Position numbers and translations under genes: made by a program
In this document: positions 1 to 46,638 of the stretch, piece after piece
How the letters are laid out: every line of letters starts with the position of its first letter
Numbering within the stretch: the first letter of the stretch is position 1
Notes under the pieces: generated by a model
Database searches by the model: none
Seen by the model: the letters and a program-made list of their open reading frames with translations, nothing else
Told to the model about the DNA's origin: nothing
Assembly: GCF_001945525.1 (NCBI RefSeq)
Contig: NZ_MPJW01000105.1
Span: forward strand, 1-46,638
From: Ileibacterium valens
Lineage (GTDB): Bacteria; Bacillota_I; Bacilli_A; Erysipelotrichales; Erysipelotrichaceae
Reading direction: 5' to 3'
Length of the DNA: 46,638 nt

Positions 1-1
1 A

Positions 2-73
2 AAAGTTCAAGCGCTTCAACCTCGCACTGGAAATAGCCTGTTTCCAAGATTAGAAATAATCCCGAAGCGATAA
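2..73 (+). CDS. possible C-terminal tail of an IS transposase (partial)
   Basis: A frame open from the window edge gives 23 codons ending in TAA at 71-73; the peptide contains LQPRTGNSLFPR, basic and proline-containing like many IS4-family C-termini. The assignment rests mainly on lying inside the IS end defined by the terminal repeat at 258-277. The other two plus frames also stop within 60 bases, so the frame choice is uncertain. Confidence 0.3.
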   Translation, partial: KVQALQPRTGNSLFPRLEIIPKR

Positions 74-94
74 CAGAACATTATCGCTGTTTTC
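66..94 (+). terminator. hairpin at the IS transposase 3' end
   Basis: AGCGATAA (66-73) pairs perfectly with TTATCGCT (81-88) across a 7-base loop and is followed by GTTTTC. The stem overlaps the proposed transposase stop codon. The T-run is short, so it may be a weak terminator. Confidence 0.45.
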
Positions 95-257
95 AGTATG
101 CCTTAATTTTGAAAAAGAGGCGATAAAGTGCGGAAAATCACTCAGTTTTTATCGTATTCGTGAGGCTTGAAGCCGAAAAATGGCTGATTCCAGATAAAAA
201 TTTCTGGTAGATTCTGAACACCACGATGAAGTGCGGAGCAATTCGCGCTTCTATCTG

Positions 258-277
258 CTTAACTTAATGACATTGCT
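258..277. repeat. IS terminal inverted repeat, right end
   Basis: The reverse complement reads AGCAATGTCATTAAGTTAAG; the left end at 46062-46081 reads AGCAATGTCGTTAAGTTAAG. One mismatch in 20. It lies 26 bases from the stop codon of the permease gene that follows. Confidence 0.75.
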
Positions 278-303
278 AAAGATACTGTTCTTTTGTAATC
301 TAT

Positions 304-1218
304 TTAGAGCGGCAACATGGTTTGAATTAAGCCAATTAGAGCACCAGCTGCAATTGAAACCATAAAAATGATTGCTATCGTTTTAAAGAAAATCTTTTTA
401 TTTGGACTATATTGGAAGAAAACCAATAAGCCCAGACCAGCATTTGTGCATAGACCTGCAAATAAAGCTGCAAAGGATAATGAACCGGAAGCAAACAGCT
501 GGCATAATACGACTGTTGCGGCACAGTTTGGAATAAAACCAAACAGAGCGGCCAGAGGAATTTGCAGCCAGGAACCATGTAAAAGGATTGCAGAAAGATT
601 TTCTTCACCAATTCCTTCAATCAAAAGGTTTAAAACTAGTGTTGTGATAAAGATAAAAAAGTAGATCTTCAGTGTCCGAATCGTTACGGACAGCCACATA
701 GGGTATTGAGGATAGCAGCATGGGCACGAACTGACATCATTCTGATCCTCTTCGAAATCTTCTTCCTCTTCATCTTCAGGCAAATCATTGAACGAAATCA
801 CATGCTGGTGACGGACAAGAACTTTGTCTGTCAGATAGCCGGCTGCTGCAGCCAGTATGAACTTGAGAACGAGTAAAACCATCAAGGATGGGATCAGCTG
901 CGGTTCGCTGATCAGGATTGGAATGGCTTCATCGCTGGTTGCGATAAAGACTGCGATCATCGTTCCAAGAGTGATATTTTTCTGAAGATAGAGCATGGCA
1001 GCCAGTACGGAAAATCCGCATTGGGGTAAAAGCCCGAGGGCTGCACCGAAAATCGGACCGAATTTTTGAAGATTCCAGAAAAGACCATCATCTTTTGAGG
1101 GCTTTCTTTCAAAATATTCGATCAGGCAATAAGCCAGAAAAAGGATCGGAATCATCGTCCAGGTATCTTCGATTGAGTGCTCGAATGCATGCTCAAACAT
1201 ATGTATAAATAATTCCAT
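304..1218 (-). CDS. putative 10-TM heavy-metal exporter (ArsP_2-like permease)
   Basis: A 304-residue polytopic membrane protein. Two related motifs, GPIFGAALGLLPQCGF (54-69) and PLAALFGFIPNCAA (221-234), indicate an internal duplication of a Gly/Pro-rich helix carrying P-x-C. The halves are joined by a cytosolic-looking linker with an acidic stretch (147-159) and a CPCC cluster (165-168) that could bind metal. This matches my memory of the putative 10TM heavy-metal exporter family; the substrate is not evident. The gene stands alone, convergent with the IS end. It has no Shine-Dalgarno sequence: the first ATG lies 6 bases after a good -10 box, suggesting a leaderless mRNA. A later ATG at codon 7 is possible. 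Confidence 0.75.
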   Translation of the reverse strand: MELFIHMFEHAFEHSIEDTWTMIPILFLAYCLIEYFERKPSKDDGLFWNLQKFGPIFGAALGLLPQCGFSVLAAMLYLQKNITLGTMIAVFIATSDEAIPILISEPQLIPSLMVLLVLKFILAAAAGYLTDKVLVRHQHVISFNDLPEDEEEEDFEEDQNDVSSCPCCYPQYPMWLSVTIRTLKIYFFIFITTLVLNLLIEGIGEENLSAILLHGSWLQIPLAALFGFIPNCAATVVLCQLFASGSLSFAALFAGLCTNAGLGLLVFFQYSPNKKIFFKTIAIIFMVSIAAGALIGLIQTMLPL

Positions 1219-1224
1219 GACTCA

Positions 1225-1254
1225 TTTATATCGGATAAGCGTGGCTTTAATCAA
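1225..1254 (-). promoter_or_regulatory. sigma-A promoter placing +1 at the start codon of the permease gene
   Basis: On the minus strand TTGATT (1254-1249), an 18-base spacer and TATAAA (1230-1225) are followed by only TGAGTC before the ATG at 1218. Transcription would start at or within a base or two of the ATG. No Shine-Dalgarno sequence is present. Confidence 0.6.
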
Positions 1255-1383
1255 ACCGAACACCTTATTGAAGGTCAAAGTTTTCATGCAAGCACTTATA
1301 TTGAGTAACAGACCAAATAATTTAACAATTTATAAACCATTTGATTAAGACAAGTCTTTACTTTTTATAGAAAATAATGAACT

Positions 1384-2001
1384 CTAATCCAATTCTGATT
1401 TGCTGGCTGAGGAGACTTTCTGATAAGAGGGATCAGAGTGCTCTTTGGCTGTCCTAAAAGGCAGTTCTTGGTGGTCGAGCCATTCACTTCGAGTCAGGGC
1501 ATAAACATAAGAAATTTTATTTTTCTTATTAGGAAATTCATTGATCTTTTTCATCCCAATCTTTTGAGCGGTTGAAGCGGACGCAAGATTTGTATACTTC
1601 ACATACGAGTATAAAATCTCATAATCTGTATTTTGAAAGGCATAGTCTCTGACTGCTTTGGCTGCTTCGCTTCCATAACCTCTTTTCCAATAATTTTTAT
1701 GAACGTGATAGCCAATTTCCGGCAGTAAATCTCCATTGATGTTTTGAATGGTGATTCCACAATCTCCGATCACCTGACCGGTTTCTTTCAGGACAACGCT
1801 CCATAATCCAAATCCGTAATTCCTATAATTTTGAATATTCCATTCAATCCAATCTTTAACTCGTTTTTTATCAAATGGCGCGGGATAATGTTTCATTGTT
1901 TCTGGATCAGAGAATATATTGAATAGTGCGCTAAAATCCTGTTGATTCATTTCTCTGAGCAATAATCTTTTTGTTTCAATCTGCATTTTCTTCACTTTCA
2001 T
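1384..2001 (-). CDS. GNAT family N-acetyltransferase (RimJ/RimL type)
   Basis: 205 residues. The N-terminal ETKRLLLREM (residues 9-18) and the acetyl-CoA loop region KRGYGSEAAKAVRDYAF are typical of the RimJ/RimL branch of GNAT proteins, which acetylate N-termini of ribosomal proteins or small amines. The central GDCGITIQ and PEIGYHVHKNYW strands also fit. The C-terminal 30 residues (EHSDPSYQKVSSASKSELD) are low-complexity and outside the domain. Start ATG at 2001 follows GAGAGAA; a second ATG five codons in (1986) is close to the usual family start. Substrate unknown. The gene is followed by a separate promoter-led permease gene on the same strand. Confidence 0.8.
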   Translation of the reverse strand: MKVKKMQIETKRLLLREMNQQDFSALFNIFSDPETMKHYPAPFDKKRVKDWIEWNIQNYRNYGFGLWSVVLKETGQVIGDCGITIQNINGDLLPEIGYHVHKNYWKRGYGSEAAKAVRDYAFQNTDYEILYSYVKYTNLASASTAQKIGMKKINEFPNKKNKISYVYALTRSEWLDHQELPFRTAKEHSDPSYQKVSSASKSELD

Positions 2002-2072
2002 TTAAATTCTCTCATAAACAGTGCTTATCAGGACTCGATCTAAACTTCGTATAAAAACAAGATAAAATGAAA

Positions 2073-2110
2073 AAAGGTCCTGTTCGATTTTCATTTCAAA
2101 CAGGACCTGA
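2073..2110 (-). terminator. Rho-independent terminator of the AI-2E-type permease gene
   Basis: AGGTCCTGTT (2075-2084) pairs with AACAGGACCT (2099-2108). Read on the minus strand, the stem ends in a run of T, as expected for the gene that stops at 2180. Confidence 0.85.
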
Positions 2111-2179
2111 ATAATATCACTCTTATCTTAATGCTTTTGTTGCTGGGAAAGTTTTCAATCAGAATGAATCAGTCAGACT

Positions 2180-3337
2180 TTAGCGAATGACCGTTGAATT
2201 CTTAGGTATTTTGATCCCCTGATTCTTTAATTGATGCTGCATTAAATCCTGGATTCCTTCATAAATCAAAGCAAATACTGGAACTCCCAAAAGCATACCC
2301 GCAATTCCAAACAGCGATCCGCCAATCGAAACGGAAAACAGAATCCAGAATCCCGAAATACCCATTTTATCGCCAAGAATAATCGGTTTAATCACATTGC
2401 CATCCACCTGTTGAAGAATCAGGATAAATAATGCAAATTCCAGACAATAAACAGGATTAACAATAAATAAAATGATGCCGACTGGAATAGCTCCTAAAAA
2501 TGGACCGAACACGGGAATAATGTTGGTCACTCCAACAATAAAGGCGATCATAGGAGCATATGGAATCTTCAGCAGAAGCATTCCGATCCAGCAGACAATT
2601 CCAACAATCAATGAATCAAGTAAATTGCCGATGATGTATTGCTGGAAGACATTTTTGACGTCCATGCAGTACAAAGAGATGTAATTGGCTCTTTCTTTTC
2701 CAAAGACCGAATAAATCAGTTCCTTACCCATCCTCAATAAGTTTTCCTTATCAAGAAGCATATAGAAAGCTGCAGCCAATGCGATGACTGTATTGGTCAC
2801 GAAATGAATCATGTCAAATGAATAGGACATCACATGAGAAGAAAGGTTCTGCATCAGATCTGTGATTGCTTTTGGAATATTTAAGGAGTTGAAGGCATCA
2901 AAGATTCCAGTGATATCCAGATTCATGCTCTCAGAAACCCCAAGAAGCAACTGCTCAATTCTCTCTGTATAACCGGTAATATTTTCAAGGAATCCACGGA
3001 TTGAATCGATCAGGGATGGAACAATTACCCAGAATGAGAAAATGATGAACAGAAAAGTTAAAACAAATACGATTGCTGCTGAAAGAACTCGCTTTGTTGA
3101 ATCTTTCATGTTCAATGGGTAAAGCCGGTTTTCAAACCAGACGACCGGTCCATTCAATACGAAGGCTATTCCAAACCCTAAAATAAACGGCGAAAGAACC
3201 GAAGTGGTTTTTCCAATAAAGGTGGAAATATCATTCAGTCTGGACAATAGAAGGAAAAACAATATGGCAATAATCAGTGAAGCTGAGTTAATGAAGATCT
3301 TGCGGTGGATCTCATTTCTCATATCAAAAAGTTTCAT
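2180..3337 (-). CDS. AI-2E family transporter (YdiK/PerM-like permease)
   Basis: 385 residues. Two N-terminal membrane helices are followed by a long amphipathic middle segment and then several further helices. The C-terminal half carries the AI-2E family hallmark NIIPVFGPFLGAIPVG followed by DGNVIKPIILGDKMGISGFW. Family members have been linked to autoinducer-2 export or Na+/H+ exchange, so no substrate should be assumed. I chose ATG at 3337: AAGG lies 9 bases upstream. The frame also offers GTG at 3343, but its spacing to AAGG would be too short. The gene has a terminator downstream (2073-2110) and appears monocistronic. Confidence 0.88.
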   Translation of the reverse strand: MKLFDMRNEIHRKIFINSASLIIAILFFLLLSRLNDISTFIGKTTSVLSPFILGFGIAFVLNGPVVWFENRLYPLNMKDSTKRVLSAAIVFVLTFLFIIFSFWVIVPSLIDSIRGFLENITGYTERIEQLLLGVSESMNLDITGIFDAFNSLNIPKAITDLMQNLSSHVMSYSFDMIHFVTNTVIALAAAFYMLLDKENLLRMGKELIYSVFGKERANYISLYCMDVKNVFQQYIIGNLLDSLIVGIVCWIGMLLLKIPYAPMIAFIVGVTNIIPVFGPFLGAIPVGIILFIVNPVYCLEFALFILILQQVDGNVIKPIILGDKMGISGFWILFSVSIGGSLFGIAGMLLGVPVFALIYEGIQDLMQHQLKNQGIKIPKNSTVIR

Positions 3338-3812
3338 AAACACCTGCCTTAAAAATCATCAGATGTAAAACTGAAACGGGGGTAATTCATGGTTAACAGG
3401 CATTGATCTGAATTCGGGAGTCATATCCTACAGTGATTTACCGACGAAGACCTCTTGTCGTATTCAGTTCGTTTATACCGGATTTCCAATTTTACATCTT
3501 CAATCGATAACAGTGTACCAAATCGAGAATTATTTCGTTTGGAACGTAAGAAAAAGAAACGATTTTTTCCATTACTGATTCCCTGTAAAACAATCTGCAG
3601 CTCTTGTTTCAAAGACATTTTTCCGGCTTATTTTGATTCGACATTCCAGGTAAGCAGACTTTATCATTTTGGCCGAGTTTCAGGCAGCATTTGATGACAC
3701 CAAAGGTTTAATCCCAGTTTGGCAATTACTTGACAAGCCAGGTTCTGGAAATTGACAATAATACTAATCGGTTGAATTTCGAGTGATTCAACAGGAAGGA
3801 AGAGTTTGACCA
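3338..3812. other. 475-base intergenic region, no confident gene
   Basis: Divergent spacer between the permease gene (minus) and the methyltransferase gene (plus), so it should hold both promoters. A 65-codon minus-strand frame (3421-3618) starts MSLKQELQIVLQGI and is rich in Lys, Arg and Phe; it has only a weak GGAAAA upstream and I do not recognise it. It may be a decayed small gene. No RNA structure was recognised. Confidence 0.4.
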
Positions 3813-4607
3813 ATGGACGAAAAAAAAGCTTCATTAAGCATTCGAAAACCAAATAAAGAAGATTTTTCTGATTCGGATACTGTAATTTATACTGGAGGTA
3901 TTTCCTGCAAGGCTGTGCTTGAAAACAGGCCTCAGGACTGCAGAATCCTTTATGTCAATCAGGATAAACGCAGTAAGGACTTTGCGTATATCATTTCGCT
4001 GGCTAAAAGAAATCATGTACAGGTAACTCTGCTTGGAGCCAGAGTAATTCAGGAACAGTTTCCAAATTGCGGAGGGATTGCATTGATTGCTCTTCCTAGA
4101 AAACTGAAAAAACTGAATCTTCAATCAAAAGCCTATGGATTGATTATTTACCTTTCTGGCCTAGAAGATCCGTATAATTTAGGAAGCAGCATTCGTTCAT
4201 TATATGCAGCAGGCTGCAGTCAGGTTATTTTAAATGAAAGAGATTGGAGCTGGTCGAATCCAGTGATTCTTAAAGCTTCTGCTGGCGCCTGGGAGAAAAT
4301 GAATCTGTCCATAATTGCGAATGAAGATGAGCTGATAGAATTTAAGAAATTAAGTCAGATTCCAATGTTTTGCGCCAGCCGTAAAGATCCTGTTTCATTG
4401 TTTGATTATTCCTTTGAGCCAACAGTTCTTGGAATTATAGGCGGGGCCTTGCGCGGAATATCGCCAAAACTTGAAAATGCCTGTGATCATCGGATCTGTA
4501 TCCCGTATGGAAACGACTTCAGAAATGCTCTGGATACACCAAGTGCGGCTGCAGTTTTTGCTTTTTCATGGCTCAGAGATAATCCGGATTTTGTCAAATT
4601 GAATTGA
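3813..4607 (+). CDS. TrmH/SpoU family RNA 2'-O-methyltransferase, divergent
   Basis: 264 residues. SPOUT motif 1 is clear (EDPYNLGSSIRSLYAAG, with the Asn and Arg of the 2'-O-methyltransferase family). Motif 2 reads IIGGALRGIS, where relatives usually have Glu in place of Ala. Motif 3 reads IPYGNDFRNALDTPSAAA, recognisable but altered. The N-terminal part (about 1-110) resembles the L30e-like RNA-binding domain of SpoU proteins. RNA target and activity are uncertain given the motif changes. AGGAAGGAAG lies upstream of the ATG. The DUF4438 gene follows 108 bases later with no obvious terminator between, so the two may be co-transcribed. Confidence 0.8.
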   Translation: MDEKKASLSIRKPNKEDFSDSDTVIYTGGISCKAVLENRPQDCRILYVNQDKRSKDFAYIISLAKRNHVQVTLLGARVIQEQFPNCGGIALIALPRKLKKLNLQSKAYGLIIYLSGLEDPYNLGSSIRSLYAAGCSQVILNERDWSWSNPVILKASAGAWEKMNLSIIANEDELIEFKKLSQIPMFCASRKDPVSLFDYSFEPTVLGIIGGALRGISPKLENACDHRICIPYGNDFRNALDTPSAAAVFAFSWLRDNPDFVKLN

Positions 4608-4715
4608 GAATGGTTTATGTATTCAAACCAAATAAGTCTTACAGCAATGTAAAGCGGATCTACGGAATATGAAACAAGACAAAAATAAGAATATGAAAAG
4701 AAAGAGGGAATCAGT

Positions 4716-5591
4716 ATGACATTAACCATGAATAAGGATAAACTTGTTCGACAGTCCTTAAATGCCAAAGTCGATCATCCAAAAATCAAGGGATACCGAG
4801 GAAGTTTTGATGGAAAAGCCAGAATTTGTGTTTCGACAGGTGGGGTTACCTATACTCATCAGATTGGTGACAACTGTATGGATCTGGCTGGCGACCATAT
4901 TGAACCTGGTGTATCCATGGCTGCTTCAGATTCAGGAGAAAATGGAGCCGTTCAGTTTCTTTCCTGTGTGGGTAATGAAGTGGAATGCCTAAGCGGACCT
5001 GCAGCTGGTGCTAAAGGATTTGTGACTGGAACGCACGGTGGTGTGGATCATACCATGGCCTATTTTGATAAGGAAGATTTAGAAAAAATGAAAGGTAACG
5101 AAACTTTCTTTATTCAGGGATTTGGGCAGGGTTTAAAAGTGGAAGAGTGTCCCGAAGTCTTCTTTATGAATCTTGATCCAGATCTGCTTGAAGCAATGGA
5201 ACTTACCTTGGATGAAATGGGAAATTTACTCTTTCCTGTGACTCATATCATTCCAGCGGCATTAATGGGCAGCGGACTGGGCGCTTCGACAATCATGATG
5301 GGGGATTATGACATCATGACGCAGGATAAAGAGATCAACGAACAACTTGGATTAAATGGTCTGCGGTTTGGAGATATCATTGCGATTGAAGATCATGACT
5401 GTGAGTATGGACCACATTTAAAAAAAGGAGCCATGAGTATTGGTGTGATCGTCCATTCTGATTCATTTTCTTCAGGTCATGGACCAGGAGTAACTGTAAT
5501 TGCGACAAGTAAGAATGGAAAAATTACTCCCGTGATAACAGATCAGGCAAATCTGAAAAACTACTTTCCCAATATAAAAAGAGATTATTAA
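4716..5591 (+). CDS. DUF4438 domain-containing protein
   Basis: 291 residues and soluble, with no signal peptide. I recognise the DUF4438 family, known from structural genomics of a Thermotoga protein but without an established function. Characteristic segments are the glycine-rich GDNCMDLAGDHIEPGVS, GFVTGTHGGVDHTM and the C-terminal HSDSFSSGHGPGVTV. The His/Asp/Glu-rich IEDHDCEYGPHLKKG suggests possible metal binding, which is inference. The ATG follows AGAGGGAATCAG. A strong terminator at 5716-5752 closes the unit before priA. Confidence 0.8.
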   Translation: MTLTMNKDKLVRQSLNAKVDHPKIKGYRGSFDGKARICVSTGGVTYTHQIGDNCMDLAGDHIEPGVSMAASDSGENGAVQFLSCVGNEVECLSGPAAGAKGFVTGTHGGVDHTMAYFDKEDLEKMKGNETFFIQGFGQGLKVEECPEVFFMNLDPDLLEAMELTLDEMGNLLFPVTHIIPAALMGSGLGASTIMMGDYDIMTQDKEINEQLGLNGLRFGDIIAIEDHDCEYGPHLKKGAMSIGVIVHSDSFSSGHGPGVTVIATSKNGKITPVITDQANLKNYFPNIKRDY

Positions 5592-5715
5592 TCAGGAAAA
5601 GAATGCTTCATCCATTGAAGGGACTGGTCAGTTTTTTCTTGTTCCTGAGATAATGTGAATCTTTGGACTGAACTCAACGAATCATTTCGTATTCAATAGG
5701 ATACGATTCAATAAG

Positions 5716-5753
5716 AAAAAAAGCTGTTTTCGGCAAGGAAGCAGCTTTTTTTC
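5716..5753. terminator. Rho-independent terminator upstream of priA
   Basis: AAAAAAAGCTG (5716-5726) pairs with CAGCTTTTTTT (5742-5752). A/T tails on both sides would let it work in either direction. It closes the methyltransferase/DUF4438 unit; priA starts 22 bases later. Confidence 0.88.
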
Positions 5754-5757
5754 ATTT

Positions 5758-5766
5758 TGTTATAAT
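5758..5766 (+). promoter_or_regulatory. extended -10 promoter directly upstream of priA
   Basis: TGTTATAAT is a perfect extended -10 (TGnTATAAT). The priA ATG at 5775 begins 8 bases after it, putting the expected +1 within about two bases of the start codon. No -35 box is seen at 16-18 bases and no AGGAGG-like site precedes the ATG. Confidence 0.6.
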
Positions 5767-5774
5767 TGGGGTAT

Positions 5775-7928
5775 ATGTCCTATGTCCAAGTTATGATTGA
5801 ACACGAGGTCCTGTCATTGAACAGGCCTTTTACTTATTTCTGTTCATTTCCAATTCAAAAGGGATGCCGAATCCGCGTTCCGTTTTCTCATCGAATCTTA
5901 ATGGGGCTTGTCATTGAAGTTTCAGAGACCAAACCAGAAACCAGTTATGAAATACTTGATGCCATAGAAGCTGTTGATGAACATCCATTATTAAATGGAG
6001 AGCTTTTTGACCTGGCTTCTGAGCTTTCAAAAGACAGCGTTTCTTCTTTAATGTCCGTATTCAAGACAATGCTGCCTGCTGCCTACAAACCAGCCAGCAA
6101 AGCGGGTGGCGAAGTGTTTGAAACCTGGCTGATCAAGGATCCGATTCCTGAAGATGAGCTGCAGCGATTGAAACTGACTAAAAAACAAAAGGAAATCTAT
6201 GAGGCTCTTCCTTTGGAAATTATCCGCTCCAAAGCTCGCAAAGAGTTTTCAGCCAGTATTATCAAGACTCTTGAGGCAAAGGGGCTTCTTCGGCTTGAAA
6301 GCAAGCTGAAGACTTATCAGCTTGTTCATCAAAAAAAATTGAAGCAGCCTCCTGAGCTGACTGAATCGCAGCGTATGGCTTTATTTGCCATTGAGCATGG
6401 GGATCATCGCCCGTTTTTATTGCATGGGGTAACAGGAAGTGGCAAAACGGAAATCTTCTTTCGCCTGGCCCAGAAAGCGCTCGAACAAAAAAAGAGTGTT
6501 CTGCTCCTGGTCCCGGAAATTTCACTGACTCCAATGATGATTGAAAGAGTCTGCAGCCGTTTTGATGTTCCCGTCCTGGTTTTTCATTCCCGGCTAACCA
6601 AAGCAGAAATGGCTTCTGAATATCAGAAGGCTTTGCTGATGGATTATGGGATCGTAATTGGAACCCGCAAGGCGGTGTTTACTCCATTTAAGAATTTAGG
6701 TCTCATCATCATGGATGAAGAGCATGATTCAAGCTATAAACAGGACAATACACCAAAATATCATACAAGAGATGCTGCGATCTTTCGCGCCAACTATTGG
6801 CACTGTCCATTGATCCTGGCCAGTGCGACACCGTCTTTGGACTCCTATGCCAGAGCCGCTCGGGGAATTTATCAGCTGGTGGAAATGGAACGAAGAATCA
6901 GCAATACCGTTTCTGCGATTCATTTAATCGATATGAAAAGCGAAAGAAACATTGGCGGAATCAGTGTTCCTTTAATCCAACAGATTCAAAAAAGGCTCGA
7001 ACGAAAGGAAAAGACAATTCTGCTTCTGAACCGCCGCGGATTTATTCCAGTGATGAAGTGCGCTTCCTGTCAGGAAGTGCTGCTTTGTGAAGATTGTGGA
7101 ATTCCTCTTTCCTATCATAAAAAAGAACAGGCTTTAGTCTGCCATGTCTGCGGCAGGCATTATCCGGTTCCTGAAGTCTGCCCGAATTGTCATAAGCGAA
7201 ACTGGTCAGTGGTTGGTTTGGGAACGGAGCGGCTTGAAGAAAATGTTCGGGATCTGTTTCCTCAGGCGAAGATCGTTCGAATGGATGCCGATTCAACAAG
7301 AACAAAGAACGCCCATGAAATTCTGCTCAATGATTTTGAAGCGGATGGAGACATCCTGATTGGAACGCAGATGGTCGCAAAAGGCCTTGATTTTGAAAAG
7401 GTAACTCTTGTAGGAGTCCTGCAGGCGGATGCCGCTTTAGTCAGAGCTGACTATCGAGCCGCTGAAACGACTTATCAGATGCTCGAACAGGCCAGCGGCA
7501 GAGCCGGACGGGGAAGATATCCAGGAGAAGTTTATATCCAATCCTACAATCCGGAACATTATGTCATGCAGTCGATTGTTCATCATAACTATCTGGCTTT
7601 CTTTAAGCGGGAGATGAATTATCGGCACCTTGGAACTTATCCGCCATATATTTATATGGCCAGCCTGGTTTTCATCCATGAAGATCCGACTTTAGCCTAT
7701 TCGATGGCTGATCAATGGGTAAAAACTCTCCGTGAGCAGGGTGTTAATGTTTTTGGACCGCTCGAATTGAGCATGCGTCAAAAAAAGAGCCGTATCAGAA
7801 TTCTGATTAAAGATAAGTCGATTGAAAATTTAAGAAATACCTGCTGGCAAGTGGCGAAGAAACATCACGAAAAGAGTCGGCAGGTCAAACTGGAGATCAA
7901 TGTGAATCCAATGATGCTGGAGGAATAA
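5775..7928 (+). CDS. priA: primosomal protein N' (PriA), replication restart helicase
   Basis: 717 residues. A SF2 3'-5' DNA helicase that reloads the replisome at stalled forks. Order: N-terminal DNA-binding region (about 1-110), Walker A GVTGSGKTE, DEEH box in IIMDEEHDSSYKQD, then the zinc-binding cysteine array (CASC, CEDC, CHVC, CPNC) inserted in the second helicase lobe, and GRAGRG as motif VI. I start at ATG 5775 (MSYVQVMIEHEV); the in-frame TTG at 5766 overlaps the -10 box. Only GGGG precedes the ATG, so translation may be leaderless. It heads the operon with rsmB 2 bases downstream; the def and fmt genes often found between them in Firmicutes are absent. Confidence 0.95.
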   Translation: MSYVQVMIEHEVLSLNRPFTYFCSFPIQKGCRIRVPFSHRILMGLVIEVSETKPETSYEILDAIEAVDEHPLLNGELFDLASELSKDSVSSLMSVFKTMLPAAYKPASKAGGEVFETWLIKDPIPEDELQRLKLTKKQKEIYEALPLEIIRSKARKEFSASIIKTLEAKGLLRLESKLKTYQLVHQKKLKQPPELTESQRMALFAIEHGDHRPFLLHGVTGSGKTEIFFRLAQKALEQKKSVLLLVPEISLTPMMIERVCSRFDVPVLVFHSRLTKAEMASEYQKALLMDYGIVIGTRKAVFTPFKNLGLIIMDEEHDSSYKQDNTPKYHTRDAAIFRANYWHCPLILASATPSLDSYARAARGIYQLVEMERRISNTVSAIHLIDMKSERNIGGISVPLIQQIQKRLERKEKTILLLNRRGFIPVMKCASCQEVLLCEDCGIPLSYHKKEQALVCHVCGRHYPVPEVCPNCHKRNWSVVGLGTERLEENVRDLFPQAKIVRMDADSTRTKNAHEILLNDFEADGDILIGTQMVAKGLDFEKVTLVGVLQADAALVRADYRAAETTYQMLEQASGRAGRGRYPGEVYIQSYNPEHYVMQSIVHHNYLAFFKREMNYRHLGTYPPYIYMASLVFIHEDPTLAYSMADQWVKTLREQGVNVFGPLELSMRQKKSRIRILIKDKSIENLRNTCWQVAKKHHEKSRQVKLEINVNPMMLEE

Positions 7929-7930
7929 TC

Positions 7931-9151
7931 ATGAGAGAATGGCTGTGGAATGCATTATGTGAAGTGGTTCTTCATCAGACGTATTCGAATCTGTATCTTA
8001 AAAATCATCTGCAGGAATTGCCGGAAAAAGATCGAGCCTTAGCCAGCCGAATCTTTTATGGAACTCTGCAGAATTATGTCTATTGCAAAGCAGCCTGGCA
8101 GCGCTTTGCAAAAACGAAAGTTTCAGGAAAACTTCAGGTTTTACTGACCTTTTCAACCTATCAGCTGCTGTTTCTGGATAAAGTTCCAGAATATGCAGTC
8201 ATCAATGATGCGGTGGATCTGGTAAAAAAGAATTCATCAAAACAGGCATCATTTATTAATGCCATTCTTCGCAAAGTTACCAGGGAATACTTTGATCTTC
8301 CTGAAGATGAAATAAAGGCTCTGGCTCTGGAAACTTCGCTTCCAGAATGGCTTGTAAAAATGTGGAAAGCGCAGTATTCCATGGAAGAGGCAAAAGCTTT
8401 TGCTGAAGCTACTCTTGATACGCTTCCTGTCTATGCAGCCATTAACCCAACCAATCAGACAGCCGCATCAAGAAAAGAAATTGAATCCTGGCAAAAAGTA
8501 CAGGATGGATTATATGTTTATCCTAAAACTTCAGTAGCCAATGATCCGCTTTACAGGGAAGGCCGGATTTCCATTCTGGATCCTGGCAGCTATGCTATCG
8601 CTCTTTATGGAAATCCAAGTGAAAATGAAAAGGTTCTAGATCTTTGCGCAGCGCCTGGCAGCAAGACGATGATCATGGCGGAACAGATGAACAATTTAGG
8701 TCATATCGATGCCTATGATCTGCATGAACATCGTGCCAGACTGATTGAGCAGGATATGAACCGTCTGCATTTATCCAATATCAGCGCGAAGGCTGCTGAT
8801 TCAACAATGATTGAACCCACAAAGGATTATGATCTTGTCTTGTGTGATGTTCCATGTACAGGTTATGGCGTTCTGGCAAGAAAACCAGATATGAAATTAA
8901 GGCTGAATCCTGAAGATATGGATCAGTTGATTCCGCTTCAGGCTAAACTGCTTGAAAAGGGATCAGAAGCTGTGAAGACTGGAGGAAGACTTGTTTATTC
9001 CACTTGTACATTGAATAAAAAAGAAAACGAAAAGCAGGTCGAAAAATTCCTTAAGAATCATCCGGATTTTGAACTGGATGAACAGCAGACGCTTTATCCC
9101 GATGGAAATCACGACGGATTTTATATGGCCAGAATGATTCGTAAAAAATAA
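7931..9151 (+). CDS. rsmB: 16S rRNA m5C967 methyltransferase RsmB
   Basis: 406 residues. The N-terminal third is a NusB-like RNA-binding domain (residues about 1-130, including PEYAVINDAVDLVKK and FINAILRKV). The C-terminal part is the RNA m5C methyltransferase: SAM motif LDLCAAPGSKT, motif IV CDVPCTGYGVLARKPD with the conserved Pro-Cys, and the catalytic STCTL cysteine motif. It methylates C967 (E. coli numbering) of 16S rRNA. The GGAGGAA ribosome binding site overlaps the end of priA, indicating translational coupling. The next gene, rlmN, lies 199 A/T-rich bases downstream. Confidence 0.94.
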   Translation: MREWLWNALCEVVLHQTYSNLYLKNHLQELPEKDRALASRIFYGTLQNYVYCKAAWQRFAKTKVSGKLQVLLTFSTYQLLFLDKVPEYAVINDAVDLVKKNSSKQASFINAILRKVTREYFDLPEDEIKALALETSLPEWLVKMWKAQYSMEEAKAFAEATLDTLPVYAAINPTNQTAASRKEIESWQKVQDGLYVYPKTSVANDPLYREGRISILDPGSYAIALYGNPSENEKVLDLCAAPGSKTMIMAEQMNNLGHIDAYDLHEHRARLIEQDMNRLHLSNISAKAADSTMIEPTKDYDLVLCDVPCTGYGVLARKPDMKLRLNPEDMDQLIPLQAKLLEKGSEAVKTGGRLVYSTCTLNKKENEKQVEKFLKNHPDFELDEQQTLYPDGNHDGFYMARMIRKK

Positions 9152-9350
9152 TTAACAAATTTATTCACATAATTTATATTTTAACAAACATAAATAATGA
9201 GCCTTAAACCAAATTAGTGAGGTTTGAGCACAATAATCACCGAAATCGATATTATTATTTAATTACAATTTAATTAAATATGATATTTATGTATTTAAAA
9301 TTTACTGTGATTTAATTCAACATTGATACTAGACAAAGGATGGATTAAGT
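9152..9350. promoter_or_regulatory. A/T-rich spacer with hairpin, probable promoter region of rlmN
   Basis: This spacer is distinctly more A/T-rich than its flanks. CTTAAACC and GGTTTGAG near 9204-9229 can form an 8-base stem with one G-T pair but lack a T-run. The rest (9240-9310) is nearly pure A/T and could act as an UP-like element. No convincing -35/-10 pair could be fixed by eye. It splits the otherwise tight priA-rsmB and rlmN-PP2C-kinase groups. Confidence 0.4.
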
Positions 9351-10526
9351 ATGGATAAAGAGAACGAGAACCTTCAGAAAGAAGTTCAGGAAATTCAGAA
9401 TATTTATGAACAGATTGACGTTTCGCCTGAAATGGAAAAGAATCCTGTTTCTCTTCTTGAACACCCAGAACAAAGTCTGAGAAAAAAAAGCATCTATGAT
9501 ATGACTTATGAACAGATGGAAGACTGGGCTGTATCAAAAGGATGGAAAAAATTCAGAATTCAGCAGATTTATAACTGGCTCTACAAAAGCCGGGTAGACT
9601 CCTTTGAAGAAATGACCAATCTTTCCAAGGAAACCAGAAAAGCTTTAAGTGAAGAGTTTGAATTTACTCCCCTTGAGCTCGTTCGTCAGCAGATCGCCAA
9701 AGATGGGACCCGTAAATTTCTTTTTCGTACGGAAGATGGGGCGCTGCTTGAAAGCGTGATGATGGTTTTTGATTATGGAAATTCTGTCTGTGTTTCTTCA
9801 CAGGTTGGATGCAATATGGGCTGTGCTTTCTGTGCATCGGGGCTGACCAAGAAAAGCCGGAATCTGAAAGCCTCAGAAATGGTCGCTCAGGTCATGGCCA
9901 TCCAGAAGGAACTTGATCGATCCAATGAGAGAGTTTCACATATTGTCGTCATGGGTACTGGAGAACCCTTTGATAACTATGAAAATGTGATGAATTTTCT
10001 AAAAACTGTAAATCACGACCGCGGTTTAGCTATCGGAAGCAGACATATCACCATTTCGACTTGTGGAGTCGTTCCAAAGATTTATGAATTTGCGGATGGA
10101 CATTATCAATACAATCTTGCCGTTTCCCTTCATGCACCAAACAACAGGCTTCGGGATTCATTGATGCCAATTAATAAAGCCTATCCGCTCGAAGAACTGA
10201 TGAAAGCCATTGACTATTACACAAAAGAAAACAATCGACGCTTAACTTTTGAATATATTCTGTTAAACGGCGTGAATAATTCGGTTGAGGATGCAAAAGA
10301 ACTGGCCAGACTATTAAGACCCTATAACTGTTATGTTAACTTAATTCCATATAATTCAGTGGATGAACATGGGTTCAGACCAGTCAATCGGGAAGAAGCC
10401 ATGAAGTTTTATGATGTGCTCAAGAAAGAAAAAATCGCAGTCACGATCCGCAAGGAACATGGTTCAGATATTGATGCGGCCTGTGGTCAGCTGCGGATTA
10501 AGGAAATCAGAAAGGGAAGGAAATGA
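9351..10526 (+). CDS. rlmN: dual-specificity 23S rRNA/tRNA m2A methyltransferase RlmN
   Basis: 391 residues. A radical-SAM enzyme that methylates A2503 of 23S rRNA and A37 of some tRNAs. The cluster-binding CxxxCxxC is C154, C158, C161 (VGCNMGCAFC). GTGEPFDNYENV and SLHAPNNRLRDSLMPIN are family signatures, and the C-terminal DAACGQL holds the second catalytic cysteine. The first 45 residues are a Glu/Gln-rich extension before the usual start (SIYDMTYEQMEDW). The ATG follows AAAGGATGG, and no internal start with a good site was seen, so the extension seems real. Its stop overlaps the next ATG (ATGA). Confidence 0.94.
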   Translation: MDKENENLQKEVQEIQNIYEQIDVSPEMEKNPVSLLEHPEQSLRKKSIYDMTYEQMEDWAVSKGWKKFRIQQIYNWLYKSRVDSFEEMTNLSKETRKALSEEFEFTPLELVRQQIAKDGTRKFLFRTEDGALLESVMMVFDYGNSVCVSSQVGCNMGCAFCASGLTKKSRNLKASEMVAQVMAIQKELDRSNERVSHIVVMGTGEPFDNYENVMNFLKTVNHDRGLAIGSRHITISTCGVVPKIYEFADGHYQYNLAVSLHAPNNRLRDSLMPINKAYPLEELMKAIDYYTKENNRRLTFEYILLNGVNNSVEDAKELARLLRPYNCYVNLIPYNSVDEHGFRPVNREEAMKFYDVLKKEKIAVTIRKEHGSDIDAACGQLRIKEIRKGRK

Positions 10527-11257
10527 AATCATTTGGTTTAAGTGACATCGGGTTAAGCCGTCAGGTCAACGAAGACAGCTTCCTGATAACTGAAAATCCA
10601 AACGGGGATCTGCTTGTTGCCGTATGTGACGGAATTGGCGGTTCTGCTGCCGGAGAAGTAGCCAGTAATTTGGCAGTAACTCTGCTTGGAGATCAATTTC
10701 AGGAAGCTGAGCCTTTTAAAAAAGATTATGAAGTGGATGAATGGTTACGATTGGCTCTCAACCGGGCCAATGATCAGATCTTTGCCAAAAGTATGTGGTC
10801 AAAGAAAAACCGTGGTATGGGAACAACGGCGGTTGGAGCTGTGATTACCTCGATTGGTACCTACATCTTTAATGTAGGGGATTCAAGACTGTACGCTTTA
10901 TATGAAGATGGGCTGATTCAGATGTCTGAAGATCATTCGGTCATTCAATCATTGATTAATCAGCAGAAAATCACTCCGGAAGAAGCAATTCACCATAAAA
11001 AAAGGAATACTCTGACCAATGCGCTTGGCGTGTGGCGGGTATTTCGAATTGATGTCAATAAAATAAAATCCGATTATCGGATGCTGCTGATCTGTTCTGA
11101 TGGGCTTTCAGGCTATGTCGAAGATGGTAAGATCGAATCGATTCTGTCCTTGAAGGCTCCACTGGAAGAAAAAACGCAGATTCTGATTGATTTAGCCAAT
11201 AAAGCAGGGGGTCACGACAACTGTACCGTGATTCTGGTGGACCGCAATGACGGATAA
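10523..11257 (+). CDS. stp: PP2C-type Ser/Thr protein phosphatase (Stp/PrpC)
   Basis: 244 residues, the usual length for bacterial Stp/PrpC. Metal-binding motifs in order: VNEDSF (15-20), VCDGIGGSAAGE (34-45), GMGTTAVGAV, NVGDSRLYAL, EDHSVIQSLI, LLICSDGLSGYV and GGHDNCTVILV. It reverses phosphorylation by the PASTA kinase encoded immediately downstream. It overlaps rlmN by 4 bases (ATGA) and the kinase gene by 11 bases, so the three are translationally linked. Cytosolic, with no membrane segment. Confidence 0.94.
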   Translation: MKSFGLSDIGLSRQVNEDSFLITENPNGDLLVAVCDGIGGSAAGEVASNLAVTLLGDQFQEAEPFKKDYEVDEWLRLALNRANDQIFAKSMWSKKNRGMGTTAVGAVITSIGTYIFNVGDSRLYALYEDGLIQMSEDHSVIQSLINQQKITPEEAIHHKKRNTLTNALGVWRVFRIDVNKIKSDYRMLLICSDGLSGYVEDGKIESILSLKAPLEEKTQILIDLANKAGGHDNCTVILVDRNDG

Positions 11258-13064
11258 GACACTTCATACCATAGCTTCGCGCTACACGATTCTTAATTTA
11301 ATCGGGCAGGGCGGTATGGCAGATGTCTATCTGGCTCATGATGAAATTCTGAATCGTGAAGTTGCGATTAAAGTTTTAAGGCCTAAGCTCTCAGAAGATC
11401 CAATGACTCTGGTTCGTTTTACCAGAGAAGCTTCAGCTGCAAGCCGCCTTTCGCATCCGAATGTAGTAGATATTTATGATGTCGGTGAAAGTGATGGCCT
11501 TCATTATATTGTGATGGAATATATTCGCGGTCAGACACTCAAGCAGCTGATCGTCAGAAGAGGAGCTCTGGATTACAGGGAAGCTTTATCAATGATGAAA
11601 CAGCTGATTTCAGCCGTGGTTTCAGCCCACCATCATCAGATTATTCACCGCGACATCAAACCACAGAATATTCTGGTTAAATCTGATGGAACGCTCAAAA
11701 TTACCGACTTTGGGATTGCCATCGCCAATGGTTCAGTCTCCTTAACCCATAATAATGCCGTTATGGGTTCAGCTCATTATCTATCTCCGGAATCCGCTCA
11801 AGGGATGATGCCGGATGAAAAGGTTGATATTTATTCTATGGGAATAGTCTTTTATGAACTTCTGACGGGTCAGGTTCCTTTTCGAGGAAATAATCCGGCT
11901 GAAATCACCTTAAAGCATATGACAGAACCTCTTCCAAGTCTTCGCCGGTTTAATCCCCAGATCCCTCAGAGCATTGAAAACATCGTAATCCGCGCCAGTG
12001 CCAAGGATCCTGCCGAACGCTACCAGAGTGCAGCGGCAATGCAGGAAGACCTTGAACACTGTCTCGATTTTGGAAGAAAGAATGAAAAACCACTGGTATT
12101 AAAAACTCAAAGATTGAATGCTCTGCCTTCGGCTAAAAAAGATGATGGAATAACGACGTCCAAAAAGACTGTTGCCGCCAAAACCTCTGCATCAACCCAG
12201 AGAAATCTGACTTCAAGACAGAGCGCCGCAATCAGTTCTTCAAAAAGAAACAATCTCAGAGACAATCTGACAGATTATAAAGGATCACGAATCAATCAAT
12301 CGTCTTCACAAAGAATCATTCCAAAACCACAGCCCAAAAAGAAGTCTGGACTGGCAAGAGCCATGATTTTTGGATGCGCTGGAGCTGTTCTGGCCTGTGT
12401 GATCTGCATCACTCTGGTCGGAACAGGAGTTATTAAGATTTCAGGTATTATGGGTTATGAGACCTTTCCGGATCTGGCCGATACTTCGATAGAACAGGCA
12501 TCAAAGATTTTAGCTGATGCTGGTTTTGATACGGACAAGGTTCTGATCGAAAAGGAAGTTTCTGATTCCATTGATCCTGGACGGGTTATTGAATCGGACA
12601 TAAAAGCCGGCCAGGTGATTTCAACGAAGGATCCCATCACTCTGATTGTATCCAAAGGGCCTTCCTATCTAATCTCAGACTACACAGGTCAGTATATGCA
12701 GGATGTAGTGAATAAATTTCATGAGGACGGAGTTGAACTCGATATCGAGGTGGAATATCAGGGGGCGGCCAATACCTTGCCCGGGATCATTCTTTCCCAA
12801 AAGGAACTCAATCCAGGAGATCGAATCGATCCAACTGGCAATCAGAAAATAATTTTCACGGTTTCTCAGTATCCAACCATCGTGATTCCATCAGAATTGA
12901 TCGGTATGGGAAGCCAGGAAGCCAAGGATTTTTTAAATGATCGAGGAATTGCTGCTGTGATTCGTCCTTCGTCAGGAAGTGGTCAGGTAACTTACACTGA
13001 TCCTCCAGTAGGAACGGAATACACTCAGGAAGGAACCGACAGTGTGGTGATTCTCTATGATTAA
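11247..13064 (+). CDS. prkC: PASTA-domain Ser/Thr protein kinase (PrkC/StkP type)
   Basis: 605 residues. The kinase domain spans about 13-270 with glycine loop GQGGMADVY, Lys42 in AIKVL, HRDIKPQN (134-141) and DFG (154-156). A Ser/Thr/Lys/Gln-rich juxtamembrane stretch (about 285-365) precedes one membrane helix (MIFGCAGAVLACVICITLVG). Three extracellular PASTA repeats follow, beginning at ETFPDL, YLISDY and TIVIPS; these bind muropeptides or lipid II in relatives and tune cell-wall growth and spore or division signalling. Three repeats is the common Firmicutes number. It starts inside the phosphatase gene. Confidence 0.95.
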   Translation: MTDKTLHTIASRYTILNLIGQGGMADVYLAHDEILNREVAIKVLRPKLSEDPMTLVRFTREASAASRLSHPNVVDIYDVGESDGLHYIVMEYIRGQTLKQLIVRRGALDYREALSMMKQLISAVVSAHHHQIIHRDIKPQNILVKSDGTLKITDFGIAIANGSVSLTHNNAVMGSAHYLSPESAQGMMPDEKVDIYSMGIVFYELLTGQVPFRGNNPAEITLKHMTEPLPSLRRFNPQIPQSIENIVIRASAKDPAERYQSAAAMQEDLEHCLDFGRKNEKPLVLKTQRLNALPSAKKDDGITTSKKTVAAKTSASTQRNLTSRQSAAISSSKRNNLRDNLTDYKGSRINQSSSQRIIPKPQPKKKSGLARAMIFGCAGAVLACVICITLVGTGVIKISGIMGYETFPDLADTSIEQASKILADAGFDTDKVLIEKEVSDSIDPGRVIESDIKAGQVISTKDPITLIVSKGPSYLISDYTGQYMQDVVNKFHEDGVELDIEVEYQGAANTLPGIILSQKELNPGDRIDPTGNQKIIFTVSQYPTIVIPSELIGMGSQEAKDFLNDRGIAAVIRPSSGSGQVTYTDPPVGTEYTQEGTDSVVILYD

Positions 13065-13084
13065 ATCAGGAAAGCGATCCAAGT

Positions 13085-13954
13085 ATGCCTAAAGCAAGAA
13101 TTATAAAAATTATCTCCAATCAGTACACGATTCAGGATGATCAGAGAATTTCAGTCGCTGCAGTCCGCGGCAAGCAGAGATTGAAATTTAAACCGGCAGT
13201 GGGAGACCTGGTGGAATATGAAGATAAAGATGATCAGACGATCATCTTGAATGTTTTACCCAGAATGAATCATCTGCTGCGGCCGTTTGTAGCGAATGTT
13301 GATCAGGCCTTGATCGTTACGAGTATGAAGGATCCTGATTATTCTGAGCATCTGCTCAATCGATTAATTTTTCTTTCCTTATTAGCCAATATCCGTCCAA
13401 GAATTGTCGTGACCAAGTCGGATATGATGGATGAAGAAAGCCGTAAAAAGATTGAGGAAGATCTTAGGTGGTATGAAAAAGCAGGATACGATGTTTTCTA
13501 TTCTCATCCGGGCAGCGATGATGAATTACTCGAAGAAATTCTCAAGGATAAGGTCAGCGTTCTTTGCGGACAATCCGGAGCTGGCAAATCATCTTTGCTC
13601 AATCGCCTGGATCCAAATTTTCATCTGCGGACTCAGGAAATTTCTAAAGCACTCGGACGCGGAAGACATACGACAAGACATTGTGAACTGCATCCAGTGG
13701 CTGGTGGTTTAGTGGCGGATACACCTGGTTTTTCTTCTCTTGATTTTACGCGGCTTGATGTCAGTGATCTTGACAGTCGAATTCCTGATTTTGAACAATA
13801 TATTGGTGAATGCCGTTTTGCCGACTGCCGACATCTTAAGGAACCAGGCTGTGCGGTGAAAGAAGCTTTACAGGAAGGCAGAATTAACCCTTCGATCTAT
13901 GAAGATTATTATCAGATTCTGACTGAAGCCGATCTGAAGAAAAAACAGTACTGA
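13085..13954 (+). CDS. rsgA: ribosome small-subunit biogenesis GTPase RsgA
   Basis: 289 residues. Circularly permuted GTPase: an OB-fold first (about 1-65), then G4 TKSD (110-113), G1 GQSGAGKSS (162-170), G3 DTPG (212-215), then the zinc finger C243, C248, H250, C256. It checks maturation of the 30S subunit. The ATG is 20 bases after the kinase stop, with AGGAAAG upstream, so it belongs to the same operon. A 185-base spacer separates it from rpe. Confidence 0.95.
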   Translation: MPKARIIKIISNQYTIQDDQRISVAAVRGKQRLKFKPAVGDLVEYEDKDDQTIILNVLPRMNHLLRPFVANVDQALIVTSMKDPDYSEHLLNRLIFLSLLANIRPRIVVTKSDMMDEESRKKIEEDLRWYEKAGYDVFYSHPGSDDELLEEILKDKVSVLCGQSGAGKSSLLNRLDPNFHLRTQEISKALGRGRHTTRHCELHPVAGGLVADTPGFSSLDFTRLDVSDLDSRIPDFEQYIGECRFADCRHLKEPGCAVKEALQEGRINPSIYEDYYQILTEADLKKKQY

Positions 13955-14139
13955 TATCTGAAAATCAACTCATTGTCTTAATCAACAGAAAGCCAATAAG
14001 CAGTATTCTGATCTGCATTCCTGAAAAATTCATAGTATGCTGATCAGATGCAGCTTGTAAATTCTGTCAGTCAATCAGAATAGAAAATTTACAGTTTTCG
14101 ATATATAGGAATAACCTGAAAGAAAAAGAGGAAATTAAA

Positions 14140-14796
14140 ATGGATGATCTCATTATTGCTCCAAGTGTTCTGTCCCTGGATTATTCAAATCTTCAATCTC
14201 AGCTCGATGAAGTCAAAAAGTCGGGAGCCCAGTGGCTGCACTTTGATGTCATGGATGGACACTTTGTTCCTAACCTGACCTTTGGACCAGATCTTCTTAA
14301 AGGAATCAAAAAAGCCAGTCCGCTTTATCTTGATGTTCATCTGATGGTCAACGATCCAGTCTTCTTCTCGGATATTTTCGCAAACGCTGGAGCGGACCTG
14401 ATCACCTTCCATTGTGAAGCTCTGGGAAATGATATGAAGAAGGTTTCGGATTTGCTCGATCATATTCACAAATGTGGAATTAAGGCTGGAGTAGTTGTAA
14501 AGCCTAAAACACCTGTACAGATTCTGGAACCGGTATTGGATAAAATGGATCTGGTCCTGGTGATGAGTGTAGAGCCTGGATTTGGAGGACAGTCCTTTAT
14601 GCCGGATATGCTGCCCAAGCTTTCCTGGCTGAAAGATTACAGAGAGAATCACCATCTTGGCTATCGAATTGAAATTGATGGTGGAATCAATGATCAGACG
14701 GCTAAACTGGCCAGGGAAGCTGGTGCAGATGTTCTGGTCGCAGGAAGTTATGTCTTTAAAAACGATATCTGCGATGCCGTTGATTCATTACGATGA
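14140..14796 (+). CDS. rpe: ribulose-phosphate 3-epimerase
   Basis: 218 residues, the standard length. TIM-barrel epimerase interconverting ribulose 5-phosphate and xylulose 5-phosphate in the pentose phosphate pathway. Signatures: HFDVMDGHFVPNLTFGP, LDVHLMVNDP, VMSVEPGFGGQSF and EIDGGIN, covering the metal-binding His/Asp residues and the phosphate loop. AAAGAGGAAAT precedes the ATG. The stop overlaps the start of the thiamine pyrophosphokinase gene (ATGA). Gene order rsgA-rpe-thiN is conserved in Firmicutes. Confidence 0.95.
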   Translation: MDDLIIAPSVLSLDYSNLQSQLDEVKKSGAQWLHFDVMDGHFVPNLTFGPDLLKGIKKASPLYLDVHLMVNDPVFFSDIFANAGADLITFHCEALGNDMKKVSDLLDHIHKCGIKAGVVVKPKTPVQILEPVLDKMDLVLVMSVEPGFGGQSFMPDMLPKLSWLKDYRENHHLGYRIEIDGGINDQTAKLAREAGADVLVAGSYVFKNDICDAVDSLR

Positions 14797-15500
14797 CAGA
14801 ATTAGTTCAAAACGGCTCTTTGTGTCCTGTGCAGGAAGAAGTAAAATCCATGGATTTAAGTAGAACCCGAACTGCCAGATTACAGAGCACTGGAAAGACT
14901 CTGTATCTGATTACTCCGCACGCCAGGAATTTTCCCATCGATGATCAGGCAGACTATATTGGAATTGATTCAGGCGTCTATCGAATCATGGAAGCAGGTC
15001 TGCCAGTCCTAAGAGCACTTGGAGACTTTGATTCCCTTGAAGAAGGCGAAACGATTCCAGAGGAAAGCATTTTGTATCCTGTCAGAAAAGATTATTCCGA
15101 TTCTGAACTGGCTATGAAGCTGGCTATGGAATTTGATTCAATTCATCCATATGAATCCATTATTTTATGGGGTGGTATTTCTGGAAGACTCGATCATACC
15201 TATGCCAATCTTCGGCTGATCAGTTATCGGTTTAATAAAATCATTCTCGAAGATGAAATGCAGAAAGCCTGGATCCTGAATGAAGGAGTTCATGAAATTC
15301 CATCCAATGCAGATCACATTTCTTTTTTCTCAATCGGAGAATCAACGATTTCATTGGAAAATTTTCAATATCCGTTAGATCATCATTTTTTAAGTGAATC
15401 ATCAGTTCTTACTCTTTCCAACCATTTCTTAAATGAAAGAGCAGGTATTGTTACAATCGATTCAGGGCGGCTTCTATGTATTCAAAGCCGATTTACATGA
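14793..15500 (+). CDS. thiN: thiamine pyrophosphokinase
   Basis: 235 residues. Transfers pyrophosphate from ATP to thiamine. Motifs: IGIDSGVYRIMEAG, LGDFDSL, KDYSDSELAMKLA and GGISGRLDHTYANL, the family's substrate-binding set. About 30 residues precede the usual start; ATG 14793 overlaps the rpe stop, but a second ATG at 14850 (MDLSRTRTAR) has GGAAGAAG in front and may be the true start. It is the last gene of the run that begins at priA. Confidence 0.88.
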   Translation: MTELVQNGSLCPVQEEVKSMDLSRTRTARLQSTGKTLYLITPHARNFPIDDQADYIGIDSGVYRIMEAGLPVLRALGDFDSLEEGETIPEESILYPVRKDYSDSELAMKLAMEFDSIHPYESIILWGGISGRLDHTYANLRLISYRFNKIILEDEMQKAWILNEGVHEIPSNADHISFFSIGESTISLENFQYPLDHHFLSESSVLTLSNHFLNERAGIVTIDSGRLLCIQSRFT

Positions 15501-15623
15501 TGGTCAATGGCTGTATAAATAATGAAGATTGGTATGAATAATAAACACGAGAAGTCAAAAAAACGTCAAAATCAATCTGGACTTTTTGCAGAAATAATAA
15601 ACATTTAAATATAATGACTGAAT

Positions 15624-15680
15624 CCTGCATCGAAATAAATTGAAGCGGATTTTTATTCGATGCAGGTTTTTTTGTTTTTG
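15624..15680 (+). terminator. Rho-independent terminator
   Basis: CCTGCATCGAA (15624-15634) pairs with TTCGATGCAGG (15656-15666), followed by TTTTTTT. It ends the priA-to-thiN gene run 124 bases after the last stop codon. Confidence 0.9.
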
Positions 15681-15744
15681 ATATCTGGATACCGGTAAAG
15701 ATTTCTTGAAATAGTCCATAAACAGATAAAGAAAGGAGATATGA

Positions 15745-17046
15745 ATGCGCCAGAAAAAACTCGACAGAATCTTTCGCATCATTTTAATTATTATCTTATT
15801 CATCGTCGGATTTCTTTGTGTATTCGATCCGCGAATCGTCTGGGATTTCTTCATGGATGCGGCTTTGATCTTTTCTTTATTCAATGGATTCAGACTGGTC
15901 ATTAAAGGATTTTCCAGACATTCCATTCGACATTTTTTACTTGCGGTACTGGCTTTTGCCTTTGCGAGTGTCCTGATGTTTTCATCGATGATTCCAGAGT
16001 GGGTCATTCGAGTTTCATTTGGAACCTATTCGATGCTGATGGGGATCTCGATGCTTATTCAGCAGGGAATTTATATCTATGAAAGTGTGCGCAGACCATT
16101 GTTAAACTGGATGTTTTCAGCTGCATATATCATGATTGGTTTTTTGCTGTTATTCACGCCGAGAATTTCAAAAGAATTTTTGATTCGGCTGTTCGGGTGC
16201 TACTTCATACTTCTGGCTATTCGTTACGTTTCCGATATCCAGAATCTGACCAATCCAAACTACACCTGGAAAAGAACATTTCATATTTCATTACCGACGG
16301 TTTTTGCCGCATTGATCCCTGACTGGACTCTGCAAAAAATCAATAACCATTTCAAGGAAGGGATGGATGTTGAAACCTATCCTTTAAAAAGCGATAAAGA
16401 GCCAATCCTGAAAGCCATGGTTCATATTGGACCGGAAGGGTTTCAGAAAGTCGGCCATTTCTCCTTTGCCTATAAGGATATTGTATTTTCTTATGGTAAC
16501 TATGATCATGATTCGGATCGTTTAGGAGGACTGTTGGGTGATGGAGTATACTTCAATGTTCCGCTCTGCCTGTACCTGCCAAATATTATTCAATATGAGC
16601 ACAATACAATCTTTGAGTATGGCATCCAGATTACCGAAGAACAGGAAAAGCAGATGGATCATCTGATTCAGAATTTACGCGATTCCTCCTACAGGTGGTA
16701 TACCCGAATCGAAAGAGAAGATGGATATCTTCATTTTCGGGATTATGAGTCCGATTATGGATGCCGGCTGCATTATCGAACAGGAGCCAAATTTTATAAG
16801 ATTCGAAAAGGACGTTTTAAAACCTATTGGGTTCTTGGAGAAAACTGTGTCGTATTTGCTGATCTGATGTTGGGAATGATTGGAGCGGATATCCTAAGCA
16901 TGAGAGGTGTGATCACTCCTGGAACCTATTTTGATTACTTACAGGAAGAATACGAAAAGGAAAATTCACCGGTTGTCTCCTGCGTGATTCATCCATACCG
17001 TCCATTGGATTCGCAGGATCCGCTCTATAAGCCTGATCACGATTAA
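15745..17046 (+). CDS. membrane protein: DUF308/HdeD-like helices plus His/Asn-Cys papain-like domain (paralog A)
   Basis: 433 residues. The first ~200 hold about six short membrane helices in hairpins, like DUF308/HdeD proteins. A soluble domain (about 225-410) follows, with VGHFSF (His238), FSYGNYD, FEYG, YRWY, YESDYGCRL, RTGAKF, TYWVLGENCVVFA (Cys368) and GVITPGTYFDYL. A GH early and an NC later, with YGN after the His, recalls permuted papain-like enzymes (DUF4105, YiiX, LRAT-like); this is inference. A thiol hydrolase or transferase acting at the membrane is possible. GAAAGGAGATATGA precedes the ATG. The downstream gene is its paralog. Confidence 0.6.
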   Translation: MRQKKLDRIFRIILIIILFIVGFLCVFDPRIVWDFFMDAALIFSLFNGFRLVIKGFSRHSIRHFLLAVLAFAFASVLMFSSMIPEWVIRVSFGTYSMLMGISMLIQQGIYIYESVRRPLLNWMFSAAYIMIGFLLLFTPRISKEFLIRLFGCYFILLAIRYVSDIQNLTNPNYTWKRTFHISLPTVFAALIPDWTLQKINNHFKEGMDVETYPLKSDKEPILKAMVHIGPEGFQKVGHFSFAYKDIVFSYGNYDHDSDRLGGLLGDGVYFNVPLCLYLPNIIQYEHNTIFEYGIQITEEQEKQMDHLIQNLRDSSYRWYTRIEREDGYLHFRDYESDYGCRLHYRTGAKFYKIRKGRFKTYWVLGENCVVFADLMLGMIGADILSMRGVITPGTYFDYLQEEYEKENSPVVSCVIHPYRPLDSQDPLYKPDHD

Positions 17047-17106
17047 AAAACCGATAGACATGGTTCGGACACAGACAACGTATGAATACTGAGTTTACAG
17101 CCTGTC

Positions 17107-17155
17107 AAAAGACTACCTGGTTCAACTTTCAGAGATTACAGGGGGTCTTTTTTTC
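17107..17155 (+). terminator. probable Rho-independent terminator
   Basis: AGAC and CCTG (17110-17119) pair with CAGG and GTCT (17139-17148) with an imperfect middle, followed by a T-run. It separates the two paralogous membrane-protein genes. Confidence 0.6.
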
Positions 17156-17322
17156 GTTGTACTTATTATAGTCTTGAATAAATCTGATAAATTCATATTC
17201 GGGACAGCCAGTAAAGAATTTTTTTCAGATCTTCAGGAATCGTTTTTAAAGCCGATATATTGAGACAATTTCAAATTTTAGTAGGATGACTGGTCAGCCT
17301 GAACCCATTTCAATTCTGAGAA

Positions 17323-17331
17323 TGGGATAAT
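17323..17331 (+). promoter_or_regulatory. extended -10 promoter at the start of paralog B
   Basis: TGGGATAAT fits an extended -10 (TGnTATAAT with one change). Six bases (GGGCCC) separate it from the ATG at 17338, so +1 would fall at the start codon. No -35 box or Shine-Dalgarno sequence is visible. Confidence 0.5.
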
Positions 17332-17337
17332 GGGCCC

Positions 17338-18627
17338 ATGAAACAAATAAAACAATGGGAATTAGTAGCTGGCTGTCTGTTTCTCGGGCTGGGCCTTGGA
17401 TGTATTTTTTATCCATCATTGAATGCTGATCTGTTCTTTTATCTGGTCGCTGGCGCATTGAGTATTTCGGCAGGGGTTTTCTGGTTTCAGGCGATTCGTA
17501 AACCGCAGGGGTTCATGATCGCAAGTGCCTTGATCTGCACGATTGGAGCGATTATTCTGTGGATGCATCGTCTTGAATCAGAGGACCTGATCATCAACTG
17601 TTTTGCCTTCTACATGTTCTTTAATATGTTCTGTGAAGGAGTTCAGTGGTTTTTAGATATACGCGATCGATCGAATCATGTCTGGGCCCATGCGTTGATG
17701 ACTGTCGTTTATGGTTTCTTATGCTTTTTTTCCTGGTTCTATAAGGATATGGATTCAAGAATCTTAATGCGGCTGTTTGGAATTTATCTGTTAATTCAGG
17801 CTTTTCAGATGTTTAATCAAATCTATGCCTTTTCGCATCCGCAGTCTTCAAGATCGTACACCTTTGCTAGATGGACGGCTTTGCCGGTCTATTTCGTCTC
17901 AGTATTGCCTTCCCTGATTTTACGTTACATGCTTTTAAACAAAATGAAGGGTAAGAAGGCTGATTATTCAGAACGAAAGAACGATCAGGAAGTTAACCTT
18001 CGTGTCTTTATCCATACGGGATTAAAAAGCGAACATATATTTGGACATATGACCTTTTCATATCAGGGTATCATGTTCTCCTATGGCAATTACGATAAAG
18101 AAGAAGAAAAATTTTTCCGCAGTGTCGGTCCGGGGATTTTCTTTACCGTTCCAGCAAACATTTACATCAATAACAGCTGTATTTATGAAGGAAGTACATT
18201 ATTTGAATATGGACTGCATATTGATCCGCAACAGGAAGCAAAACTTGAAGAACTTGTCCGAGACATATTCAATCATACGTATCGATGGTATTCACCCATT
18301 GAGCAGGATCCATTGGGCAGAGAACACTTCCATAAATACGAATCTGATTATGCTTCCAGGCTTTCTTTTCGAACGGGAGCAAAATTCAGGAAATTTTACA
18401 GTTCGCAATGGAAAACGTATTGGATACTCGGAGACAACTGCTCCTTATTTGCCTCCGATCTTCTATCTCAGATTGATCCTGGCATTGTGCATAAAAGCGG
18501 AGTTGTTACCCCTGGAGAATATTTCGAATTTTTTGAGGAGTGCTTTGCCGATCCAAAATCGAATGTTGTTTATAAAGCCTGGCATTCAGCCGAGGTTCCT
18601 TCCACCCTCTATCCAACTCTCGCTTAA
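17338..18627 (+). CDS. membrane protein: DUF308/HdeD-like helices plus His/Asn-Cys papain-like domain (paralog B)
   Basis: 429 residues, same architecture as the preceding gene: about six N-terminal helices, a basic segment near 200-215 (NKMKGKKADYSERKN), then the soluble domain. Conserved with paralog A: GHMTFSYQGIMFSYGNYD (His237), FEYG, YRWYSPI, YESDYASRL, RTGAKF, KTYWILGDNCSLFA (Cys368) and GVVTPGEYF. The helices are more diverged than the soluble domain. The invariant His and Asn-Cys point to a shared active site. The start lacks a ribosome binding site and sits at the expected +1 of an extended -10, so the mRNA may be leaderless. Confidence 0.6.
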   Translation: MKQIKQWELVAGCLFLGLGLGCIFYPSLNADLFFYLVAGALSISAGVFWFQAIRKPQGFMIASALICTIGAIILWMHRLESEDLIINCFAFYMFFNMFCEGVQWFLDIRDRSNHVWAHALMTVVYGFLCFFSWFYKDMDSRILMRLFGIYLLIQAFQMFNQIYAFSHPQSSRSYTFARWTALPVYFVSVLPSLILRYMLLNKMKGKKADYSERKNDQEVNLRVFIHTGLKSEHIFGHMTFSYQGIMFSYGNYDKEEEKFFRSVGPGIFFTVPANIYINNSCIYEGSTLFEYGLHIDPQQEAKLEELVRDIFNHTYRWYSPIEQDPLGREHFHKYESDYASRLSFRTGAKFRKFYSSQWKTYWILGDNCSLFASDLLSQIDPGIVHKSGVVTPGEYFEFFEECFADPKSNVVYKAWHSAEVPSTLYPTLA

Positions 18628-18631
18628 CTTC

Positions 18632-18657
18632 AAATCAGTCTTCGGACTGATTTTTTT
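18632..18657 (+). terminator. Rho-independent terminator with TTCG loop
   Basis: AAATCAGTC (18632-18640) and GACTGATTT (18645-18653) form a perfect 9-base stem closed by a TTCG tetraloop, followed by TTTT. It lies directly after the stop of paralog B. Confidence 0.92.
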
Positions 18658-18746
18658 GATATTTTACCTACTCGGCTGCATCAGGATGATCAAGCTATAA
18701 TTAAATATGAATGAACAAATAGATTTCAATTGGAAAGGAATAGGTT

Positions 18747-19403
18747 ATGTTTGACTTCAAAAAAGAAATGAAGGATCTTTACCAGCCAAAGAAGGTTCCG
18801 CAAATTATTGATGTTCCAGCAGCAAACTTTATCGCGGTTCAGGGAAAAGGGGATCCGAATGAAGAAGCAGGAGAATATAAAAAGGCCATTGAAGCTTTGT
18901 ATGCTGTTGCGTATACATTAAAGATGAGCTATAAAACGGACCATGAGATTGAAGGATTTTATCAATATGTTGTTCCACCGCTTGAAGGATTCTGGTGGCA
19001 GCCATCCAATCAGTCCAAAGGAAGCTTCGATTATTCAAGGAAATCTGATTTTCACTGGATTTCGGTCATCCGCCTGCCGGATTTTATCACCGAGAAAGAC
19101 TTTGAGTGGGCAGTGAAGCAGGCAAAAGAAAAGAAAAAACTGGATTGTTCCAGAGTAGAATTCATGAAGATTGATGAAGGACTTTGCGTTCAGATCATGC
19201 ATATCGGTTCATATGATGATGAACCAGCAACCATTGCCTTGATGGATGACTATATTCAGGAGTATGGATACCGAAACGACTTTTCAAAGGATCGACTTCA
19301 TCATGAAATTTATCTTTCCGATCCCCGTCGAACGGCTCCAGAAAAATGCAAAACGATCATCAGACATCCGATTGTTAAAGAATGCCCCAAGCCAAAGGAT
19401 TAA
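18747..19403 (+). CDS. GyrI-like small-molecule-binding domain protein
   Basis: 218 residues. GyrI-like (AraC effector-binding superfamily) protein of the stand-alone type: VPAANFIAVQGKGDPNEEAG near the start, EALYAVAYTLKM, GFWWQPSN, and a C-terminal HEIYLSDPRRTAPEK. Such proteins bind hydrophobic small molecules, and some hydrolyse cyclopropanoid toxins; the ligand here is unknown. GGAAAGGAATAG precedes the ATG, and TATAAT at 18696-18701 is a candidate -10. Convergent with rpmB, sharing a two-way terminator. Confidence 0.82.
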   Translation: MFDFKKEMKDLYQPKKVPQIIDVPAANFIAVQGKGDPNEEAGEYKKAIEALYAVAYTLKMSYKTDHEIEGFYQYVVPPLEGFWWQPSNQSKGSFDYSRKSDFHWISVIRLPDFITEKDFEWAVKQAKEKKKLDCSRVEFMKIDEGLCVQIMHIGSYDDEPATIALMDDYIQEYGYRNDFSKDRLHHEIYLSDPRRTAPEKCKTIIRHPIVKECPKPKD

Positions 19404-19490
19404 GTTTGAATTCAGAGGTGGAGTCAAATCAGATTGACAGATAAAAGTTGAGCAATAAGATTCATATTTGGCAGCTAAAAACAGAGCATA

Positions 19491-19528
19491 TAAAAAACCT
19501 GACATCCGAAGATATCAGGTTTTTTATA
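19491..19528. terminator. bidirectional terminator between the GyrI-like gene and rpmB
   Basis: AAAAAACCTGA (19492-19502) pairs with TCAGGTTTTTT (19515-19525), with an inner ATC/GAT pairing and a CGAA loop. A/T tails on both sides serve both convergent genes. Confidence 0.92.
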
Positions 19529-19545
19529 TGCATGCATGAATTAAC

Positions 19546-19737
19546 TTAGATAGCGCCCTGTTTTTTCAGGGTTCTGATGGTTCTGGCTGCCAGTTTTACC
19601 TTTTTAGGTTTTCCGTCAACCATGATCGTGGCTTTCTGCAGGTTAACGTTCCATTTACGGCGGGAAGCTCTCATGGAGTGAGAACGTTTGTTACCGGACA
19701 TTGGTCCTTTACCGGAGATTGCACATTTTCTTGACAT
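19546..19737 (-). CDS. rpmB: 50S ribosomal protein bL28
   Basis: 63 residues, full length. [12 protein letters not shown] and [20 protein letters not shown] are diagnostic of bL28. Only one cysteine (Cys5) is present, so this is the zinc-independent (C-minus) form. GGAGAAGGAGGGACG gives a very strong ribosome binding site. It is monocistronic, as often in Firmicutes, with its own promoter at 19792-19820. Confidence 0.97.
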
Positions 19738-19787
19738 CTGATTCGTCCCTCCTTCTCCAAAAAAAACGGTACTTTTCAGTTCCGCTT

Positions 19788-19820
19788 TGATAGTCTATCA
19801 CTCAACGACTTTCTTTTCAA
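19788..19820 (-). promoter_or_regulatory. rpmB promoter with palindrome over the -10
   Basis: On the minus strand TTGAAA (19820-19815), a 17-base spacer and TAGACT (19797-19792). A perfect 13-base palindrome with arms TGATAG/CTATCA (19788-19800) covers the -10 box and could be an operator. Confidence 0.55.
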
Positions 19821-20287
19821 GAAAATCAGAGGATAGAGGTCTGCTTATTATGCAGTTCTGAGGGATCTGCGGGCCTGATCAGAGTGCTTATCCATAAGCC
19901 ATATAAATCCCATCACGAATGCCTATTGTAGAGGGATACAGTAAAAAAATCCACTGTAACGAAATGATTGTCCCATTTTTTCTGTTTTCATCGAATTCGC
20001 AGATTAATTTCAGACAAAAATCATCAAATGACAAAATGAACCTGAAAATATAATCATTATCTTAGATAAACCAGGTCTGGTCTTAACAAGGCAGCACTCT
20101 GTATACGTCTGATTCAGAGGATCAGATCCAGTGAACAGGACTGAGTTATTCTGATGATGGTCAATCGGTTTTGATTGGATTTTATTTTGGATTTGGATCA
20201 AAACAGTCGTTTTGAAAGCCATTGTCATTACAAACTGGTATGGGATGGGCCATATGAGACCAGGGTGCAGGAAGCTTGAAATCCCTG
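19821..20287. other. 467-base stretch without a recognised gene
   Basis: Between the divergent rpmB and mraY promoters. All frames are broken by stops except short minus-strand frames (20010-20228 and 20228-20410) that look like chance: no ribosome binding site and no recognised product. No T-box, riboswitch or tRNA motif was seen. It could hold a small RNA, but nothing in the sequence shows it. Confidence 0.4.
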
Positions 20288-20296
20288 TGATATAAT
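20288..20296 (+). promoter_or_regulatory. extended -10 promoter of mraY-murD-uppP
   Basis: TGATATAAT is a perfect extended -10. Here the leader is normal: the TTG start lies about 28 bases downstream behind GAAAGAAGGG. No -35 box at 16-18 bases. Confidence 0.6.
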
Positions 20297-20324
20297 CGAC
20301 ACGACTGAAAGAAGGGATTTTAAA

Positions 20325-21320
20325 TTGAATACTATCAACCTGAGCTCGCAGGACCTTTTATGGATGGTTTTGGAAGGTTTTGCGGTATTGATCATTGTAC
20401 TGCTTGCCATGCCCTGGCTGATTCGCGTACTTCATCGGCTCAAATTTGGACAGACCGAAAGGGAAGAGGGCTTAGCTTCGCATAAGAAGAAAACAGGAAC
20501 GCCGACAATGGGTGGACTGGCTTTTATCATCGTTCCGCTTGTTGTGTATACACTTTGTTCTTTATTTTCACCGTTCAAAATGGATAACAATACCCTGATC
20601 ATCTGGATTTCATTTGTCGGGTATGGACTGATCGGTTTTCTGGACGACTATATTATTGCTGTAAAGAAAGACAACACCGGATTAAAGCCTGCAATTAAAT
20701 TTGCCATGCAGTCAATTCTGGCTATTCTGGTATTCTTTCTGTATCAAATGCATAATTCAACCGATATCATCATTCCAGGAACTGGATTAACTGTAAACCT
20801 GGGGTGGTTCTATTTCCTGGTGGTCTTCTTTATGTTTACCGGAACCACAAATGCGGTCAACCTTTCCGATGGAGTTGACGGACTTTGTGCCGGATTATCG
20901 GCAATTGCTCTTGTTCCATTTTTTATCTTTGCCTTATGGCAGCAGATGTTTGATGTGGCGGCGATCTGCTTTTTGATTTTTATGGCCCTGCTTGGATATT
21001 TGCGCTACAACGTTCACCCGGCAAAAGTTTTCATGGGCGATACGGGTTCATTAGCTTTAGGAGGCCTTTTAGCGGCTTTGGCTATGGTTTTAAAACAGGA
21101 GCTGACTCTGATTGTGATCGGCGGGGTTTTCGTTGCTGAAACCCTCTCAGTAATCATTCAGGTGACCTATTATAAGAGAACGCATAAACGGATTTTCCTG
21201 ATGTCTCCAGTTCATCATCATTTTGAGAAAAAGGGATGGAGTGAATGGAAAGTCGATACTGTTTTCTGGGCATTTGGGGCGCTCTTTGCGCTGATCGGAC
21301 TCTGGTTAGGAGGAATGTAA
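20325..21320 (+). CDS. mraY: phospho-N-acetylmuramoyl-pentapeptide transferase MraY
   Basis: 331 residues with ten predicted membrane helices. Forms lipid I from UDP-MurNAc-pentapeptide and undecaprenyl phosphate at the inner membrane face. Motifs: GTPTMGGLAF, the DDY pair in GFLDDYIIAVKKDN, NAVNLSDGVDGL, KVFMGDTGSLALGG and SPVHHHFEKKGW (HHH magnesium/uridine site). The start is TTG at 20325, with GAAAGAAGGG 8 bases upstream; the next ATG (20364) would cut into the first helix. murD begins 1 base after the stop. Confidence 0.95.
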   Translation: MNTINLSSQDLLWMVLEGFAVLIIVLLAMPWLIRVLHRLKFGQTEREEGLASHKKKTGTPTMGGLAFIIVPLVVYTLCSLFSPFKMDNNTLIIWISFVGYGLIGFLDDYIIAVKKDNTGLKPAIKFAMQSILAILVFFLYQMHNSTDIIIPGTGLTVNLGWFYFLVVFFMFTGTTNAVNLSDGVDGLCAGLSAIALVPFFIFALWQQMFDVAAICFLIFMALLGYLRYNVHPAKVFMGDTGSLALGGLLAALAMVLKQELTLIVIGGVFVAETLSVIIQVTYYKRTHKRIFLMSPVHHHFEKKGWSEWKVDTVFWAFGALFALIGLWLGGM

Positions 21321-21321
21321 A

Positions 21322-22677
21322 ATGGCGAATGTTCTGGTGATTGGAGCAGCGAGAAGCGGAAATGCTGCAGCTAAGCTTTTAAGACAAAATGGAAATAATG
21401 TAACTTTAACGGATATGAAGCCAGCAGCACAAAAAGAAGAACTTGAATCCCTGGGAATTCGGGTTCTGGATGAGGGTCATCCAGATTTTCTATATGAAGA
21501 ACAATTTGACTACGTGGTTAAAAATCCTGGAATTCCATATAAGGCTCCTTTAGTTGCTCATTTTCTAAATAAAAAGACTCCGATTTATACGGAAATCGAG
21601 ACGGCCTACCAGGCAGCCCCAAAATTTAATTATGCGGCTGTGACCGGCACGGATGGAAAAACGACGACAGTAACCCTTCTTCATGAAATGCTTAAAAAGA
21701 AAGATCCGAATGCGCAGGTGGCTGGCAATATTGGAATTCCTCTTTCTGAGATTGTCCTTGAAAATGGAGATATTCCTTTGGATGTTGCGCTGGAACTTTC
21801 TAATTTTCAGCTGCTTGGTATTGATGAGTTCTCCTGTCATGCAAGTACGATCACCAATCTGGCCCCCGATCATCTGGATTATATGAATTCCCTGGATGAG
21901 TATTATGATTCCAAATTCAGAATTTTTAAGAATCAGAAACCGGAAGATCTCTTTATCCTGAATACTGATGATCCAACCATTATGAAATATTTCGAAAAAT
22001 ACGAACCGATCACGCCAGAAGTTGTTCGTTTTTCCCTGAAGGATGATAACGCAGATTTGAGAATTGATCGGAATACAGGGGAAGTGTTTCTGAATGATGT
22101 TGTACTTTTTAACAAGAAAGATCTGAAGCTGGTTGGTGAATTTAATCTGGCGAATGCGATGATGGCAGCGGCTATGGCTTATTTTATGGGTGTAAGCTCG
22201 CATCAGATTCAGGAGGTCATCTCTGAGTTTCCTGGAGTAGAACATCGTATTGAATATATCCTGGAAAAGAATGGCGTTCGCTATTACAACGATTCAAAGG
22301 CGACAAATACTCATTCCGCAAAGGCAGCCTTATCGAGTTTTGAATCTGGAATCCGTCTGCTGTGCGGAGGAAAAAACAAGGGAATCGATTACTCAGAACT
22401 TACGGAGTTTGATGACCGTATCGCTCATTGTTACTCTTTTGGAGAAATTAAAGATGTATTCTCTGATCTGTTTTCCCGCCAGAGTTCTTATGAAACGATG
22501 GAACAGGCACTGGATGCCGCTATGAACGATGCGAAAGCTGGAGAAGTCATCCTGCTTTGTCCTGCAACGTCTTCGTTTGACCAGTTTAAAAATTATGAAG
22601 TTCGCGGTGAAATCTTCAAGGATCTGGTTCGAAACAAAACCGCTGTGAGTCAAGGAAAGGAATCTGAAATCAAATGA
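21322..22677 (+). CDS. murD: UDP-N-acetylmuramoyl-L-alanine--D-glutamate ligase MurD
   Basis: 451 residues. Adds D-Glu to UDP-MurNAc-L-Ala. N-terminal Rossmann-like UDP-binding domain (VLVIGAARSGNAAAKLL), central Mur-ligase ATP site AAVTGTDGKTTTVTLL, HLDYMNSLDEY, C-terminal domain with EHRIEYILEKNGVRYYNDSKATN and LLCGGKNKGIDYSEL. It has the normal domain order and length. It sits between mraY and uppP with 1-base and 4-base junctions, so the three form one operon. Confidence 0.95.
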   Translation: MANVLVIGAARSGNAAAKLLRQNGNNVTLTDMKPAAQKEELESLGIRVLDEGHPDFLYEEQFDYVVKNPGIPYKAPLVAHFLNKKTPIYTEIETAYQAAPKFNYAAVTGTDGKTTTVTLLHEMLKKKDPNAQVAGNIGIPLSEIVLENGDIPLDVALELSNFQLLGIDEFSCHASTITNLAPDHLDYMNSLDEYYDSKFRIFKNQKPEDLFILNTDDPTIMKYFEKYEPITPEVVRFSLKDDNADLRIDRNTGEVFLNDVVLFNKKDLKLVGEFNLANAMMAAAMAYFMGVSSHQIQEVISEFPGVEHRIEYILEKNGVRYYNDSKATNTHSAKAALSSFESGIRLLCGGKNKGIDYSELTEFDDRIAHCYSFGEIKDVFSDLFSRQSSYETMEQALDAAMNDAKAGEVILLCPATSSFDQFKNYEVRGEIFKDLVRNKTAVSQGKESEIK

Positions 22678-23489
22678 TTGATATTTTAAAGACTATCATC
22701 CTGGGAATCATTCAGGGAATCACTGAATGGCTGCCGATTTCCAGCACAGGACATATGATTCTCTTCAATGCGCTCTGGCCATTGGAACCGGCAGAATTTT
22801 TCAATGTTTTTAAGGTGGTTATCCAGTTTGGATCGATTCTTGCCGTTCTCGTTCTTTATTTTCATAAACTGAATCCATGGTCTCCAAAAAAGACTGAAGT
22901 TCAGAAAAAACAGACCTGGCAGCTTTGGATCAAGGTGATTATTGGATGTATCCCAGCCGGAATTGTCGGATTGCTCCTTGATGACATTATTGATGATTAT
23001 CTGTCCGCTCCATATGTCATTGCGGTGACCTTAATCGTTTATGGAATCATCTTCATTATTGTTTCCAGACACCCTTCAACCCCGAAGATTACCAGCCTGA
23101 ATAAACTGACATTCAAAAATGCCTTTATTATTGGCTGCTTTCAATGTCTTGCCTTAATTCCAGGAACATCCCGTTCTGGAGCCACGATTCTGGGTGGGAT
23201 GTATCAGGGGTGCAGCAGGCCTGTTGCTTCAGAGTTTTCTTTCTTTATTGCCGTTCCAATCATGGCCGGAGCCTCCTTGCTTAAAGTTGTTAAGTTTTTA
23301 ATGTCAGGGACCGTCTTTACCATGTCACAGATTGGACTGCTGTTGTTGGGAACGCTGATTGCATTTGTCGTTTCATTATTTGCGATTCGGGCATTAATGA
23401 AGTATGTTAAGACTCATACATTCGAAATCTTCGGATGGTACCGTATCGTTCTTGGTATTCTGGTATTGATTGCTTTCTACCTGATTTAA
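22674..23489 (+). CDS. uppP: undecaprenyl-diphosphatase UppP (BacA)
   Basis: 271 residues, integral membrane. Dephosphorylates undecaprenyl pyrophosphate to recycle the carrier MraY uses, and confers bacitracin tolerance. Signatures: GIIQGITEWLPISSTGHM (Glu and Ser catalytic motif), then LIPGTSRSGATILGGM (Arg motif), and EFSFFIAVPIMAGA. The ATG overlaps the murD stop (ATGA), with AAAGGAA upstream inside murD. A terminator follows at 23591. Confidence 0.95.
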   Translation: MIDILKTIILGIIQGITEWLPISSTGHMILFNALWPLEPAEFFNVFKVVIQFGSILAVLVLYFHKLNPWSPKKTEVQKKQTWQLWIKVIIGCIPAGIVGLLLDDIIDDYLSAPYVIAVTLIVYGIIFIIVSRHPSTPKITSLNKLTFKNAFIIGCFQCLALIPGTSRSGATILGGMYQGCSRPVASEFSFFIAVPIMAGASLLKVVKFLMSGTVFTMSQIGLLLLGTLIAFVVSLFAIRALMKYVKTHTFEIFGWYRIVLGILVLIAFYLI

Positions 23490-23590
23490 AAATCAGCAAG
23501 ACACAGGGAAGACCTGATGAATCTGATCTGTTTCTCTTGATGAGACAGTCCTAATCTACTGTTTTGAATTCCGATATTCCTGAATTGAAC

Positions 23591-23638
23591 TCTTCATAAG
23601 TCTTGTCTTATCCAATGAGACTTATGAAGATTTTTTGT
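23591..23638 (+). terminator. Rho-independent terminator of mraY-murD-uppP
   Basis: TCTTCATAAGTCT (23591-23603) pairs with AGACTTATGAAGA (23618-23630), a perfect 13-base stem, followed by TTTTTT. Confidence 0.93.
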
Positions 23639-23715
23639 TTGCGGTTCTTTAACAAAAAGCATTGATTTTTTTGACAGGCTATGCAATTTGAGATGTTTCG
23701 ATTACTGGTGGTAAT

Positions 23716-23741
23716 GTTGAAATCATAAGAGTGATTTCAAC
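23716..23741. promoter_or_regulatory. perfect inverted repeat upstream of the frameshifted membrane-protein gene
   Basis: GTTGAAATCA (23716-23725) and TGATTTCAAC (23732-23741) around a 6-base centre, 20 bases before the ATG at 23762. There is no T-run, so an operator or a 5' leader hairpin is more likely than a terminator. TTGACA at 23671-23676 may be the matching -35. Confidence 0.5.
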
Positions 23742-23761
23742 TGAAAGGATGAGATAAACCG

Positions 23762-24386
23762 ATGAATCAAAACAATACAGTTTGTAAAAATAAAGATCGA
23801 AATGAAGATTTCAGAAAATTGGTCCAGGTTCAAAATTCTGACCATAATACAATCAAGCTGGTCCATATGATCATTCGCGATGATCATGATCTGCTTTCTG
23901 ACTTTTATTCAAATAAGCCAGTCATCTCTTCAGAAGTGGTCTCGTTTCTGGAAAATGGGATCAAACCTTTAAATCTAAAAAAAGGATTCCCAACTGATCA
24001 TAGAAATTTCTTCAGAGCATCTCAGTCATTTTCAAAAACAAATCTGTACAGAGGCGATTCATAACTATTACGAAAACCTTCAGATCGAAAACCGAGTCCA
24101 TCTGAAATGGAATACAACTACATCCATTGTTCTGTTTCTGATTGGAGCTGCAATTTTAGCTGTGATGGTAATTCTTCAATCCATCGGAATGAAACCGTAT
24201 CTGTCCGAAATCTTCGATATTGTAGGATGGGTTTTCGTATGGCAGGCTACAGACCAGTATTTTCTGGAACGATACGATTTGAAGATGAATGATCGATATT
24301 GGAATGCTCTGACAAATGCAAAGATTCATTTTGTTCCTTTTGATCATCAGGAAAATCGAATTGTGAAATCTTCCAAAAGTCTGTAA
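23762..24386 (+). pseudogene. small membrane protein gene broken by a frameshift in an A7 tract
   Basis: The first frame runs 23762-24064 (MNQNNTVCKNKD...). Its later residues make little sense, while the frame starting in the A7 tract at 23977-23983 stays open to 24386. Removing one A gives about 207 residues: a soluble N-terminal half with HNTIKLVHMIIRDDHDLLSDF, then SQLIIEISSEHLSHFQ, then two hydrophobic segments (TSIVLFLIGAAILAVMVIL and EIFDIVGWVFVWQA) and a charged tail. I do not recognise the family. AAAGGATGAG precedes the ATG. It could be a real mutation, a phase-variable switch or an assembly error. Confidence 0.7.
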
Positions 24387-24451
24387 ATGGTTTAAATAAA
24401 GAATTCTTATTATCCTCGATCATAAGAATGTTTGAAAAGAAGAAATCCAGC

Positions 24452-24510
24452 AAAAAAAGGATCTGCACATCCCACCTGTTGAAAGCTCAGCAGGAAGGAT
24501 GAGCAGATCC
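24452..24510 (-). terminator. Rho-independent terminator of the trp operon
   Basis: GGATCTGC (24459-24466) pairs with GCAGATCC (24503-24510), extended by CATCC/GGATG inside. Read on the minus strand it ends in TTTTTTT, 10 bases after the trpA stop. Confidence 0.9.
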
Positions 24511-24519
24511 ATTATTTTC

Positions 24520-25302
24520 TTAGCAGGAAACTGCCTGCTTCATATCATACACAAATGAATAGACCTGATCAGGTACTGGCAGATTATCCTTCTGGGATTC
24601 AAATATATTTTTGATGATCGCCGATCCGCAAATCACACCATCTGCAATCTGTGCCATCTGGCTGGCCTGTTCTGGATTTGAAATTCCAAAACCTACCGCA
24701 ATGGGAACATCACTGACTTTCCGGATTTGCTCGATGATTCCTTCTAAGGATTGATTCAGAGAAGATCTCATTCCGGTGACTCCTAGTGATGAAACCAGGT
24801 AAATAAATCCACTGGCCTGTTTTGCGATCTTTGCAATGCGGTTTTGAGAAGTAGGAGCAATCATGCTAATCATATCGATCTGATAAGATTTAGCCACTGA
24901 TTCAAATTCTTCACGTTCTTCAAATGAAAGATCTGCCAGTATGATTCCTGAAATTTTGCTTTGACTTGCCTCTTTCATGAATTGCTCAATGCCATAGCTG
25001 AAGACGACATTTGAATAAGTCATAAAAACCAGCGGAACATGGATTTCATCTTTGATGGAAGAGACGAAATTCAGAAAATCCTTTGTCGTATAGCCGTTAT
25101 TTAAGGAAATCAGACTGGCCTGTTGAATGATTGGGCCTTCAGCCGTTGGATCTGAAAAGGGAATTCCTAACTCAATCACATTGGCTCCAGCCTTCTGGGC
25201 GGCTAAAATATTCTGCTTTGTGGTTTCAAGATCCGGAAAACCAAGAGTCAGAAAAGGTATGAATGCTTTGTCACTGGCAAACGCTTTTGATAGTGCAGAC
25301 AT
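24520..25302 (-). CDS. trpA: tryptophan synthase alpha subunit
   Basis: 260 residues, typical length. Cleaves indole-3-glycerol phosphate; indole is channelled to TrpB. FLTLGFPDLETTKQN near the start, ELGIPFSDPTAEGPIIQQAS with the catalytic Glu and Asp, GIILADLSFEEREEF, the mobile loop LVSSLGVTGMRSS, and the phosphate-binding VGFGISNPEQASQM and GVICGSAI. GAGGTGATCTG precedes the ATG, and the start overlaps the trpB stop as TGATG, giving tight coupling for the alpha-beta complex. It is the last gene of the operon. Confidence 0.96.
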   Translation of the reverse strand: MSALSKAFASDKAFIPFLTLGFPDLETTKQNILAAQKAGANVIELGIPFSDPTAEGPIIQQASLISLNNGYTTKDFLNFVSSIKDEIHVPLVFMTYSNVVFSYGIEQFMKEASQSKISGIILADLSFEEREEFESVAKSYQIDMISMIAPTSQNRIAKIAKQASGFIYLVSSLGVTGMRSSLNQSLEGIIEQIRKVSDVPIAVGFGISNPEQASQMAQIADGVICGSAIIKNIFESQKDNLPVPDQVYSFVYDMKQAVSC

Positions 25303-26525
25303 CAGATCACCTCACAATTTGTAAATTTTGAATCTCTGTTGGAACAATACTTTTCGATTTGAGCACAGTCCTTATCTCCACGGCCTGAAAGCGTAATGAC
25401 AAGAATCTGATCTTTGTCCATCGAAGGAGCAATCTTTTTTGCGGCAGCAATGGCATGAGCTGATTCAATAGCCGGGATAATCCCTTCCGTTTTCGATAGA
25501 TATTCAAAGGCTTCAACGGCTTCATCATCCGTGATCGCAACATAATCAGCCCGACCCGTGTCATAAAGATGAGCATGTTCTGGTCCGATTCCTGGATAAT
25601 CCAGTCCAGCCGATATGGAGTAAACAGGAGCAATCTGACCAAATTCATCCTGACAGAAATAGGATTTCATCCCATGAAAAATTCCTGGTTTACCAACATG
25701 AATGGTGGCTGCCGTTTCTTTGGTATTTATACCGCGTCCAGCCGCTTCTGCGCCAATCAGCCGGACTGCTTTATCTTCGATGAAATGATAAAAACTGCCA
25801 ATGGCATTACTTCCACCACCTATACAGGCAATGACACAATCAGGAAGACGTCCTTCTTTTCTTAGCAGTTCCTCTTTTATTTCTTCAGAGATTACAGCCT
25901 GAAAATCACGGACGATTGTCGGGAATGGATGAGGTCCCATGACCGAGCCTAAGCAATAATGAGTATCCTCAATTCTTGAACACCATTCGCGCATGGCTTC
26001 ACTGACTGCATCCTTTAAGGTTCCTGTACCACTGGTAACTGATACGACGCTGGCTCCGAGCAGCTTCATACGGTAAACATTTAAGGCCTGCCTTTCGATA
26101 TCTTCTGCGCCCATATAGACGACGCATTCAAGATCGAGTAATGCTGCAGCCGTGGCACAGGCTACGTCATGCTGACCGGCACCTGTTTCGGCAATGATTC
26201 TTTTTTTACCCATTTTCCTGGCCAGCAGGGCCTGACCTAAAACATTGTTTATTTTATGAGCTCCGGTATGGTTGAGATCTTCTCGTTTAAGAAAGATCCG
26301 GGCTCCGCCCAGGTTCTGCGTCATTTTTCTGGCTTCATAGAGCCTGCTGGGTCTGCCTGCGTAATTATTCAGCAGATCTTTGAGCTCATTCTGAAACTCA
26401 TCATCATTTTTATAGTAGTCATACGCTTCTTCCAGCTCGATCAGAGCTTTCATCAGCGTCTCGGGGACATATTGTCCGCCATGAAGACCAAAACGGCCTC
26501 GTGAAACTGGTTTACACTCCATCAT
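25302..26525 (-). CDS. trpB: tryptophan synthase beta subunit
   Basis: 407 residues. PLP enzyme joining indole and serine. [15 protein letters not shown] at the N-terminus, [16 protein letters not shown] containing the PLP lysine, [15 protein letters not shown] with the catalytic Glu, [10 protein letters not shown] as phosphate-binding loop, and LSGRGDKD at the end. I chose ATG at 26525 (MMECKPV) because GAAAGGA lies just upstream; an earlier in-frame ATG at 26552 would overlap trpCF and has no comparable site. The form is the common TrpB1. Confidence 0.95.
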
Positions 26526-26541
26526 ATTTAAATTCCTTTCT

Positions 26542-28122
26542 TCAGGATACATATTTTCCGTTATTGGTACGGTGATATTTATTGGTTTGCAATTTGATCG
26601 TTTGGGGATTGATTGCCTGATCCTGTATTCTTTGTATTTCTTTTTTGAAAAGCTTCATCATGGTTTCGATCTTATCTTGATCTTTAAAAATGTTTCCTTC
26701 GGGCGACATGGATTCAATGGAACTGGCCAGATCGATTCCCTGGATCTGATTAAAAGAGAGAGCCTGCTGGATGTTTGAAGAGTCGATACCTCCTGCAAGA
26801 ATAAAAGGCCGATCATAATCTTTGAGCAGATTCCAATTAAAACTCTTCCCGCTTCCTGGACAGGATGCGTCTAACAGAATTTCATCAGCAACAGATCGAG
26901 AAGCTGCCTCTAGATCCTGAGAAGATCGAATACCAAAGGCCTCAATGACCGGAATTTTGATCTTTTGTTTCAGCCGGCAAATCTGCTCGGGATCTTTTGG
27001 CTGATGGATCTGAATTCGATTTGCAAAAGAGACAGCTTGCAAACAATCTTCATCATCTGGTTTAAGAAAAACAGCTGTGATTTCAATTGTTGGATCTAAA
27101 AAGTTCGATAACTCCTGGGCCTGTTTTATAGAAACAGAGCGTCTTGATCGGGGAGCCAGAATAAAACCAATCCGATCCGGATGGTATTGATTGATCAGAT
27201 CAACGTCTTCTTTTGTTTGAATTCCACAGAGCTTAATAAAAGGAGTGGCTTTTTTCAGGTTTAAACCATTTAACTTCTTCTCATAAAGGCTGCTGGGTAC
27301 GAGACCTTTGAGTTCTCGAATTTTTTGAATTTTATCGTCTGATTTCATTAATGCCTCACCAATTAAAACGGCATCGACCTGATTCGCCAGGGCTATTTCA
27401 ATATCTGTACGGGAGGTAAATCCAGATTCGCTGACAAACAGGATGGAGTCAGGAACCTGATTTCTCAGGTTTAATGAATTTGAACAATCGACGGAGAAAT
27501 CCTTTAAATTGCGGTTATTAACTCCAATAATTCTGGCCCCGGTTTGGATGGCTTTTCTGATTTCAGAAAGATCATGGCATTCTACTAAAGCATCCAGGTG
27601 AAGTTTCAGGCACAGATCAAGAAACACTTTTAATTGCTGATCGTCCAGAATTGAGACAATCAATAAAACCGCATCAGCACCATACACAAAAGCTTCCTTA
27701 ACCTGATAAGGATCCGTAATGAAATCCTTTCGAAGAACGGGAATCGATACATTCTGACAGACTGCTTTTAAATCCAGGACAGAGCCCTGAAATCCTGAGT
27801 TTTCACAAAGAACAGAGATGGCATCGGCTTTTGCTTCCTGATAGGCTCTGGCAATAAATCCTGGATCGTAGTTATCACAGATGACTCCTTTAGACGGAGA
27901 AGCCTTTTTGCATTCGCAGATTAAAGCAGGACTGTTGTCATTTTTTCCCTGTATGATGGCCTGAAAGAATCGAAAGCCTTTCGATGGACATATCTCAGAT
28001 TCAAATTGATTAATCTTTTTTAAAACCTCTTGGTCTAGTTCCTGTTCTGAGAGCAGCAGCTTTCTTTCCTGAGTCTGTTCAAAGGAGGCCCTGGCCAGAT
28101 TTTCAAGAATATTGTTATTCAT
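26542..28122 (-). CDS. trpCF: fused indole-3-glycerol phosphate synthase / phosphoribosylanthranilate isomerase
   Basis: 526 residues. The TrpC domain (about 1-255) carries [53 protein letters not shown] and SESGFTS. The TrpF domain (about 290-500) has [16 protein letters not shown] with the catalytic Cys, [30 protein letters not shown] and [15 protein letters not shown]. The fusion performs two consecutive steps. It is well known in enterobacteria, whereas most Firmicutes keep separate genes. A charged tail of about 20 residues follows. The ATG overlaps the trpD stop by 4 bases. Confidence 0.94.
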
Positions 28123-29204
28123 ATCTGCCGTCCTGATGGTTCATTTTGTAAATCATCATTTTCAAAATCATTATTTTCGAGACCGTTCTTTTCATTGGAT
28201 AATCGGATCAGCTGATTGAGCGTATTTATTGCAGCCTTGGATTCAATGGCTTTTCTGGCTATTTCGATTCCTTTTTCTGGATTTTCTGCCTGATTGCAGA
28301 TAAACAAGGCAAAACCTGCATTCAGGATGGCGGCATCTCTGAGAAAAGAATCTTCGTTATTCAGGATTTGAATCATTGTTTTTGCATTTTCCTGTGGCGT
28401 AGATCCCTTCAAATCTGATTCTTTACAATATTCAAATCCATAATTTGCTGGATCAATGACTATATGAGTCAGTTCTCCATGATCAAAGAAACAGGCGTCT
28501 GTTTTAGAACAAAGCGAGATTTCGTCCATGCCATCCTGCGCACAGACGACCATTCCTCTTTTGAGACCCAATTTCATCAATGCCAAAGCCATTGGTTCGA
28601 TGAGTGAAAAATCATAGACTCCGAGCAATTGATAATCCGGTAAGGCGGGATTGGTTAAGGGTCCAAGAAGATTGAAAATGGTTCGAAAGCCAAGTTCTCT
28701 TCGAATGGAAGCCACATGTTTCATTGAAGAATGATATTTCTGCGCAAACAGAAAACAGATTCCACATTCATCGATCAGCTTTTTACAAAGCCCTGGAGAC
28801 TGATTGATATTGACATGCAATGCTTCAAGACAATCAGCTGTGCCGCAATTGGAAGTAGCTGCTCGATTGCCATGTTTGGCTACCTTTGCTCCAGCAGCCG
28901 CACAAATGATCGCAGCCGCCGTGGAGATATTGAACGTTCCTTTGTGATCACCGCCAGTTCCTACAATTTCAAGCAGGCCATCGCAAAGATGAAGCTCTAA
29001 AGCCTGACTTCTCATCGCTCTGGCACAGCCTGAAATTTCATCCGGGGTTTCTGGAATGTTTTTTCGACAGGACAGGGCGGTCAGAAAGGATGAGTTCAGC
29101 GTTGGGGTGCTTTGTCCGCTCATGATTTCGTTCATTAAAAGATAGGATTCATCAAAGCTGAGTGTTTCGTGGTTAATAATTTTCTGGATTCCTTCTCTGA
29201 TCAT
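28119..29204 (-). CDS. trpD: anthranilate phosphoribosyltransferase
   Basis: 361 residues. Transfers phosphoribosyl from PRPP to anthranilate. Diagnostic motifs: VGTGGDHKGTFNISTAAA (PRPP site), AKHGNRAATSNCGTADCLEAL, FLFAQKYHSSMKHVASIRRELGFRTIFNLLGPLTNP, and VCAQDGMDEISL. The final 25 residues are Asn/Asp/Glu-rich and lie beyond the usual end. AAAAGGAGAACTGTC precedes the ATG. It is separated by 46 bases from trpG and overlaps trpCF by 4. Confidence 0.95.
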   Translation of the reverse strand: MIREGIQKIINHETLSFDESYLLMNEIMSGQSTPTLNSSFLTALSCRKNIPETPDEISGCARAMRSQALELHLCDGLLEIVGTGGDHKGTFNISTAAAIICAAAGAKVAKHGNRAATSNCGTADCLEALHVNINQSPGLCKKLIDECGICFLFAQKYHSSMKHVASIRRELGFRTIFNLLGPLTNPALPDYQLLGVYDFSLIEPMALALMKLGLKRGMVVCAQDGMDEISLCSKTDACFFDHGELTHIVIDPANYGFEYCKESDLKGSTPQENAKTMIQILNNEDSFLRDAAILNAGFALFICNQAENPEKGIEIARKAIESKAAINTLNQLIRLSNEKNGLENNDFENDDLQNEPSGRQI

Positions 29205-29250
29205 GACAGTTCTCCTTTTGTATTCATTGGTTGTATTTATGTGCAGTATT

Positions 29251-29859
29251 TTACGGTTTTGCTTTGCTTATTGACTTGAGGTTTACCGTTTTTGTAATGT
29301 GAATAAAGTTTTTGATAATCTCTGATCCCAATGGAGTCAATATCGATTCCGGGTGAAACTGGATTCCGTAAACTGGATAGATTCTATGGGAAATAGCCAT
29401 AATGGTCTGATCCCTGCTTCTTGCATCAATCTGAAGATCGCTACTGAAGTTCTCTGGATCGATTGCCAGGGAATGATATCGGCCAGCCTTGATACAGGAA
29501 GGAAGATGATCAAAGACTGCATTCTGATGAAGGATCTCAATCTGATCCTGCTTGCCATGAACGCATTGAGCCGCTTTGTTGATCCTGCATCCAAAAACTT
29601 CACCAATGGCCTGATGACCAAGACAGATTCCCAGCATGGGATATTCAGAATAAAGATCTTGAATAATCTGCTTCATATTTCCGCTTTGTTCAGGAGTGCC
29701 TGGCCCCGGAGAAAAAATAATTCCATCGGGATTCAGGTTCCGAATCGTTTGGGAATTGATGGCATCATTTCGATAGACGCGAACATCGTTATCATAGTCA
29801 AAAGCCATTTGGACCAGATTGTAGGTAAAGCTGTCGTAATTATCGATCAGTACGAGCAT
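29251..29859 (-). CDS. trpG: anthranilate synthase glutamine amidotransferase subunit
   Basis: 202 residues. Class I glutaminase feeding ammonia to TrpE. VLIDNYDSFTYNLVQ at the start, IIFSPGPGTPEQSG, the nucleophile loop MLGICLGHQAIGEVFG, and GIQFHPESILTPLG with catalytic His-Glu. I chose ATG at 29859, directly behind TGGAGGTTTGTCC; a longer in-frame start at 29910 would add 17 residues of no family character. The start lies inside trpE (13-base overlap). It might also serve 4-amino-4-deoxychorismate synthase, as in some Firmicutes. Confidence 0.94.
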   Translation of the reverse strand: MLVLIDNYDSFTYNLVQMAFDYDNDVRVYRNDAINSQTIRNLNPDGIIFSPGPGTPEQSGNMKQIIQDLYSEYPMLGICLGHQAIGEVFGCRINKAAQCVHGKQDQIEILHQNAVFDHLPSCIKAGRYHSLAIDPENFSSDLQIDARSRDQTIMAISHRIYPVYGIQFHPESILTPLGSEIIKNFIHITKTVNLKSISKAKP

Positions 29860-31454
29860 GGACAAACCTCCAGAAGCGTTTCGATGACGGCACTGGCTTT
29901 CGCCAAGCATTCTTCATATTCGTTTTGAGGATCTGAATCATATACGATGCCCGCACCGGATTGAATGGTTAGTAATCCCTGATTTTGATAGGCAAGACGA
30001 ATGGCAATACAGAAGTCCATGCTTCCACGGTCATCAAGATATCCAAAGGCTCCGCCATACAATCCTCTTCGTTTAGCTTCAAGATCATGAATCAGCTGAC
30101 AGGCTCGAATTTTTGGTGCTCCTGAAAGCGTTCCAGCAGGGAAGACAGAACAGAAAGCATCTAATTTAGGAAGATCTTTTTTTATGGTCGAGGTGATTTC
30201 TGAACCCAAATGCATGACTTTTGAATAACGAAGAACGTTCATGAGCTGACTGACATGAACACTTCCTGGTTCCGAGACTTTTCCTAGATCGTTTCTTCCT
30301 AAATCAACCAGCATGGAATGCTCAGCTCTTTCTTTTTGATCTCTAAGCAGATCCTGCTCAAGCTTTAGATCTTCAAATGAATTGAATCCTCGCTTTCGAG
30401 TTCCAGCCAAAGGGAAGGTTTTTAAAATTTCGTCCTTTAGGGTAATTAAGGTTTCCGGAGAAGATCCCGCTGCTTCAAGCTCATCGGATTGAAAGTAAAA
30501 CAGATATGGCGAAGGATTCTTTTGCTTGAGTCTTGAATAACTTTCAAATAAATGACCCTCAAAATGACTCTGAATCGGATTTGAAAGAACGATCTGAAAA
30601 ATATCACCATTTTCAATATGAACCTTGGCTTTTTTGACCATTTCCATATACTGATCTTTTGATTTTTGAGGTCTGGGCTGACTAAGAAATCGTCCGCTAA
30701 GATTTCGGAAGAGCTTGAATCCATTCTCTTTCGAACGGTTTTTACAATCTTGAAACTTGGCATATTCATCAAGAACACAGACTATTTTTTGAATCTGTTT
30801 TTTTCTGAAGGTTTCATATTCGTTTTGATTTAACGGATGATTGATCCGGATTAAAAACATGAATTGATCACTTTGATGATCCATACAGTACAGTTCATCA
30901 AAGATCATCAGATCAAAGTCATTGAACATCTGATGATTTTCAAAAGGATGAAAGACCGGAATGGAAGGCTCATAATGAGCAAAGAATTCAAACGAGAACA
31001 TTCCAGCTATTCCACTCGCAAAGCCAGGAAAGTCATCAGGGGAAATGGTTTTGCGCGAGGCAATCAGTTCATTCAGAAACTCGATGGGATTGGTTTTGGA
31101 ATCAGTGATCTTTTTTCTGTGATTGTTTTCTAGTCGATAAATGACTCCCTGATTGAGAACCAAATGATCTGATGGATGAATTCCCAGAAAGGAATACCGT
31201 CCATTTTCGTGATTGTTCGATTTTGATTCCATTAAAAAGATCGGCTGATCTGAATCGGTGATCAGAAAGAATCGGGCAAGATCTTCTAAAGATCGAGGTA
31301 AAGCAGCATGAAGATCTGCAAGTGAAATTTCAACTTTGAATAAAAACGAACAGTCTGGATTTTTACTCAATAGCTTTTGATAATCAGAATATTCTGGCGA
31401 AAAGGAAATCTGTAAAGCATCTGCCAGAGTAGGAATGGAAGAAGTGTTTTGCAT
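29847..31454 (-). CDS. trpE: anthranilate synthase component I
   Basis: 535 residues. Converts chorismate plus ammonia to anthranilate. The N-terminal region holds FLMESKSNNHENGRYSFLGI, close to the Trp-feedback LLES motif. The chorismate-binding domain follows: ENGDIFQIVLSNPI, YLFYFQSDELEAAGSSPET, FPLAGTRKRGF, DLGRNDLGKVSEPGSV, FPAGTLSGAPKIRACQLI and YGGAFGYLDDRGSMDFCIAIRLA. ATG at 31454 follows ACAGGAGAAAA; an in-frame TTG nine codons upstream lies before the ribosome binding site and is rejected. First gene of the operon, controlled by the T-box leader. Confidence 0.95.
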   Translation of the reverse strand: MQNTSSIPTLADALQISFSPEYSDYQKLLSKNPDCSFLFKVEISLADLHAALPRSLEDLARFFLITDSDQPIFLMESKSNNHENGRYSFLGIHPSDHLVLNQGVIYRLENNHRKKITDSKTNPIEFLNELIASRKTISPDDFPGFASGIAGMFSFEFFAHYEPSIPVFHPFENHQMFNDFDLMIFDELYCMDHQSDQFMFLIRINHPLNQNEYETFRKKQIQKIVCVLDEYAKFQDCKNRSKENGFKLFRNLSGRFLSQPRPQKSKDQYMEMVKKAKVHIENGDIFQIVLSNPIQSHFEGHLFESYSRLKQKNPSPYLFYFQSDELEAAGSSPETLITLKDEILKTFPLAGTRKRGFNSFEDLKLEQDLLRDQKERAEHSMLVDLGRNDLGKVSEPGSVHVSQLMNVLRYSKVMHLGSEITSTIKKDLPKLDAFCSVFPAGTLSGAPKIRACQLIHDLEAKRRGLYGGAFGYLDDRGSMDFCIAIRLAYQNQGLLTIQSGAGIVYDSDPQNEYEECLAKASAVIETLLEVCPCSY

Positions 31455-31479
31455 CGTTTTTTCTCCTGTCTGCCGGAAC

Positions 31480-31523
31480 AAAAAAAGTCCTCGACAGAAA
31501 TTGGGTAAAGTTCTGTCAAGGAC
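31480..31523 (-). terminator. T-box-controlled terminator in the trp leader
   Basis: On the minus strand GTCCTTGACAGAA (31523-31511) pairs with TTCTGTCGAGGAC (31499-31487), followed by seven Ts. It is the terminator half of the T-box switch; the antiterminator uses the T-box core just upstream. Confidence 0.9.
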
Positions 31524-31766
31524 GAATCGACATAAAGGATCCGCGGTGCCACCTTGAATTCACAGCGATCGCTGTGCGCTTGCAGGATACAAACATATCC
31601 CTGATTCGTGACGTGAATCTGACGTAGCTGAATACTTTGCCACAGGCATTTGACAGCTCCCTCAGCGGTCCATTTGACGGTTTGTTTCATATCCGGATTC
31701 CACCAGCCCGGACTCTCTTTGATGGCATTGTCGCCGTTATCTCCGCTTCAACGGTTTTGATGGTGG
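31480..31766 (-). promoter_or_regulatory. T-box riboswitch, tRNA-Trp-sensing leader of trpEGDCFBA
   Basis: The conserved T-box core GGTGGCACCGCGG lies at 31553-31541 on the minus strand, upstream of the terminator. Stem I elements are visible around 31740-31660 (AGAGAGTCCGG, GGTGG, then GTCAAATGGACCGCTGAG). The specifier is read as TGG (31672-31670), the Trp codon, followed by a purine as usual. Uncharged tRNA-Trp would stabilise the antiterminator and switch on the operon. Confidence 0.93.
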
Positions 31767-31767
31767 A

Positions 31768-31796
31768 AAGATACCACCGATAAAAATTCGAGTCAA
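31768..31796 (-). promoter_or_regulatory. trp operon promoter
   Basis: TTGACT (31796-31791), a 17-base spacer, TATCTT (31773-31768). Placed just before the T-box leader. Confidence 0.65.
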
Positions 31797-31875
31797 TCCA
31801 GATGAAACAAAAATGTAAATCAGGATACGATATTGAAAATAATTTACAGTGAATAACCAGCAGTTCAGAACAGAA

Positions 31876-31911
31876 TAAAAAAAGCTCCGAAAACCTGCAT
31901 TCCGGAGCTGT
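31876..31911 (-). terminator. Rho-independent terminator of trpS
   Basis: AGCTCCG (31883-31889) pairs with CGGAGCT (31903-31909); on the minus strand it runs into TTTTTTT. It lies downstream of trpS and separates it from the trp operon promoter. Confidence 0.9.
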
Positions 31912-31989
31912 AATAAAGGATTGGCCGTATAGCTAATCTCTAAATGGTTAAATAAAAATGAATCTTTGTTTTGATAGACTCTTCTGAAA

Positions 31990-32973
31990 TTAGATTGTAA
32001 AACCAACTTTTTTATAGACTTTACGGACTTTCTTTTCAGCGATCTGATTGGCTTTTGAAGCTCCATCTTTTAATACATCATAAATAACTCCCGAATCGAT
32101 GATTTCTTTGTATCGAGCCTGAAGATTTGTCAAGAAGTCATATACAACATCTCCAACTTCCTTTTTCAATTCGCCGTATCCCTTGCCTTCATATCTGGCA
32201 ACGATCGAGTCAATGTCTTCAGAAGTCAAAGCGGAAAGTATTGTTAAAAGATTGCTGACGCCAGGCTGATTTTCAGGATCAAAACGGACGACACCTAAAG
32301 AATCAGTGACTGCAGCCTTGATTTTGTTTCTGGCTACAGCTGGATCATCAAGAAGGTCAATAACGCCTTTTGGATTGGTTTCAGACTTGGACATTTTCTT
32401 TGTCGGATTCTGCAAATCATAAATCTTTGCTCCAACTTTGGTGACCAGTGGCTGAGGCAGTTTAAAGGTATCAGAATATCGATGGTTGAAGCGTTCAGCT
32501 AAATCACGGGTCAGTTCAACATGCTGAGACTGATCAACCCCAACAGGGACATAATCAGGATCATACAGAAGAATATCAGCCGCCATCAATGCTGGATAAG
32601 CGTAAAGTCCTGCAGTAATTCCAGTTTCCTGTTTAGCCATTTTGTCTTTAAACTGAGTCATTCTCTGAAGTTCACCATAGCCTGAGAGACAGGTCATGAT
32701 CCAACCCAGTTTTGCATGAGCCGGCACATCCGTCTGCATGAACAGAGTGACCTTTTCTGGATCCAGTCCAGCAGCTAAATAAAGAGCAATCAGATCTTTT
32801 GTATTTTTTCTTAGCTCCTTAGCTTCAATTGGTACAGTAATGGCATGCTCGTTGGCGATAAAAATATACATATCGTATTCGTCCTGATATTTAATGAATT
32901 CGCCAATGGCTCCGATATAGTTTCCAAGGGTCAGCCGGCCAGTCGGCTTGATCCCGCTTAACATGGTTTTCAT
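31990..32973 (-). CDS. trpS: tryptophanyl-tRNA synthetase
   Basis: 327 residues, typical bacterial TrpRS. Class Ic synthetase. The HIGH-like motif is PTGRLTLGNYIG, Thr replacing the first His as in several Firmicutes enzymes. AADILLYDPDYVPVGVDQSQHVELTRD is the Trp/adenylate pocket, and KMSKS is intact. GAAAGGAACCCT precedes the ATG. No T-box was seen upstream, so unlike the trp operon next to it the gene does not look tRNA-controlled. Its product charges the tRNA sensed by the trp leader. Confidence 0.96.
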   Translation of the reverse strand: MKTMLSGIKPTGRLTLGNYIGAIGEFIKYQDEYDMYIFIANEHAITVPIEAKELRKNTKDLIALYLAAGLDPEKVTLFMQTDVPAHAKLGWIMTCLSGYGELQRMTQFKDKMAKQETGITAGLYAYPALMAADILLYDPDYVPVGVDQSQHVELTRDLAERFNHRYSDTFKLPQPLVTKVGAKIYDLQNPTKKMSKSETNPKGVIDLLDDPAVARNKIKAAVTDSLGVVRFDPENQPGVSNLLTILSALTSEDIDSIVARYEGKGYGELKKEVGDVVYDFLTNLQARYKEIIDSGVIYDVLKDGASKANQIAEKKVRKVYKKVGFTI

Positions 32974-33134
32974 AGGGTTCCTTTCTAATCAGTGGTGGGC
33001 TGATTATGGATATTCCAGACGAGAGGATCTTTCGGAATTTGAATTGTCTTTTCAAATCATCCTCCACATTTTGCTTTTATCTGTACAATGGTAATGGTAA
33101 ACCTAATTTCAGGAAATAGTGAGAGGAAGATTTG

Positions 33135-33722
33135 ATGATTGAACTCATAAGTCAGCCCGCTTGTGTTCGCTCTAAAAAAGTCAAAGCGTGGTTTAAAGAA
33201 CGGACGATTGAATACCAGGATATCCCGTTGTATGCTTTGCTGCTGGATGACGAATTAAGCGATCAGCTGATTGCACTTTCCAATCCGCAAGATCTGGTCT
33301 GTGAAAGTTCTTTGCCATTTTACCTGAAAAAATCACTGGAGCTTCATAATTCGCAAAAGAACCGAAAAAAAGAGCCAGTTTCAGCTGGCGAAGAGGAAGA
33401 TGAGTTTTCAGATCAGAACAAAACAGATTCGGAACAGATGAAAAAAGATCTGATCCGTTTTCGTAAATTTCTTCAGCACAATCCTTCCCTGATCAGACGG
33501 CCTATAATCATCCTGGATCAGGAAGATCTGATCCGATATAAAGATCAGATGAAACTTCTGGAGCAGTTTCTGGGCAATCCACAAAGAAATCTTGATTGTA
33601 AAAACCATTGCTCACTTTATCTGGTCTGCTCTAAAACAAGAGAACAGATCAAAGACAATTTAGATCGGCCTTCCTTTATCATTCGAAAAAATCCAGATCA
33701 AAGACTGATTCAATCCAAATGA
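33135..33722 (+). CDS. Spx/ArsC-family regulator-like protein, CxxS type
   Basis: 195 residues. The N-terminal thioredoxin-like half has PACVRSKKVKAWF with C10-x-x-S13, so the redox switch CxxC of Spx is reduced to a single cysteine. An acidic, Glu/Asp/Lys-rich insert (about 75-105) follows, then the family's FLQHNPSLIRRPIIILDQEDL. The C-terminal tail is unusually long. Spx proteins bind RNA polymerase alpha-CTD under thiol stress; ArsC relatives reduce arsenate. Which applies here is unclear. ATG at 33135 follows GAGAGGAAG; a TTG just upstream is in frame. Confidence 0.75.
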   Translation: MIELISQPACVRSKKVKAWFKERTIEYQDIPLYALLLDDELSDQLIALSNPQDLVCESSLPFYLKKSLELHNSQKNRKKEPVSAGEEEDEFSDQNKTDSEQMKKDLIRFRKFLQHNPSLIRRPIIILDQEDLIRYKDQMKLLEQFLGNPQRNLDCKNHCSLYLVCSKTREQIKDNLDRPSFIIRKNPDQRLIQSK

Positions 33723-33736
33723 AATGTTCTGCTTCC

Positions 33737-33758
33737 GAGTCCATCAGGACTCTTTTTT
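33737..33758 (+). terminator. Rho-independent terminator
   Basis: GAGTCC (33737-33742), ATCA loop, GGACTC (33747-33752), then TTTTTT. It ends the Spx-like gene. Confidence 0.88.
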
Positions 33759-34124
33759 CATTTATGTAATGGGTTTGAGAAAAGCTGATGTACTTTAAAA
33801 CGAATAATTCTCTTTTTGATGATTGTTTCAGAAATTTCAGCATTGGGAATAAATAAAAATTTTGACAGTCTGAGAATCAGGTCATTTGTATTCAAAATAT
33901 TGCAATAATCGATAAACTTGGAAAAATAATGGGAATCAAGTTTGAAAAAATATTGTACAAATTCGAAGAATATGGCAATATTTCGTTGTATTTGTAACCT
34001 ATTTTGTGATTTTTAATCTTAATTACAAAACAGACTTTCAGCTTTTTGAAAAGTTCTTTCATTTTGTGAACAAAGTAGTGTATCATACACCGTGTAAACG
34101 CTTTACTTAGGAGGAAAAGAATCA
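33759..34124. other. A/T-rich region upstream of ppdK, no gene seen
   Basis: About 365 bases between the Spx-like gene terminator and ppdK. TTGACA at 33862-33867 has only a weak -10 (TTGTAT) downstream. Near the gene, TATCAT (34081-34086) is a candidate -10 inside the odd-length palindrome GTGTAT-C-ATACAC (34078-34090). A cre-like site and AGGAGG follow. The minus-strand frame across this stretch has no support. Confidence 0.4.
34093..34106. promoter_or_regulatory. cre-like operator (CcpA) in the ppdK leader
   Basis: TGTAAACGCTTTAC matches 12 of 14 positions of the cre consensus TGWAARCGYTWNCW and has palindromic arms GTAAA/TTTAC around CGC. It lies just before the AGGAGG ribosome binding site of ppdK, a position typical for roadblock repression. 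Confidence 0.55.
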
Positions 34125-36752
34125 ATGGAAAAGAAATACGTCTATCTTTTCAATGAAGGCGACGCAAACATGCGTGAACTCCTTGGTGGTAAAGGCGCCA
34201 ACCTTGCTGAAATGAGCAAGCTTGGAATGCCTGTGCCTAATGGATTCACAATTACTACTGAAGCCTGCAATAAGTACTATGAAGACGGCGAAGTAATCAA
34301 TGATGATATCAAAGCCCAAATCATGGAATTCCTTGCAACTCTTGAAGAAGAGACAGGAAAAAAATTCGGGGATGCAAACAATCCTCTGTTAGTATCTGTA
34401 CGTTCCGGAGCCCGTGCTTCCATGCCGGGTATGATGGATACCATTTTAAACCTTGGAATCAATGACACAGTAGCGGAAGCCATGGCTGCAAAAGGGAATC
34501 CGCGTTTTGTATACGATTCATATCGCCGTTTTATTCAGATGTTCTCGGATGTTGTTAAAGGACTTTCCAAGAAACGTTTTGAAGAAATTATTGATGAACT
34601 GAAAGCTGAAAAGGGAATTAAGAACGACCTTGATCTCGATGCTGAAGATATGAAGGAACTCGTTAAACGCTTCAAGGCTTTCTATAAAGAACAGCTCAAT
34701 GAAGAATTCCCAACCGAACCAGCTGAACAGATGATGGACTCCATCGAAGCAGTATTCAAATCCTGGAATAACGAACGTGCCATTTACTACCGTCGTCAGA
34801 ATGATATCCCTTCTGATTGGGGTACAGCTGTCAACGTACAGATGATGGTATTTGGTAATATGGGTGATAACTGCGGAACTGGTGTTGCCTTTACCCGTTC
34901 TCCATCAACTGGTGAAAACAAACTGTTCGGTGAATTCCTGATGAACGCTCAGGGCGAAGACGTTGTTGCTGGTGTTCGTACGCCAAATACAATCGATCAG
35001 CTCAAGGAAATCGCTCCAGCTGCGTTTGACCAGTTTGTAGATATTTGCTCTAAACTTGAAAAACATTATAAGAATATGCAGGACATGGAGTTTACCATTG
35101 AAAATGGAAAACTCTACATGCTTCAGACTCGTAACGGTAAAAGAACTGCTCAGGCTGCATTAAAAGTAGCCTGCGACATGGTTGATGAAGGACTTGTTAC
35201 TCCTGAAGAAGCTGTAATGATGGTTGAACCTCAGCAGCTTGATGCTCTGCTTCATCCAAACTTTGATCCAGAAGCACTTAAAAAAGCAGAACCGATTACA
35301 TCTGCACTTCCTGCTTCTCCTGGAGCTGCATCCGGTCAGATCGTATTCTCTGCTGAAGAAGCCATTGAAGAAGCTGCAAAAGGCAAAAAGGTTATTCTTG
35401 TCCGTCTTGAAACATCTCCAGAAGATATTCAGGGTATGGCTGCCGCTCAGGGTATCCTGACTGTTCGTGGTGGTATGACTTCCCATGCTGCTGTAGTTGC
35501 CCGCGGAATGGGTGCCTGCTGTGTATCGGGTGCTGGAGATATCGCAATGAATGAAGAAGCCGGCGAATTTACTCTGAATGGCAAAACTTACAAAAGCGGA
35601 GATTGGATCTCCCTGGATGGTTCAACTGGTAATGTATACGGCGAAGCCATTCCTACAGTTGAAGCTAAAATTTCCGGTGACTTTGAACGCTTCATGAACT
35701 GGGCTGACGAAGCACGCAGATTGAAAATCAGAACGAATGCCGATACACCAAGAGATGCTGCTCAGGCAGTTAAATTTGGTGCTGAAGGTATTGGATTGGT
35801 TCGTACTGAACATATGTTCTTTGATGGCGATAAGATCAAGGCAATCCGCGAAATGATCGTTGCCAAGACTCCTGAACAGATGGAAGCTGCTCTTGCAAAA
35901 CTCGAACCGATGCAGCAGGAAGACTTCGAGGGCATCTACGAAGCCATGGAAGGCCGTCCAGTGACCATCCGTTACCTCGATCCACCTCTGCATGAATTCG
36001 TTCCAACAAAACCAGAAGATATTGCTGAACTGGCTGCTGAAATGAACATGGATGTTGAAGAACTGACTGCAATCATTGATGGTCTGCATGAAGTCAACCC
36101 AATGATGGGTCATCGTGGAAGCCGTCTTGACGTCTCCAATCCTGGTATTGCCAAGATGCAGACAGAAGCTGTGATCCGTGCAGCAATCAATGTCAATAAA
36201 CGTCATCCAGAATGGAACATTGTTCCAGAAATCATGCTTCCATTAATTGGCGATCTCAAAGAATTGAAATATGTCAAGAAAATGGTTACCGATACCGCTG
36301 ATCAGATCATAGCCGATGAAGGCGTAGATATGGATTATCATGTTGGTACAATGATTGAAGTTCCAAGAGCTGCCTTAAAAGCAGGTGAACTGGCTGAAGA
36401 AGCAGAATTCTTCTCCTTTGGTACCAACGACCTGACACAGCTGACTTTCGGATTCTCACGTGATGATGCAGGTAAATTCCTGCCAGAATACTATGCAGCC
36501 AAGATTTACGAAAATGATCCATTCGCAAAACTTGATCAGGAAGGCGTTGGCGAACTGATTGAAATCGCTGCTGAACGCGGACGTAACACTCGTCCTGATA
36601 TCAAACTTGGTGTCTGCGGAGAACATGGTGGAGATCCAGTTTCTATTGAATTTGTCGATGGGCTTGGACTCGATTATGTATCCTGTTCTCCATACCGTGT
36701 ACCAATTGCTAGACTGGCTGCTGCTCAGGCTGCGATCAAACACAAAAAATAA
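34125..36752 (+). CDS. ppdK: pyruvate, phosphate dikinase
   Basis: 875 residues, full length. Interconverts pyruvate + ATP + Pi and PEP + AMP + PPi, a reversible link between glycolysis and gluconeogenesis. Nucleotide-binding domain with GGKGANLAEMSKLGMPVP and SVRSGARASMPGMMDTILNLG; phosphohistidine domain GGMTSHAAVVARGMGACCVSG; C-terminal TIM barrel with EGIGLVRTEHMF, MGHRGSRL, FSFGTNDLTQ and the catalytic Cys in GVCGEHGGDP. TTAGGAGG gives a strong ribosome binding site. Codon use looks biased (many CGT, GGT, GAA), as in highly expressed genes. A terminator follows at 36785. Confidence 0.97.
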   Translation: MEKKYVYLFNEGDANMRELLGGKGANLAEMSKLGMPVPNGFTITTEACNKYYEDGEVINDDIKAQIMEFLATLEEETGKKFGDANNPLLVSVRSGARASMPGMMDTILNLGINDTVAEAMAAKGNPRFVYDSYRRFIQMFSDVVKGLSKKRFEEIIDELKAEKGIKNDLDLDAEDMKELVKRFKAFYKEQLNEEFPTEPAEQMMDSIEAVFKSWNNERAIYYRRQNDIPSDWGTAVNVQMMVFGNMGDNCGTGVAFTRSPSTGENKLFGEFLMNAQGEDVVAGVRTPNTIDQLKEIAPAAFDQFVDICSKLEKHYKNMQDMEFTIENGKLYMLQTRNGKRTAQAALKVACDMVDEGLVTPEEAVMMVEPQQLDALLHPNFDPEALKKAEPITSALPASPGAASGQIVFSAEEAIEEAAKGKKVILVRLETSPEDIQGMAAAQGILTVRGGMTSHAAVVARGMGACCVSGAGDIAMNEEAGEFTLNGKTYKSGDWISLDGSTGNVYGEAIPTVEAKISGDFERFMNWADEARRLKIRTNADTPRDAAQAVKFGAEGIGLVRTEHMFFDGDKIKAIREMIVAKTPEQMEAALAKLEPMQQEDFEGIYEAMEGRPVTIRYLDPPLHEFVPTKPEDIAELAAEMNMDVEELTAIIDGLHEVNPMMGHRGSRLDVSNPGIAKMQTEAVIRAAINVNKRHPEWNIVPEIMLPLIGDLKELKYVKKMVTDTADQIIADEGVDMDYHVGTMIEVPRAALKAGELAEEAEFFSFGTNDLTQLTFGFSRDDAGKFLPEYYAAKIYENDPFAKLDQEGVGELIEIAAERGRNTRPDIKLGVCGEHGGDPVSIEFVDGLGLDYVSCSPYRVPIARLAAAQAAIKHKK

Positions 36753-36784
36753 AAATATATTTGATTTTGTTAAATCAGATCATA

Positions 36785-36816
36785 AGAGAGTCTGTTCAGT
36801 CAGGCTCTCTTTTTTA
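36785..36816 (+). terminator. Rho-independent terminator of ppdK
   Basis: AGAGAG (36785-36790) pairs with CTCTCT (36805-36810), followed by TTTTTT. Confidence 0.85.
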
Positions 36817-36982
36817 TATTTCATGGATGAAAGTTGAATGATGTTAAAGCTGAAATCTGATTTTCGATTTCTAAAAGAGTTCGAATTTGAGGAATATATT
36901 TGTCTATTTGGTTTCCAAAGTCATCCTGGAAAAAATGAATTTTGAGGCTGGATATAATTGAAAAAGAAAGGGGAGATGAAAA

Positions 36983-37936
36983 ATGAATTCTATTTTGGTT
37001 ATGAATTATCTGAGCAAGATGGACTGGTATAAATTAAAGAATGATATCGGAAATTACGATCTGCTGATTCGATTGATACTGGCATCAGGTGAAATTGCCG
37101 CTGCCTTTATCATTGGATCACTCGTTAAAACGATGATTCTGAAGATGGCCAATAAAGCGTTAAATAAGGGGATCATGACGTTTTTTGCTTCATTTTGCAA
37201 TATAACGATCAAGATTGTTGGCATTATCATTGCGCTCGACCAGATCGGAGTAGCGATGAATATTATTATTGGAGCTCTTTCAGCGTTTGGTGTTGGAATC
37301 TCTCTGGCTTTAAAGGATAATATGGCGTCAGTTGCCTCAGGCATGCAGATTCTTTTAACAAAGCCTTTTAGAGTGGGGGATATTGTAAAAATCGGACATC
37401 ATGAAGGAAGAGTTGAATCGGTCGAAATGACTTATATTACCCTGTTAACAAAGGATAATCAGATCGACGTCGTTCCAAATAATAAAGTCGTTTCAAAAAT
37501 CATAAAAAATTATTCCAACGAACCGAACCGAAAGATTACAGTAGAATTTCCGGTCCCTAATGATAAAGTAGATTACTATATTTCATTGCTCGAACATGCC
37601 GCTTCAAAAGTTTCATTGATCAATCCAGAGCCAAAGCCAGAGGCATATATCAGCAGCTATCAGCTCAATAAAGTAAGCTTAAATCTGACCTGTTATGCGA
37701 AGCAGGAAGATTACTGGCAGGCTTATTATGATCTGCTTGCCGTCATTCATAAGGAAAGCTATGGTGATTTAAAAGCGGAAAATGCTTCAGATGATCAGGT
37801 AGAAGAAAATCAGTCTCTTGAATCATCTTCAGAATTAGAAAATGAAAAAAACGAATCCAATTCGGATAAAAATACGAATCAGACTTCAAAATCTCCGATC
37901 CAAAAGATATTAAATGCCATTAAATCTGATAATTAA
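36983..37936 (+). CDS. mscS: small-conductance mechanosensitive channel (MscS family)
   Basis: 317 residues. Three N-terminal membrane helices; the pore helix region ALSAFGVGISLALKDNMASVASGMQIL with small-residue packing is typical of MscS TM3. The beta domain follows (FRVGDIVKIGHHEGRVESVEMTYITLLTKDN, then VVPNNKVVS). The last 60 residues are a Glu/Ser/Asn-rich, probably disordered tail ending in a basic patch, longer than in short MscS proteins. It opens on membrane tension to release solutes. AAAGGGGAG precedes the ATG; TATAAT at 36953-36958 is a candidate -10. Confidence 0.92.
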   Translation: MNSILVMNYLSKMDWYKLKNDIGNYDLLIRLILASGEIAAAFIIGSLVKTMILKMANKALNKGIMTFFASFCNITIKIVGIIIALDQIGVAMNIIIGALSAFGVGISLALKDNMASVASGMQILLTKPFRVGDIVKIGHHEGRVESVEMTYITLLTKDNQIDVVPNNKVVSKIIKNYSNEPNRKITVEFPVPNDKVDYYISLLEHAASKVSLINPEPKPEAYISSYQLNKVSLNLTCYAKQEDYWQAYYDLLAVIHKESYGDLKAENASDDQVEENQSLESSSELENEKNESNSDKNTNQTSKSPIQKILNAIKSDN

Positions 37937-38199
37937 ATGATATAAATAGATAAACTATATACATTGTTATAATTTAAACCTGATTTTTACTGCCGCTTTT
38001 GGTTAGCGATATTGCTTTGTTTTTCACTATTTTGTTTGGAGAAATGGTTGATGGATCAAAACGAATCTGTAACCTTGCAATTTTGAAAGCGATGAGCTTT
38101 ATCCATATGGTAAAGTGAACCTGGACAGCTGAAGTTCTATGATGTAATTCGATCAAAAACAGCTGAATAAGTATTTGAAAAAGAAAAAGGAAATTACTA

Positions 38200-39213
38200 A
38201 TGAGAAATATTGAAATTCTTAGACCGATTTCCATATTTGATACACAGGGAAATCTGCAGACAACCGGTTTTGCAAGGAAGGGATTATTTACATATAATCG
38301 GGAAAATTTGAAAGTCAATCGATTGAAAATGAAAGAATGGGATTACTATCTCGTAATGAATCATGAAATTGGAGTTGCATTTACTCTTTCCGATCTGGGC
38401 TATATTCGAATGGCTTCAGTTAGTTTTCTAAATTTTGAAACCCATGAAGAAACCACCAGAACGGTATTAAAAGCGCCATCTATCTCATATAAAATGCCTG
38501 TATCTCCCAGACAGGGTGTTTGCGAGTTCAAGAGCAATGATTTGCTTTTGCGATTTGAGTCTGCCCCAAATGGAAGACACGTGTACTGCGAATTTAAGAA
38601 TTTCGTAGGCAGAAGTGATTTTAAGGCCGATTTGTGGTTTACCGATCTGCCAAAGGAAAGTATGAACATTCTGACTCCTTTTGAAGATGGGAAGCATTTT
38701 TATCTGAACCAGAAGATGAATGCGATGCCCTGTGCTGGAAAAGTGATTTTCAACTGGCATATCTATCGGTTCAATCCAAAGAAAGATCTGGGTGTTCTGG
38801 ATTGGGGCAGAGGTTATTGGCCTTATGAGACAACCTGGTACTGGGCCACAGCATCCGCTTACCTGAATGAAAAACCATTTGGAATCAACCTGGGTTATGG
38901 TTTTGGCGATACCTCAAAAGCCAGTGAAAATGTTATTTTCTATGATGGAAAAATTCATAAGCTGGATGACATAAACTTTCTGATCCCCGAGGATCCAATG
39001 ATGCCATGGACAATCACCAGTTCGGATGGACGTTTCGAAGCCATCTTCCAACCTGATCTGGATCGGGCAGCCCTGATTAAAACTGGACCTGTCAGTTCAG
39101 ATCAGCACCAGTATTTTGGAATTCTCAATGGAAGCTGTGTTTTAGATGATGGAACGGTTTTAGTCATTGAACAGCTGCGTACTGCAATCGAAAAAATTCA
39201 TAATCGTTATTAA
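38200..39213 (+). CDS. DUF2804 domain-containing protein
   Basis: 337 residues, soluble, no signal peptide. I recognise the DUF2804 family: an all-beta protein with the signature LDWGRGYWPYETTWYWATAS, an N-terminal DTQGNLQTTGFARKGLFTYNR, and a C-terminal half with INLGYGFGDTSKASENVIFYDG. Function is not established; the fold has been likened to lipocalin/AttH-type lipid-binding proteins, which I cannot confirm here. AAAAAGGAAAT precedes the ATG. It has its own perfect-stem terminator downstream and appears to be a single-gene unit. Confidence 0.85.
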   Translation: MRNIEILRPISIFDTQGNLQTTGFARKGLFTYNRENLKVNRLKMKEWDYYLVMNHEIGVAFTLSDLGYIRMASVSFLNFETHEETTRTVLKAPSISYKMPVSPRQGVCEFKSNDLLLRFESAPNGRHVYCEFKNFVGRSDFKADLWFTDLPKESMNILTPFEDGKHFYLNQKMNAMPCAGKVIFNWHIYRFNPKKDLGVLDWGRGYWPYETTWYWATASAYLNEKPFGINLGYGFGDTSKASENVIFYDGKIHKLDDINFLIPEDPMMPWTITSSDGRFEAIFQPDLDRAALIKTGPVSSDQHQYFGILNGSCVLDDGTVLVIEQLRTAIEKIHNRY

Positions 39214-39236
39214 TCTTTAATTACCAGAAAAGACTC

Positions 39237-39280
39237 ATCGATTCATTGCGGCCTCTTCAGACTGCAGTGAATCGATTTTG
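39237..39280 (+). terminator. Rho-independent terminator of the DUF2804 gene
   Basis: ATCGATTCATTGC (39237-39249) pairs with GCAGTGAATCGAT (39264-39276), a 13-base stem with one G-T pair, followed by TTTTG. Confidence 0.85.
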
Positions 39281-39305
39281 TTTAAACGAAATCATTTTGT
39301 AAAAT
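39278..39305 (+). promoter_or_regulatory. promoter of the cyclophilin lipoprotein gene
   Basis: TTGTTT (39278-39283), a 16-base spacer, TAAAAT (39300-39305). It begins within the T-run of the preceding terminator. Confidence 0.5.
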
Positions 39306-39332
39306 AGTGACTGAAAGTGAGGAAATTCAGAA

Positions 39333-39938
39333 GTGAAACAATTCAAGAAATTCTTTGGTCTGTTCCTGGTCTTTACGCTGATCTTTGCAAGCGCATGTTC
39401 AGGGACAGCTAAACCCGATAAGAAATATCTGGCAACTATTTCTGTTAAGAATAAGGGAGATATCGTTGTCGAACTCGACGAAAGCATTGCTCCGCAAACT
39501 GTCGATAATTTTGTAAAGCTAGCCAACGAAGGCTTTTACGATGGATTAACATTCCACAGAGTGATCAAGGGATTCATGATTCAGGGTGGAGATCCAAAAG
39601 GGAATGGAACCGGGGGAAGTGGAACCAACATTAAAGGTGAATTTGCTTCCAATGGTGTCGAAAACAATCTTTCTCATGAACGGGGTGTCATTTCTATGGC
39701 ACGTTCAGGCGATCCGAATTCTGCAAGCAGTCAGTTCTTTATTGTTCATGAAGATTCACCATTCCTGGATGGCGAATATGCCGGTTTTGGTCATGTCGTG
39801 TCCGGCATGGATATTGTAGATCAGATTGCAGATGAAACACCCGTTACCGATAACAACGGATCTGTAGCGCCCGACAATCAGCCAGTCATCAAATCAATTA
39901 CTGTTGAGGAAGTGACTGATGAAGACCAGGCTGAGTAA
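39333..39938 (+). CDS. surface lipoprotein, cyclophilin-type peptidyl-prolyl isomerase
   Basis: 201 residues. A lipoprotein signal (KKFFGLFLVFTLIF, then lipobox ASAC) anchors it outside the membrane. The cyclophilin domain covers about 31-190: FHRVIKGFMIQGGDP, FFIVHEDSPFLDGEYAGFG and the prolyl-isomerase core SMARSGDPNSASSQFF. It probably assists folding of exported proteins. An acidic tail closes it. The start is GTG, 10 bases after GAGGAAA; no better ATG lies near. Relatives with this layout are common in Firmicutes. Confidence 0.92.
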   Translation: MKQFKKFFGLFLVFTLIFASACSGTAKPDKKYLATISVKNKGDIVVELDESIAPQTVDNFVKLANEGFYDGLTFHRVIKGFMIQGGDPKGNGTGGSGTNIKGEFASNGVENNLSHERGVISMARSGDPNSASSQFFIVHEDSPFLDGEYAGFGHVVSGMDIVDQIADETPVTDNNGSVAPDNQPVIKSITVEEVTDEDQAE

Positions 39939-39959
39939 TATATCCAATAATCAGGAAGT

Positions 39960-39988
39960 TTGTTGAGAAAGTCTTTGCAGTCTAAAAT
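39960..39988 (+). promoter_or_regulatory. promoter of the 57-residue membrane protein gene
   Basis: TTGTTG (39960-39965), a 17-base spacer, TAAAAT (39983-39988), about 38 bases before the ATG at 40027. Confidence 0.55.
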
Positions 39989-40026
39989 AGAAGCATAAAA
40001 ACAAAACAACGTTTGTGGAGGCGACT

Positions 40027-40200
40027 ATGAATCTGCTGGCAATCTCTTCTGTCCTGAGTGGAATGGCTAATATTTTTGGTGCGATTGGTTCGTTGAAGAA
40101 AAAAGAGTATTCCAAAAGTATTCCATATCTGATTGGAATTATTACTTTTGTGGTCTTTCTGGTGAAATACTTTTCATCGAAAAACAAAGCAACGCACTGA
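40027..40200 (+). CDS. small membrane protein, unknown function (57 residues)
   Basis: 57 residues: MNLLAISSVLSGMANIFGAI forms a first hydrophobic segment, a charged loop KKKEYSKS follows, then a second helix IPYLIGIITFVVFLVKYF and a basic end. TGGAGG 5 bases before the ATG, a promoter (39960-39988) and a terminator (40227-40277) all frame it, which is why I accept such a short gene. I do not recognise the family. A role as a small membrane accessory protein is possible but nothing shows it. Confidence 0.7.
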   Translation: MNLLAISSVLSGMANIFGAIGSLKKKEYSKSIPYLIGIITFVVFLVKYFSSKNKATH

Positions 40201-40226
40201 AACTGTTTATATCTGTCCATAACAAA

Positions 40227-40277
40227 TGGCTGGATCACTGCTGTGAGTATCTCACGCAGAATGGACCAGCTTTTTTT
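40227..40277 (+). terminator. Rho-independent terminator
   Basis: GCTGG (40229-40233) pairs with CCAGC (40266-40270), with an inner GTGAG/CTCAC helix, followed by TTTTTTT. Confidence 0.75.
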
Positions 40278-40365
40278 ATATTGAATTTCTGAGATTGCTT
40301 CTTTTACGAATTTGTTCAAATTTTAAGATGGAACAAGAATACTCAATCATTCTTGCTGGTTTTTC

Positions 40366-40373
40366 TGTAAAAT
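40366..40373 (+). promoter_or_regulatory. possible -10 element abutting the next gene
   Basis: TAAAAT (40368-40373) preceded by TG; GTGGAC then ATG at 40380. Spacing would put +1 at the ATG. No -35 box or ribosome binding site. Weaker than the other three cases of this arrangement because the TG spacing is off by one. Confidence 0.35.
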
Positions 40374-40379
40374 GTGGAC

Positions 40380-40958
40380 ATGGAAAAATCGACGTATAAA
40401 ACACTGTATTGGAGTGTAGTCATTATTACTGTTGGGTTTGCTGTGATGGAATTCATGGATGAAAATGCAGCCAGGGCTTCTCTCTGGCTGGCAATCGGCA
40501 GTGTGGTATTAATCGGTATGTCTCTCTGGGATAAAAAGCGAAAACAAAAACAGAATCAATCCAAAGAGTCATCACAAACATCAGCGCTGACTTCAATCCT
40601 GACTGAAGATCAGAAAAAAGACATGAAAAAAGGAGAACTGATTCCTTTACAGATCGACCAGAAGTTTTTAAAGCCGAAAGAAATTCTCTATTGGGCAGAC
40701 CAGGCAAGGCAGGATCACTATGATGGAAAAGAAGGTTTGCTGCTCTTAAGTGATCAAAATATCGCTTTTGAAAATCCCGATTTTTCGTTCAGGCATCCTG
40801 TTCACCTGGTAAAAGTCAAAGAAACAAAAAATGGTATTGAACTTGAAATTCGAGGACGAAAAATGAAATTTGTCACGGCCAGCAATACTGAATTTTTAGA
40901 AGTCTGGAAACAGCTTCGAGGAAGCAGTTCGATTCAGAAAGGAAAGATGAAAAAATGA
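40380..40958 (+). CDS. membrane-anchored hypothetical protein with possible PH-like domain
   Basis: 192 residues. Two N-terminal helices (YWSVVIITVGFAVMEFM and ASLWLAIGSVVLIGMSLW) with a short hairpin turn, a Lys/Gln/Ser linker (51-75), then a soluble domain of about 95 residues alternating beta strands and ending in a helix (EFLEVWKQLRG). The strand pattern (EGLLLLSDQNIAFEN, VKVKETKNGIELEIRGRKM) resembles bacterial PH/GRAM-like domains; this is inference. I do not recognise the family. It overlaps the HAD gene by 4 bases (ATGA), so the two are co-translated. Confidence 0.7.
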   Translation: MEKSTYKTLYWSVVIITVGFAVMEFMDENAARASLWLAIGSVVLIGMSLWDKKRKQKQNQSKESSQTSALTSILTEDQKKDMKKGELIPLQIDQKFLKPKEILYWADQARQDHYDGKEGLLLLSDQNIAFENPDFSFRHPVHLVKVKETKNGIELEIRGRKMKFVTASNTEFLEVWKQLRGSSSIQKGKMKK

Positions 40959-41605
40959 ATCAGAATAAACGGGCAATACTTTTTGATCTCGATGGAACCT
41001 TGTGGGATTCCACCAATCAGATCGTTGAATCCTGGAATGACATTCGTATTCAGCAGGGATATGATCTTGTGAGTCATGAAAAAATCAGCTCCCTGCTTGG
41101 GCAGCCAATGGATGTATTTGCAAGACAGATGTATCCGGATCAGGATTTCGAGAATGCCTCTAAGATGCTTGAAGAATGTATGGAAAACGAGAACCGATAC
41201 CTAGAAGTCCATGGGGCGACATTATATCCAAATCTGAGAAAGGTTTTAGAAGAGCTTCATAAAGACTATTTTCTGGCCATCATATCTAATTGTCAGAAGG
41301 GATACATCGAAGCCTTTCTAAAAGCGCATCAGTTGGCGGATCTGTTTGATGACTATGAAAGTTATGGCAATACGCTATGTTATAAAGATGAAAATATCCG
41401 AAAAGTGATCAAGAGAAATAATATCTCAGAAGCGTTATATGTTGGAGATATTGAAGACGATGGAATCAGTGCCAATAAGGCGGGGGTACCGTTTATCCTG
41501 GCAGAATACGGTTTTGGAAACTCAGATACTCCGTATCGTATCAAATCCTTGACCGATCTTTTCGATGTGATTGATGAGATCTTTGCGAAGACTGATTTAC
41601 AATAG
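40955..41605 (+). CDS. HAD-family phosphatase (phosphoglycolate phosphatase-like)
   Basis: 216 residues. HAD motif I FDLDGTLWDS (nucleophile Asp11, acid Asp13), an alpha-helical cap (about 20-85), motif II ISN, a motif III lysine near DENIRKVIK, and motif IV VGDIEDDGISANKAG. This subgroup hydrolyses small phosphates such as phosphoglycolate or sugar phosphates; the substrate is not shown. Start ATGA overlaps the previous gene. The DUF3284 gene follows after 31 bases with no terminator, so 40380-42444 may be one operon. Confidence 0.88.
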   Translation: MNQNKRAILFDLDGTLWDSTNQIVESWNDIRIQQGYDLVSHEKISSLLGQPMDVFARQMYPDQDFENASKMLEECMENENRYLEVHGATLYPNLRKVLEELHKDYFLAIISNCQKGYIEAFLKAHQLADLFDDYESYGNTLCYKDENIRKVIKRNNISEALYVGDIEDDGISANKAGVPFILAEYGFGNSDTPYRIKSLTDLFDVIDEIFAKTDLQ

Positions 41606-41636
41606 GTTTAAAAAACAAGAGTAGGAATGAACTTAG

Positions 41637-42086
41637 ATGAAAATCGAAAGAACACTGAATATGTCACCAGAAGAGTTTTATGAAGCCATGCAGGAATCGA
41701 TGGCCCATCAGATCAATGTTGAGCTGTCAAAATCACTAAGTCCTGAAGACATACAGACTGGATATTCTCATAAAGTAAAAACAACCACAAAGAATGGTAC
41801 CAGAACAACCAGATTTGCTGTCGTTAAAGCCATCCCAGGAAAAGAAATGGTTATATCTCACCATTCTCAGGATGCCAGATCAAAAACCTCCTATAAGATT
41901 TTCCCAGATCCTGCGGGACTAAAACTTGTTTTTGAACAGAATACAGAATATTTAAATTCAGATGTAAAACCATCTGGTATTCGACTGAGAATAACGGACA
42001 TATTGTCAATTGGAAAGATCAACCGGCAGCTGACGGATTTAGAGATGAAAATCGAAAAGAAGCGTAAGAAAAAGAAAGCTCAATAA
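41637..42086 (+). CDS. DUF3284 domain-containing protein
   Basis: 149 residues. I recognise DUF3284, a START-like Firmicutes family, from MKIERTLNMSPEEFYEAMQE at the start and the alternating strand pattern of the middle (GYSHKVKTTTKNGTRTTRF, SKTSYKIFPDPAGLKLVFEQ). The end is a strongly basic tail (EKKRKKKKAQ). Function unknown. GTAGGAATG precedes the ATG. Neighbours are a HAD phosphatase and a DUF1292 protein; related genes are often seen near sugar uptake genes, but none are here. Confidence 0.8.
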   Translation: MKIERTLNMSPEEFYEAMQESMAHQINVELSKSLSPEDIQTGYSHKVKTTTKNGTRTTRFAVVKAIPGKEMVISHHSQDARSKTSYKIFPDPAGLKLVFEQNTEYLNSDVKPSGIRLRITDILSIGKINRQLTDLEMKIEKKRKKKKAQ

Positions 42087-42171
42087 GCTAAGAGAAACGG
42101 TCATTGATCAGGTCAAGATGGTGATGAGAAACCTTTTGAATCTCTACAATAGAGATCAGGAGGACATTCGA

Positions 42172-42444
42172 ATGATTGATCTTGATAATAAAACAATTAC
42201 GATTAAAGCCGATAATGGTGATGAAAAGGAATTCGATATTCTGTTCGTCTTCAATAAGGAAGATTCTCAAAAGGAATATGTGGTATTTACAGATTATTCT
42301 CCAAGTGAACACGGAGGAACATCTTTGAGTGCTGCAAGTTTTGATGCCAGTGATCCAGAACAGGTTCTTTCCCCGATTGAAGAAGACGAGTGGGAAATCG
42401 TTTACCATGTTCTCCAAGAGATGCAGCAAGGATTTGCAAACTAG
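42172..42444 (+). CDS. DUF1292 family protein (YrzB-like)
   Basis: 90 residues. Acidic small Firmicutes protein of the DUF1292 family, seen in ITIKADNGDEKEFDILFVF, KEYVVFTDYS and EDEWEIVYHVLQEM. Usual length about 90. I start at ATG 42172 because ATCAGGAGG stands directly upstream; an earlier in-frame ATG at 42118 would add 18 residues without family likeness. Function unknown. A strong terminator follows. Confidence 0.85.
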   Translation: MIDLDNKTITIKADNGDEKEFDILFVFNKEDSQKEYVVFTDYSPSEHGGTSLSAASFDASDPEQVLSPIEEDEWEIVYHVLQEMQQGFAN

Positions 42445-42461
42445 TTGTTAGTAAAAAACAT

Positions 42462-42512
42462 ACTTCAGATCTTAATCAGGATTCAAATCCAGAATAGATC
42501 TGAAGTTTTTTA
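42462..42512 (+). terminator. Rho-independent terminator
   Basis: ACTTCAGATCT (42462-42472) pairs perfectly with AGATCTGAAGT (42496-42506), followed by a T-run. Confidence 0.92.
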
Positions 42513-42825
42513 TTGTTAATTGAAAATATAGCATTATTTATGTTAGATAAACTGATTAAAACGATTATTACAATAAACTTAAAAATATATTACTAATTTA
42601 AAATATTAAAATTAAAATTTGATCTCTCTCCTGTTTATAGTGATTGAACAGGAATTAATCCAGGACAATGGATATTTATACGATATCGTATTTGTTTTTA
42701 TGGATGTGGTTTAATGAAAAAGGAGATATCTATACTTTTAATCTGTTCTGGGTAGGAGACAATTTGAATTCAACCAGAAAGGTCAACCAAATAAACAAAA
42801 AATACAATTGCTGAGGAGATTATGA
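42513..42825. promoter_or_regulatory. very A/T-rich upstream region of the methyltransferase-helicase module
   Basis: No gene is seen. CCTGTT/AACAGG (42630-42652) can form a small hairpin, and 42678-42691 is a perfect 14-base palindrome (ATACGATATCGTAT), a plausible operator. An ATG at 42714 behind the palindrome opens only 13 codons, perhaps the relic of a leader or small regulator gene. GAGGAGA precedes the methyltransferase ATG. Confidence 0.4.
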
Positions 42826-43478
42826 ATGGATAGTCAGAACATAACATTAGAAACCAATGAAACGATTGAGTACTATAATCTGAATTCAAAAGCTTTCACC
42901 AATTCAACACAGAAAGCTTCTCTGTCAGATATTCATCAGGAGTTTATTTCAAGACTGCAGCCGAATTCCAGTATTCTTGATTTTGGCTGTGGGAGCGGAA
43001 GGGATAGTGCTGCATTCAAATCTCTAGGTTTTCAGGTGAGTGCAATTGATGGTTCTAAAAAGATGTGTGAAATCGCATCAGAATTTTCTGGTATCCCTGT
43101 AAAAAAATGCGTTTTGAAGAATTTAATCAGATCGATTCGTACGATGGAATCTGGGCCTGTGCAAGTCTGCTTCATCTTTCCTCAAAGAAGCTGCCAGAAG
43201 TCTTTCAATCATTGATGGATGGACTTCATGAAAAAGGAATCCTTTATTGTTCTTTTAAATATGGAGCATTTGAAGGTCTTCGAAATGGACGGTTTTTCCT
43301 GGATCTAAATGAAAAAGCTTTTCTTCAGATGATTTCATCAATTGAACAAGCGGATGTTTTAAAAATATGGTTGACTGAAGATGCCAGAAAAGAAAGGAAA
43401 AACGAGCAATGGCTCAATATATTGATTCAAAAGAAAACCGAATCACCTTTGGAAGTGACCAACAAAGCTGCTGGCTGA
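42826..43478 (+). pseudogene. class I SAM-dependent methyltransferase, frameshifted at an A7 tract
   Basis: The frame from 42826 encodes a SAM-binding domain: SSILDFGCGSGRDSAAF (motif I) and VSAIDGSKKMCEIAS. After the A7 tract at 43101-43107 this frame turns to nonsense, while the frame from 43107 continues the domain: SYDGIWACASLLHLSSKKL and KGILYCSFKYG, to 43478. Adding one A gives V-K-K-M-R-F-E-E-F and about 217 residues. Target unknown (TehB-like or nucleic acid). It overlaps the helicase gene by 70 bases. It may be a true lesion, a phase-variable tract or an assembly slip. Confidence 0.8.
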
Positions 43479-45899
43479 TCACTCCTTTGAAAAAGAGCCT
43501 CGCTAAAGCCTCGTCAATCGATTTCATTGTTTCCTTTGTGATGGTTTCTGGAGTTCGATTATTGATTGAGGATCTCAAGGAAGGTGCTAAAAGAAATGCA
43601 CAGATTCGAATCCTGTGCGGGAATACCTTAAACATTACTGAACCAGCCGCCTTAGCGATGCTTTACTACGAATTGCCTGAAAACATCGAGATTCGTTTTT
43701 ATACAGAAAACAGGCGCTCCTTTCATCCCAAGAGTTATTTATTCAGACGAGAAGATGGATAACAGGAAGCCTATATCGGTTCAAGCAATCTTTCTGCTTC
43801 GGCTCTGACCCGTTCGATCGAGTGGAACTATAGAATTGATGGTATACAAGATCAGCAGACCATCCATAAGATGCATCTTGAATTTGATCGTCTGTTTGAG
43901 CAGGCAAGAATTGTCGATGAAACTTTGTAGGAGGAATATTCAGAAAATTGGATCCGGCCAAAACTTTTAAATTCTCCAATCCTGGAAGAAAATTATAAAG
44001 GATCTGAAGAATCAGACATTTCAGAGAACCAATCGCAAAAATATAAAGTGATTGAGCCAAGGGATGCTCAGATTGAAGCGTTATACGCATTAAACAAAAC
44101 TCGTCAGGAAGGATATTCGAAAGCCTTGATTCAGGCTGCAACTGGTGTAGGAAAAACCTATCTGGCTGCTTTTGATTCACTGTCCTATCAGCGAATCTTA
44201 TTTGTGGCTCATCGTCAGGAAATCTTACTGCAGGCTGCAAAAGCTTTTAAAAAAATTCACCAGACAGAAAATATCGGCTTGCTCGATCAGGATCACAAGG
44301 ACCTGGATGCCAAGATTCTTATGGCTTCAGTCCTCACACTTTCATCGGATCAATATCTGAATCATGAAATTTTTTCCAGAAAGGCATTCGACTATATCGT
44401 AATCGATGAATTTCACCATGCTGCAGCAAAGTCCTATCAGAAAATCCTTGATTATCTTCAACCGAAATTTCTTTTAGGATTAAGTGCCACTCCAGAACGA
44501 ATGGACGGAAGAAGCGTTTATGCACTTTGTGACTTTAATGTGCCTTACAAGGTCGATCTTCAGAAAGCAATCAATCGATCATTGCTGGTTCCATTCCATT
44601 ACTATGCTATCTATGACGATACAGATTATTCTCAAATGAGAAAATCAGGTGGACGATTTGTCATTGAGGATCTTGAAAAAGCATATGAATCTTCAAAGAG
44701 CCGATCCTTATCCATCCTGAAGCATTATCGAAAGTATCCTTCAAAACAGGCAATTGGATTTTGCGCATCCAAAGCTCATGCTTCATTGATGGCGAGGTAT
44801 TTTACCGATAACGGAATACCGGAGCGCAGCAGTTTATTCCTCAAGTTCTAAGGATCCATATGCTCTTGAGAGAGCAGAGGCGATTTCACAGCTGCAGGAA
44901 GGGAAGAAACGCGTTCTGTTTACAGTAGATATGTTTAACGAAGGCGTCGATATCGAAACGATCGATATGGTCATGTTTCTTCGTCCGACTGAATCAAGTA
45001 CAATTTTTCTGCAGCAGCTGGGTCGAGGCCTGCGTCTTTCAAAAGGTAAAAAATATCTGACTGTGCTTGACTTCATTGGCAACTATGAGAGGGCGTTTTT
45101 AAGTGCGGCCTTACTCAGTAAAGGAGTGAAAAAGGCAAACAGTCTGGTATCTATTCACCAGCTTTCATTACCTGAAGGATGTCTTTACGATTTTGATCTT
45201 GAACTGATCGATCTGTTCGAAAAGATCAAAAAATCCAAACGAACCAAATCAGAGTGGATCAAGGATGAATATTATCGAATCAGACAGACCATCGAGCATA
45301 GACCTTCTCAAAGAGAATTCTTCGAAAATATGGAAGATGAGCTGCTTGATATCATTCTTCGTGAATCTTCTCTGAATCCTTTTCAAAATTATCTTGCCTT
45401 CTTAAGTGGATTAGGAGAATTGAATGAAGAAGAAAAAATACTGATGAATTCAATGGCAGGAAAGTTCATTCATTGTATTGAAACAACTGCCATGAGCCGC
45501 GTCTATAAGATGCCAGTCTTAATGAGTCTGATCGATCAGGAACATCAGGTGATTCGTATGGAAGTTTCGGATAAGAAGATGCTTGAGTAATGGAAGAGCT
45601 TTTTTTCCAAAAATGAGAACTGGAAAGATCTGAGCAAAAAAGGTCAGAATCTAAGTTTTCAAGAATACAAACAAATTACTGATCGTGCACATCTTCAGAA
45701 GATTCGCTCACAGCCTGTTCATTTTCTGACTCACAGCGAAGCAGAGTTTTTTTCTTACGAAGATCATCATCTGATTTTAAATTCATCATTAAGGGATTTT
45801 CAAAGTAATCTGATCTTCTTTGAATGGATTAAAAATGTCGTTGAATTCAGAAGTGTGCTGTATTACTTTTCCCGTTTTCAAAAGAAATTACTCGATTAA
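43409..45899 (+). pseudogene. PLD-like nuclease/SF2 helicase (DUF3427-type), broken by three stops and a frameshift
   Basis: About 829 codons from ATG 43409. The N-terminal phospholipase-D-like domain has HPKSYLF (HxK) and YIGSSNLSASAL. The helicase follows: Walker A QAATGVGKTYL, DEFHH box IVIDEFHHAA, GLSATPERMDGRS, and lobe 2 NEGVDIETIDMV and QQLGRGLRLS. Lesions: TAA 43760-43762, TAG 43928-43930, an extra G near 44818-44822 shifting the frame, and TAA 45588-45590. Reading continues in frame to TAA at 45897. The family often has a longer DUF3427 C-terminus, so the 3' end may also be lost. Such proteins occur in DNA repair and phage-defence settings. Confidence 0.85.
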
Positions 45900-45937
45900 G
45901 AAGAGCAGTTCTTGAATTTTCGAGTTTCCATCAGGTT

Positions 45938-45989
45938 GGATGATTCATTTTTTTCTGTTTTCCAGGATTGATATGAATCATCCTTTTTT
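45938..45989 (+). terminator. Rho-independent terminator after the helicase relic
   Basis: GGATGATTCA (45938-45947) pairs perfectly with TGAATCATCC (45974-45983), followed by TTTTTT. The termination signal stays intact although the gene is broken. Confidence 0.88.
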
Positions 45990-46061
45990 ACTTCTGAAGT
46001 TTTTTAATCTTCTAGACGATATGGTTTTTCTTTATTGCGATATAAGAAAATCGGGATTTTC

Positions 46062-46081
46062 AGCAATGTCGTTAAGTTAAG
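46062..46081. repeat. IS terminal inverted repeat, left end
   Basis: AGCAATGTCGTTAAGTTAAG, the inverted partner of 258-277 with one mismatch. The outer border may be one or two bases different. Confidence 0.75.
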
Positions 46082-46118
46082 GAGTGTCTTCCATGCGGAA
46101 TTCGCTCCTCGTTTTTTT
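46081..46118 (+). terminator. terminator-like hairpin inside the IS left end
   Basis: GGAGTG (46081-46086) pairs with CGCTCC (46103-46108), with inner TTCC/GGAA, followed by TTTTTTT (46112-46118). Placed just inside the terminal repeat, it would shield the transposase from read-in transcription. Confidence 0.65.
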
Positions 46119-46236
46119 GATTTTTAACACAAGCAGTGGAGTTGCTCCAAAAGTTTATAAATTATCCGAATATAGCACTTGACAGACCGAAGCTCGGAAC
46201 TAATCCATAATCCGAAGGATTTCGGAGGTGGTTATT

Positions 46237-46638
46237 TTGACCCATTCGAAATCCCCTAAACAGTATCGCCAAATCTTCTATTCTTACCTGGACGGTCTGG
46301 CAGACTGCCCGGATCGTTCCCTGATTGAAGGCGAAGCCTTCACGCGAAACAGAAAAATTGGCCTTTCCCGTATTGCTCGTTTTATCGCTTCTCTGACAAG
46401 CGGCTCTATTCGCCAGCAGAATCTGACTTACTTCAAGACGCATAAAATCCAGGTCACTGACTCTGCCATATGTCAGGCTCGAAGCAAGTTCGACCACACA
46501 GTTTTAAAGACCGCCTGTCTGGGCTTTACTGATGAGCTTGTTCAGGAATCTCCTTTATTCAAAGGAAAATACAGACTCATTGGCGTAGACGGATCCAACT
46601 TTCCAATCCTGCCCAATCCTGATGAACCTCAGAACTGT
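46237..46638 (+). CDS. IS4-like transposase, N-terminal part (partial)
   Basis: 134 codons to the window edge. The N-terminal helical region (PKQYRQIFYSYLDGLADCPD) is followed by SAICQARSKF and LIGVDGSNF, whose Asp is the expected first residue of the DDE catalytic triad. The start is TTG at 46237 behind GGAGGTGG. The hairpin CCGAA-GGAT-TTCGG (46212-46225) ends on that ribosome binding site and would limit translation, a common way for transposases to be kept low. TTGACA at 46179-46184 is a candidate -35. Confidence 0.85.
   Translation, partial: MTHSKSPKQYRQIFYSYLDGLADCPDRSLIEGEAFTRNRKIGLSRIARFIASLTSGSIRQQNLTYFKTHKIQVTDSAICQARSKFDHTVLKTACLGFTDELVQESPLFKGKYRLIGVDGSNFPILPNPDEPQNC

Follow-up and report, generated by a model that had tools for sequence, protein, structure and literature searches.

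A stretch of 46,638 nucleotides ("the window") from a gut-type Firmicute contains two adjacent genes whose products join a set of membrane helices to a soluble domain with a conserved His and an Asn-Cys motif, an arrangement that raises the question of what the soluble domain does and on which side of the membrane it does it. The features that bear on this question are collected in Table 1. Both genes are intact, of 433 and 429 codons, as they were first described, and they are divergent paralogs with a common architecture. The motifs listed in the preliminary description (His238 in the first protein and His237 in the second, YGNYD, YESDY, RTGAKF, Cys368 in both, and GV(I/V)TPG) are all in place, and the six helices that it put ahead of the soluble domain are seen in the AlphaFold model.

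Strong terminators flank the pair, one before gene 1 and one after gene 2, each far more stable than shuffled sequence (Table 1). The two genes had also been thought to be under separate control, with a terminator between them and a ribosome binding site for the first alone. The second half of this claim stands, as AGGAG precedes the ATG of gene 1 and no clear Shine-Dalgarno sequence is seen at gene 2. The intergenic terminator is weak at best: the hairpin folds no more stably than shuffled sequence, and a strict terminator scan lists none between gene 1 and gene 2.

Table 1. Coordinates of the paired genes, their predicted functional parts, and nearby control signals in the window (z, folding stability relative to shuffled sequence)
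Feature	Coordinates	Strand	Remarks
Intrinsic terminator before gene 1	15624..15674	+	Separates gene 1 from the thiN transcript; fold z -4.1
Shine-Dalgarno AGGAG of gene 1	15733..15737	+	Read from the sequence
Gene 1	15745..17046	+	433 aa; six-helix DUF308/HdeD-like domain and very probable permuted NlpC/P60 (LRAT/Lnb-like) domain; copy in the syntenic post-thiN position
Gene 1, six membrane helices, residues 2-169	15745..16251	+	AlphaFold secondary structure, hydropathy and charge profile
Gene 1, amphipathic/interface (elbow) helix, residues 185-204	16297..16356	+	Near-invariant Pro184 just before, invariant Pro192 inside; judged non-spanning
Gene 1, predicted soluble catalytic domain, residues 219-409	16399..16971	+	
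Gene 1, His238, predicted general base	16456..16458	+	Invariant, 51/51
Gene 1, Asp254, predicted third catalytic residue	16504..16506	+	50/51; by analogy to Glu64 of BcPPNE (PMC3142127)
Gene 1, Cys368 of the Asn-Cys motif, predicted nucleophile	16846..16848	+	51/51; helix start
Possible weak terminator between the genes	about 17107..17152	+	12-pair hairpin, 19-nt loop, U-tract; z -0.9
Gene 2, tandem paralog with the same layout	17338..18627	+	429 aa
Gene 2, predicted soluble catalytic domain (His237, Cys368)	17989..18564	+	Pfam Lnb_N, 20.4 bits, E 4e-4
Terminator after gene 2	18632..18660	+	Strict scan; fold z -3.9

Relatives and conservation of the soluble domain

The soluble domain was initially guessed to be a permuted papain-like enzyme of the DUF4105 or LRAT type, and the guess has held up; the domain is very probably a member of the circularly permuted NlpC/P60 (papain-like) superfamily. 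Among 24,736 Pfam families searched at E values up to 10, Lnb_N (formerly DUF4105) is the only one that matches the domain consensus (17 to 19 bits). It is matched by 10 of 49 family members at E up to 1. An Ileibacterium orthologue of gene 2 scores 22.8 bits, against a Pfam cut-off of 22.2, and gene 2 itself falls below that cut-off (Table 1); gene 1 has no Lnb_N match in Pfam. Most of the alignments span only approximately one third of the profile and therefore point to remote homology rather than clear membership. Of the 392 genomes sampled across the phylum, practically none has canonical Lnb_N.

The AlphaFold model (pLDDT 87 for the whole chain and 87.5 for the domain model) has His238 opening a strand and Cys368 opening a helix, and the arrangement so predicted is that of the circularly permuted NlpC/P60 enzymes; the order of the two residues, with the His preceding the Cys and both invariant, is also that of the permuted superfamily. 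A Foldseek comparison with viral models ranks a PPPDE protein first and LRAT proteins second and third, with weak statistics (E 0.025-0.12). Foldseek searches of the PDB with the whole model and with the domain gave nothing significant, and the only papain-like entries among the top 50 PDB matches listed, Tae4 and a parechovirus 2A protein, are both insignificant. A profile search of PDB sequences returned chance matches only, alignment to a single YiiX sequence with hhalign was insignificant, and PF05708 (YiiX/YaeF, C92) is not among the families listed for either the members or the consensus. Within the superfamily we read the domain as belonging to the LRAT/Lnb branch, for which the evidence is indirect.

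His238, Asn367, and Cys368 are invariant in all 51 aligned homologous domains, which come from many genera, a degree of conservation that, judged from the alignment, exceeds chance. Loss of the Cys across homologs, which had been named beforehand as one of two observations that would refute the initial reading, was not found. Asp254, Tyr250, and Lys352 are each kept in 50 of the 51 domains and Tyr338 in 44. The soluble part is also better conserved than the helices, as the preliminary description had it, with 41% versus 16% identity between genes 1 and 2 and family means of 35% versus 20%. The sole loss of Asp254, which is replaced by Ala, is in the tandem (second) copy of Ileibacterium (L001:6701-7987).

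The membrane domain and its orientation

The description of the helices as DUF308/HdeD-like is sound for the family, in which 40 of 49 members match DUF308 with an E value of 1 or below (the lowest being 1e-16) and several are above the cut-off, but less so for the window proteins, both of which are sub-threshold; the HdeD match to gene 1, also sub-threshold, has an E value of 0.002. HdeD/DUF308 proteins thus share the membrane domain, but the HdeD model is about 190 residues long and has no catalytic domain, unlike the window proteins.

The AlphaFold model consists of six long helices followed by the 20-residue elbow helix at 185-204, ahead of the soluble domain. The family-mean net charges of the N-terminus and successive loops are +1.3, 0.0, +2.1, +0.1, +1.6, -0.1, and +2.1, and this alternation is, as sequence patterns go, a clean N-inside signature for six crossings. 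Cysteines other than the catalytic one make up 1.33% of the domain, versus 1.53% of all neighboring ORFs and 0.25% of a small set of exported controls. From the positive-inside charge and the cytoplasm-like Cys content, the catalytic domain is predicted with reasonable confidence to lie on the cytoplasmic side. Compared with the other six, the elbow helix has lower hydrophobicity, yet it may form a seventh crossing that places the domain outside, because it reaches the hydropathy threshold for spanning in 27% of members and because the family-mean net charge changes from +2.1 before it to -1.6 after it.

An outward-facing domain would suit a lipoprotein N-acyltransferase, a Gram-positive counterpart of Lnb and LnsA, for which the elbow helix would be that seventh crossing. 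Lnb_N is the nearest named family, the change of charge across the elbow helix is in keeping with such a topology, and the DUF4105 clade has a Firmicutes branch, mentioned in PMC12994826. The related genomes also have Lgt (59 of 60) and very rarely Lnt (1 of 60), but carriage of the family is patchy (26 of the 60), and no linkage to lgt or lsp was seen. Moreover, Lit already acylates the lipoprotein amine, and Lit-family proteins are coded in 55 of the 60 related genomes. Because the domain is predicted to be cytoplasmic and Lit is present in 25 of the 26 carrier genomes, we consider lipoprotein N-acylation unlikely. Replacement of Lit by the window proteins is likewise not supported, since the two do not exclude each other.

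Given the prevalence of Lit, members of the order may commonly have lyso-form lipoproteins. Separately, the frame that holds lgt is about 480-500 codons long in many genomes of the family Erysipelotrichaceae; the two such frames that were read (L089:694-2127 and L091:362-1816) have an extension resembling a HAD phosphatase, and an hprK-like gene lies upstream of each. The lgt frame of the window genome itself is 276 codons.

Proposed chemistry and comparison with known systems

Lnb N-acylates lipoproteins, and Tox-Act1, which forms a sister clade of DUF4105, deacylates phospholipids (PMC12994826); N-acylation in Staphylococcus requires LnsA (PMC7387801), and a fatty acid is bound by YiiX (PMC3142127). 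As these characterized relatives act on acyl chains and a lipoprotein role is unlikely, we propose an inner-leaflet phospholipase A or acyltransferase, and we infer that one working through a thioester is the most likely job of the window proteins. Each gene product would be a membrane enzyme with a C-terminal domain of the circularly permuted NlpC/P60 fold and LRAT/Lnb type. Cys368, at the N-terminus of its helix, would be activated by His238 and oriented by Asp254, and would attack an acyl ester in a membrane lipid that is probably a glycerophospholipid, forming a Cys-acyl thioester. From this thioester the acyl chain would be handed on, either to water, as by a phospholipase A, or to an acceptor (a second lipid or an amine), as by a transacylase. 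On the cytoplasmic side, the catalytic domain would be held at the inner leaflet by the six-helix DUF308/HdeD-like domain together with the amphipathic elbow helix, and the tandem copy would be a later duplication that retained the catalytic residues. The acyl-thioester chemistry, the lipid substrate, and the acceptor are all suggested by analogy, as are the catalytic candidates His238, Asp254, Tyr338, and Cys368, which are analogous to His49, Glu64, Tyr127, and Cys154 of the BcPPNE catalytic set (PMC3142127). Taken as a whole, a pair of membrane-anchored LRAT/Lnb-type enzymes with acyl-thioester chemistry on inner-leaflet phospholipids is the explanation that we favor on balance. Our search found no biochemical evidence for any family member, and in the surveyed loci the neighboring genes are housekeeping or unrelated, with no recurrent lipid or lipoprotein partner.

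Each of the known systems resembles the window proteins in part. Lnb, the Bacteroides lipoprotein N-acyltransferase, has the permuted NlpC/P60 domain that is predicted here and shares the conserved His and Cys, and its Lnb_N family is the only Pfam match; however, according to Pfam, that domain is N-terminal and periplasmic, whereas here it is C-terminal, follows six DUF308/HdeD-like helices, and is predicted to be cytoplasmic. The Staphylococcus protein LnsA belongs to the fold group predicted here, comes from a Firmicute, and works with a membrane protein, LnsB, but it is only 189 aa long, is predicted to carry an export signal, and has a CPBP-like partner that is separately encoded (PMC7387801), in contrast to the single polytopic chain of the window proteins with the domain after six helices. 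Lnb and LnsA both act outside the membrane, unlike the predicted cytoplasmic domain here. LRAT and PLAAT (HRASLS) proteins have the permuted papain-like fold predicted here, with a His before an Asn-Cys, and LRATs are among the top viral-structure matches, although no sequence match was found and the membrane anchors differ. YiiX/YaeF (Peptidase_C92) and BcPPNE have a comparable permuted His/acid/Tyr/Cys set, with a fatty-acid pocket in YiiX (PMC3142127), but YiiX/YaeF gives no significant sequence match and YiiX lacks a membrane domain.

The NlpC/P60 superfamily also contains many peptidases, PPPDE members among them (PMC10318531), and one homologue of the window proteins adjoins an Amidase_2 gene, which would accord with a Cys peptidase or amidase that acts on a peptide or peptidoglycan instead of a lipid and uses the helices only as an anchor. 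Within the permuted group, however, the proteins that act on lipids, including Lnb, are closer relatives, and a cell-wall substrate is at odds with the predicted cytoplasmic side, so that this reading is improbable. The position of Tox-Act1 as a sister clade of DUF4105 (PMC12994826) could further suggest a related conflict or defense protein, but PADLOC gives no match, and the housekeeping cluster around the gene, which is conserved in six genomes, has no secretion or immunity partners, all of which makes such a role very improbable. Matches to PHROGs are weak and are limited to unnamed families and a membrane protein.

For inner-leaflet acyl-thioester enzymes, which we prefer to these alternatives, the superfamily is already known, but for the fusion to DUF308 and the apparent inward orientation there seems to be no earlier description; a literature search covering few subscription papers found no report of either. 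Within the DUF4105 clade, PMC12994826 already reports a Firmicutes-enriched branch, which may include the window proteins. We suggest only tentatively that these proteins represent an undescribed family of cytoplasm-facing LRAT/PLAAT-like phospholipid acyltransferases set in a DUF308/HdeD domain; in Erysipelotrichales and certain other Firmicutes they would remodel the inner leaflet, and they would give DUF308 a role in lipid handling. If so, the superfamily, in which the bacterial proteins of known role (Lnb, LnsA, and Tox-Act1) act on lipids or lipoproteins, would gain a bacterial branch that faces inward. The proteins would also provide the first enzymatic context for the DUF308/HdeD membrane domain, and would name a candidate lipid-remodeling enzyme in gut Firmicutes.

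Distribution, neighborhood, and history

Across the phylum, 31 of the 392 sampled genomes carry the family; most belong to the same family and order as the window genome, and a few to two other families of the class. One homologue is present in Monoglobus (Clostridia), where it is annotated just as "DUF308 domain-containing protein." A member is also carried on a human fecal scaffold deposited as "Bacteriophage sp." (MT835480.1; L088) amid folC-like, NUDIX-like, and FkbH-like genes, and given these bacterial-looking genes, the scaffold may be mislabeled bacterial DNA.

Six genomes have the gene after thiN, in a cluster that also includes stp, pknB, rsgA, and rpe (names from ORF reading), and in others the neighbors vary and include GNAT, Sir2, rubrerythrin, VanZ, and amidohydrolase genes. 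As the neighbors differ between genomes, the context is uninformative on function.

Phylogenetically, gene 2 groups with the Ileibacterium tandem copy, a separate copy in genome G003, and a third copy in the window genome with a support of 100/100, and the group branches by a long stem from within the thiN-linked clade, with its exact attachment weakly supported. Because of this nesting, the tandem copy is read from the tree as a duplication local to a small clade of Erysipelotrichaceae. All of the duplicate copies retain the His and the Cys. Two homologues, at L031 (G006) and L022 (G032), have a frame broken by one stop codon and are possibly decaying. The third paralog of the window genome (contig C185, L034:6358-7671; 437 aa), which also keeps the His and the Cys, lies on the opposite strand beside a purine-biosynthesis cluster.

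Follow-up and report, generated by a model that had tools for sequence, protein, structure and literature searches.

The window, the 46,638-nt stretch of Ileibacterium valens DNA that was analysed, contains two overlapping genes, both broken, followed by an intrinsic terminator. The ORFs at 42826-43215 and 43107-43478 are a single class I SAM-dependent methyltransferase (MTase) gene split over two frames, and the pieces that follow make up a PLD-nuclease/SF2-helicase gene with three in-frame stops and one frame change. The features, in positions of the window, are:

42678 to 42691, no strand assigned: perfect 14-nt palindrome, one copy, at chance level and not part of the unit
42826 to 43215, plus strand: MTase 5′ piece (Methyltransf_25, 1.3e-6), extending beyond the frame change
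43101 to 43107, plus strand: A-run at which the MTase frame changes, placed from the sequence and from the alignment of both pieces to the family
43107 to 43478, plus strand: MTase 3′ piece (WACASLLH ... EQWLN tail), which aligns to the intact family
43409 to 43762, plus strand: helicase piece 1, PLD nuclease domain (FHPK; PLDc_2, 1.1e-6), ending at the stop TAA 43760-43762
43763 to 43930, plus strand: helicase piece 2, remaining PLD domain (GSSN), ending at the stop TAG 43928-43930
43931 to 44851, plus strand: helicase piece 3, first RecA-like domain of the SF2 motor (ResIII, 2.7e-37; GVGKT, DEFHH), 58% to the intact helicase of locus L003
44823 to 45590, plus strand: helicase piece 4, second RecA-like domain (QQLGRGLR) and first part of the coupler, ending at the stop TAA 45588-45590
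45591 to 45899, plus strand: helicase piece 5, end of the coupler and natural stop, too short for an SRA domain (DUF3427) before that stop
45938 to 45983, plus strand: intrinsic terminator, 11-bp perfect stem (arms 45938-45948 and 45973-45983) followed by T6

The 5′ piece of the MTase carries the SAM-binding motif (DFGCGSGRD) and is 46% to the intact MTase of L003; the 3′ piece has no Pfam match alone, yet is similar to the intact family, and in the alignment to that family the window copy retains 42 of 43 invariant columns. The frame change is the only MTase lesion and, given its position at the A-run, may on its own be a read error or slippage. The helicase gene starts at ATG 43409 with MAQ, which is also how the consensus drawn from 33 intact helicases opens, and overlaps the 3′-end of the MTase gene by exactly 70 nt (43409-43478). 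Its first frame, 43409-44851, is interrupted by the TAA and TAG codons that end pieces 1 and 2, reading shifts to another frame within about 44815-44823, with the old frame closing at 44849-44851, and one further TAA lies ahead of the natural end at 45899. Helicase_C scored only 0.0022 in the broken gene, below the Pfam cut-off, and 229 of 277 invariant columns are kept, versus 268/277, 255/276 and 259/277 in three intact relatives, as expected of a relaxed or more divergent sequence.

With the helicase lesions outside homopolymers and the rest of the ORF map looking normal (86% of the window lies in ORFs and, on that map alone, no further broken gene was seen), a general assembly error is unlikely to be their cause. 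Recoding of the stops was considered and rejected, as adjacent ORFs end at the same codons (TAA and TAG) and the frame change remains unexplained by recoding. Re-deriving the lesion positions and the overlap confirmed the original prediction of a decayed MTase and PLD/SF2 helicase overlapping by 70 bases, and the five lesions support its view that the decay is real. No intact second copy was found in the same genome, where the matches were the window pieces, a longer SauUSI-like gene interrupted by a contig end (C245) and distant helicases. With its helicase broken, the unit is presumably non-functional here. Of the 36 other genomes searched, 2 gave matches to the upstream HAD gene, at only 39-41%, so that no empty insertion site could be defined. 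The decaying copy adjoins a multi-copy insertion sequence. The downstream terminator, noted as intact from the outset, is credible (-19.2 kcal/mol, z -3.7); a consensus scan for terminators with loops of 3-8 did not report it. The upstream palindrome had also been thought to frame the module. It was rejected as a regulatory site because such sequences occur at this frequency by chance, with about 2.8 perfect 14-nt palindromes (46638/4^7) expected in the window.

Among solved structures, the best match to the helicase by sequence is SauUSI (7CLG, 2.9e-96), and the PADLOC model matched is mREase_IV (4.1e-102); other matches, to HsdR (3h1t, 8.3e-25), RadD and XPB, are distant. SauUSI is a type IV restriction enzyme, dependent on 5mC/5hmC, in which the SRA domain finds 5mC and then switches on the motor. 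The SauUSI features present are the N-terminal PLD nuclease (PLDc_2, in the window piece and in intact relatives), the SF2 ATPase (ResIII/Helicase_C) and a helical coupler after the ATPase, the alignment to 7CLG extending to residue 798. Residues 34-833 of the helicase model align to 35-798 of 7CLG (Z 19.8, 382 residues), with an rmsd of 14.9 that probably stems from differently placed domains. The full-length model is only fair (pLDDT 68.5, pTM 0.36), so that this structural match depends on the domains; the C-terminal part is helical, with a pLDDT of about 90. DUF3427, the SRA domain, is present in none of the 4 short proteins scanned versus all 3 of the long ones, and the residues that follow motif VI number 278-293 in 75 short proteins versus 395-426 in 18 long ones, the short proteins terminating about 130 residues earlier. 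As set out in the accessible text of PMC7913695, the coupler of SauUSI spans residues 618-805 and the SRA domain, which tells the enzyme where to act, residues 806-953; according to the accessible part of PMC3874153, SauUSI acts as a single sufficient polypeptide. Judged by sequence, the helicase at this locus is a SauUSI-derived PLD nuclease-SF2 translocase that keeps the nuclease, motor and coupler and is without the SRA domain.

Eighty homologous loci were retrieved by the helicase alone. A full MTase lies upstream of the helicase in 72 of these and overlaps it, by 28-79 nt, in 70, which bears out the adjacency of homologues that had been named as a test of the original prediction and supports the reading of a two-gene operon. 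The pair is also present in the three closest intact relatives, in four more divergent relatives with varied gene order, and, within the plasmid collection, in records from Pseudoalteromonas and Aeromonas; on the Polaromonas plasmid pW11NP2 MTase, PLD nuclease and helicase are fused, once, as a single CDS. The gut commensal Faecalicatena contorta (L042) encodes an intact pair, with the MTase at 5366-5971 and the helicase at 5941-8454. These comparisons show MTase and helicase to be a true conserved pair, with intact copies common and the genes usually overlapping. The distribution of the MTase is patchy, with 26 of 344 genomes encoding it, the window's genome included. In the flanks read, none of 20 long, SauUSI-type helicases had an MTase; a single exception, outside these 20, is a long gene (G041, locus L152) with an MTase upstream and two genes intervening.

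Six helicases have no adjacent full MTase despite available upstream sequence (L045, L050, L062, L079, L111 and L118). The genomes of the first three encode an MTase elsewhere, none was found in the incomplete assemblies of the other three, and all six helicases may work alone. In four loci (L195, L210, L182 and L050) the nuclease ORF is open beside a broken or truncated MTase, which favours activation of the nuclease over protection from it. These four cases are weakened to the extent that read errors may account for the breaks, or that a further MTase, such as the one that the L050 genome does encode, may help out.

Motif IV of DNA MTases reads [DNS]PP[YFW] in amino-MTases and PC in C5-MTases. 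None of the 31 aligned MTases contains the former signature; in these sequences strand 4 is followed by WAC(S/A)S, and no PC motif was evident by eye. The solved structure nearest to the MTase model is RPA2492 (3e23; Z 28.3, 193 residues, 31% identity; 1.7e-23 by sequence), an uncharacterised class I MTase whose name was not found in the literature searched. No DNA MTase is among the 50 structures listed for the model, which proves nothing by itself. Motifs and fold do not indicate action on DNA or on protein, and the substrate and role discussed below are what we infer. In scans with the single-protein models of PADLOC-DB 2.0.0 the nuclease is assigned to mREase_IV, and the three MTases scanned match only mad2 (2e-14 to 2e-16) and only in part, at about positions 288-406 of 492. 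Most annotated records encountered name the MTase only 'class I SAM-dependent methyltransferase'.

The MTase family has further partners. It lies directly beside a nuclease gene at 15 of 28 places in relatives and in 12 of 16 plasmid regions read; at the other 13 places in relatives no nuclease gene is directly adjacent, so the family also lives alone. The additional nuclease neighbours are HNH_4 proteins, a second SF2 helicase and one PvuRts1I-like enzyme, and switches between nuclease partners are seen along the MTase tree. Of the four HNH partners scanned, two match only Cas9 models in PADLOC and two match nothing. Pfam reports only the helicase in the second SF2 partner, the N-terminus of which, by eye, we take to be a PD-(D/E)XK nuclease. 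MazG-like genes (by eye) occur beside MTase and HNH in two loci; L152 has a NUDIX-like gene (by eye) in the interval from MTase to SauUSI-type helicase, and L111 has one ahead of its helicase. NUDIX (MutT) genes adjoining SauUSI homologues are already in print in the accessible part of PMC7641849.

Some loci adjoin BREX or CRISPR genes, a long SauUSI-type gene is near the unit in 5 of the 80 loci, and neighbour proteins that match PADLOC include DrmB, BrxL, BrxP and AbiO, names drawn from the first 25 of the matched families and given with no rate. From 258 candidate neighbours, with loci containing N runs of at least 20 skipped, 110 were drawn at random among those <800 aa and 109 were analysed; for controls, 123 candidates came from nine of the ten genomes in which the MTase is missing from the locus or set apart from the helicase, and the first 109 were used. 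The neighbours matched 52 PADLOC families versus 40 for the controls, a contrast that is qualitative, with controls unmatched to the 80 loci. A viral origin was considered and not adopted; matches on viral contigs numbered 3 for the MTase (L181 and L182 with an HNH gene, separated by another ORF in L182, and L183 without) and 9 for the helicase. Only one of those nine, L184, has an ORF with a DNA-MTase motif nearby: its SF2 helicase, a relative at 44% over the motor and with no PLD match, is directly followed by a true N6/N4 DNA MTase (3.1e-56), an arrangement that favours classical restriction-modification (RM) for at least a cousin of the unit. Where the original prediction had offered a modification/defence or repair unit, defence has gained from the SauUSI homology and the BREX and CRISPR neighbours, classical modification is doubtful with the amino-MTase form of motif IV in 0 of 31 MTases, and repair has found little support of its own.

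We propose, with a probability of about 0.43, that a conserved two-gene, restriction-like unit has decayed at this locus, one whose MTase replaces the SRA domain in target choice. Gene 1 is a stand-alone class I SAM MTase and gene 2 an SRA-less, SauUSI-derived motor-nuclease. The overlapping MTase would do in trans what the SRA domain does in cis in SauUSI, its encounter with a substrate, or the product, steering or licensing the motor-nuclease onto foreign DNA. The comparisons above show the pairing, the domain content, the missing SRA domain, the exchange of partners, the single natural fusion and the decay of this copy; an anti-phage or anti-plasmid function, a physical complex, the substrate of the MTase, and activation rather than protection are inferred.

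With SauUSI (7CLG) the helicase shares its PLD nuclease, SF2 ATPase and helical coupler; unlike SauUSI it is without the C-terminal SRA (DUF3427) and its gene is paired with an MTase. It resembles type I HsdR as a nuclease-translocase without a target reader of its own and in need of a partner, that need being our proposal, but its nuclease is PLD whereas that of HsdR is PD-(D/E)XK. Unlike HsdM/HsdS, the MTase falls outside the N6-adenine type, and its immediate neighbours include no specificity subunit that could be seen; classical RM systems have in common with the unit the coupling of MTase and nuclease genes but not motif IV. The match to Mad2 covers one domain's worth with no full-length match, mad3-like genes, unlike in MADS, are no more frequent near the loci than among the controls (2 of 109 in either set), and a literature search on MADS found nothing. 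The accessible part of PMC7641849 describes archaeal SWI2/SNF2 helicase-nucleases (PLD or PD-(D/E)XK) with a COG1743 MTase and DUF499, likewise a helicase-nuclease of either nuclease fold and an MTase in one operon; by that description they differ in the SWI2/SNF2 helicase clade, the COG1743 MTase and the additional DUF499 ATPase. The MTase-helicase pairing is not described in the accessible parts of PMC12839542, PMC7913695, PMC7641849, PMC3874153 and PMC7159879, which is weak evidence, with subscription papers mostly outside this set.

The MTase might instead mark host DNA by an unrecognised chemistry, with the SRA-less motor-nuclease cutting unmarked DNA much as HsdR does. The gene order and overlap are those of RM operons, nucleases are exchanged on one MTase family, a domain that reads methylated DNA is absent and the L184 cousin is coupled to a true DNA MTase, but such protection seems unlikely in view of the missing amino-MTase signature, the lack of a separate target-recognition domain within about 200 residues of the MTase, the nucleases open beside broken MTases, and the three helicase genomes (incomplete assemblies) that show no MTase. 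It is improbable that the MTase acts as an antitoxin that silences the nuclease through binding or methylation: a small upstream overlapping gene, the natural fusion and the patchy distribution are in keeping with this, but in four loci the nuclease is open with a broken or truncated MTase, and it would be unusual for a single antitoxin family to control proteins as different as PLD, HNH and SF2-helicase types. A set for DNA repair or nucleotide clean-up, acting on alkylation or damaged bases, is quite improbable, for although MazG-like and NUDIX-like genes lie near some loci and RadD and XPB are among the distant matches, restriction enzymes are the best matches by a wide margin, the distribution is patchy, the neighbours include BREX and CRISPR genes, and NUDIX beside SauUSI homologues is not new. 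Least credible is that assembly error or recoding conceals genes intact in the cell, five lesions of differing kinds in 3 kb, a normal-looking ORF map elsewhere on the contig, neighbouring ORFs that end at TAA and TAG, and the reduced helicase conservation outweighing the A-run position and the well-kept MTase residues.

As a wider reading of the proposed target choice by the MTase, it is conceivable, if doubtful, that several unrelated nucleases share one MTase family of non-DNA type as an interchangeable subunit for recognition or licensing: SRA-less SauUSI, the second SF2 helicase with its putative nuclease domain, HNH_4 proteins of Cas9-like kind and, occasionally, a PvuRts1I-type enzyme. 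If true, this would be a modular restriction class in which targets are chosen by a methylation reaction and not by a DNA-reading domain. That this MTase recurs next to HNH and other nucleases, in some cases near BREX or CRISPR genes, suggests an accessory. In Staphylococcus aureus, according to the accessible text of PMC7913695, SauUSI is a major obstacle to gene transfer, and many lineages have homologues. A widespread SRA-less branch with an overlapping MTase offers a direct test of how a motor-nuclease is targeted, and the window copy is an example of such a unit in decay.

Two broken, overlapping genes lie beside an insertion sequence (IS) at the end of the window:

42826-45899, broken class I SAM methyltransferase (MTase) gene and broken PLD nuclease-SF2 helicase gene, overlapping
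46160-46638, left part of the IS, inside which the contig ends

The 70 nt overlap claimed in the original prediction is borne out and the terminator, at 45938-45983, is credible; the palindrome proposed upstream is at chance level only. The MTase reading frame switches at an A-run (43101-43107), where error or slippage is conceivable, and both pieces can be aligned to the family, retaining 42 of the 43 columns invariant in 31 aligned MTases (43 of 43 in three intact relatives). Three stops (43760, 43928 and 45588) and one frame change (~44815-44823) interrupt the helicase gene, which retains 229 of 277 invariant columns (268/277, 255/276 and 259/277 in the helicases of three intact relatives). 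As these four lesions are all outside homopolymers, a working helicase is unlikely, and the window's copy is dead or close to it. Judging by the ORF map of the remaining contig, which looks normal, the damage appears to be local. The window makes up all of contig C236 and belongs to a 2.74-Mb genome in 291 contigs that keeps another SauUSI-like gene, at the start of contig C245; a profile search (E up to 1e-15) found no further place in this genome with an MTase of the family. Counting its own, 22 places in the genome have DNA similar to the IS. Many of them coincide exactly with contig ends and several matches measure just 142 or ~350 bases, which may reflect short derivatives or assembly breaks within the IS.

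Sequence and modeled fold both point to SauUSI, a type IV restriction enzyme with PLD nuclease, ATPase, coupler and C-terminal SRA (DUF3427) domains, as the nearest kin of the helicase. The helicase matched SauUSI (PDB 7CLG) at 2.9e-96 over query residues 25-633 and the PADLOC mREase_IV model at 4.1e-102, and the predicted structure of an intact relative, a model of fair quality, matched 7CLG over residues 35-798 (Z 19.8, 382 residues). A passage in PMC7913695 places the SauUSI coupler at residues 618-805 and the SRA domain at 806-953. The MTase-linked helicases end where this SRA domain begins, with 278-293 residues after motif VI in 75 such proteins versus 395-426 in 18 long ones. Three long proteins from the same loci have DUF3427, and the four short helicases scanned do not. 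The MTase-linked helicases are thus SauUSI-like enzymes that lack the methyl-DNA reader. In one MTase-linked PLD-SF2 helicase, from a Pseudoalteromonas plasmid (L194, 6604-9555), a C-terminal S24-peptidase-like domain replaces DUF3427; an ABC-three-component system also adjoins this helicase.

A first helicase search, of 60 genomes including the window's own, identified three intact helicases (815-832 aa) with 55-58% identity to the window's motor piece, all preceded by an MTase of ~200 aa with overlaps of 31, 8 and 31 nt. When these three were used to scan species genomes, 241 relatives were confirmed; the best 80, with titles mostly of Lachnospiraceae or their genera, were kept. Among these 80 loci, 72 have a full MTase upstream. 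In 70 of the 72 the MTase overlaps the helicase (by 28-79 nt, most commonly 31), and in the other two (L060, L120) a further gene is located between them, in L060 (3733-8484) a DUF1016/YhcG-type gene, with a stump of the MTase end before the helicase. In the eight without a full upstream MTase, the helicase runs off the contig start in two (L043, L102), the MTase is reduced to a 57-residue stump in L050, and other sequence is upstream in L045, L062, L079, L111 and L118. Four more distant helicases (38-43%) also adjoin an MTase, positioned upstream, downstream or divergently. An MTase was found in none of 20 loci encoding long SauUSI-type helicases (flanks of ~1.5 kb, less at contig ends); an exception outside those 20 is genome G041 (L152), where an MTase is followed by genes recognized by eye as thioredoxin-like and NUDIX-like and then by a SauUSI-type helicase.

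Elsewhere (METHYLTRANSFERASE), the MTase profile matched 26 of 344 genomes, the window's own counted. With the window's two pieces excluded, 28 genomic MTase places were read. A nuclease gene directly adjoins the MTase in 15, namely one PLD-helicase, six helicases from a second SF2 family that has a putative nuclease domain, seven HNH_4-type and one PvuRts1I-like SRA enzyme, and none does in 13, counts that cover this MTase family alone. One of the seven HNH_4 partners (L174, 404-1186) is broken before the HNH motif, whereas its counterpart in L175, with 82% identity, is open; downstream in L174 is a PbeA-like PLD-helicase. A MazG-like gene (by eye) accompanies the MTase-HNH pairs at L158 (309-2495) and L168 (1480-3548). 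Plasmid records matched by the MTase number 77, and in 16 regions read, picked from the 21 best matches, a nuclease adjoins the MTase in 12 (nine HNH, two PLD-helicase and one fused) and is absent from H11, H17, H19 and H21. In Polaromonas pW11NP2, a single CDS (585 aa) encodes MTase and PLD-helicase in one chain, and in a faecal scaffold deposited, unverified, as phage (L201, 4121-9095) a GmrSD_N gene, the MTase gene and a gene for the second SF2 helicase are consecutive. A 70-row MTase tree, with 25 of 67 inner branches open, needs 14 changes for the three main partner types; its starred branches alone force three PLD-helicase, four HNH and four second-helicase changes. Two Pseudoalteromonas MTases with 82% identity have different partners, a PLD-helicase versus an HNH nuclease.

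Loci read for their gene setting include:

L196 4998-6594, MTase and HNH pair, Acinetobacter plasmid
L195 5001-6592, the same; HNH partner is HNH_4 by Pfam
L213 3501-5140, MTase and HNH pair, Acinetobacter plasmid
L214 3498-5082, the same
L042 1729-8454, full-length SauUSI-type helicase (DUF3427 present) beside an MTase/short-helicase pair
L049 1789-8427, the same
L097 5351-11420, the same

BREX genes directly follow two Acinetobacter MTase/HNH loci, cas1f/cas3 directly follow one Acinetobacter MTase/HNH locus, and cas1/cas2 are near one cyanobacterial MTase. A long SauUSI-type helicase is close by in five of the 80 loci; two of these helicases run past the locus end. The 25 PADLOC families listed for 109 unit neighbours include DrmB, BrxL, BrxP, AbiO/Nhi, SpbK, UzuA, AbiD, LmuA and AbiEi; those listed for 109 control proteins are PD-T4-6, SspA/DndA, mad3, mad6, PDC-S01 and a kinase model, in our judgement chiefly families with housekeeping cousins. 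The comparison is qualitative, and mad3 and PDC-S01 are common to both lists.

The MTase could protect host DNA, as in classical restriction-modification, but this is less likely as motif IV, the signature of DNA MTases, is present in none of the 31 aligned MTases and the nuclease is open beside a broken MTase in L195, L210, L182 and L050. The short helicase is a motor-nuclease without the part of SauUSI that sets where to start, and the MTase may supply its discrimination step. Against such a role, some places with this MTase family have no nuclease gene next to them; three helicase-bearing genomes (incomplete assemblies) yielded no MTase and three others have it elsewhere; and in a viral contig (L184, 4572-8228) a cousin SF2 helicase (44% in the motor, no PLD match) has a true N6/N4 DNA MTase encoded immediately after it. 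The SRA-less motor-nuclease is kept overlapping the MTase gene, once in one chain, and members of the same MTase family are also retained next to nucleases with other folds; most simply, discrimination would be the task of the MTase.
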